33,739 nt of DNA from a virus. Below the pieces are notes generated by a model. The model did not search any database, had not been told where the DNA came from, and was given only the letters and a program-made list of their open reading frames with translations. The translations under genes were made by a program, and so were the position numbers. The stretch is from IMG/VR virus record IMGVR_UViG_3300046167_000019, positions 1 to 33,739 of that record; one strand, given 5' to 3'. Below are positions 1 to 33,739 of the stretch, piece after piece. The stretch's first letter is position 1. Every line of letters begins with the position of its first letter.

Positions 1-59
1 GCTATTACAATTATTCTTGGCGTTTACCTAACGTGGGCGTTATTACTTGGAGTATCATC

Positions 60-239
60 ATGAGCGCAGTAGATGGCATATGCCTGCACCAGATTGTGGG
101 TGAGTTGGAAAAGATCCAGAAAAGTATTGATTTGGATATTGCAGAAGCTAGACTAATGGAGCAGAAAGCAGTATGGTCTGCTTTGAGAGTCCACAGAAAA
201 GAAATTAGTGAACTGATAGAAAATATCAACAACGCATAA
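60..239 (+). CDS. Small hypothetical protein, first early gene
   Basis: This 59-residue protein is not recognised. It looks mostly helical and charged, with an acidic/amphipathic stretch from GELEKIQK to ENINNA and no membrane segment. I start it at ATG 60 because a TTGGAG ribosome-binding site sits at 48-53 with normal spacing. An upstream in-frame GTG at 33 would add nine residues and has no such site. The position at the head of the early arm suggests an early-expressed accessory protein, which is inference only. Confidence 0.6.
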   Translation: MSAVDGICLHQIVGELEKIQKSIDLDIAEARLMEQKAVWSALRVHRKEISELIENINNA

Positions 240-257
240 CAACAGGAGCAATAAACT

Positions 258-551
258 ATGGATTTATTTGAGCAACTAAGCATGAGCATTGGCGGGCAGA
301 GTGTAGCGGATCACATGGACTCGCTAAGGGTGACCAATGACGCAAGAGCAATTGAGGCGCTACACAAGCCAGCAGAACCTGAGCTAAAGGACTACGGTGT
401 CACTGTAGAGCTAACACTGTCAGCATTCAGCGAAGAAGAGGCAAAAGAGCTTGCCGCGTATTTAATGGAGTATGGAGTTCTGCCCGGAAAAGCGCCGGTA
501 GGCGCAGGATCAAATACATTTTGGGACATTGAGCGAGTCATAGAGCTATGA
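258..551 (+). CDS. Hypothetical early protein
   Basis: A 97-residue soluble protein of unknown function. A clear AGGAG at 244-248 lies nine bases before ATG 258. The C-terminal half, from about residue 48, has the look of a small alpha/beta domain: a VELTLSAFSEEEAKELAAYL strand-helix followed by a glycine-rich loop and a final WDIERVIEL strand. Its stop overlaps the ATG of the next small gene (ATGA at 548-551), so the two are probably translationally coupled. No catalytic motif is seen. Confidence 0.7.
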   Translation: MDLFEQLSMSIGGQSVADHMDSLRVTNDARAIEALHKPAEPELKDYGVTVELTLSAFSEEEAKELAAYLMEYGVLPGKAPVGAGSNTFWDIERVIEL

Positions 552-685
552 AAGCAAAGTGCAGCAGGTGCGGGCAGGAATACAACAGACACTCTATGGT
601 GTACGTTAACGGGGCGCTAGTGTGCGCTTCGTGTTACCTAGGGAAAACTAACTACAGCAAAAGGAAGCAAAGCAATGATCTATAG
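548..685 (+). CDS. Tiny Cys4 zinc-ribbon protein
   Basis: A 45-residue protein beginning MKAKCSRCGQEY and ending RKQSNDL. The cysteine pairs C5xxC8 and C26xxC29, about 17 residues apart, form a classic zinc-ribbon/zinc-knuckle pattern. A basic tail (SKRKQ) follows. The ATG overlaps the preceding stop as ATGA, which suggests coupling. Small zinc ribbons in phage early regions often bind nucleic acid or host transcription proteins, but no specific role can be assigned here. The cysteine spacing and coupling make a real gene likely. Confidence 0.6.
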   Translation: MKAKCSRCGQEYNRHSMVYVNGALVCASCYLGKTNYSKRKQSNDL

Positions 686-839
686 ACTAAGGAAAACAAA
701 ACGACGTTACGGCATGTCATTTGGTAGATGTTACATTGGGTACCATCTTGGCAAGCGTAGCCTGTACATACCACACGACAAGAGAATGTCCAAGATAACT
801 ATAAACGATTGGCATGGACTGACTGAGGTGGTCAAATGA
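675..839 (+). CDS. Small basic hypothetical protein
   Basis: A 54-residue, strongly basic protein starting MIYRLRKTKRRYGMSFGR and ending WHGLTEVVK. ATG 675 is preceded by AGGAAG at 662-667 with about seven bases of spacing. The gene overlaps the previous gene by 11 bases, and its TGA is embedded in ATGA with the next start at 836. It resembles a compact beta-rich domain of unknown function. The tight coupling on both sides and the good ribosome-binding site are the main support. Confidence 0.55.
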   Translation: MIYRLRKTKRRYGMSFGRCYIGYHLGKRSLYIPHDKRMSKITINDWHGLTEVVK

Positions 840-1075
840 GCACAACATATTGGGACGAAGACGTTACAGACAGTAACGAACAAGATCCAGAGCAACAAAG
901 GCGTGACATGATAGTTAACACCTTGAGTGAGTACAGGCTTAACGTAATGGCCGTTAGCGAGATGTTAGCCATGTGCAGTGCCTACCTACATGATGACCTG
1001 GAAAACCGCTCTACGGACGATCTAGAGGGCTTATACGCGCAATTGATAGGCCCAGAGTCACAGGAGGTACACTAA
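836..1075 (+). CDS. Hypothetical acidic early protein
   Basis: A 79-residue acidic protein with an Asp/Glu-rich N-terminus (MSTTYWDEDVTDSNEQDPEQ) and a helical remainder, unrecognised. ATG 836 overlaps the upstream stop (ATGA), and GAGGTG at 825-830 serves as ribosome-binding site. Its own TAA overlaps the next ATG (TAATG at 1073-1077). Charge and size resemble early phage proteins that bind host factors, but nothing in the sequence shows a partner. Confidence 0.6.
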   Translation: MSTTYWDEDVTDSNEQDPEQQRRDMIVNTLSEYRLNVMAVSEMLAMCSAYLHDDLENRSTDDLEGLYAQLIGPESQEVH

Positions 1076-1263
1076 TGCGCTGCAAAGCTTGTAATGTACT
1101 ACTTGAGGACAAAGATAAGCTAGATTTGTGCAATCCTTGCAACGTGGAGTCACTCAAAGCAAGGTTTCCAAATCAGAAGGTAGACGATAACGAAGTGCAA
1201 GATTTAGTCAAAAGACTTGAGGAGGTGAAACGGTTAACATCCCAACATGAATTATTTTCATGA
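1075..1263 (+). CDS. Small Cys4 zinc-ribbon protein
   Basis: A 62-residue protein with cysteines C3xxC6 and C19xxC22, a treble-clef/zinc-ribbon pattern, followed by a helix rich in Lys and Glu (DLVKRLEEVKRL). A strong AGGAGGT at 1060-1066 precedes ATG 1075. This is the last gene before a 129-base non-coding leader. It is the second Cys4 protein in 700 bases, after the one at 548-685, though the two share no other similarity. DNA or protein binding is likely from the motif, but the target is unknown. Confidence 0.65.
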   Translation: MRCKACNVLLEDKDKLDLCNPCNVESLKARFPNQKVDDNEVQDLVKRLEEVKRLTSQHELFS

Positions 1264-1278
1264 TGATCCAGGCCCGCA

Positions 1279-1359
1279 TGAGTCAGATTCATGTATAATA
1301 GACTCAAGAGAGCAAAGAATACATTTTGTTAATCATAATGATTATTCTTTAGCTCTCTT
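1279..1359 (+). promoter_or_regulatory. Structured leader with -10-like box upstream of SSB
   Basis: TATAAT lies at 1294-1299, flanked by a short dyad (TGAGTC 1279-1284, GACTCA 1301-1306). No good -35 box is visible 16-18 bases upstream, so promoter activity is uncertain. Immediately after, 1306-1320 pairs with 1344-1359 (15 bp with one bulged A). Nested against the right arm is a perfect AATCAT-A-ATGATT hairpin at 1331-1343. No T-run follows, so it does not look like an intrinsic terminator. An mRNA processing or stability element, or an operator/promoter for the replication genes, fits better. Confidence 0.4.
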
Positions 1360-1392
1360 AAGTAACTAAAGTAAACCTTAGAGGTAATTGAT

Positions 1393-1764
1393 ATGGCAGT
1401 AGTTAGTGGTAAAGCAGCATTTGCTCACTTGGACAGCACAGAAGTTTATAACGGACAGGACACAGGCAAGTACACCTTGACCATCACCTTGGACGATGAT
1501 AACGCTGATTTGTTAGCTGAGCAGGGTGTTAAGTTACGAGAGTATGAAGGCAACAAACAGCGAAAGTTCACCAGCAAGTTCAATGTGAAAGTCATTGATG
1601 CTAACGATCAACCTTTCGTTGGTAACATCCCACGAGGCTCTGTGGTGCGTCTTAGCTACAAGACAGCAACACCACACCCTGTACACGGCACACCGACCTA
1701 CCTAAACGCAGTACGGGTAGTGGAAGTAGCCGAAGACAGTAACGGCATAGATGCCGACCTATAG
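1393..1764 (+). CDS. ssb: Single-stranded DNA-binding protein (T7 gp2.5-like role)
   Basis: A 123-residue protein of the type found directly before primase/helicase in T7-like podoviruses. It is beta-rich, as expected for an OB-fold: strands around KYTLTITL, FTSKFNVKVID and SVVRLSYKT. It ends in an acidic tail (EVAEDSNGIDADL), the usual protein-protein contact of phage SSBs, though without a terminal Phe. GAGGT at 1381-1385 precedes ATG 1393. It overlaps the primase/helicase gene by 14 bases. It should coat template strands and recruit polymerase and helicase at the fork. The assignment rests on fold features, tail and context, not on a catalytic motif. Confidence 0.75.
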   Translation: MAVVSGKAAFAHLDSTEVYNGQDTGKYTLTITLDDDNADLLAEQGVKLREYEGNKQRKFTSKFNVKVIDANDQPFVGNIPRGSVVRLSYKTATPHPVHGTPTYLNAVRVVEVAEDSNGIDADL

Positions 1765-3394
1765 TGGAGAAAAGAGCACCTTTGTAAAACATGAGCCATG
1801 CCCTAAGTGTGGCTCAAGTGATGCGCTGGCCCGTTATAGCAACGGGTCGGCTCATTGTTACTCAGCAGGGTGCAATCACCACGAAAATGTGAATGGCAAC
1901 GTAGTTCAACTACAGCCCCAACCAAGGAGGCCATTAGAAGATATGACAGCATCGGGAGTCATAGCAGCAATACCGGACAGGAGACTCAGCCAAGAGACTT
2001 GTAGGAAGTACAATGTCATGGTGGAGTACAATGCCTCCGGTGAGATTGCAAAGCACATATACCCGTACTACAGCACTGACAGCGACGAACTAAAAGCCAC
2101 CAAGATACGTCATGTGAAGACCAAGGACTTCCATGCTACAGGTGACATGACCACTAATGTAGGTCTGTTCGGACAGCAAACGTGCCGTGGTGGTGGTAAG
2201 TACATAACAATCACAGAAGGTGAGTTAGATGCCCTTAGTGTGTCTGAGATGTTTGAGCGCAAGTGGGATGTAGTCTCATTGCGTAACGGAGCATCGTCAG
2301 CAGCTAAGGAGATCAAGGAGAACCTGGATTTCCTTGAAGGCTATGACAACGTGGTTGTTTGCTTTGACGGTGACAAGGCAGGCCAGCAGGCCATAGATGA
2401 TATCAAGGACTTGTTCTCACCAAGCAAGCTAAAGATAGTAAAGCTGCCCTTGAAGGACGCTAGTGAGATGCTAGTAGCTAACAAGGTGAGAGACTTCACT
2501 GCGGCGTGGTGGAATTCCAAGGTCTATCAGCCTGACGGTATCATCCAAGGTAGTGACACATGGGATGCCCTAACCAACAAGATCAAGGTTAAGTCAATAC
2601 CGTACCCTTGGCAGGGACTCAACACCTACACGAAGGGATTTAGACCATACGAGCTAGTGACGATAACGTCAGGGTCAGGCATGGGTAAATCTCAGATGGT
2701 CAGGGAGTTAGAGCACTACTTGCTCAGGGCAACGGAGGACAACATTGGAATCCTAGCATTGGAGGAGGATGTTGCTAGGACTGCACTAGGCATCATGTCA
2801 GTAGAGGCAGACTGTCCCTTGCACCTTGAGGAGGAGCTTGATCCTGAGATAGCGTTTCCTTACTGGGAGGACACCCTGGGTACCGGCAGGTTCTACCTGT
2901 TTGATCATTGGGGCAGCACCAGCGAGGACAACCTGTTGGCTAGGGTTAGGTACATGGCTAAGGCGCTGGACTGCAAGTGGATTATCCTAGATCACCTGTC
3001 CATCGTTGTGTCAGCACAGGACAACGGTGATGAGCGCAAAGCTATTGATGCTATCATGACCAAGCTACGGTCACTGGTGCAGGAGCTAGGTGTAGGCTTG
3101 TTCCTTGTGTCACACCTGAAGCGTACCCAAGGCAAGGCACACGAGGACGGTGGGCAGATTAGTCTAAGTGAACTGCGTGGTTCGCAGGCTATAGCACAAT
3201 TGTCTGATATGGTCATTGGTTTGGAGCGTGATCAACAGGACGATAACCCTGAACGACGTAACACGACAACAGTGCGTGTGCTCAAGAACCGTTACTCTGG
3301 ACTCACTGGTGCATGTTGCTACCTGAAGTATGATAACTTTACTGGTAGAATGTCAGAGACAAGTAAGCCTAAGGATGTAGACAGTGCCTTATAA
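1751..3394 (+). CDS. Fused DNA primase/replicative helicase (T7 gp4-like)
   Basis: A 547-residue bifunctional replication protein that primes lagging-strand synthesis and unwinds the fork as a ring hexamer. The N-terminal zinc-binding domain carries C17, C20, C36 and C41. A TOPRIM domain follows, with the E156-G-E158 motif and DGD at 206-208. The RecA-like DnaB-family helicase domain starts near 285. It has Walker A GSGMGKS (308-314), Walker B IILDH (D414), the sensor/H motif LVSHLKR (H455) and a LKNRYSG arginine-finger segment (R514). Length and domain order match T7 gp4. It starts inside the end of the SSB gene and ends 11 bases into the polymerase gene. Confidence 0.96.
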   Translation: MPTYSGEKSTFVKHEPCPKCGSSDALARYSNGSAHCYSAGCNHHENVNGNVVQLQPQPRRPLEDMTASGVIAAIPDRRLSQETCRKYNVMVEYNASGEIAKHIYPYYSTDSDELKATKIRHVKTKDFHATGDMTTNVGLFGQQTCRGGGKYITITEGELDALSVSEMFERKWDVVSLRNGASSAAKEIKENLDFLEGYDNVVVCFDGDKAGQQAIDDIKDLFSPSKLKIVKLPLKDASEMLVANKVRDFTAAWWNSKVYQPDGIIQGSDTWDALTNKIKVKSIPYPWQGLNTYTKGFRPYELVTITSGSGMGKSQMVRELEHYLLRATEDNIGILALEEDVARTALGIMSVEADCPLHLEEELDPEIAFPYWEDTLGTGRFYLFDHWGSTSEDNLLARVRYMAKALDCKWIILDHLSIVVSAQDNGDERKAIDAIMTKLRSLVQELGVGLFLVSHLKRTQGKAHEDGGQISLSELRGSQAIAQLSDMVIGLERDQQDDNPERRNTTTVRVLKNRYSGLTGACCYLKYDNFTGRMSETSKPKDVDSAL

Positions 3395-5114
3395 ACCAAT
3401 GTTCTTGGACATAGAGACTAACGGTCTTGATCCTGACACCATATGGTTAGCAGTAACTATGCAGGACGATGTGGTACAGGAACACTATGACCGTGAAAGC
3501 CTCGCAAAGGCGCTAGAAGGTGACTTCCCTGTAGTGGGGCATAACCTGATAGGCTTTGATATGCCGGTGTTAGAGAAGCTGTGGAGCATCACGGTGGACA
3601 AGAGCAGAGTAGAGGACACATTAGTGCTCTCCCGTCTTGCTAACCCACAACGTGAAGGAGGCCACAGGCTGTCTAACTGGGGTGAAATCCTGGGATTCCC
3701 TAAAGGAGATCACAGTGATTGGACTTGCCTGTCCGATGAGATGGTTGCTTATTGTATCCAAGATGTCCGTGTGACAGCTAAGGCATACAACAAGATGCAG
3801 CTAGAGCTACGCAAGTTTAGCAAGGAGTCTATTGCCCTTGAGCACGAGACGCAGTGGATTGTGCAGAAGCAGATACGTAATGGTTGGCTTTTGGACATGA
3901 GACATGCTATGGATTTGCTTGCTACCCTGAAGGAGCGCAAGCTTGTTGTGGAGGATGAAGTACACAAGGTGTTCAAGCCTAAGTGGGTTGACGTTAAGCA
4001 GGTAGTGCCAAAGACCAAGAAGGACGGTAGCCTGTCTAAGGTAGGACTCACTGACGATGAATACCAGAAGGTGCAACAGTCAGGCAACAGAGAACCTTTC
4101 ATGCGACAGGTACTCAAGCCATTCAACCTTGGCTCAAGACAGCAGATAGGTGAGTACCTGATTGACTTTGGATGGGAGCCAGAAAAGCTAACACCTACAG
4201 GTCAGCCAGTAGTAGATGAAGCAGTATTGTCTACAGTGAAGGACATACCACAGGCAGCGTTGATCGCTGAGTACCTGATGTTACAAAAGCGTGTTGCTCA
4301 AGTGCAGTCATGGGTAGATGAAGCTAACCCAGACACCGACAGAGTGCATGGCTATGTTAACACCAACGGTGCTGTTACTGGTCGTATGACACATTCTAAA
4401 CCAAACTTGGCCCAAGTACCGGCAAGCTACTCACCGTATGGCAAGGAATGCCGACAGTGTTGGGTTGCCAGAGAAGGCTATAAACTTGTAGGGTTTGACG
4501 CTAGTGGCCTAGAGCTACGCATGTTGGCCCACTACATGGACGATAAGGAGTACACTAATGAAGTCATTAACGGAGACATCCACACTGCTAACCAGCACCT
4601 TGCAGGACTTGAATCAAGAGATCAGGCAAAGACTTTCATCTACGCACTTCTCTACGGGGCAGGAGATGAGAAACTTGGAACAGTGGCTTCAGCAGGCAGA
4701 GCTGCTGGTAAAACACTTAGAGAACGATTTATGTCTAATCTCACAGCATATGCAGATCTTAAAGACAGAATTGTCAGAGAGTCAGAGCAAGGAACTATTG
4801 AAGGCTTAGACGGCAGGTTGTTACATATTAGGTCAGCACACTCTGCACTCAATACTTTACTGCAAAGTGCCGGTGCAATTGTTATGAAGAAAGCAATGTG
4901 TTTGCTGGAAGAGTATGCTACAATGTGGAAACTAGACTATTACTTTGTGGGGAACATCCATGACGAAGTACAAGCGGAAGTTAGAGCAGACCACGCAGAC
5001 AAGTACGGAAGACTTGCAGTCTCCTGCTTGGAAGCAGCAGGAACTGAACTGGGACTCAACTGTAAACTCACAGGAGAGTACCAAGTTGGAAGTAGCTGGG
5101 CAGACACACACTGA
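3384..5114 (+). CDS. Family A DNA polymerase with 3'-5' exonuclease
   Basis: A 576-residue replicative polymerase close to T7 gp5. The exonuclease domain has D9/E11 (FLDIETNG), a GHNLIGFD block (D59) and Y123xxxD127. Polymerase motifs are NTNGAVTGRMTHSKPNLAQ (326-344), motif A with D372 (GFDASGLELR), motif B R412/K416/Y420/Y424 and motif C H526-D527-E528. Tyr420 sits where T7 has Tyr526. GTG 3384 is chosen because AAGGA (3370-3374) precedes it; the in-frame ATG at 3399 lacks a site. It is shorter than the roughly 700 residues of T7 gp5. The segment between FKPKW (197-201) and FNLGSR (247-252), where T7 carries its thioredoxin-binding loop, looks reduced. Confidence 0.96.
   Translation: MPYKPMFLDIETNGLDPDTIWLAVTMQDDVVQEHYDRESLAKALEGDFPVVGHNLIGFDMPVLEKLWSITVDKSRVEDTLVLSRLANPQREGGHRLSNWGEILGFPKGDHSDWTCLSDEMVAYCIQDVRVTAKAYNKMQLELRKFSKESIALEHETQWIVQKQIRNGWLLDMRHAMDLLATLKERKLVVEDEVHKVFKPKWVDVKQVVPKTKKDGSLSKVGLTDDEYQKVQQSGNREPFMRQVLKPFNLGSRQQIGEYLIDFGWEPEKLTPTGQPVVDEAVLSTVKDIPQAALIAEYLMLQKRVAQVQSWVDEANPDTDRVHGYVNTNGAVTGRMTHSKPNLAQVPASYSPYGKECRQCWVAREGYKLVGFDASGLELRMLAHYMDDKEYTNEVINGDIHTANQHLAGLESRDQAKTFIYALLYGAGDEKLGTVASAGRAAGKTLRERFMSNLTAYADLKDRIVRESEQGTIEGLDGRLLHIRSAHSALNTLLQSAGAIVMKKAMCLLEEYATMWKLDYYFVGNIHDEVQAEVRADHADKYGRLAVSCLEAAGTELGLNCKLTGEYQVGSSWADTH
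5072..5076 (+). promoter_or_regulatory. Ribosome-binding site deciding a TTG start
   Basis: AGGAG inside the 3' end of the polymerase gene, nine bases before TTG 5086. It is the best-placed site for the GIY-YIG endonuclease gene. The open frame runs further upstream but with no comparable site. Confidence 0.5.
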
Positions 5115-5643
5115 AGAAAAACATTGTCCTAAGTGTGGAGTGACTAAGTCTTTAGATAAGTTTCACCGACATAGTAAGCATTCAAGCGGCTATGAGACTT
5201 ATTGTAAGCCTTGTCAGAATGAGAACAGCAGAAAAAGCAACAAGACAATGATGTGGGTTAACGGTAAACACATTTCTAAAAAACATCCTTTGTACAAACC
5301 TGGACGCTACAAGTCCTTCGGTGATGCAGCGTTTGAGTCACTGAGTAACTACAAGACTGCAAAGGAAGGTCAAGTGTACATCCTGTATAGTCCAGCTTAC
5401 CCTAGCTGGGTTAAGATAGGCATGGCAATAGATGCAGAGGACAGGCTAAAGCAATTCCAGACAGGTAGCCCATACAGGGACTACATCTTGATAAAGGCTT
5501 ATGACACTAAGGACAGGCGTAGAGCAGAGAGTGAGATACATGAGCTACTAAGGAAAACTCATGGCAATAAGAATGAGTGGTTTGTAATTGCTGCACCAGT
5601 GGCTGAACGTATACTAGATGGATACTTTGATGAAAACAACTAA
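5086..5643 (+). CDS. Zinc-finger GIY-YIG (T5orf172-type) endonuclease
   Basis: A 185-residue protein, counted from TTG 5086. The N-terminal zinc finger has C14xxC17 and C40xxC43 with an intervening KSLDKFHRH...GY pattern, as seen in phage HNH/GIY enzymes. The C-terminal half is a GIY-YIG fold of the T5orf172/Mug113 type: VYIL (97-100), VKIG (109-112), R120 and a RRAESEIHELL helix supplying the catalytic Glu, ending EWF (164-166). Such proteins are often free-standing homing-type nucleases or DNA-processing enzymes. It overlaps polymerase by 29 bases and the next nuclease by 26. The open frame reaches back to 4945, but that would duplicate coding of the conserved polymerase C-terminus. Confidence 0.75.
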   Translation: MEVAGQTHTEEKHCPKCGVTKSLDKFHRHSKHSSGYETYCKPCQNENSRKSNKTMMWVNGKHISKKHPLYKPGRYKSFGDAAFESLSNYKTAKEGQVYILYSPAYPSWVKIGMAIDAEDRLKQFQTGSPYRDYILIKAYDTKDRRRAESEIHELLRKTHGNKNEWFVIAAPVAERILDGYFDENN

Positions 5644-6493
5644 CACCCTGATAGATGACATATACAATCTTGTGAAGTTCAAGTCTCCTGATCGCTCAGT
5701 AGACGCTGAACAGATCATTGATGACTTCGGTGAAGCATGTAAGGATCTTATGCGTAAGGAGTTTACCCAGCGTGGTAGATTTGATGCACGTAAGCTGCGT
5801 ATGTCTAACATCGGTAAGACTGACAGGTTCCTGTGGAATCACTACAATAATGTAGGGCCGAAGGAAAAGATGCAGCCACACACCCTTGTGAAGTTCATGT
5901 ACGGTCATCTCATTGAGGAGATGCTGCTACTGTTTGTACGTCTAGCAGGGCACACAGTGACACATGAGCAGGCACAGGCTACTGTACAGGGTATCTCAGG
6001 TAGCATGGACTGCAAGATTGATGGCATAGTGACTGACGTTAAGTCTGCCAGTACCTATGGATTCAAGAAGTTCAGGGACGCTTCACTTGCATTTGATGAT
6101 CCGTTTGGTTACATAGATCAGATCAAGGGATACGCTAGGTCTGAAGGTGAGACACAGGTAGGCTGGCTGGCTATGGATAAAGCTAATGGTCACTTGACTT
6201 ACCTGAAGTATGACCTAGAGGACAAGCAGGCTCCTGTCTATGAAGTGCTGAAGAAGGACATAGAGGAGCGTATCATCCATGTGAAGGAGATGGTAGAACA
6301 GAAGGAACCACCACCCTTGTGCCATGACACAGTGCCTGACGGCAAGTCCGGTAACAAGAAGCTGGCTATGGGTTGCTCTTACTGTCACTTCAAACATGCT
6401 TGTTATCCAGACCTTCGTACATTCCTGTACTCTACAGGGCCACGATACTTAACGGAGGTGGTAAATGAGCCTAAAGTCCAAGAGATCACGTAA
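5618..6493 (+). CDS. PD-(D/E)XK exonuclease, Cas4/RecB-like with Cys4 cluster
   Basis: A 291-residue nuclease of the RecB/lambda-exonuclease superfamily. Catalytic residues appear as E100 (GHLIEEML), D135 (KIDG) and D140-V-K142 (TDVKSAS), with a QIKGY helix (168-172) behind. Four cysteines, C235, C253, C256 and C262 (Cx17Cx2Cx5C), follow the core. In Cas4 and AddB relatives such cysteines hold an iron-sulphur cluster. It takes the place of T7 gp6 exonuclease and probably degrades host DNA or processes recombination ends. The start is uncertain: ATG 5618 or ATG 5630, neither with a strong site. It overlaps the resolvase gene by 29 bases. Confidence 0.85.
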   Translation: MDTLMKTTNTLIDDIYNLVKFKSPDRSVDAEQIIDDFGEACKDLMRKEFTQRGRFDARKLRMSNIGKTDRFLWNHYNNVGPKEKMQPHTLVKFMYGHLIEEMLLLFVRLAGHTVTHEQAQATVQGISGSMDCKIDGIVTDVKSASTYGFKKFRDASLAFDDPFGYIDQIKGYARSEGETQVGWLAMDKANGHLTYLKYDLEDKQAPVYEVLKKDIEERIIHVKEMVEQKEPPPLCHDTVPDGKSGNKKLAMGCSYCHFKHACYPDLRTFLYSTGPRYLTEVVNEPKVQEIT

Positions 6494-6854
6494 GCAGAGC
6501 ATCTACAGGTCAGGCTTAGAGAAACGCTTTGCCCAGACAGTGCCTAAAAGACGCTACTTGTACGAGCCATATGATGTACCATACGTGATGCACAGGAAAT
6601 ACAAGCCAGACTTTGTGGATAAGAAGACGGGTGACTACATTGAGACTAAAGGATTCTTTAGGGCAGGAGACACCCAGAAGTACACATCAATACGTGATAG
6701 TATTAAACCAATCAAGTTAATCTTTGTCCTGTCAGACCCCAACAAGAAGGTCAGGAAAGGTTCTAAGATTACGATGGGACAGTGGTGCCACAAAGAAGGT
6801 TTTGAGTTTTACACAGTTGATGAGTATGTAGATCATGTCACTAACAATGGATGA
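6465..6854 (+). CDS. Endonuclease I / Holliday junction resolvase (T7 gp3-like)
   Basis: A 129-residue endonuclease that cuts branched DNA. The catalytic residues of T7 endonuclease I all have counterparts: E19 (SGLEKRF), E34 (YEPYDVPY), D49 (YKPDF), E60 and K62 (YIETKGFF). The length is a little under the 149 residues of the T7 enzyme. GGAGGTG at 6454-6460 fixes ATG 6465. It sits directly after the exonuclease, and together they likely resolve replication junctions and feed nucleotides from host DNA to the reductase genes downstream. Confidence 0.92.
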   Translation: MSLKSKRSRKQSIYRSGLEKRFAQTVPKRRYLYEPYDVPYVMHRKYKPDFVDKKTGDYIETKGFFRAGDTQKYTSIRDSIKPIKLIFVLSDPNKKVRKGSKITMGQWCHKEGFEFYTVDEYVDHVTNNG

Positions 6855-7026
6855 AGTAATAGAGCGTATCCTTAAACGCTATGACGCTGAAGACTTACTG
6901 GAAGCCCTGGACATTAGTTCTGAAGAGCTGCTGGATAGGTTTGAAGATAAATTTATTAACCGTCTACAGGTGTTTGAAGCCGAAGTAGATGAAGAGGAAG
7001 TAGAGGTAGAACAAGATGAGTATTGA
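6835..7026 (+). CDS. Small acidic helical protein
   Basis: A 63-residue protein, unrecognised by function. The core MDEVIERILKRYDAEDLLEA plus a second amphipathic helix (EELLDRFEDKFINRL) could form a helical bundle or a degenerate helix-turn-helix. The tail is extremely acidic (EAEVDEEEVEVEQDEY). The start may be ATG 6835 or ATG 6847; neither has a clear ribosome-binding site, so coupling to the resolvase stop at 6854 is likely. It overlaps the next gene by 11 bases. Confidence 0.6.
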   Translation: MSLTMDEVIERILKRYDAEDLLEALDISSEELLDRFEDKFINRLQVFEAEVDEEEVEVEQDEY

Positions 7027-7381
7027 TAACGCAACACCAGAAGAGTGGAATAAACTACGCAACAGTAAAGCGAGTATAGCGGAGGCTTGGAACCGTATTT
7101 ATGACGATGACAACGAGCCTAACGACCACCCAGTGTACGGAGACTACAAGTACGACAGTGTACACAGACCAGAGCATTACAACACTGGTAGCCTAGAGTG
7201 TATTGATGCCATCAAGGGTATGCTCAATCATGACGAGTACATTGGATACCTGCGTGGCAATGCCTTGAAGTACATGTGGCGCTTTAGATACAAGAAGAGT
7301 CCTATTGAAGACCTACGTAAAGCTAGGTGGTACGAAGAACGATTGATTAGTTACATGTTGGAGCACCCTAGTGACAAGTAA
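7016..7381 (+). CDS. DUF3310-family protein
   Basis: A 121-residue protein. From about residue 48 it carries the DUF3310 pattern widely seen in phage replication regions: VHRPEHYN (49-56), ECIDAI (61-66), a YLRGNALKYMWRFRYK core (78-93) and a final DLRKARWY helix. The biochemical role of this family is not settled; its linkage with nucleotide-metabolism genes is common. The N-terminal 45 residues are a variable acidic extension. Its end overlaps the GTG start of the reductase gene by 11 bases. Confidence 0.85.
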   Translation: MSIDNATPEEWNKLRNSKASIAEAWNRIYDDDNEPNDHPVYGDYKYDSVHRPEHYNTGSLECIDAIKGMLNHDEYIGYLRGNALKYMWRFRYKKSPIEDLRKARWYEERLISYMLEHPSDK

Positions 7382-9251
7382 GGTAGGCGTACAGGATTAC
7401 TTAGGTATCCAGATTGATTATGACAGAGAAGAAAACCTTAATGTGTTCTCACTAGAGACACTGAAGGATAGATATTTCTGGGGAGATGAGACACATGCCC
7501 AAGAAGCATTTGCCAGAGCGTCGGTCTATGGCGCAACGTATCAAGGACATACTGACTACAATCTTGCACAGCGCCTTTATAACTACGCAAGCAAGGGCTG
7601 GTTCGGTTTTAGCACTCCTATACTTAGTAACGGGGGAACCACTCGTGGTTTACCTATTAGCTGCTTTCTCAATTATGTTCCTGATTCAAGGCGTGGGCTA
7701 TCTGATCACTATGATGAGAACATATGGTTGGCAAGTGGAGGTGGAGGCTTGGGTGGATATTGGGGTGCTGTTAGAAGTAATGGCGTTTCAACTGCTAACG
7801 GTAGTCAGTCTACTGGTAGCATACCTTTCATGCACGTAGTTGATAGTCAGATGCTTGCCTTCAACCAAGGAGTAACACGGAGAGGATCTTATGCAGCGTA
7901 TATGGACATTAGCCATCCAGAAGTGGAGGAGTTTATCGCTATGCGAAAGACTACTGGGGGCGATCTTAATCGTAAGTGCCTTAACCTTCACAATGGAATT
8001 ACAATCACAGATGAGTTCCTGGCCTCCGTCATGTCTGATGATAGCTGGAGACTCATAGATCCTAAGTCTAAGCAGGCAGTCAAGACTGTGTCCGCTAGGG
8101 ACTTGTGGTGGCAGCTAGTACACACCAGAGCAGAGACAGGTGAACCATACATTGTTAACCTAGACCGCTGTAACGAGGCTCTACCGCAGCCACAGAAGGA
8201 CATGGGACTAGAGGTACGCCAGAGTAACCTATGTTCTGAGATTACCTTACCAACCAGTGAGGATCGCACAGCAGTTTGTTGCTTGTCTAGTGTTAACCTA
8301 GAATACTTTGATGATTGGAAGGACGATGAACTGTTTATCTTTGACATGATTAACATGCTGGATAACATCATTGAGCATTTTATTGACAATGCTGTACACA
8401 GCCGTCCTTGGACAGAGCCAAGCACATTAGAGGAGTTTAGAGATTATGTTAGAGAAGATAAAACAGGCTTTGCAAAAGCCGCTTATAGCGCATATAGAGA
8501 ACGTGCGGTCGGTCTTGGAGCAATGGGTTTTCATAGTTACCTTCAACGTAATGGAATCCCTTTTGAGGGAATGTACGCCTCCAGCTTTAACAATAGAGCG
8601 TTTAAAACAATCAAAGAAAGAGCTGAAAATGCTTCCAGAAGTTTGGCTGGAAACCGTGGGGAGGCTCCTGACATGGCTGGTAGTGGCTTGCGTAATTCCC
8701 ATCTGCTTGCTATTGCCCCTAATGCTAGTAGTAGTATTATATGCGGTGGAACAAGTCCTAGTATTGAGCCTACAAGGGCTAACGTATTTACGCACAAGAC
8801 TCTAACAGGCTCATACAAAGTCAAGAACAAATACTTGGAGAAACTACTTGAAGAGAAAGGTACCAACACAGAGAAAACGTGGAAAGATATTGCTGCTGCT
8901 GAAGGCTCTGTTAAAGACCTACCGGAACTATCGGAAGAAGAGAAAGAAGTTTTCAAGACAGCGCCTGAACTTAACCAAATTTGGGTCATTGAACACGCCT
9001 ACCAAAGACAGAAGTACGTCTGCCAAGCACAATCAGTAAACCTGTTCTTTGAGCCACCACCAGCTACAGCACCACAGGAGATCCACGATGAGTATCTGGA
9101 GTATGTTAATAGCGTTCATTGGACAGGAGCTAACAAACTCAAATCTATGTATTACCTGCGAACTACAGCGGCTAGAAATACAGAGAATGTTAACATCAAG
9201 ATACCCAGGATCAACCTTGAAGACGGAGAGTGTTTAAGCTGTGAAGGATGA
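7371..9251 (+). CDS. Class I ribonucleotide reductase, alpha (NrdA-like)
   Basis: A 626-residue large subunit that reduces ribonucleotides to deoxyribonucleotides. The radical-site triad N286-C288-E290 (SNLCSEI) and the two pocket cysteines C98 (LPISCFL) and C303 match E. coli NrdA N437/C439/E441, C225 and C462. The Y594-Y595 pair lies on the radical path, and C621/C624 (CLSCEG) are the C-terminal shuttle cysteines. It lacks the N-terminal ATP-cone, so it is shorter than bacterial NrdA (about 760) and probably not shut down by dATP. GTG 7371 follows TTGGAG (7358-7363). The beta subunit lies 940 bases downstream. Confidence 0.96.
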   Translation: MTSKVGVQDYLGIQIDYDREENLNVFSLETLKDRYFWGDETHAQEAFARASVYGATYQGHTDYNLAQRLYNYASKGWFGFSTPILSNGGTTRGLPISCFLNYVPDSRRGLSDHYDENIWLASGGGGLGGYWGAVRSNGVSTANGSQSTGSIPFMHVVDSQMLAFNQGVTRRGSYAAYMDISHPEVEEFIAMRKTTGGDLNRKCLNLHNGITITDEFLASVMSDDSWRLIDPKSKQAVKTVSARDLWWQLVHTRAETGEPYIVNLDRCNEALPQPQKDMGLEVRQSNLCSEITLPTSEDRTAVCCLSSVNLEYFDDWKDDELFIFDMINMLDNIIEHFIDNAVHSRPWTEPSTLEEFRDYVREDKTGFAKAAYSAYRERAVGLGAMGFHSYLQRNGIPFEGMYASSFNNRAFKTIKERAENASRSLAGNRGEAPDMAGSGLRNSHLLAIAPNASSSIICGGTSPSIEPTRANVFTHKTLTGSYKVKNKYLEKLLEEKGTNTEKTWKDIAAAEGSVKDLPELSEEEKEVFKTAPELNQIWVIEHAYQRQKYVCQAQSVNLFFEPPPATAPQEIHDEYLEYVNSVHWTGANKLKSMYYLRTTAARNTENVNIKIPRINLEDGECLSCEG

Positions 9252-9501
9252 ACACCCAGCGTACAGAGCAAAGTTCTATATACCTGAGCTAAAAAAGTAT
9301 GCTAACTGGTCTGACTATCTGGTATACTATAAGGAACAGGATGACAAGATTATGTTGTTCAGTAACTACTGTATGCAAATGTGGTCTAGTTACATGAGCA
9401 ACAAGATCAAACAACAAGAGGCACCCCTGAGCTACAAGGAGTACCTGAGTAAGTACAAGCAATTACTGGAGGATGGATACAGTGATAGACCCCAAGATTA
9501 G
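9241..9501 (+). CDS. Hypothetical protein between reductase subunits
   Basis: An 86-residue, Tyr- and Lys-rich soluble protein (many aromatic residues: YLVYYKEQ, MQMWSSYM), unrecognised. GTG 9241 overlaps the reductase stop by 11 bases. The nearest upstream site, GGAG at 9225-9228, is 12 bases away, so translation may depend on coupling. No cysteine pair is present, so it is not an obvious glutaredoxin or thioredoxin partner for the reductase. Confidence 0.65.
   Translation: MKDEHPAYRAKFYIPELKKYANWSDYLVYYKEQDDKIMLFSNYCMQMWSSYMSNKIKQQEAPLSYKEYLSKYKQLLEDGYSDRPQD
9467..9472 (+). promoter_or_regulatory. Ribosome-binding site deciding a GTG start
   Basis: TGGAGG abuts the first in-frame ATG (9473), too close to serve it, but is nine bases before the in-frame GTG at 9482. 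The GTG is therefore the better start for the next gene. Confidence 0.65.
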
Positions 9502-9685
9502 CGCCATGAAGCGCCTGTACAACGCTGAGATAGACGTGTACAAGGCAGAGGTGCAAAACTACCTAGACAATCCTGCGGCTGTAGGTGAGCATGGTAACTT
9601 GATTGAGACTATGGACAAGCTGGTGCAGAAGATTGCTGAAGCAGAAGATAAACTGATTGTACTGGAGACACACTTTAGTGAGTAA
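9482..9685 (+). CDS. Hypothetical coiled-coil protein
   Basis: A 67-residue protein from GTG 9482, chosen for the TGGAGG placement (9467-9472). It is mainly two amphipathic helices: MKRLYNAEIDVYKAEVQNYL and a second from NLIETMDKLVQKIAEAEDKL, typical of an antiparallel coiled coil. The function is unknown. It overlaps the preceding gene by 20 bases and the following by 8, all within the nucleotide-supply block. Confidence 0.6.
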   Translation: MIDPKISAMKRLYNAEIDVYKAEVQNYLDNPAAVGEHGNLIETMDKLVQKIAEAEDKLIVLETHFSE

Positions 9686-9896
9686 TGTAATTAACCTAAT
9701 GCCTACCCAGGCTACCGCTGACGAGGTACTAGAGGACTGTAAGGGTGAGTTTAATCACGTACTGGTACTAGGGTGGACTGAAGATGACGCTCTGACAGCT
9801 AAGGCTACAGAGTCTATGGACTTGAAGGAGACCATCTACTTGGTGGAAGTATTCAAGCAAGCAGTAATTATGGCAGGACATTCTATAGATGAGTGA
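9678..9896 (+). CDS. Small hypothetical protein (possible regulator of reductase block)
   Basis: A 72-residue protein from GTG 9678, supported by TGGAG at 9663-9667. An upstream TTG (9657) is in frame but has no site. The pattern HVLVLGWTEDDALTAKATES followed by a long helix (ETIYLVEVFKQAVIMAG) recurs in small phage and bacterial proteins that I cannot tie to a function. It overlaps the MazG-like gene start by 8 bases. Confidence 0.6.
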   Translation: MSNVINLMPTQATADEVLEDCKGEFNHVLVLGWTEDDALTAKATESMDLKETIYLVEVFKQAVIMAGHSIDE

Positions 9897-10194
9897 TGAA
9901 TTAATACACCTGATTAGCCTATGGGCAATGAAGCGTGGTATACTTAACAACAGCACACCTTTAGCACAGTTTGCTAAACTTGTGTCTGAGATGGGAGAGC
10001 TAGGGGACAACATAGCCAAGCAGCGTGATGTGACTGATGACATTGGTGACTGCTTGGTGGTGTTAAACACCTTAGCCATTATGAATGACACTACCCTAGA
10101 GGAATGCCTGAAGGTAGCGTATAATGATATTAAAGATCGCAAGGGACACATGAACAGTCATGGTGTCTTTATTAAAGAAGGAGATGCAGCTTGA
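9889..10194 (+). CDS. MazG-like nucleotide pyrophosphohydrolase
   Basis: A 101-residue all-helical protein of the MazG/NTP-PPase type. The metal-binding pattern is present: E34xxE37 (SEMGELGD) with D51xxD54 (DDIGDCLVV). It is probably a dimer or tetramer hydrolysing (d)NTPs to monophosphates. Phage MazG proteins are proposed to adjust nucleotide pools or ppGpp-linked responses. Its location immediately before NrdB fits nucleotide-pool management. AGGA at 9875-9878 precedes ATG 9889, and it overlaps the NrdB gene by 4 bases. Confidence 0.82.
   Translation: MSDELIHLISLWAMKRGILNNSTPLAQFAKLVSEMGELGDNIAKQRDVTDDIGDCLVVLNTLAIMNDTTLEECLKVAYNDIKDRKGHMNSHGVFIKEGDAA
10178..10183 (+). promoter_or_regulatory. 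Ribosome-binding site deciding a TTG start
   Basis: AAGGAG seven bases before TTG 10191 sets an unusual start codon for the reductase beta subunit. The TTG overlaps the stop of the MazG-like gene. Confidence 0.65.
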
Positions 10195-11162
10195 GCTTAT
10201 TAGATACTAGAGATTACTACAAACCGTTTGACCATCCTTGGATGTTTGACTACTACTCACAACAGAATCAGATGCACTGGTTTCCAGAGGATGTACCTCT
10301 GCACAATGACGTTAAAGACTGGCAGACAATGACTGATGAAGAAAAGAACCTACTGACTCAGATCTTCCGTCTGTTTACACAGTCTGATGTAGACGTAGGT
10401 GCTGGGTACGTTGATAGATACATGCGTATCTTTAAGAAACCTGAAGCACGTATGATGATGTCTAGCTTTGCCAACATGGAGTCCATACACCAACATGCCT
10501 ACAGCCTGCTGTTAGACACCGTAGGGATGCCAGAGGTGGAGTATAAGGCGTTTTCAGAGTACGAGGCTATGGCTGACAAGCATGAGTACATCAACGCTGT
10601 GAAGGTCACTAAAGGCGACAAGAAGAGCATTGCTAAGGCACTGGCTATCTACTCAGGCTTTACTGAAGGGCTACAGTTGTTCTCTAGCTTCATCATCCTG
10701 TTAAACTTCCCAAGGTTTGGCAAGATGAAGGGTATGGGACAGATCATTACCTACAGTATACGTGATGAGTCCATGCACGTAGAGGCAATGACAAAGCTAT
10801 TCAGGGAGTTTATGCAGGAGAACATTGACCTGTGGACTGATGACTTCAAGGCTGAGATCTATCAGGCATGTCGTGAGATGGTTGACCTAGAGGATAGGTT
10901 CTTGGACTTGGTGTTTGAGCAGGGTGACATCCCAGGATTAACCAAGAAGGAGATGCAACAGTACATCAGATACATTGCTGACCGTAGGCTGCTACAGTTA
11001 GGACTCAAGACTAACTACAATGTCAAAGAGAACCCACTGAACTGGCTGGATGATGTGTTAGGTGTAGAGCATCAGAACTTCTTTGAAGGTCGTGCTACTA
11101 CCTACATGAAGGCTGGACTACGTGGTGACGTTGGTAAGGTTAAGTTTTCTAATGTAGCTTGA
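10191..11162 (+). CDS. Class I ribonucleotide reductase, beta (NrdB-like)
   Basis: A 323-residue radical-generating small subunit that partners the alpha subunit at 7371-9251. Iron ligands are visible: D66 or D68, E97 and H100 (ESIH), E159 (TEGLQ), and E193/H196 (RDESMH). Tyr104, four residues after H100, lies where E. coli carries the radical Tyr122, so this is a tyrosyl-radical (Ia-type) enzyme, not a Tyr-less Ic form. Start TTG 10191 is supported by AAGGAG. It is the last gene of the rightward arm; a terminator follows nine bases after the stop. Confidence 0.96.
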   Translation: MSLLDTRDYYKPFDHPWMFDYYSQQNQMHWFPEDVPLHNDVKDWQTMTDEEKNLLTQIFRLFTQSDVDVGAGYVDRYMRIFKKPEARMMMSSFANMESIHQHAYSLLLDTVGMPEVEYKAFSEYEAMADKHEYINAVKVTKGDKKSIAKALAIYSGFTEGLQLFSSFIILLNFPRFGKMKGMGQIITYSIRDESMHVEAMTKLFREFMQENIDLWTDDFKAEIYQACREMVDLEDRFLDLVFEQGDIPGLTKKEMQQYIRYIADRRLLQLGLKTNYNVKENPLNWLDDVLGVEHQNFFEGRATTYMKAGLRGDVGKVKFSNVA

Positions 11163-11170
11163 GAAGACTT

Positions 11171-11191
11171 GGGGGCGCAATGCCCCCTTTT
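11171..11191 (+). terminator. Intrinsic terminator of the replication arm
   Basis: GGGGGC (11171-11176) pairs with GCCCCC (11182-11187) over a five-base loop, followed by TTTT then CTCT. The T-run is on the + strand only, so it should stop rightward transcription leaving the reductase gene. For the opposing late arm, which ends at 11205, the same stem lacks a T-run. Confidence 0.85.
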
Positions 11192-11204
11192 CTCTACTGT
11201 CCTG

Positions 11205-13229
11205 TTATTCCCGACCCTTCTTTAGTTCTCTTTGTACTTCTCTAATTTCTTCGTCAGTTAAAGTATCAAATAACTCCTCTACAATACCATTAGCTGCCAG
11301 TAAAGCAGCTTCTTGAGTAGGGAACTTTGCTTTATCAAAAGAAAGTAGTTTGTTAGTTAACTTAGGGTTTGTGACTATACTAGCCAACACTACAGGAGCC
11401 ACTAGAATAGATCCTCCCATAAGAGCGTCTACAGAAAGTGTATATAGCTGTCCTCCTGCGCCAGCAAGTTTAGCTTCACTTAAACTTTTCCCCGGAGCAC
11501 TTAACGCTGCGTACTCTTTAGATCTAAAAAGAAGTTCTCCTAAATTACCTTGTACAGTAGCGGATGTCTCAGACATTAGATTCATTACTTGTTTAACTCT
11601 AGGTGCATCTTCGCCTAAGATTAATTTTAACCTAGCTGCATTCTCAGGTGTTTGAAACTGAGAAGCTAGATAAGAATATTTTTGATTGTTAAAGTCTCCT
11701 CCAACATCAGTAAATATGTTCTTTAAGTAAGATTCTTTGATAGTTTGTTTAGCTTCGTCAGCAGTTTTGAAAGGTAAGCCACTAGGCATTCTTTTATTGC
11801 TAGCTTTTCTCATAACTGCATAAGACTCATCTATGCTTTTCATCATAGCTGTAATCTCATCCAAACCACCACTACGGGTTAGCATTTTGCCTAAAGCAGA
11901 GTAAGATTCTTTCTGGGCATTAGCGACAAACCTAGAGTTAACTTTAGGCAGAATACCGTTAATAGATACTCTGTAAGCCTTCTTTAGGTCTTGGTATTTA
12001 GCACCTAGTTCTGGACTTGTTCTGTCTAAACTTCTTTGAACTACACCACGGATATTTTTAGACAGAATAGTTAACTCTCTAGCAGCTTCTCTTTGGGTAC
12101 CTGTAGACCCTAGACCCCCTAAAGCAGCTATGTCTGTCTTTAGAGTCTTTTCAAACTCTAGTAACTCTTTTACAGACAAAGTTTTTAACTGGGACATAGT
12201 ATCTAAAGTATCGTCAACATACTTTAATGTAGAAGGCTGTAAGTAGTTACGTAGTTCTCCTTGCGATCTATTCCTAAACTTAGTAAAAGATGCTTTTAAC
12301 GGAGAAAGTTCAGTACGCTGTGACCCCAGACCTTCCTGTATTTCCTGAAGCCCCCTAGAGTACAAAGTAGACATAGCTTCTTTGCCTTTGTCTATAACAG
12401 TAGACATAGCCTGTCCTAATGCTTTAGGGTCTTGAAACTCATCAGTACCTGTTCTGTTCATTATCTCAGTTAACGCAGATGCAGAAGCATTATCTAGCCG
12501 TTCTGTAGCTTTAGCCATCTTACCTGAAGAAAACAAACCTAAGTTTGCAATGCCTTCCGCCAGCGTCTGCACAGTGGTAGCCTGTCCTGTCTGTGAAGGC
12601 AGTAAAGTAGCGCCAAGTTCTTCTGCTAACTTTTGAGACTCTTTCAAAGACTCTGGACTACCTGTAGCCAGCAGTCCTCCTGCCCTAGCAATAGCTTCTC
12701 TTTGTCCTGCTTCTGCTACAACCCTGTTAGCTTGTTCACCAGCAACCATAGCTGCTTCTTTAACAAACAGTTTAGCAGCTTCGTCAGGAGACATTCTAGC
12801 TGCTTTAGCACTAAGCAGGAAAGGCTTTACCTTACTTCCTAAACCAAGCGTTACTATGTCAATACCTGCTGATATTAACGCTTGTTCAGTAGCTTCTGCA
12901 TAGTCTATAGGTACTCCTTCTAAATAATCAGAAGTAATAGAGCCTCCAAAACTACCTCCTGCTCCTCCAAGGATACCGCCTACTACAGCGCCCGCAGGCC
13001 CACCCATCAAAAAACCTGCCCCTGCTCCTGCAAGACTGCCTGATATACCCAAAGGTATTTCCATGTTCTTAGATAAAAACTCACCAGCTGACTCAAAGAA
13101 ACCCTGGTCTTCTGCTTCAGCAGGAGCTTCAGAACTGCGTATCTTTTCTAGTATTCTACTAGCAGCTTCGTAGTCTTTAGCGTCATAAGCTCTTTTATAA
13201 GCGTCTTTATGTTCTTGTAAAGTAGGCAT
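11205..13229 (-). CDS. Internal virion / DNA-ejection-type protein
   Basis: A 674-residue protein, last gene of the late arm. After a short helical N-terminus there is a glycine-zipper-like stretch (about residues 60-97, rich in GxxG and GG, e.g. GAGAGFLMGGPAGAVVGGIL). It could insert in or cross a membrane. The rest is largely helical, with long Lys/Glu/Ala stretches and another hydrophobic segment near residues 605-618. Position after tail genes and this composition match inner-capsid ejection proteins of podoviruses. No peptidoglycan-hydrolase motif is seen. ATG 13229 follows AAGAG in the TAA-overlapping junction with the preceding gene. Confidence 0.65.
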   Translation of the reverse strand: MPTLQEHKDAYKRAYDAKDYEAASRILEKIRSSEAPAEAEDQGFFESAGEFLSKNMEIPLGISGSLAGAGAGFLMGGPAGAVVGGILGGAGGSFGGSITSDYLEGVPIDYAEATEQALISAGIDIVTLGLGSKVKPFLLSAKAARMSPDEAAKLFVKEAAMVAGEQANRVVAEAGQREAIARAGGLLATGSPESLKESQKLAEELGATLLPSQTGQATTVQTLAEGIANLGLFSSGKMAKATERLDNASASALTEIMNRTGTDEFQDPKALGQAMSTVIDKGKEAMSTLYSRGLQEIQEGLGSQRTELSPLKASFTKFRNRSQGELRNYLQPSTLKYVDDTLDTMSQLKTLSVKELLEFEKTLKTDIAALGGLGSTGTQREAARELTILSKNIRGVVQRSLDRTSPELGAKYQDLKKAYRVSINGILPKVNSRFVANAQKESYSALGKMLTRSGGLDEITAMMKSIDESYAVMRKASNKRMPSGLPFKTADEAKQTIKESYLKNIFTDVGGDFNNQKYSYLASQFQTPENAARLKLILGEDAPRVKQVMNLMSETSATVQGNLGELLFRSKEYAALSAPGKSLSEAKLAGAGGQLYTLSVDALMGGSILVAPVVLASIVTNPKLTNKLLSFDKAKFPTQEAALLAANGIVEELFDTLTDEEIREVQRELKKGRE

Positions 13230-13232
13230 ATG

Positions 13233-14561
13233 TTACTCTTGGTTCTTTTTTGTATAGTAATCACCGTCTTGGACAGCATCAGGGCTTGGTAAATCACTTG
13301 AGCTTCGTTTATCTCCATCTATAATAGCTTTAATCTCCCTTAGTCTAGCATCAGCTACGCTTTGAGGTGTAGCTCCTTCTGTTAAGACTCTAACGTAATC
13401 ATCATAGCTATACTGTAGTTCTCTAATGTACGCATCAATAGTCTCAACATTTACTTGTGTAAGATCGTTAATAGAAGCTACAAGCTCTTGTGCTGAAGCT
13501 CTTTCGCCTTCAGTAGGATTAGACCCGAAGTTACCTAAGACACCTATCATTTGTTCTTTAGCGAGCTTATTGAATCTTTCTGCATCAACAACCCCTTGTG
13601 CTTCTATACCCAAGAAACTTAGAATAGCTTTGTAACTAGCAGGAACAATACCACCTGTTCTTATTCTAGTTAAAAGCTCTCGCTGTTCTTCTGCTTTTCT
13701 TAGCTGTGGAGCTAACTTTATAACTTTAGTTCTTGCTTCAGCAACTTCCTGTAACCAGAGTTTAGCTTCTTCCTCACCAATGTTAAACTTCTGCTTTATT
13801 TCAAGAGTTTCTCTTTTTAAGCGTTCCTGATGCTCATCCCTAGCTCTATCAGCAGCATCTTGATCTGCGCCACTTTGTCCTGTGGTGCCACTAATTGTTT
13901 CTACTTTGCCTGTAGGTGTAACAGTTTCTCCTTTACTATTTTTATAGATAAGTTCAGTTGTGCCGTCTTTATAAACAGCTTCTGTTACAAAGTATTCTTC
14001 TTTAGTTTGGCTATCTCTAACTTTACCCCTAGAAAAGAACCTAGCTTCTCCCGCTGTAGAACTAGGCTTAGTAATTCCCCTAGCGGTAGTAGCTGAGTCA
14101 TAAATAGAGTCTAGCTGTGAAGGAGAAATACCATATTCTTTCTGTAAAGTAGCTACAGTGTCTAAGGTATTAGGAGTATAAAAACTATCTTTGTCAACAG
14201 TTAACAACACATCTTGTATAGCAGCAGTACCTTCTTCTATACGGTTAGCTTTAGAAGTAGTTTCTCTTTCTTTCCTAAGAGCAGTTAAGCGTTGTGTAGC
14301 CCTAACTTGTTGCTCAGGTGAACCAAACTTAACTAAAGCAGCTAACTGCTGTTCTTCAGCGTTAGGAGAATTAGGGTCAACTTTAGCTAACTCTGCACGT
14401 AGTATCTCTGGGTTACTTCTCATCTCAGTGCCAAGCGCACCGCCAGCGAACCTAGCAGCTTGCCTAGTGAAAGGAGAAGCCTGTATCATCATACCTCCTG
14501 GCCCTTCAGTAGGAGACATCTTGTATTGGTCTAGTATACCAAGTTTATCTAAAAGTCCCAT
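13233..14561 (-). CDS. Internal virion-type protein
   Basis: A 442-residue, mostly helical, charged protein. A coiled-coil-prone central part (residues about 235-310, QERLKRETLEIKQKF onward) is flanked by disordered-looking Ser/Thr/Gly segments. AGGAGAT stands seven bases before ATG 14561. It lies between two other internal-virion candidates, and the trio recalls the gp14-gp15-gp16 set of T7 by position only. There is no detectable enzymatic motif. The function in virion assembly or DNA ejection is inference. Confidence 0.6.
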   Translation of the reverse strand: MGLLDKLGILDQYKMSPTEGPGGMMIQASPFTRQAARFAGGALGTEMRSNPEILRAELAKVDPNSPNAEEQQLAALVKFGSPEQQVRATQRLTALRKERETTSKANRIEEGTAAIQDVLLTVDKDSFYTPNTLDTVATLQKEYGISPSQLDSIYDSATTARGITKPSSTAGEARFFSRGKVRDSQTKEEYFVTEAVYKDGTTELIYKNSKGETVTPTGKVETISGTTGQSGADQDAADRARDEHQERLKRETLEIKQKFNIGEEEAKLWLQEVAEARTKVIKLAPQLRKAEEQRELLTRIRTGGIVPASYKAILSFLGIEAQGVVDAERFNKLAKEQMIGVLGNFGSNPTEGERASAQELVASINDLTQVNVETIDAYIRELQYSYDDYVRVLTEGATPQSVADARLREIKAIIDGDKRSSSDLPSPDAVQDGDYYTKKNQE

Positions 14562-14574
14562 TATTTATCTCCTA

Positions 14575-15630
14575 TTATCTTCCAAAGAGTCCTAAAAAGG
14601 TGTTTACAACATCAGCAGCGTCACTAAACATTCCACCACCACTACCCCCACCTTCAGCAGCAGCGCGTTGAGCAGCCTGAGCCTGTATCATTTGCTGCAA
14701 GATATTAGCTGTGCTTTGTGCTCTAATTCCTTCAGCCTGCAATAGATCCTCTAGTCCACTAATGCCTGCTTGACTAAATAATCCAGCACCATACTGGTTA
14801 GCAGCGCCCACAAGATTAGCTAAGTCAGTACCTGGAGTTAAGGTAGCCAATACCTGCTGTTCTGGTGAGTATTGCAAGCCTTGAGCTACCTGTAGATTTT
14901 CAAGCTGTGGAGCTATCAAACTAGAAGGTGTTAAAGCAGCCTGCCCTCCAAGGCCAAATAAAGTACCAGCCGTTTCTAATTGCTGCTGTTGCTCTTTCTG
15001 TGCTTGGCCTATTGCTGCTAAAGCTGCTGCATTCTTAGCTTCTTCCTGTGCCTTAGATAACGCTAATTGCTCTGGAGAGCCACCAAACATAGCTGTACGT
15101 AATCCTGTACGTCCCTGTGACTGTAACTGCTCTTGTAATGCAAGCTGTTGACGTTGCTCTTCAGGAAGCTGTGTAGCCCTTATTCTTTGGTATACATCAG
15201 CTTCCCTAGTTGCTGTAGGAGCCATAGCCTCTGTCAGAGCGCCTCCAACACCACCAAAAGCCTGGGTTTGGATTCCTGATACATCAGGTAGTCCTGTGCC
15301 AGCGCCCCCTATTAGGCCGCTTGTAAGCGCCTGTAGCTGCTGTTGTTGTGCAGCCATAGCAGGAGACAATGCAGTTGCAAATCCCCCTTCAGGAGTAGTA
15401 GCTACGCCCCCAAAGCCAGTAGATACTGTGAAGGGCTTGAAGGCTGATCTCTCTGCTGCTTCTTCACCTACAAGCATCTGTCCTGCTGCTGATCTTTCAG
15501 CAATATCAGACAGCCTACTTAACTGATCTAAAGATATGCCTGCACCAAGAAGCTGACCACCTGTACCTCCAAAGAAGTTACCTAGTGCGTCACCAAATCC
15601 GCCTAGTCTGCTAAGAAATCCATCACTCAT
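14575..15630 (-). CDS. Ala/Gln-rich internal virion-type protein
   Basis: A 351-residue protein of low complexity. The Gly-rich start (FLSRLGGFGDALGNFFGGTG) is amphipathic, then come long Gln/Ala runs (AAQQQQLQAL, QKEQQQQLETAGTLFG) and an Ala/Gln/Gly tail ending in NTFLGLFGR. This is typical of small inner-core proteins such as podovirus gp14-like proteins, but no motif proves it. GAGAG at about eight bases precedes ATG 15630. The next gene upstream is a small membrane protein. Confidence 0.6.
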   Translation of the reverse strand: MSDGFLSRLGGFGDALGNFFGGTGGQLLGAGISLDQLSRLSDIAERSAAGQMLVGEEAAERSAFKPFTVSTGFGGVATTPEGGFATALSPAMAAQQQQLQALTSGLIGGAGTGLPDVSGIQTQAFGGVGGALTEAMAPTATREADVYQRIRATQLPEEQRQQLALQEQLQSQGRTGLRTAMFGGSPEQLALSKAQEEAKNAAALAAIGQAQKEQQQQLETAGTLFGLGGQAALTPSSLIAPQLENLQVAQGLQYSPEQQVLATLTPGTDLANLVGAANQYGAGLFSQAGISGLEDLLQAEGIRAQSTANILQQMIQAQAAQRAAAEGGGSGGGMFSDAADVVNTFLGLFGR

Positions 15631-15641
15631 TTATATTCTCT

Positions 15642-15869
15642 CTATGTCAATACTGTTGTTATCACGGAGGCTGCACCTGTTACCACAACAGTAACAACAA
15701 GCCAAGCCAGACGCTCCCACTTCAACGCATGGGCAGAAGCTAGTTCTTTAAGCTGCCGAAGTTCAGCAGTTGCTTCACCCCAGCGTTCACCACATTCTTT
15801 CTCATGTTGAGCTATCTTCTCTAGTGCTTCTAAAGCCAAGTCAAGTGTTTGCGTCTGATCTTGCTTCAT
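15642..15869 (-). CDS. Small membrane protein, XhlA-like (lysis candidate)
   Basis: A 75-residue protein with an N-terminal amphipathic/coiled region (residues 8-45), a KWER boundary and one C-terminal transmembrane segment (residues 55-74, LAWLVVTVVVTGAASVITTV). This layout is that of XhlA-type hemolysin/holin accessory proteins, and also of some inner-membrane spanins. Its ATG overlaps the stop of the 53-residue hydrophobic protein upstream (TGATG). A lysis role is inferred from topology and neighbours. Confidence 0.65.
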   Translation of the reverse strand: MKQDQTQTLDLALEALEKIAQHEKECGERWGEATAELRQLKELASAHALKWERLAWLVVTVVVTGAASVITTVLT

Positions 15870-16030
15870 CAGTCTTTAGCCTTACCTACGTTTAGTGCAA
15901 TCATGTCCAGTAACTTGTATGCTTTAGCTACTAGAGCATCATCTTTAGGTGTATCAGTTGCTGCTGCAATAGCTGACGCTAGAGCAACTAGAGCAGTGAT
16001 AATGTTAAGTGCATCAATTACGTATGGCAT
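15869..16030 (-). CDS. 53-residue hydrophobic small protein
   Basis: The protein starts MPYVIDALNIITALVALASA, giving a hydrophobic helix at residues 4-24, followed by a charged helix (KDDALVAKAYKLLDMIAL) and a KAKD end. An AAGGAG site eight bases before ATG 16030 and a TGATG overlap with the next gene support it as real despite its size. A membrane-associated holin-like or lysis-modulating role is possible given the XhlA-like neighbour, but not shown. Confidence 0.7.
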   Translation of the reverse strand: MPYVIDALNIITALVALASAIAAATDTPKDDALVAKAYKLLDMIALNVGKAKD

Positions 16031-16043
16031 TATTTGTTCTCCT

Positions 16044-16271
16044 TTAGAGTAACTCGTTGTCTATACAATACTGTTCAATCTCAGAGCCTACGACACCTTC
16101 AGGATAAGGTAAGCTCTGCTTGATTTCATTTTTCTTAGCCAGCCAGACGCTTTTATCTATTTCTTCAGCCAAAACTTTAGCCATCATAGGGTCAGCTTCT
16201 TTGGTATAGCGAAAAGCTCTTTGTGATTTTGCAGTAAGGTAGTCTGCTGCCTGTTGTTCTGTGTATGACAT
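16044..16271 (-). CDS. Small hypothetical protein after the tail fibre
   Basis: A 75-residue soluble, mostly helical protein (MSYTEQQAADYL... with a WLAKKNEIKQSL middle), unrecognised. AGAGGT about seven bases before ATG 16271 supports it. It lies between the tail fibre gene and the small hydrophobic proteins, where phages often keep fibre chaperones or small assembly factors. No motif indicates such a role. Confidence 0.65.
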   Translation of the reverse strand: MSYTEQQAADYLTAKSQRAFRYTKEADPMMAKVLAEEIDKSVWLAKKNEIKQSLPYPEGVVGSEIEQYCIDNELL

Positions 16272-16289
16272 TTGTAACCTCTTTTTAAT

Positions 16290-19130
16290 TTATGCGTCTT
16301 TGTCTACAGCTAATGGAATTGCGTTCACATCGTAAACGGCTCCACCCAAACTATCTGCCGCCAAGATTTGAGTGCCACTGACCGTTACAGTCAGGCTGTT
16401 GATGCGTAATGTTTCGTACAGGATAACAGAGGTACTATTAACACCAAAAATACCCACAAAGTTTCTGCCGTAAGAACCTGATGTCCTCACAATACTTACC
16501 ATATATATTCCCGAGCCTTTGTCTGATGTGATTGCATCGCCCATGTCTATAGCTAAAGTTGCGGAAGATCCTATAGATACATGTAAATTTTGTAAAATTC
16601 CTATATTAGAACCGGTTGCTGGTTTGATTTGACCTGCTGAGTCAATACGCATGCGTTCAGTGTTGTTTGTCTTAAAAATCATGTTGCCAGCGCCAACGAC
16701 GTTCAGTGTCCCTGAAGGTGATGTGGCGGTTGCGTGACCGATTGTGAACTTGTCTCCGCCTCCGCTGTCAAACTCAATGCCGCCAATGACGGATGAGTAA
16801 TCACCTTTGATTGATGCTCTGAAGGTAGAAGTAGGGCTGCTGGTGCCAATACCCACGTTGCCGTTATAGTCTAGGGTCATGTGGGGTGATCCTGACTCAT
16901 AGTTTTCTCTGCCAGCGGCAAATTTCAAATCCATGTTTCCAGAAGTTGTAGAAACTTGTCCCCACATGCCAGCGAAGTGATCTTCAGTTCCGCTGTTGTC
17001 ATCGTTACCAATTAAGAAAGCACCACAAAAATCGTTTACTGCAACGGCATTGTCTTCTCGGTAAGCGATGATCTCAGCACCTGTTGAGCTAGAACTGATA
17101 AGCTGCCTACTGGATTGGACTCCTGTAGGTATTGCGGTGATTCCTTGGAGTAGCTGACCACTCTCATCAATGACAACCTGCGAAGCTCCACCAGAAGCAG
17201 CAATACTGAAGCCAGTGCCGTCAGTGTATCCAAAATAACCAAGCGTGGAGCCAGCGTTTTCAAACTTTATTTGATTGCCAGACGCTCCACGGTCAAGAGT
17301 TAAAAGACCAGCAGCGGTGCCAGTAATACTTGCCGCATCAGCAGTCACTGTACCAGTAACGTCTATGCCTGTGGAGGTGGTGGCTAGTTTTTCGCTGTCA
17401 TCATAGTAGAGCCTTGCTTCTCCGTTGTTTGTCCCGACGAAATATCTTTCACCAGCAGTAGACTCAAGACGCACTTGACTGTCGCCTTGTATTTTTAGGT
17501 TGCCTGTGCCTTGGTCGCTAACGTAACTATTAGAACCATCATGATAAATCTGTAGGTCATCTCCAGCGCCAAAAGTAGCTTTAGCATTGTCAGCAAACTC
17601 AAGCGCCTCTGCGCTGCTATCCCATACTAATTTAGCGGTAGCTCCTCCATCTTCATATAGGCTAACATCGCCATTATCAGCAACTAATAAACGATTAATT
17701 GTAGATGTTCCATCAAAAGCTGCTATCTTGAATGAGCCAAAAACACCGTTGTCTCCTGTAGTCAGAACAGAAGCGCCAGCAGTGTGGCTTAAAGTTGTCT
17801 TTTGATTTGCACTTGTAGTATCGTTCAACGTAAGCGTAGGACTTGTTGCGTCTTCAATACTAAAAGCATCAGTAGTAAGAGTACCAGCAACATCTACATT
17901 ACCAGTAAAGTTAGCTCCAGCTAGAGCAGCTTTAGCATCTAACTGTGTCTGAATAGCTGAAGTTACACCGTCTACATAGTTAAGTTCAGTAGTTGTAGCA
18001 GTAACACCGTCTAGGATATTTAGTTCAGCAGTAGTAGAAGTAACACCATCAAGTATGTTTAGCTCTGCTGTTGTGCTTGTGACACCATCTAAGATGTTAA
18101 GTTCAGCAGCGGTAGAAGTAACGCCGTCTAAGATGTTTAGCTCTGCTGCGGTAGACGTTACACCATCAAGGATATTTAGTTCAGCAGTAGTGCTGGTAAT
18201 ACCGTCCAGTACATTTAGCTCTGCTGTAGTTACTGTAGCACCGTCTAAAATCTCTAGTTCTGCTTCAGTAATAGTAGCAGAGCCAATAGTAAACGAAGTA
18301 CCAATAGTGGGTGTGTTAAGGGTAGGTGACGTAAGCGTCTTATTGGTTAGCGTCTGTGTGCCTGCTAAAGTAGCTACAGTAGCATCAATAGCTAGAGTAA
18401 CTCCAGTACCTGAAGCAGTAGAGTCAATACCTGTACCACCTAAGATGCTTAAAGACTCAGAGTCTAAGTCAATGTCAATAGTAGAAGAACCATCAGTTAC
18501 ATCAAGATCCTGTGCAGTTACATTAGAATCTACATATGCCTTAATAGACTGTTGAGTAGCTAGATGAGTAGCTGAGTCAGAAGCCATGTTATCTTCGTCA
18601 AGAACAGCACTACCTGAAACACCTGTGTTAAGAACAGGGCTTGTCAAGGTCTTATTAGTTAGTGTCTGTGACCCAGTAAGTGTAGCTACAGTGCTGTCAA
18701 TAGCAAAGGTTACAGCGTTACCAGAGCCGCTTGTGTCTACACCAGTGCCTCCAGTAAACGTAAGAGTTTCTGAGTCTAGGTCAATGCTCAGGGCACCACC
18801 GGAGTCTGCTTGAAAATCTAAATCTTCTGCGGTTATCTGAGCATCTACATAGGCTTTAACAGACTGTTGAGTAGGCACAAGAGTAGCACTGTTAGATGAC
18901 ATATTGTCTTCATCAACAAATGCAGTAATAGCAATAGTGCCGTCTGAAAGAGTTTGGAATGTAGTGGTGCCTGTAAGCGCACCGTTATTAGTGTTTAGCT
19001 TAGTTCCAACAGCAGTTTGAATGTTGTTAAACTCTGTGTCAATCTCAGTTCCTTTAACAATCTTGCCAGAGTTACCAGAAGGTAAACTGTCTTTTGCTGC
19101 AAAGTTAGTTGTCTTTGTGTAATCACTCAT
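16290..19130 (-). CDS. Tail fibre protein with tandem repeats
   Basis: A 946-residue receptor-binding-type fibre. The N-terminal part (about 1-60, starting MSDYTKTTNFAAKDSLPSG) probably anchors it to the tail. Two related blocks of about 105 residues follow (about 73-168 and 178-273, each DEDNM...TLTNKTLTSP). Next come eight 13-residue repeats of the TAELNILDGVTST type (289-392). A long beta-rich C-terminal region (400-946) has GIGTSSP and MRIDSAG motifs common before fibre tips. No C-terminal self-cleaving S74 chaperone domain is evident. It follows the hub gene with a TAATG overlap. Confidence 0.88.
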   Translation of the reverse strand: MSDYTKTTNFAAKDSLPSGNSGKIVKGTEIDTEFNNIQTAVGTKLNTNNGALTGTTTFQTLSDGTIAITAFVDEDNMSSNSATLVPTQQSVKAYVDAQITAEDLDFQADSGGALSIDLDSETLTFTGGTGVDTSGSGNAVTFAIDSTVATLTGSQTLTNKTLTSPVLNTGVSGSAVLDEDNMASDSATHLATQQSIKAYVDSNVTAQDLDVTDGSSTIDIDLDSESLSILGGTGIDSTASGTGVTLAIDATVATLAGTQTLTNKTLTSPTLNTPTIGTSFTIGSATITEAELEILDGATVTTAELNVLDGITSTTAELNILDGVTSTAAELNILDGVTSTAAELNILDGVTSTTAELNILDGVTSTTAELNILDGVTATTTELNYVDGVTSAIQTQLDAKAALAGANFTGNVDVAGTLTTDAFSIEDATSPTLTLNDTTSANQKTTLSHTAGASVLTTGDNGVFGSFKIAAFDGTSTINRLLVADNGDVSLYEDGGATAKLVWDSSAEALEFADNAKATFGAGDDLQIYHDGSNSYVSDQGTGNLKIQGDSQVRLESTAGERYFVGTNNGEARLYYDDSEKLATTSTGIDVTGTVTADAASITGTAAGLLTLDRGASGNQIKFENAGSTLGYFGYTDGTGFSIAASGGASQVVIDESGQLLQGITAIPTGVQSSRQLISSSSTGAEIIAYREDNAVAVNDFCGAFLIGNDDNSGTEDHFAGMWGQVSTTSGNMDLKFAAGRENYESGSPHMTLDYNGNVGIGTSSPTSTFRASIKGDYSSVIGGIEFDSGGGDKFTIGHATATSPSGTLNVVGAGNMIFKTNNTERMRIDSAGQIKPATGSNIGILQNLHVSIGSSATLAIDMGDAITSDKGSGIYMVSIVRTSGSYGRNFVGIFGVNSTSVILYETLRINSLTVTVSGTQILAADSLGGAVYDVNAIPLAVDKDA
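17955..18266 (-). repeat. Eight tandem 39-bp coding repeats in the fibre gene
   Basis: Eight consecutive 13-codon units encode variants of TAELNILDGVTST. Outer units are diverged (ELEILDGATVT, TELNYVDGVTSA) and inner ones nearly identical. Synonymous sites differ between copies, so the array is old and selected at protein level, not a fresh slippage product. It likely forms a rigid shaft. Confidence 0.9.
18312..18914 (-). repeat. Duplicated ~105-residue fibre block
   Basis: Two head-to-tail copies, residues about 73-168 and 178-273, share DEDNM, TQQS(V/I)KAYVD, SIDLDSE/DIDLDSE, GGTG(V/I)D and QTLTNKTLTSP at a constant offset of 105 residues. This points to an internal gene duplication that lengthened the fibre shaft. 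Confidence 0.85.
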
Positions 19131-20662
19131 TATACAAGTCTACCCATAATAGCTTCGGTGTTTAGTTCCTGCAACGAAAGCGCACCACCATCTATAGTGG
19201 CTTCTAGTCCAATCGTTGCTACTTTTCCTGATCCTGTTGCCTTTACTTTAGCAACATCAATAATAATAGAAGCACTATACTCTGATGTGCTTACATTGTA
19301 CTCTGATACTCCGTACTCTGCAATCAAACTAGCTGCAATACTTACTGATTGTTTTGTATATGACTCAGTGTAGTCATATCCCCAGTTACCTACAACAACA
19401 GCACCTGAGCCACCAATAATGGTAAAAGATAACTCTTTAAGCATTTTTAGCTTAGAAGGATCTCCAAAAGACAAGGGATTAGTAAAGTATTTCATGGTAT
19501 ACGAGTCATCATCATCATCGTATCCGTCGTACTTACTTATACCTTTAATGTTGCCTAAGTACAGTGTGCCGTCTGATGCTCTTTCCCCACAAAGTATTTT
19601 GTTACCTACCCATTCTGTAGCTCTGTAACTACCGTCTTCTAAAGAACCTCTAGTGTCAAATACATATACTTCTGTACTGGTAGGTAAAAACAATAAGTAA
19701 AAAGACTCTTCTGGGCTATACACGCTTTTAATGTTTAGAGCTTCAGAATTTACAGACTCCATCAGTGTATCTTTAACATTTTTAGATACATTGCCAATAG
19801 GGTTAGACTTTTCTTGTATAACTCTACCTAAGCTACGTACACCTGTGTCCGACAGAAATATCAAATCTGTACCTGTAGACTGTACTGTATCTCTAGCAAT
19901 ACAACCAATGTTTGTAATAACATCCTGTAACGTCATGTTAGCAGGAGAACTAGCACCAGTATACAATAAAATACTACGCTTACCAAAGATAACCAATAAG
20001 TCATTAAACTCAGATAACGCTACAATCTCATCATGTCCTGTAGGCCATACAGTTGTAATATCTAAGGAACCTGAAGTACCTCCTGTCCAAGCATGACCAT
20101 TCAACAAATCAGACCAATAAAGAGTATGTTTGTTTCCTGCAACATCAGCAACCCATACACGACCAAAAGCCGCCAGAGCTTCATTGGCTTGAGGTGCTGT
20201 ACCTGTTGCGTGGCTATGATCGCTTATGTTATCAAGCACACCAGAGCCAGACTCATCAGTATAAATTAGTGGCTCATGTCCTCTTTGAAAGAAGTAAGCG
20301 TGATTGTTGAAGTTTATTATCTTCCAGTTGTTTGCACTGACTGTATAACTGCTAGGAGTAACATCAGTCAGTGTAGTAGTCCCAGTAAACACCTTATTGT
20401 TACCAGTAGAGAAGACTACTTTATCACCACTCTGATCTACGTACTCAAAGATAGTCTCAGTACCAATACTAGATCCTAGCGGCGTAGCACTGCTTGTGAG
20501 CTTGTTTAAGCCCTTTCTAGCTGCAATACGTCCATACCTATCAATAACAGCATTCTCTGCTACAGACGCAAATGCAGGGTCTTGAGTAACAGGAGAATCT
20601 GCTGTATTAAGACCCTTAAAGCCTGGAGCAGCAATATATATGTTCTGTCTTTGTTGAGCCAT
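19130..20662 (-). CDS. Tail hub / tail tubular protein B-like
   Basis: A 510-residue beta-rich protein that starts MAQQRQNIYIAAPGFKGLNTADSPV and contains repeated blade-like segments (VVFSTGNNKVFTGTT, HAYFFQRGHEPLIY, GRVWVADVAGNKHTLYWSD). This pattern is seen in podovirus tail hub or nozzle proteins (T7 gp12, P22 gp10 role). Its location between the adaptor and fibre genes agrees. TAATG overlaps join it to both neighbours, so stoichiometry may be set by coupling. It should form the distal tube through which DNA leaves and to which fibres attach. Confidence 0.82.
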   Translation of the reverse strand: MAQQRQNIYIAAPGFKGLNTADSPVTQDPAFASVAENAVIDRYGRIAARKGLNKLTSSATPLGSSIGTETIFEYVDQSGDKVVFSTGNNKVFTGTTTLTDVTPSSYTVSANNWKIINFNNHAYFFQRGHEPLIYTDESGSGVLDNISDHSHATGTAPQANEALAAFGRVWVADVAGNKHTLYWSDLLNGHAWTGGTSGSLDITTVWPTGHDEIVALSEFNDLLVIFGKRSILLYTGASSPANMTLQDVITNIGCIARDTVQSTGTDLIFLSDTGVRSLGRVIQEKSNPIGNVSKNVKDTLMESVNSEALNIKSVYSPEESFYLLFLPTSTEVYVFDTRGSLEDGSYRATEWVGNKILCGERASDGTLYLGNIKGISKYDGYDDDDDSYTMKYFTNPLSFGDPSKLKMLKELSFTIIGGSGAVVVGNWGYDYTESYTKQSVSIAASLIAEYGVSEYNVSTSEYSASIIIDVAKVKATGSGKVATIGLEATIDGGALSLQELNTEAIMGRLV

Positions 20663-21315
20663 TAGGGTACCGTATAAATAAATTCTTCAGGATTCTTATA
20701 GGCATCTAAAGCAATAGCATCAGACAGATATTTCTCTGCAATTGCAAAATAATCCTGTGCAGTAGTACCGCCTGTCTCACCACGTTCTCTAGCCAGTAAA
20801 GCTACTGCGTTGTGTACTATAGCGTTCTTAGGTAAAACTGTAGTGTCTGCATCTCCAGACAATTCAGCTTCCCTAGAGATTAAATCAAAACGTAACGAAA
20901 AAACACCTGATGGTTTAGGGTATACTCTTACTTTAGTATCATCATTACTATCTACACCGCTAAATGTATATGAGTCAGGACTTCCTGTTACTTCACCAGA
21001 AATGTAGTAAGCATTGTTAAACCAATTAGGTGACTCATAGCGCATAAAAAAGTTTGATGTGTCGTTAATAACACTATATATTTTAACACGTTCTCCAGCG
21101 TTTGTCAAGCTATATTCTGTAGTATCTGCTACAGTAGGCAGCACAACAGTTGTACGTAGTGTAGACCAATCATGTGAATCTTCTACTACTTGCTTTGCAT
21201 CATTAACAAAATCACCTACCATCTTGCTGTAAGTGTTCTGTGTAACAGAAGAAACTTCTTCTTCTCTTAGCCTCCGCAGGACTTCATTAACTATAGTTAA
21301 GTATGTCGTACTCAT
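20662..21315 (-). CDS. Tail adaptor / tail tubular protein A-like
   Basis: A 217-residue protein with the family's opening helix pattern (TIVNEVLRRLREEEVSSV), a VEDSHDWSTLR segment, a central beta insertion, and a closing LARERGETGGTTAQDYF / AEKYLSDAI helix pair. This matches T7 gp11-type gatekeeper proteins that join the portal to the nozzle. The ATGA overlap with the large upstream gene and TAATG overlap with the hub gene indicate coordinated translation. It ends FIYTVP. Confidence 0.85.
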   Translation of the reverse strand: MSTTYLTIVNEVLRRLREEEVSSVTQNTYSKMVGDFVNDAKQVVEDSHDWSTLRTTVVLPTVADTTEYSLTNAGERVKIYSVINDTSNFFMRYESPNWFNNAYYISGEVTGSPDSYTFSGVDSNDDTKVRVYPKPSGVFSLRFDLISREAELSGDADTTVLPKNAIVHNAVALLARERGETGGTTAQDYFAIAEKYLSDAIALDAYKNPEEFIYTVP

Positions 21316-24300
21316 ATTATGTTCCTAAATAAACCTACTGGAGGCGCTGTGTATCCTTTTAGTTTTGGTCTTGCTTGTCTTGTAGGCATTACGGCACTTT
21401 TCTTAAACTTAACGTAGTCATCAAAAATTTCTCCTGTAACTCCTCCTAATCCTGCAAACATACCAGAGCCGTCTCCTGTACCGCTACCTGCTCCTGTACC
21501 AGAGCCATCTCCTGCACCGCTACCGGAACCAGTGCCTGTACCAGAACCTGTACCCTCTCCTGTGCCGTCACCAGACCCTACACCACCTCCAGTACCTTCA
21601 CCGTCAGTAACTCCAGTGCCTGTATCCCCAGAATCTGCATCTCCAGCATCAAAGCCTGCGCCAGTAGAGGCTGCACCTTTTCCGTACCCTTGCTCATAAG
21701 CAGCTTCTGCGTCTCTAGCGGCTTGGTTTGCGGCTTCGGCGGCATCAGACGCTGCCTGAGCTTCAGCAGCTTTTTGTGCTGCTTTAGCTTCCGCTGCATC
21801 AGCTTCTGCTTCTTTCTGTGCTTTCTTAGCAGCATCTATCTCTTTCTCTGCTGCTTCTCTAGCTTTAACTGCATTACTTTTAGCTTCGTCAGAGTCTGTT
21901 TTTTTATCTTGTGATTCTCTGTTAGCTTGTACAGCTTCTGCTGCTGTAGCTTCTGCTTCAGATTTAGCAGCCTCTGCTTTAGCTTGATTAGCTTCTGCTT
22001 GCGCTTGTGCCCTTTTTGCAGTATCTCTTTGAGATTCAGCCTTAGCTTGCAGGTTTTCTGCTTTAGATTTAGCAGCCTCTGCTTTAGCTCTAGCTGCATT
22101 AGCTTCTGCTTTATCCTGTTCAGCTTCTTTTTGTTTTTGTTGAGCTGTTTTTTTAGCTCTTTCCGCTTGTTTTCTTGCTTCCTCTGCTTGTTGAGCTTGA
22201 GCTTTAGATTTTCTAGCATCATTAGCAGAATTTATAGCACGCTCTTCTGCTTGTTTTTGTTTTGCTTCAGCAGCCGCTATCTTAGCTTTGGACTGTTTAG
22301 CTGCTTTAGCTGCTGCTACTGCTGCTTTAGCTTCAGCAGCTTTTCTAGCATCATTAGCAGCTTTAATTCTAGCTTTTTCTGCTGCTCCCTTTAACTCAGT
22401 TATTTGTTGTTCGTATTCTTTTGATTGCTTATTAAGAGCGTTATCTACTGCTGTATTTATGTCTTCTTGAGTAAAATCAGTAGGATCATTTTCTATTACT
22501 TCTTTAACAGCTTCAGCTACTGCTGCATCTAAATCTGCTTGGTCAAACTCAGTAGGGTCATTCTTTTGTGCTTCAGCTAAGGCTTTTGCAATAGCGTCAT
22601 CTAGCTCTTGTTGAGTATAGTTAGCTCGAGAAGAAGCAGCAGGAGTGTCTACTTCGGTAGTGTCTCCGTCTGATCCTCCAGAAACTACAACAGTGCCTCC
22701 TCCACCTCCACCTTCTGTGGACGGAGCAGTAGTATCTGGAGTAGGGGATGTAGTACCCCCGCCTCCTGTAGTTGTCGTATCGCCTCCAGTAGCTCCTCCT
22801 CCGTCTATAGCATCAGTAGGAGTAGTTGTGTCTGTAGCTGGAGGCTGACCACTTCCACCGTCTGCTGAAGAAGAATCTCCACCTCCTCCGCCTCCGCCAC
22901 TGTTGCCTGTTTGAACTTGATCTAAGTCTACTGTTACTGTATCTTTTGTTACTTCGTAAGTTCCATCTTCAAACTGTTGTACTTGATAAGCTACATCTGT
23001 CTGTTCTAGTTGACTATCACTAAGAAGATTACCGTTTTTATCAAAGCTAAATACAGTTGATTCTGTTCTAAGTTGGCTAGGATCAATATTTAGTGCTGGT
23101 CTATCTACTCCTCTTTGACCAAGAGTATTAAACATAGCTCTGTATTTAGAAGCTCCTGGAAGACTATAAAATAAATCCCTGTCTGCTTGAGTTCCGTTTT
23201 TAACAAGCCATGTTATCATGTCACTTCTGGACATTTTATTAAAGTTATCTATGCCTATATTTGGATCTTTAATTATTTTTTCATACAGATCCATCATAGC
23301 GTCTTGTTTTTCTGGATCACCACCTATGTCTTCATCATAAGCATCATTAATAAAACTAAGAGCGTCTTCTGCTTGTTTTGCAAACTCTGCTACTTGACTT
23401 TCAGATAAGTTACCAAAGTCTAGTGAGTCTAAGAAACCTTCAGGTAACACAGACTGAACCATGTCATCAATAAATCTACCTGCATTTCGTATATCTTCTA
23501 CAAACTTAGGAGTCTCTACTCCAGGTATACCAGCATTACGAAGATAACTTGTAGCAGCCGACAACAAAGCGTCCCCTACGTTACCTCCTGCTCCTACTTC
23601 CATAGTGGCGCTTGCTAAAGCGTTTGCAAAGTCCTCTTGAACTATACCGTACTTATCTAAAACTTCAGCAGTTAATCCAGAAGCATCAAGACCATTAGTT
23701 ACTACTGGTGCTGCATAAGTACCTAGCCCAGCAAACATACCGGAGGTTAAAGCAGTCTTTAAGTCAGCACCTTGTAAACCAGCAACAGAAGCACTTGTTA
23801 AGGCGTTAGTTAATGCTGTTCCTGTAGTACCTGTAGCGCCTAAAGAACCTACAAACTTACCTATTACTGGGCCTAAGAAAGCAGACAAAGCAAAACCAGC
23901 TATAACATTAGTAGCCATTCTAGCTAAATTAGGATCTTTAGACTCGTAAGTTCTAATCTCACTAAAACTAAAAGGATCGTAAAGGTAAGTAGACCCATCT
24001 TCAGTTTGTCGGATAGGAGACACATCGTACTTAAAGTACAGAGCCTGTAACATAGGATCTCTAGCGTATGCTTCTACTAAAGCATCTTCATAAGATAACC
24101 CTTCCACTGCCTGTAAGTAAGGTATTTGCTCCAGTAAGATAGGTTCAACTATAGAATGAAATTCTTTAAGACGCTCTGTAGAACTACCACTATGACTAGC
24201 TAAGTTACCGCCAAAGTCAGTAAAGGTTTGATCCATAAGAGGAACATCATAACCATAGTATTCACTCAACGCAGTAGTAATTTCTTCAGGGCTACCTGCC

Positions 24301-24677
24301 CTAGAGATTCTATTAAAAGCGTCTGTAATGGTTAAATCTGTTGCTGGAGAGTTAAAAGTTTTTAGGTACTCAGGAGTACCAGATACAGCCTTAAAATAAG
24401 TTTCTGGAGTTGCTCCCATGCCTCTAAGAGCACTAGTAAACGCATTATTGTACCAATCGTCTACATTGTCTACGTCATTAATGTCAAAGTAGTTAGCGCC
24501 TTGCATTAATGATTTTTTATAGTTGTCAATACCTCCCCACAAGGTAACAGTAGAGCCTCCTCCAGGTGAAGGATTAATATAATCACCCCAATCTATTGGG
24601 TCTATACCAGTTAGGTCTATACCTAAATCTGTATCAAAGATACTAAAGTCTTCAGGTAAAGTAAAATCTGTAGACAT
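21312..24677 (-). CDS. 1121-residue mosaic virion-type protein with TolA-like coiled coil
   Basis: The function is not recognised. Residues 1-580 form a globular part with hydrophobic stretches near 258-290 and 330-370. A Gly/Ser/Thr/Pro linker (about 588-680) carries runs such as GGGGGGG. Three short repeats around NDPTEFDQADLDAAV precede about 300 residues of Ala/Lys/Glu/Gln coiled coil (about 690-1000), resembling the periplasm-spanning domain of TolA. A second Gly/Thr/Ser linker (1000-1070) and a short conserved end (MFAGLGG...RPKLKGYTAPPVG) close it. MFAGLG occurs in both the globular half and the tail. Position between holin and tail adaptor suggests a tail or ejection component. Confidence 0.7.
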   Translation of the reverse strand: MSTDFTLPEDFSIFDTDLGIDLTGIDPIDWGDYINPSPGGGSTVTLWGGIDNYKKSLMQGANYFDINDVDNVDDWYNNAFTSALRGMGATPETYFKAVSGTPEYLKTFNSPATDLTITDAFNRISRAGSPEEITTALSEYYGYDVPLMDQTFTDFGGNLASHSGSSTERLKEFHSIVEPILLEQIPYLQAVEGLSYEDALVEAYARDPMLQALYFKYDVSPIRQTEDGSTYLYDPFSFSEIRTYESKDPNLARMATNVIAGFALSAFLGPVIGKFVGSLGATGTTGTALTNALTSASVAGLQGADLKTALTSGMFAGLGTYAAPVVTNGLDASGLTAEVLDKYGIVQEDFANALASATMEVGAGGNVGDALLSAATSYLRNAGIPGVETPKFVEDIRNAGRFIDDMVQSVLPEGFLDSLDFGNLSESQVAEFAKQAEDALSFINDAYDEDIGGDPEKQDAMMDLYEKIIKDPNIGIDNFNKMSRSDMITWLVKNGTQADRDLFYSLPGASKYRAMFNTLGQRGVDRPALNIDPSQLRTESTVFSFDKNGNLLSDSQLEQTDVAYQVQQFEDGTYEVTKDTVTVDLDQVQTGNSGGGGGGGDSSSADGGSGQPPATDTTTPTDAIDGGGATGGDTTTTGGGGTTSPTPDTTAPSTEGGGGGGTVVVSGGSDGDTTEVDTPAASSRANYTQQELDDAIAKALAEAQKNDPTEFDQADLDAAVAEAVKEVIENDPTDFTQEDINTAVDNALNKQSKEYEQQITELKGAAEKARIKAANDARKAAEAKAAVAAAKAAKQSKAKIAAAEAKQKQAEERAINSANDARKSKAQAQQAEEARKQAERAKKTAQQKQKEAEQDKAEANAARAKAEAAKSKAENLQAKAESQRDTAKRAQAQAEANQAKAEAAKSEAEATAAEAVQANRESQDKKTDSDEAKSNAVKAREAAEKEIDAAKKAQKEAEADAAEAKAAQKAAEAQAASDAAEAANQAARDAEAAYEQGYGKGAASTGAGFDAGDADSGDTGTGVTDGEGTGGGVGSGDGTGEGTGSGTGTGSGSGAGDGSGTGAGSGTGDGSGMFAGLGGVTGEIFDDYVKFKKSAVMPTRQARPKLKGYTAPPVGLFRNII

Positions 24678-24684
24678 CAGCTAC

Positions 24685-25074
24685 TTATTTCCTTGTCTTT
24701 TCAAATGAGCGCATTGCACCTAAACCTAACATACCCATAAGGACAGGCATCATAGTTTCTAGTGGTACTAAGGGTATAACAATATCTATACCTGCTAGAG
24801 CCAATACAAAGTTAGAAAACGGAATTGTGATAAAGTTACCAAACATGCCTAATCCACATGTCCAGCCAATGAAGGGTCGCCATCCAGAAACAAATAAACT
24901 AGAGTGTCCTGCTTCTACTTTGTTTACTTCTAGCTGACCTTTAGCTAACTCTTGAGCATGACGCTCAGACATGGTAGCAATCTCATGAGCCAAAGCATTC
25001 TTCTGGTCTTTGTCCTCAATAAACTTATCAAGTAACCCTGTTACTGGGCCGACCAAACTAGCTACTATGCTCAT
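24685..25074 (-). CDS. Holin, three-transmembrane GTA type
   Basis: A 129-residue membrane protein. After a charged N-terminal helix (KDQKNALAHEIATMSERHAQ), the family hallmark SGWRPFIGW lies at residues 63-71. Hydrophobic segments span about 66-90 and 90-104, and the ending MMPVLMGMLGLGAMRSFEK is at 108-126. This is the GTA holin 3TM family, which forms lesions in the inner membrane so lytic enzymes reach the cell wall. GAGGTAG precedes ATG 25074. It is downstream of the capsid gene and its hairpin, so it may be made at a lower level than capsid. Confidence 0.85.
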   Translation of the reverse strand: MSIVASLVGPVTGLLDKFIEDKDQKNALAHEIATMSERHAQELAKGQLEVNKVEAGHSSLFVSGWRPFIGWTCGLGMFGNFITIPFSNFVLALAGIDIVIPLVPLETMMPVLMGMLGLGAMRSFEKTRK

Positions 25075-25085
25075 ACTTAGCTACC

Positions 25086-25122
25086 TCAATAAAACTAGGG
25101 GCCACCGTAGCAGCCCCCAGTT
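25086..25122 (-). terminator. Terminator-like hairpin after the capsid gene
   Basis: On the minus strand AACTGGGGGC pairs with GCCCCTAGTT (25113-25122 with 25093-25102, one G-T pair) over ten bases, followed by TTTTATT. This is a good intrinsic terminator just 10 bases past the capsid stop. Because essential tail genes follow without a visible promoter, it is probably leaky and sets a high capsid-to-tail ratio. Confidence 0.75.
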
Positions 25123-25131
25123 AGATGGTTA

Positions 25132-26103
25132 TTACTTAGGAACAACCAAAGTCAAACCTGACTCAGGACGCAGTACGGAAACACCATACAAAGTATCTGA
25201 GGTAAACAGGTTAGCAAGGAACTCTTGCTTGTACTGAGTCTGAGAGCGAACCCCCAGTTGCTCAGCCATTACAATTGCATCTTTCTGGATCAACAGAGCG
25301 CCCAGAGAGTCTACAGTTGAAGCAGAGTTAGCAGCAGCAGTTTCAACAACAGGGCAGTTAGTGCTAACAAATACGTCAATGCCGTACAGTTGTCCAATCT
25401 GACCGTTGGTAACTTGACCATTGTTTACGAAGTCAGAGCTTACGTAACGATCAATACCCATAATGGTGTTGCGAACTGAAGGAGGAATAACAAAGCAGCG
25501 GTTTTCCATAGGAACATCAGCATCGTCCAGCTTCTGAATGATAGCGCGGAAACCGGCGTCAGTAAATACGTCAGCAGTTGTTACCGTGTCAACAGCGTAA
25601 GTAGCCAGAGCGCCACTTGCAGAGTTGTCTACGAAGAACGTACCACCGTTGTTTGCATAAGTTGTAGAAGACGTACCAGCAGAACCAAGGCCAGTAGCCA
25701 AGCTATGCAGGTCGGTGTCAACTTGCTTTGCCAAAGCGTAGCCAGCATCTTCCGTGTAGAACTGACGTAGTGAGCTAAGAGCCTGTACGTCGGTAATGTC
25801 TTCAATCAGACGTGAGTATTCAAAGTGCTTGTCAATAGAGATTTGCACTTCACCTTCCGTAGCGTTCTGAACCGTTACAGCAGTGTTCTCAGCTTTAGCG
25901 TGAGCGTCACCACGGACAGGCTTAGGCACATGGATCGTGTCGCCTTTCTTACCAGCCATAGACATCTTCTTGACAAGGTTTGCCAAGACGAGGTTCTTTT
26001 GGTACGCAGCAATAATCTCGTCACTCCAGATTTCTGGAATAAAAGTAGCTGCGCTAGTGTTGTCAACGAACCCGCCAGTTGCGGGATATGTGGAATCAGT
26101 CAT
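25132..26103 (-). CDS. Major capsid protein
   Basis: A 323-residue protein with the pattern of T7-like and marine podovirus capsids. The early segment has FIPEIWSDEIIAAYQKNLVLANLVKK, shown here in part as FIPEIWSDEIIAAY. KKGDTIHVPKP follows, then a spine-like helix (TDVQALSSLRQFYTEDAGYA), the PMENRCFVIPPSVRN strand, and a C-terminal RSQTQYKQEFLANLFT. Location directly after the scaffold gene supports it. GGAG lies nine bases before ATG 26103. A terminator-like hairpin follows. Confidence 0.92.
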   Translation of the reverse strand: MTDSTYPATGGFVDNTSAATFIPEIWSDEIIAAYQKNLVLANLVKKMSMAGKKGDTIHVPKPVRGDAHAKAENTAVTVQNATEGEVQISIDKHFEYSRLIEDITDVQALSSLRQFYTEDAGYALAKQVDTDLHSLATGLGSAGTSSTTYANNGGTFFVDNSASGALATYAVDTVTTADVFTDAGFRAIIQKLDDADVPMENRCFVIPPSVRNTIMGIDRYVSSDFVNNGQVTNGQIGQLYGIDVFVSTNCPVVETAAANSASTVDSLGALLIQKDAIVMAEQLGVRSQTQYKQEFLANLFTSDTLYGVSVLRPESGLTLVVPK

Positions 26104-26125
26104 AATAAATATCTCCTAAGATATA

Positions 26126-26914
26126 CTATCTGACCCGTTTTTCTGCGTATGCCTTCATGATCTCTGGTTGTAGAGCAGCATAGCGATCAGGGTCGTTTCT
26201 CATAAGGTTAATAATGTCTGCGCGTCTATAGATCTTCTTAGGTGCTGATTCAGTGCTACCACGAGCATTGCCTGTGGAAGCTGCTTTAACTGCTTGCTTA
26301 CGGGATTGCTCCTCTACAGCGGCAGTCTGCTGCACAATAGTTTGTCGCTCTTTCCACAAGCTAAATAGCTCATCAGCGGCTTCACTGTCGTACTGCTGGT
26401 CTGCTGCTACAAACAGCTTAGTCCTAACATTGGATGCTTTAATCCACTCAGCAAAGTTAGTATCTTGCAAGATTTCTTTCATGTCAGGGTGCTTACGCTG
26501 TAGCTCTGCCATTGCTGTACTTGCACGATATTGCTGGGTAATTTCTTCAGCTTCCTTAATCTTAGGATGGTTCTGAATAGCCCTATCTACAGCCTTATCA
26601 GGGTCTGTAAACCAATCTACTTCTTCGTCTTGTTGGGGTGCTTCTTTAGTATCTTCTGTGAGTTGTGTCTGGATATACGTATCAACAACCTTACGTAGCT
26701 CACCTACTTCAGAACTCTGTCGGCCCAATAGCTTCTCAGCTTCTTGGTGCATCTGTACAAGTTCTTCAGCAGACTTACCTTTGTACTTGTCTGGGATCTC
26801 AGGTTCCTGGGGTTCAGGAGTTTCCTGTTGTTCCTCTACTTGTTCAAACATCGCTAGTTGCTGTTCGTTCTCTTCTTGGTTGTCCTGACGCTCAGGTTCA
26901 ATAATCTTAGCCAT
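26126..26914 (-). CDS. Capsid scaffolding protein
   Basis: A 262-residue, Glu/Gln-rich helical protein (EENEQQLAMFEQVEEQQE; ERQTIVQQTAAVEEQSRKQA) with a basic C-terminus (LMRNDPDRYAAL...AEKRVR) that likely grips the capsid shell. Acidic coiled-coil composition, a Pro/Glu segment, and position between portal-side genes and the major capsid gene are the usual signs of a podovirus scaffold. GGAG about seven bases before ATG 26914 fixes the start. Confidence 0.88.
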   Translation of the reverse strand: MAKIIEPERQDNQEENEQQLAMFEQVEEQQETPEPQEPEIPDKYKGKSAEELVQMHQEAEKLLGRQSSEVGELRKVVDTYIQTQLTEDTKEAPQQDEEVDWFTDPDKAVDRAIQNHPKIKEAEEITQQYRASTAMAELQRKHPDMKEILQDTNFAEWIKASNVRTKLFVAADQQYDSEAADELFSLWKERQTIVQQTAAVEEQSRKQAVKAASTGNARGSTESAPKKIYRRADIINLMRNDPDRYAALQPEIMKAYAEKRVR

Positions 26915-26963
26915 TATTAACTCCGTACCTTAGTATTGTGGAGATGTTTAGTATGAAGGTTCT

Positions 26964-27188
26964 CTAGGAGGTTTGCCTTCGTTCATGTGCCATGTGCTGC
27001 TCCCTGCGTTTAACCCACCTATCATGTGCATCAGGGAAGTCTCCACTAATGCCTTCAAGGTTAGATCTCACTGGGGAGATAACACGTTTAGCGTCCAAGC
27101 CACAACTGCACCTAGAAGTTGTGACATCAGACTTAACTAAATCTTCAAACAGTTTGCCACAAGGACATCTGAAATCAAACAGCCTCAT
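26964..27188 (-). CDS. FmdB-like zinc-ribbon protein
   Basis: A 74-residue protein opening MRLFDFRCPCGKLFEDLV with C8xC10 and, after about 17 residues, C27xC29, then AKRVISPV. This is the FmdB/regulatory zinc-ribbon layout seen as small genes beside scaffold and capsid genes in many phages. The C-terminal part (FPDAHDRWVKRREQH) is charged and helical. It may regulate transcription or assist assembly; neither is shown. It overlaps the gene upstream by 14 bases. Confidence 0.75.
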   Translation of the reverse strand: MRLFDFRCPCGKLFEDLVKSDVTTSRCSCGLDAKRVISPVRSNLEGISGDFPDAHDRWVKRREQHMAHERRQTS

Positions 27189-27429
27189 CTACAGACTCTT
27201 CTGATTCTGCTTGTTCGTGAGCGTTATCAATCTGTGTTTCAAGATTTAATATGGTTGCTAGGATAGCTAACTGACCTTTGCGAAAGTTCAAGTTATCATT
27301 ATCCGTAGTCATTTCTACTGAGTTGATTTGTCCAACATTACCTTGTAGGTCAGAGATTAGCTGTTTCCAGCCTTCTGATCTAAACATAGCAAAGTAGTTG
27401 TTGAAATATGTTTCTAACTCTTGAGTCAT
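27175..27429 (-). CDS. Small hypothetical protein, first gene of late unit 2
   Basis: An 84-residue soluble acidic protein (FNNYFAMFRSEGWKQLISDL ... RKGQLAILATILNLETQID) of a type found before scaffold genes in podoviruses; its role is unknown. AAAGGT about nine bases before ATG 27429 is its ribosome-binding site. It is the first gene after the internal sigma70 promoter at 27480-27508, with a leader of about 45 bases. Confidence 0.75.
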   Translation of the reverse strand: MTQELETYFNNYFAMFRSEGWKQLISDLQGNVGQINSVEMTTDNDNLNFRKGQLAILATILNLETQIDNAHEQAESEESVDEAV

Positions 27430-27479
27430 CGTATTTTACCTTTGTTAAAGAATACTGGATGTACGTAAAGTACCTATAT

Positions 27480-27508
27480 ATTATATCATACTTTTTCGTG
27501 TTTGTCAA
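27480..27508 (-). promoter_or_regulatory. Consensus sigma70 promoter for late unit 2
   Basis: On the minus strand TTGACA (27508-27503), a 17-base spacer and TATAAT (27485-27480) match the bacterial housekeeping consensus exactly. Transcription should start near 27473. It sits between the stop of the upstream gene (27512) and ATG 27429. Spacer and downstream bases are almost the same as in the promoter at 33244-33272. Confidence 0.9.
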
Positions 27509-27511
27509 GTG

Positions 27512-27961
27512 TTATTTTGTTAAATATGAAATTAAAAGTGCTAGGCACATAGGTACTAAAAATACCAATACACCTATGACAGCACCTATCTCTCTAACGT
27601 CCTTCCAAAATTTCTTTTTAGCTGCTATTGCTCTAGCTAACTCTAGCTGTTTAGCCTTCCTAGCTTCAGCCATAGCAAGCATAGCTTCTTGATAGAGTTG
27701 TCCGTTACCGCTGACTGTAAAGAGATCCTTGATCTCCTTCATAGTCTCCTGTATTTGTTTCTTAGCTAGTGCAGCTTTAACAGCATCGCCTTCGGATAGC
27801 TTGCCTTCATTCTGCGCTCTAGCTAACTCTACCTCTGCACCTCCAAGAGTAGATAAGAAAGCAGAGATACTTGAGATGTCATTGGTAGTCTCAGCTACAC
27901 GCTTGATAGCAGACGTAGCAGCATTGACACCAGCGACAATTGCACTTATCTCTGCTATCAC
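27512..27961 (-). CDS. Helical protein with C-terminal membrane anchor
   Basis: A 149-residue protein starting at GTG 27961, with AGGGG a few bases upstream. Residues 1-115 are helical and Ala/Lys/Glu-rich (KAALAKKQIQETMKEIKDLF; AEARKAKQLELARAIAAKKK). One transmembrane segment spans 126-147 (GAVIGVLVFLVPMCLALLIS). It is the last gene of late unit 1. It could be a virion or lysis-related membrane protein; the single C-terminal anchor could also suit a spanin-like role. Unrecognised otherwise. Confidence 0.65.
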   Translation of the reverse strand: MIAEISAIVAGVNAATSAIKRVAETTNDISSISAFLSTLGGAEVELARAQNEGKLSEGDAVKAALAKKQIQETMKEIKDLFTVSGNGQLYQEAMLAMAEARKAKQLELARAIAAKKKFWKDVREIGAVIGVLVFLVPMCLALLISYLTK

Positions 27962-27963
27962 TG

Positions 27964-28080
27964 TCAGCGGCCCCTACGTCCGCCAATAGTCTTAGTTCGT
28001 CGGTTTTTAGGTGTAGCTCTTCTACTGTTCTTAGGTGGACGGCCTACTTTATTTCCGTATGTTCCTTTACCGTATGGCAT
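27964..28080 (-). CDS. 38-residue basic protein with AT-hook-like motif
   Basis: The protein begins MPYGKGTYGNKVGRPPK and ends GGRRGR, with about a third basic residues. The VGRPPK core resembles an AT-hook. GGGGAAA about six bases before ATG 28080 and tight spacing to the flanking genes support it. Similar tiny basic proteins occur near portal genes in T7-like phages. Binding DNA during packaging is a reasonable guess only. Confidence 0.65.
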   Translation of the reverse strand: MPYGKGTYGNKVGRPPKNSRRATPKNRRTKTIGGRRGR

Positions 28081-28081
28081 G

Positions 28082-28378
28082 TTACTTTCCCCTAGTTCTT
28101 GTCTTACGAGCTAGTGTTTGATTAGCTCTCATGGACTTAGCACCCTTACACTTCCAACGCTTACGTGATAAGTTATTGGGTGTGTTAGGGTCATTCTGCT
28201 TCTTTTTAGGAAGACGTTTCTTAATACCTAGTGACCTAGCACAGTAGCTGTCGCCCTTACTGGTTCCTGGCTTTACTCTAGGGCCACCGTCTGATGCGCG
28301 ACCTGCCTGACCGTAAGAGACTCTCCTGCCGCTGGAAGTCACTTTTACTCTTGCTTTACCTCTACGTGGCCTAGCCAT
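28082..28378 (-). CDS. Small very basic protein
   Basis: A 98-residue, Arg/Lys-rich protein (MARPRRGKARVKVTSSGRR at the start, NNLSRKRWKCKGAKSMR near the end). The middle motif GDSYCARSLGI and the PNTPNNLSRKRWKC ending recur in small podovirus proteins of unknown role. Its ATG overlaps the stop of the coiled-coil gene upstream (TAATG). It is likely a DNA-binding or virion-minor protein. Two cysteines only, so a zinc site is not evident. Confidence 0.7.
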   Translation of the reverse strand: MARPRRGKARVKVTSSGRRVSYGQAGRASDGGPRVKPGTSKGDSYCARSLGIKKRLPKKKQNDPNTPNNLSRKRWKCKGAKSMRANQTLARKTRTRGK

Positions 28379-28509
28379 TACGCCGCCTTCTTGTTCGGTA
28401 GTTTCTTAACATTCTTTGCCTCTAACTCTTTAATCTTAGCTTCTAGTTCATCAAACTTCTTGTTGACTTGATCTACTATCTGAGTTAGTTCTGTACGTGT
28501 TACGACCAT
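28378..28509 (-). CDS. 43-residue leucine-zipper-like protein
   Basis: The protein reads MVVTRTELTQIVDQVNKKF then a heptad pattern (DELEAKIKELEAKNVKKL) ending PNKKAA. It is probably a short coiled coil. AAGGA eight bases before ATG 28509, spacing of four bases after the portal stop, and TAATG overlap with the next gene support it. The role is unknown. Confidence 0.65.
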   Translation of the reverse strand: MVVTRTELTQIVDQVNKKFDELEAKIKELEAKNVKKLPNKKAA

Positions 28510-28513
28510 CAAG

Positions 28514-30538
28514 TTATCCTTGTTGTAATTGAAGGGGTTGCATGGGTTGCACTGGTTGCGGTGCTTGTTGTTGAGGTTGATTCTTTAGGTCAATCTCTTT
28601 CTCTTTTAAGAATGTCTGAGCAATCTTCATACGACGCTCAAACTCCTTGTCCTCTTGATCGCCTGCCTTTAGGTTAGCTGTGACTGCCTTAATCTGGTCA
28701 ATCTGTAGCTCCTGTGGTGCAAGCTGTGTCTCTACAGCAATCTTCTGTGCTCTAGCCTCAGACTCTACTGCCTGACCGTTTAGTGCTGCTGTCTGTGACT
28801 GCTGGAAGGCCATCTGTGCCTGTGCAGCCGCTTGTTGCATTTGCTGCTGTTCAGGTGTAGGTTGTGATGCTTGCTCTGCCTGAGCCAGCTTAGTCATAAG
28901 TTCTTCACGATTAGACAGGTTCATGTTGTCAATAATTGACTGAATCAACGTATTGTATAGTGGAGACTCTTGAGACATTGTTTGCAGTAGTTGTACAAGC
29001 TGTGTTACTTCGTATTCACGAGCAATAATACCTAGAGTAGACGTAGTGTTAAACTTGTAGTCCTTGACAGGATAGTTTTCTGGGTCAAACTGCATGTAAC
29101 GACAAGCAGCCATCTTAACAAAAGGAATCAAGAAGGACTGTTGGAAGTTAATCAAGGTACGCTTGTGACGCTTGATGATTGCACCTAACGACATACTGAT
29201 ACCAGCAGCCGTAGCGTCACCGTTAATGCTGCCAGGAATACCAGCAGAGTCAATAGCACCTGTAGACATCTGAACCATCTTCTGTAGTTCCGCTGCCTGT
29301 GCAAATGTAATCTGACTAACCTGACCAAAGTTGAATGGATTGATGACAGACTTAGGGTCGCCGTTAGTCAACAAGATCTTACCTGGACGTACTTCTGGCC
29401 TAGAGCCTCTAGGAAGGCGTGTAGCGTCCATAGCCATCATTGGGTGTACAGTTAGTGCTAAAGCATCAATACGTGCCCGAAGCTCTGTGTCAAGCGCCTT
29501 CTGGCTGTTGTAACCCTTCTCACACACACCACGTCCCCAGAACCTACCTGGAACTACATCCCAAGGAAAGGCTACTACAGGACGATCCTGCATCATGTAT
29601 GGGTTAGCTTCTGCTTTTAGTAGGATGCCTCCATTAGCCACAACCACAATAGCTTCAACGTAATAGCTGGCATCTTCATTGTTCTCTGGTTCCTCTAGTT
29701 CAATATCAGCAATGTCTTCATCGTCATCAAGCAGTGCTTCTTTCTCACCAACCTCTAGCAAGTAACGAGGCACAAGTCCATAGTATTTCGTTAGGCGTAC
29801 TTTGTCCTCGTCGTAGCTTGTTAGGTCTTGATCTGGCTCTAGGTCATAGTCACTAGCCGCCTGACCTACGTACACGCTCCTGTAGACACCTTCTTCCTGT
29901 AGCTGTTGTACCTTATGCCGTGGCACAAACTCATCCACAGCAACGCCTATAGCGTCCTCAATAGAGGTAGCTACTGGGTCAATCAAGAAGTTCTGTGGCA
30001 GTACAGGGCGTAGTTTAACTACTGTACGGTCTGTGACGTTAACACCTACTGCCTGTAGCTGCCCGTCCATAATAGGCTGTGTAGCAGGAGCCATCTCTTT
30101 GACTTCCTCTAGCACTACTTCAGCCACACCTGTACCAAATACAGCACTATTAATGAGACATTCACCTACTTGCTTGCGTATTTGAGTCTTCTCAAAGTCC
30201 TCATGCAGTTTAGTGCGTAAATATACAACATCTTGTGCTTCTGCATCCCCAAGATCGTCGGTAATATCAAAATACTTACCACGACCGAAAGTTGCTTCCT
30301 CAATCTCAGCTACACTGGACTCTACAGCCTGCTGTAATGCAGGTGAAATGATACGTGAACGTTCACTTTTGCGCTCCATATCTTCTGCTGCCCAGATTCC
30401 ACGCCATAAACGGTAGAATTCTTCAAATCTTTCTGCATAATTGGACTCATAGTGGTCTCGCCACGAGTCACACTTAGCCATTACCCAGTTTTCTAGGTGT
30501 TCGTCGCTAGACAGAACGTCATTATCGTTATAATCCAT
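28514..30538 (-). CDS. Portal protein (head-to-tail connector)
   Basis: A 674-residue podovirus-type portal forming the dodecameric DNA gate at the capsid vertex. Typical parts are the N-terminal LENWVMAKCDSWRDHYE helix, SRIISPALQQAVESSVAEI (about 62-80), a VFGTGVAEV core strand, an FPWDVVPGRFWGRG segment, and DATAAGISMSLGAI near the crown. The C-terminal 120 residues are Gln/Ala-rich and coil-forming, as expected for a barrel lining the inner capsid. It follows the terminase and small basic genes. AAGGACGG upstream of ATG 30538 is a rather distant ribosome-binding site. Confidence 0.92.
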   Translation of the reverse strand: MDYNDNDVLSSDEHLENWVMAKCDSWRDHYESNYAERFEEFYRLWRGIWAAEDMERKSERSRIISPALQQAVESSVAEIEEATFGRGKYFDITDDLGDAEAQDVVYLRTKLHEDFEKTQIRKQVGECLINSAVFGTGVAEVVLEEVKEMAPATQPIMDGQLQAVGVNVTDRTVVKLRPVLPQNFLIDPVATSIEDAIGVAVDEFVPRHKVQQLQEEGVYRSVYVGQAASDYDLEPDQDLTSYDEDKVRLTKYYGLVPRYLLEVGEKEALLDDDEDIADIELEEPENNEDASYYVEAIVVVANGGILLKAEANPYMMQDRPVVAFPWDVVPGRFWGRGVCEKGYNSQKALDTELRARIDALALTVHPMMAMDATRLPRGSRPEVRPGKILLTNGDPKSVINPFNFGQVSQITFAQAAELQKMVQMSTGAIDSAGIPGSINGDATAAGISMSLGAIIKRHKRTLINFQQSFLIPFVKMAACRYMQFDPENYPVKDYKFNTTSTLGIIAREYEVTQLVQLLQTMSQESPLYNTLIQSIIDNMNLSNREELMTKLAQAEQASQPTPEQQQMQQAAAQAQMAFQQSQTAALNGQAVESEARAQKIAVETQLAPQELQIDQIKAVTANLKAGDQEDKEFERRMKIAQTFLKEKEIDLKNQPQQQAPQPVQPMQPLQLQQG

Positions 30539-30543
30539 AATTT

Positions 30544-30864
30544 TTAAGCCGTCCTTGTTCTACGAGTTTTATTTGCTATTCTTCTAGGCTGTGCTGAGTG
30601 CTGTCTGCCAGCCTTAGTGTCTTTTCTTTTCTTTCTAGTGGTGGCTGCGTACTCTTGTGGAGACAAAGACTTAATTGCTTTCTCCGGTAAGTAGCGTTCT
30701 CCAGTAGCTTTAGAGCCTTGAGTGCTTGGTTTGCCTGACTTTGTACGCCACTTCTGCTTAGTCCAGTTTTTTAGAGACTTTTGTGGTTTTTTTAGACTTG
30801 ATGAGCTAGTTTTACTTCTACGTTTAGCTCCCTGTGACCTAGCTCTAGTGCCTGCTCTAGCCAT
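30544..30864 (-). CDS. Highly basic small protein
   Basis: A 106-residue protein beginning MARAGTRARSQGAKRRSK and ending RRIANKTRRTRTA, with a conserved-looking middle (GERYLPEKAIKSLSPQEYAAT). I place the start at ATG 30864 because GGAGG is eight bases upstream and the ATG overlaps the preceding stop (TAATG). A longer frame reaching 30930 would overlap that gene by 67 bases without a site. Extreme positive charge suggests DNA contact in packaging or in the virion. Confidence 0.75.
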   Translation of the reverse strand: MARAGTRARSQGAKRRSKTSSSSLKKPQKSLKNWTKQKWRTKSGKPSTQGSKATGERYLPEKAIKSLSPQEYAATTRKKRKDTKAGRQHSAQPRRIANKTRRTRTA

Positions 30865-31073
30865 TATCTGTATCCTCCACCCTTGGCTTTGTACTCTTTT
30901 GCCAACATCTGTGCCTTTCGCGCTGACCATTGTCCAGCCTTGCCACCTTTTGTACCTGCTTTGATTTTATTGAATAGGTTTTTACGCATAGTGGGTTTAG
31001 TGTAGTTACCAGCTTCATTGACTCTTGACTTAGGTTTTTGTGCTTTGGCTCTAGTTCCTGCTCTTGTTGCCAT
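30864..31073 (-). CDS. Small basic protein (KAGxKGGKxGQWSARKAQ type)
   Basis: A 69-residue basic protein starting MATRAGTRAKAQ and containing KIKAGTKGGKAGQWSARKAQ, a sequence type I know from many phages near terminase and portal genes, of unknown function. The opening MATRAGTRAK parallels the MARAGTRAR start of its neighbour, hinting at an ancient duplication of the N-terminus. AGGA eight bases before ATG 31073 supports the start. It begins two bases after the terminase stop. Confidence 0.8.
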   Translation of the reverse strand: MATRAGTRAKAQKPKSRVNEAGNYTKPTMRKNLFNKIKAGTKGGKAGQWSARKAQMLAKEYKAKGGGYR

Positions 31074-31074
31074 A

Positions 31075-32325
31075 TTAATATCCTGTTACTGCGTCTAAGA
31101 CCTCAAGATCATCAATCTCAAAGTCATAATTGTAGGCTACCTTAGCCAGTTGGTCTGTGTACGCAAAGGCATCCACAAGGTCATCATGTGTTAACGGGTC
31201 AGGGAACTGGAATAACTGATCCATGAATCTACTATTCCACTCACCTTGCCCTAGAGTAATCTGACCATTCTCAAATCTACCCTGTAGCGCCCACATGATT
31301 CTGTCTGTTTTCTTTCTGTTGCCGTGTGTTAGTTCCTCTACAACAAAAAATCTACCACGCTGCTTCATCAAGTCCATCAAGGGTGACATCACAGCTTGCT
31401 TAGAGATACCACGCTCAATACCTACACTGATAGGTCTGTAGTCTCTAACAGCCTCAAAGATCTTCCTAGCTGTCTCCGCTAAGTCCCACCTACCGTATAT
31501 GATGTTCTCTAGGTGCCAGCCATTCTCATTTACTTTAACAACAGCAATAGCTGATTCATCCAGCTTAGAGTTTTTAGTTCTCTTCTTACTTACGTCCTCA
31601 AAGCCAGCTAAGTCAATGCTTATGTAGTAGTCACCTATTTCTGGTGTCTCACCAAACTTAACCCACTCCTCCTTGAACATCTCTGAGCCTCTAGCTTCAA
31701 ATGATGCCATGAACTCTTGACGGAATGCGTAGGATGACATAGACTTCTTAGCTAGGTCAATCTCGTCTGGGTCTAACAACTCATTGTCATAGCTTGTAAA
31801 GTGCCATGCAGTATAGGACTCATCGTCCTCTAGCTCTGCGTACTTGTACAGGTCATAGAAGTGGTTACGCCCCATAGGTGTACCAATGAACAATGCAGCA
31901 CCCTTCTGGTCAGCCAAGGCAGGTCTAAGAATCTGCTCAAAGACCTCTGGCTTCATGTCGGCGTACTCGTCCATCACTAGAAACTTTAGTGACACACCAC
32001 GCATAGTCTCTGGTCTGTCAGCACCCTTGAGGCTGATGGTTGCACCATTGACTAACTTAATCTGTAGGTTGTTTATGTGTGCGTTAGATACAACAGGGTG
32101 CGCCAGCTCCAATAGTGTTTGCCACATGATGTCCCTGGCCTGTCCTTGTGTTGGAGCTACATAGAACACATGGCCTCTGTCTGCCTGAAGAGCATTAACA
32201 ATCAACATCCAAGCAGCTAGTCTTGACTTACCTGTACGTCTACCAGCAGCTACAATCTTAAATCTAGTAGGGTCTTCCCATACTTGTTGCTGCCAATCCA
32301 GTAGTTGTATGTTAAGATCAGTCAT
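31075..32325 (-). CDS. terL: Terminase large subunit
   Basis: A 416-residue packaging motor and nuclease. The ATPase half has Walker A AGRRTGKS (27-34), Walker B FLVMDE (D119, E120) and the GTP coupling motif (148-150). The RNase H-fold nuclease half has D238 (SIDLAG), E304 (VGIERG) and the D381/D382/D385 group (THDDLVDAFAY). It is shorter than T7 gp19 (586 residues) and nearer the 400-500 residues of compact phage terminases. Its ATG lies inside the end of a small acidic gene. Confidence 0.95.
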   Translation of the reverse strand: MTDLNIQLLDWQQQVWEDPTRFKIVAAGRRTGKSRLAAWMLIVNALQADRGHVFYVAPTQGQARDIMWQTLLELAHPVVSNAHINNLQIKLVNGATISLKGADRPETMRGVSLKFLVMDEYADMKPEVFEQILRPALADQKGAALFIGTPMGRNHFYDLYKYAELEDDESYTAWHFTSYDNELLDPDEIDLAKKSMSSYAFRQEFMASFEARGSEMFKEEWVKFGETPEIGDYYISIDLAGFEDVSKKRTKNSKLDESAIAVVKVNENGWHLENIIYGRWDLAETARKIFEAVRDYRPISVGIERGISKQAVMSPLMDLMKQRGRFFVVEELTHGNRKKTDRIMWALQGRFENGQITLGQGEWNSRFMDQLFQFPDPLTHDDLVDAFAYTDQLAKVAYNYDFEIDDLEVLDAVTGY

Positions 32326-32461
32326 AGAAATACTTAACTACATAGTCATCTAGGTCTTTCTCTTCCTCACACTCATACTCAACATCTAACTCAGGATCTC
32401 CGTCCCAGTTTAGATCTTCTTGTTGTGCTAAGGTCTTTTTGTACTCTTTGTTAGTAAGCAC
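32318..32461 (-). CDS. Small acidic protein before terminase
   Basis: A 47-residue candidate starting at GTG 32461 (overlapping the stop of the peptidase gene as TAGTG) and ending YVVKYFYD inside the first codons of the terminase gene. It is strongly acidic (LNWDGDPELDVEYECEEEKD). The ribosome-binding site is weak, so support is the coupling on both sides and the composition. It is unrecognised and could be non-coding. Confidence 0.5.
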   Translation of the reverse strand: MLTNKEYKKTLAQQEDLNWDGDPELDVEYECEEEKDLDDYVVKYFYD

Positions 32462-32815
32462 TAACTATACGTCCACATTACAGGTGTATCAGTAGCTCTA
32501 ATGTCTACATGCACAAAACCTCCAGCAACACCAATACCAGTAAAGCCTAACTTAATAGCATTCTTTACTATAGTGTACCTTTGTAAACCTGAAGACACAG
32601 CTATGTCCGCTGCTATGCCTTGTGCATGTGTACCTGGTTTTTTCTTACCTAGCTCAATAGGATGGTCAGGTGATCTATAGCCACTTGTGATAACAAAAGG
32701 AAAACCACAGTGCTCTCTAAGTTCATCCAAAGGCATATATTAACTCATCTTCTATTTCATTCTCACCTGTCGCTTGACAAGCAAACTCATCCCTACTGAA
32801 ATACTTAAACGTCAT
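32461..32815 (-). pseudogene. M15-type D-Ala-D-Ala peptidase (endolysin candidate), split by a frameshift
   Basis: Two overlapping minus-strand frames together make one Peptidase_M15_3-like protein. The first, from ATG 32815, reads MTFKYFSRDEFACQATGE to DELIYAFG and stops at 32723. The second, open from 32736, continues DELREHCGFPFVITSGYRSP and carries the zinc ligands H37, D44 (GTHAQGIAADI) and H76 (FVHVDI), counted from ATG 32736. One extra base in CCTTTGG near 32728-32731 explains the break; a +1 shift there restores LIYAFDELREH. Full length would be about 117 residues, as expected for the family. It could be a sequencing or assembly error, true inactivation or programmed frameshifting. 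It is the only wall hydrolase seen. Confidence 0.8.
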
Positions 32816-33206
32816 TGTTGGTGTATTCTCCTTCAATAGGGTCATTGGAGTTGTCATTATTCTGTGATGAGATGGTACTAGGGACACCTGAGATAGTAAT
32901 TTGTACAGACTGTCTACCACCAGCACTATCCTTCTCAAAGTAACTAAGGGGTAACATCCTGTCCATGACTAGTTTCCAAGCTGCTGCTTGATTCTTATGG
33001 TCATCATTAAGTGCTGCATCAAATATACTGTCTAACACTCTACGGGACTTAGGGCTAGCTAACATCCTAGCCTTGTACTCATTGATAATTGAAGCATCAC
33101 CTTTAGGTCTACCTACCTTACCTCTAGAGCCAGTAGTCTTCTCAACTATCTCACCCTTCCTAGGTCTACCTCGCTTACGCTTTGGAGGATCATCTTGATT
33201 ATCCAT
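32805..33206 (-). CDS. Terminase small subunit-like DNA-binding protein
   Basis: A 133-residue protein, first of the late arm. It opens with two AT-hook-like motifs (KRKRGRPRK and KVGRPKG), followed by a helical core (INEYKARMLASPKSRRVLDSIFDAALNDD, given here by its start INEYKARM) and an acidic, Asn/Ser-rich tail. Location just ahead of the peptidase and large terminase and the DNA-binding character suggest the small terminase that picks the packaging site. A repressor-like role for an AT-hook protein is the main alternative. ATG 33206 is about 31 bases from the predicted transcript start, with AAGG about 11 bases upstream. Confidence 0.72.
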   Translation of the reverse strand: MDNQDDPPKRKRGRPRKGEIVEKTTGSRGKVGRPKGDASIINEYKARMLASPKSRRVLDSIFDAALNDDHKNQAAAWKLVMDRMLPLSYFEKDSAGGRQSVQITISGVPSTISSQNNDNSNDPIEGEYTNNDV

Positions 33207-33243
33207 AATGTATTTACCTTAACATTCTTTAAGATACCTATTT

Positions 33244-33272
33244 ATTATAGCATACTTTTTAGCATTTGTCAA
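33244..33272 (-). promoter_or_regulatory. Consensus sigma70 promoter for late unit 1
   Basis: On the minus strand TTGACA (33272-33267), a 17-base spacer and TATAAT (33249-33244) form a perfect housekeeping promoter. Start of transcription should be near 33237, 31 bases before the small terminase ATG. The spacer end AAAAAGTATG and the ATAGGTA downstream of the -10 are shared with the promoter at 27480-27508. Confidence 0.9.
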
Positions 33273-33293
33273 GTACTTTTTACTGTTATTTTC

Positions 33294-33333
33294 TTGACTG
33301 AGTCAAAGTTTTGACTTTACTTGTGTTAACAAG
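33294..33333 (-). promoter_or_regulatory. Cluster of short dyads upstream of the late promoter
   Basis: GTCAAA-GT-TTTGAC (33302-33315) is a perfect short dyad. CTTGT-gtta-ACAAG (33320-33333) is another. TTGACT occurs at 33294-33299 and again at 33311-33316. They lie 20-60 bases upstream of the late -35 box and could be operators for an activator or repressor. The arms are short, so chance is possible. Confidence 0.35.
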
Positions 33334-33480
33334 AGGTTACATAAGTTAGTAAATGCTTACTTTTTTATTAATTTACTGTTGTTTTCTAAATTCTACTTTT
33401 GAGTACTGGAGTGCCTACTACAATTATTCATCAGCGCCACAGCCCCTCCCCGTACCGTTATTGTTAGCCCACCTTAGTAC

Positions 33481-33661
33481 AACAGTTAGACTTAGGCGCA
33501 CCTTAGCCCAACAGTTAGACTTAGGCGCACCACAGAGTACAACAGTTAGACTAAGGCGCACCACCTGGCCCTAACGGTTAGACTTAGGGGCGCAACAGAG
33601 TACAACAGTTAACCTAAGTCTACCTGAGAGGACTTAGCCTAACGGTTAGACTTAGGGGCGC
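33481..33661 (+). repeat. Iteron-like array, about 31-bp spacing
   Basis: The core AACAGTTAGACTTAGGCGCA appears at 33481-33500 and 33510-33529. Variants are at 33541-33560 (CTAAGG), 33573-33594 (AACGG, extra GG), 33604-33621 (diverged) and 33641-33661 (AACGG, extra GG). Start-to-start distances are 29, 31, 32, 31 and 37 bases, close to three helical turns, so the copies face the same side. A second-order repeat ACAGAGTACAACAGTTA occurs at 33532-33548 and 33595-33611. Copies 5 and 6 also form an inverted pair (33608-33620 with 33631-33643, 11 of 13). It resembles replication iterons or stacked operators. Confidence 0.85.
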
Positions 33662-33694
33662 TTGAGAATGCTGGAGAGTGTGTGCCTATATAGT

Positions 33695-33739
33695 ATCTCT
33701 CTCTTTTCCTCCTCCTCCGTTGTTGTTGTTGAGAGAGAT
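33695..33739. repeat. Terminal inverted repeat around triplet runs
   Basis: ATCTCTCTC (33695-33703) and GAGAGAGAT (33731-33739) are perfect inverse complements. The loop is TTTT followed by CCT and GTT triplet runs. The window ends on the last base of the right arm. It may be a real genome end or packaging feature, or simply where an assembly stopped at a hairpin or low-complexity stretch. Confidence 0.7.

Follow-up and report, generated by a model that had tools for sequence, protein, structure and literature searches.

The right end of the 33,739-bp stretch of viral DNA analyzed here (the window) carries a conserved array of direct repeats that may well be an iteron-like origin/control module between divergent operons, with the array as the presumptive binding half of a cis-acting unit. 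Six units, five strong and one weak, lie on the forward strand at 33480-33656. Units 1 (33480..33496; 0 mismatches to the consensus) and 2 (33509..33525) both read CAACAGTTAGACTTAGG and are followed by unit 3 (33540..33556; CAACAGTTAGACTAAGG) and by units 4 (33572..33588) and 6 (33640..33656), which have the sequence TAACGGTTAGACTTAGG in common. Between the latter two lies the degenerate unit 5 (33603..33619; CAACAGTTAACCTAAGT, three mismatches), which overlaps an inverted half-copy on the minus strand (33613-33629) and is also present in the relatives L001, L023, and L026. An earlier note had described about six motif copies at ∼31-bp spacing; there are indeed six, one of them degenerate, and the unit-to-unit intervals are 29, 31, 32, 31, and 37 bp, so that the last one departs from the pitch. 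The higher-order repeat mentioned in that note corresponds to a ∼63-bp period detected by TRF, and of its inverted pair the half-copy was recovered. At least three specific repeats on a helical pitch, as expected of iterons, are thus present (six units, 29–32 bp).

When a 20-mer was matched at up to three mismatches, the window gave five matches, whereas 100 dinucleotide-preserving shuffles gave none. The 17-bp consensus found six units in the slot occupied by the array, compared with at most one in 2,000 mononucleotide shuffles, and scanning the rest of the window with it yielded no further forward unit with three or fewer mismatches. A pattern search of viral contigs returned 54 loci with two consecutive exact units (one contig being counted as two loci, and locus L129 belonging to an unrelated phage); about fifty viral contigs carry the array. 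From 184 units in 48 distinct arrays, the core consensus YAACRGTTAGWCTWAGG was derived, and the spacing in these arrays was 31 bp (73 times), 29 bp (24 times), or 32 bp (23 times). The unit logo has a degenerate center, with A or G at position 3, and a left flank (CWKAGYM before YAAC) that is partly mirrored; read in this way, each unit appears to be an imperfect dyad of ∼25 bp centered on AAC-R-GTT, of which the core would be the better-conserved part. An RNA-like hairpin around one unit (GCGYACC...GGTRCGC) was considered too weak, as it pairs perfectly in 10 of 42 arrays and its mean is only at the top of the shuffles.

The position of the array is conserved as well. Measured from the start of the putative small terminase gene (TerS), the anchor for all array distances, the first unit is found after 269–277 nt, or after 296–297 nt in a more distant clade and 248 nt in one contig, and the orientation of the array relative to TerS does not vary. 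Looking for the motif and its 31-bp period in related genomes, which the earlier note had proposed as a check, therefore had a positive outcome, and neither absence from relatives nor an artefactual origin, either of which would have spoken against the array, is compatible with a shared array at a fixed distance from TerS. The array is non-random, conserved, and real, and it is not a private assembly artefact of the window contig. One match of the pattern search (L178) was a chance match within a coding region. The array region had no match at E values up to 10 among annotated phages, and the array pattern occurred in 0 contigs of 84,980 bacterial and archaeal species genomes. Relatives of the large terminase (TerL) were found on only four contigs in bacterial genome records, all from MAGs of differing phyla, and therefore do not point to a reliable host.

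The putative TerS (32805..33206, minus strand), which has an AT-hook-like N-terminus and no Pfam or PHROG match, was assigned by its position upstream of TerL and is the first gene of the leftward late operon. At the opposite end of the window, small early ORFs are directed rightward (33..1263, plus strand), and in relatives these come ∼1.3–1.8 kb after the array. In relatives, contigs continue from TerS across the array and into the rightward early genes without a break, which places the array between the divergent late and early operons and bears out the expectation of the earlier note that it lies upstream of the early genes. Compared with these relatives, ∼1.3–1.8 kb is missing between the two ends of the window, and another contig, G023, is broken at these two points as well. 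Replication is encoded by T7-like genes (SSB-like protein, primase-helicase, family-A polymerase, and endonuclease I), and no RNA polymerase gene was noticed within the window. Judged by DNA polymerase and portal, HTVC103P and HMO-2011-type marine podoviruses are the nearest isolates, the polymerase being only 47% identical; these phages share the divergent early/late layout and the replication genes. At the corresponding junctions of HMO-2011 and HTVC103P, neither a DnaA-box cluster, nor a row of sigma-54 sites, nor a 31-bp array was found. GC skew at fourfold-degenerate sites was too noisy to be informative for origin location.

Other features of the gene complement were recorded in passing. 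An ORF at 4945-5643 (plus strand) overlaps the 3′ end of the DNA polymerase gene; by eye, it resembles a GIY-YIG/T5orf172-type nuclease and is possibly a mobile endonuclease. An endolysin/peptidase-type gene (32461-32736, minus strand) shares ∼79% DNA identity over ∼96 bp with Pseudoalteromonas phages H105/1, HS1, and HS5, a similarity that hints weakly at the host range or at an exchange of genes. Within a large tail-fibre-like gene (16290-19130), TRF detected a coding tandem repeat of 39 bp in about seven copies (17959-18230).

Between TerS and the array lies an A+T-rich stretch (33207..33404), defined by nearest-neighbor stability and alignment, which is a candidate DNA unwinding element and also houses the late promoter, a sigma-70-type sequence (TTGACA-17-TATAAT, 12/12 consensus; 33244..33272, minus strand) that faces leftward, into TerS and the rest of the late operon. 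The A+T-rich stretch contains the least stable 150 bp of the whole window (33225-33374), and in six relatives the A+T-rich flank of the slot ranks within the top 0.3% for instability. The A+T-rich neighbor typical of iteron origins is thus present, as a putative unwinding stretch. A further intergenic stretch that is very A+T-rich and among the least stable of the window precedes the gene for the SSB-like protein (1264-1392) and is a possible alternative origin; in G001, G003, and G005, the instability maximum of the genome is located at a comparable distance from TerS. Left of the array, alignment revealed a block (33405..33456; AGTGCCTACTACAA ... CCCCTCCCC) consisting of a C-rich part and a CTACTACAA part, both of which are kept beside every array type described below. 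To the right of the array is another conserved element (33661..33695; CTTGAGAATGCTGGAGAGTGTGTGCCTATATAGTA), just past which the contigs turn variable. The last ∼43 bases of the window (33697..33739; TCTCTC...GTTGTTG) are of low complexity and absent from relatives; they are probably assembly or read junk, and the true sequence therefore probably ends near 33696. Early genes of several relatives (the early end of L003, as well as L004, L007, and L010) are preceded by repeated promoter-like units with an inverted repeat flanking the −35 box (for example, GAGCCTATTGACACCAGTAGGCTC...TACACT), which may be operators of another regulator.

The slot between the two operons is not always filled by the same array. 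Loci for this comparison were chosen by TerL alone, and the slot was set to 750 bp. The motif of the window array (array A) had a density of 1.48 per kb inside the slot versus 0.014 per kb outside, DnaA boxes 2.41 versus 0.085 per kb, and sigma-54-type sites 1.08 versus 0.005 per kb. Four to 12 DnaA boxes of the TTATCCACA type, mostly spaced by 11 or 22 bp, were present in the slot of 11 TerL-selected loci; 15 others had two to four sigma-54-type sites (logo GTTGGCAYG-N4-TTGCAT, with a GG-N10-GC interval), almost all aimed at the early genes. The slots of L029, L037, L070, and L080 are mixed. The slot of the window itself contains 0 DnaA boxes (TTWTNCACA), as opposed to a DnaA-dependent, oriC-like locus, and none of the sigma-54 sites (TGGCAC-N5-TTGCW) that would make up a sigma-54 promoter array. 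In seven loci (L073, L063, L079, L065, L034, L036, and L050), the DnaA-type array is followed by a gene of 215 aa that matches Pfam GP88 (PF17338) and is also present in several unclassified loci. Mapped onto the TerL tree, array class changes at least 24 times over all classes, a part of these changes involving the class “none,” which includes loci with TerS cut by the contig end and is not readable as true absence. The TerL proteins of L002 and L006 are 99% identical to that of the window, yet both loci have sigma-54-type arrays; L055 (sigma-54-type) and L056 (DnaA-type) encode TerS proteins that are 100% identical, and in several other pairs with differing arrays TerS identity is 97–99%. 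Because the arrays differ while the terminases are nearly identical, the array behaves as a cassette that does not follow the terminase.

This independence also makes it improbable that TerS binds the array as a pac/cos-type site beside the cut site, perhaps within a short direct terminal repeat. Packaging sites adjoin TerS/TerL in many phages, and so does the array; furthermore, an exact 210-bp end repeat in one relative (G020) spans just the array, and the right-hand element is where a few contigs stop, the window and G023 among them. However, a site recognized by TerS should change together with it, and a direct comparison, the exchange between L055 and L056, showed identical TerS proteins facing different arrays, which disfavors a TerS packaging site; A-type arrays in turn were found with TerS proteins 64–100% identical to that of the window. 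The motif is shared, moreover, by a phage whose TerS and TerL are unrelated. This 25-kb contig (G028; L129 and L179), whose terminase, portal, and capsid are unrelated to those of the window and whose primase is 20% identical, carries three units at 31-bp spacing between a TerS-like gene and TerL (L129 790-880), and it has small genes in common with the group, including two that are 75–79% identical to neighbors of the window's TerL. The motif is thus apparently not bound by TerS; it either passes from phage to phage or is recognized by a factor that they share. Next to the right-hand element, moreover, lies a variable early cassette that can by itself break assemblies, and other full-length contigs overlap elsewhere, that is, they assemble as circles: the end overlaps of long relatives are 2,573 bp in the nrd genes (G025), 126 bp (G024), 161 bp (G022), or in the DNA polymerase gene (G005), with G003 as a further case, and such differing places are expected of circular assembly maps. 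The repeat of G020 (37,231 bp; IMGVR_UViG_3300046171_000002; L138 1-210 and L112 11912-12121) is possibly a short terminal repeat, because 210 is not a usual assembler k-mer, or else a shared graph edge beside the variable early cassette. If there is a terminase site in this region, it is possibly the conserved block at 33405-33456 rather than the array.

A candidate for the binding partner emerged from the early genes. Clustering of early ORFs revealed a family of ∼78–88 aa in 23 of 23 array-A loci (19 of the near and 4 of the far clade) and in none of the seven sigma-54-type and four DnaA-type loci. Among de-duplicated loci whose early region covers 3 kb or more, 31 contigs had both the gene for this ∼80-aa protein and the array, 24 had neither, and 0 had only one of them (naive Fisher P = 4e-16, which overstates the association because the contigs are from related phages). 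The reverse search of viral contigs with the protein found 28 loci, 28 of which carry the array, including three that the array pattern had missed. In L130 and L146, whose TerS and SSB-like proteins are 100% identical to those of the window, the gene is present; its place is the gap between the two window ends, and it is therefore not visible in the window because that stretch is missing there. The family was not detected in G028, which has the three-unit array and, at 25 kb, may be incomplete. AlphaFold modeled the near-clade protein with confidence (pLDDT 85.7, pTM 0.71), as four strands followed by two helices; the model of the far-clade protein is of low confidence and has the same order of elements, and the homology between the two proteins is weak (E 0.004–0.01 among 855 ORFs). 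Searches for similar folds gave no significant match (best Foldseek E 0.19 against the PDB; best Z 4.6, which is below the stated noise level of the tool), and PUR-alpha repeats, baculovirus LEF-3, and phage protein P7, which top the lists, were dismissed as noise. No helix-turn-helix is evident in the protein, and Pfam and PHROGs contained nothing convincing and no known initiator domain. Nevertheless, its co-occurrence makes this early protein the most likely binder of the array in this lineage, with a host factor as the alternative. The binders suggested in the earlier note found no support: the Cys4-type early protein accompanies arrays of all types, and the AT-hook-containing small terminase does not track the array.

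The best explanation for phased dyads that lie beside unstable DNA and can be replaced by DnaA boxes is that they serve as the recognition half of an origin/control module. That a protein binds there, that replication starts there, that the DNA unwinds, and which protein is the binder are all inferred, and the module would work as follows. The six imperfectly palindromic sites of ∼25 bp, arranged at a pitch of three helical turns (31 bp), would each take up a copy of one dimeric protein; the bound copies would face nearly the same side of the helix and, as at iteron origins, could build a nucleoprotein complex with wrapped DNA. The strain that this complex would put on the adjoining A+T-rich stretch (33207-33404) might let the primase-helicase and the DNA polymerase of the phage load, and the same complex could couple or control the early and late promoters on either side. 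In sister phages, host factors would perform the same task via the DnaA boxes or sigma-54-type sites in the slot. Of the functions proposed earlier for the array (origin, packaging signal, or operator), the first and the last were strengthened by the DnaA arrays in the slot of relatives, the low-stability flank, the helically pitched dyads, and the sigma-54-type sites, while packaging via TerS lost ground. The origin and the transcriptional readings are not mutually exclusive. Against an origin it counts that the sigma-54-type sites found in this slot suit transcription more than replication, and that an A+T-rich promoter region beside an operator would look similar.

Short of probable, but plausible, is therefore that the array is purely a row of transcriptional operators or enhancers for the divergent promoters, used by a phage or host regulator and devoid of a replication role, with the sigma-54 holoenzyme or DnaA acting as the regulator in relatives instead. 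The orientation of the sigma-54-type sites toward the early genes, the consensus late promoter on the other side of the array, the early small genes coming directly after it in relatives, and the strict pairing with one early gene, which resembles that of a regulator and its operator, are all in line with this. On the other hand, rows of up to 12 DnaA boxes at one-turn spacing beside unstable DNA characterize origins far more than promoters, a row of six operators is long for a simple switch, and no clear sigma-70 promoter was found immediately to the right of the array. That the array is a decoy soaking up a host DNA-binding protein (DnaA, sigma-54, or another factor) to redirect host physiology is very improbable. 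All three kinds of array are rows of multi-copy sites, two of them match global factors of the host, and the occurrence of the A motif in an unrelated phage would be consistent with a shared host factor; however, a decoy would need neither the fixed position and orientation, nor the unstable flank, nor the divergent-promoter context, the association with one phage gene suggests a phage partner, and the array pattern is missing from the bacterial and archaeal genomes searched. Returning to the origin/control module, it is a tentative and rather doubtful extension that the array and the ∼80-aa protein would be a new, self-contained origin/regulator pair, in which an undescribed family of small, site-specific phage DNA-binding proteins takes the place of host DnaA or sigma-54 at a phage origin that is conserved in other respects; an uncultured group of marine viruses would then exchange its initiation/control system in cassette form.

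Direct-repeat iterons in helical phase next to an A+T-rich region are a known origin design, and those of lambda bind dimers of the O protein (PMC5043065); a phage satellite, PLE, has iterons together with its own initiator, RepA_N (PMC7145576), and DnaA boxes are used in related origins (PMC5043065, PMC7145576). The window resembles such iteron origins (lambda ori/O, iteron plasmids, and PLE/RepA_N) in that phased, dyad-type repeats lie beside an A+T-rich stretch and in that there is a candidate replicon-specific partner protein, indicated in the group of the window by co-occurrence. In contrast to classical iterons, however, which are spaced by ∼19–22 bp, the pitch is 31 bp (three turns), the candidate partner of ∼80 aa is outside the known initiator families, and the repeats lie between divergent operons instead of in or beside an initiator gene. 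Clusters of the bacterial oriC type are matched by the closely spaced boxes of sister phages, in the homologous slot and next to A+T-rich DNA, but the window's own array lacks a DnaA box and the setting is a phage with a T7-like replisome. The S-type (sigma-54-type) arrays of relatives agree with the −24/−12 consensus of sigma-54 (RpoN) promoters, including the correct 10-bp GG-GC interval; unlike ordinary promoters of this class, the copies are in tandem, 25–57 bp apart, and they are absent from the slot of the window. T7 has arrays of short repeats, with units of ∼7 bp, that flank its proven terminal repeat. T7 and the window both have a podovirus-like genome with rows of short repeats where late and early genes meet, whereas the units of the latter are 17–25 bp long and a terminus beside them would be putative. 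The array thus seems to work like an iteron or operator array and is a candidate member of the origins.

In the open-access literature, which was covered in part, so that its silence is not proof of absence, no phage precedent was found for DnaA-box arrays, sigma-54 early promoters, or exchangeable DnaA, sigma-54, and private arrays. How replication starts and how early genes are timed in HMO-2011-like podoviruses, which have a T7-like replisome and no recognized RNA polymerase, is apparently undescribed in the literature searched. A conserved slot with three interchangeable arrays beside a near-constant terminase amounts to a natural swap experiment, which points to a control or origin locus, predicts host-factor dependence from sequence alone, and names a candidate binder. 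At this slot, the virus probably either begins to copy its DNA or turns on its genes.
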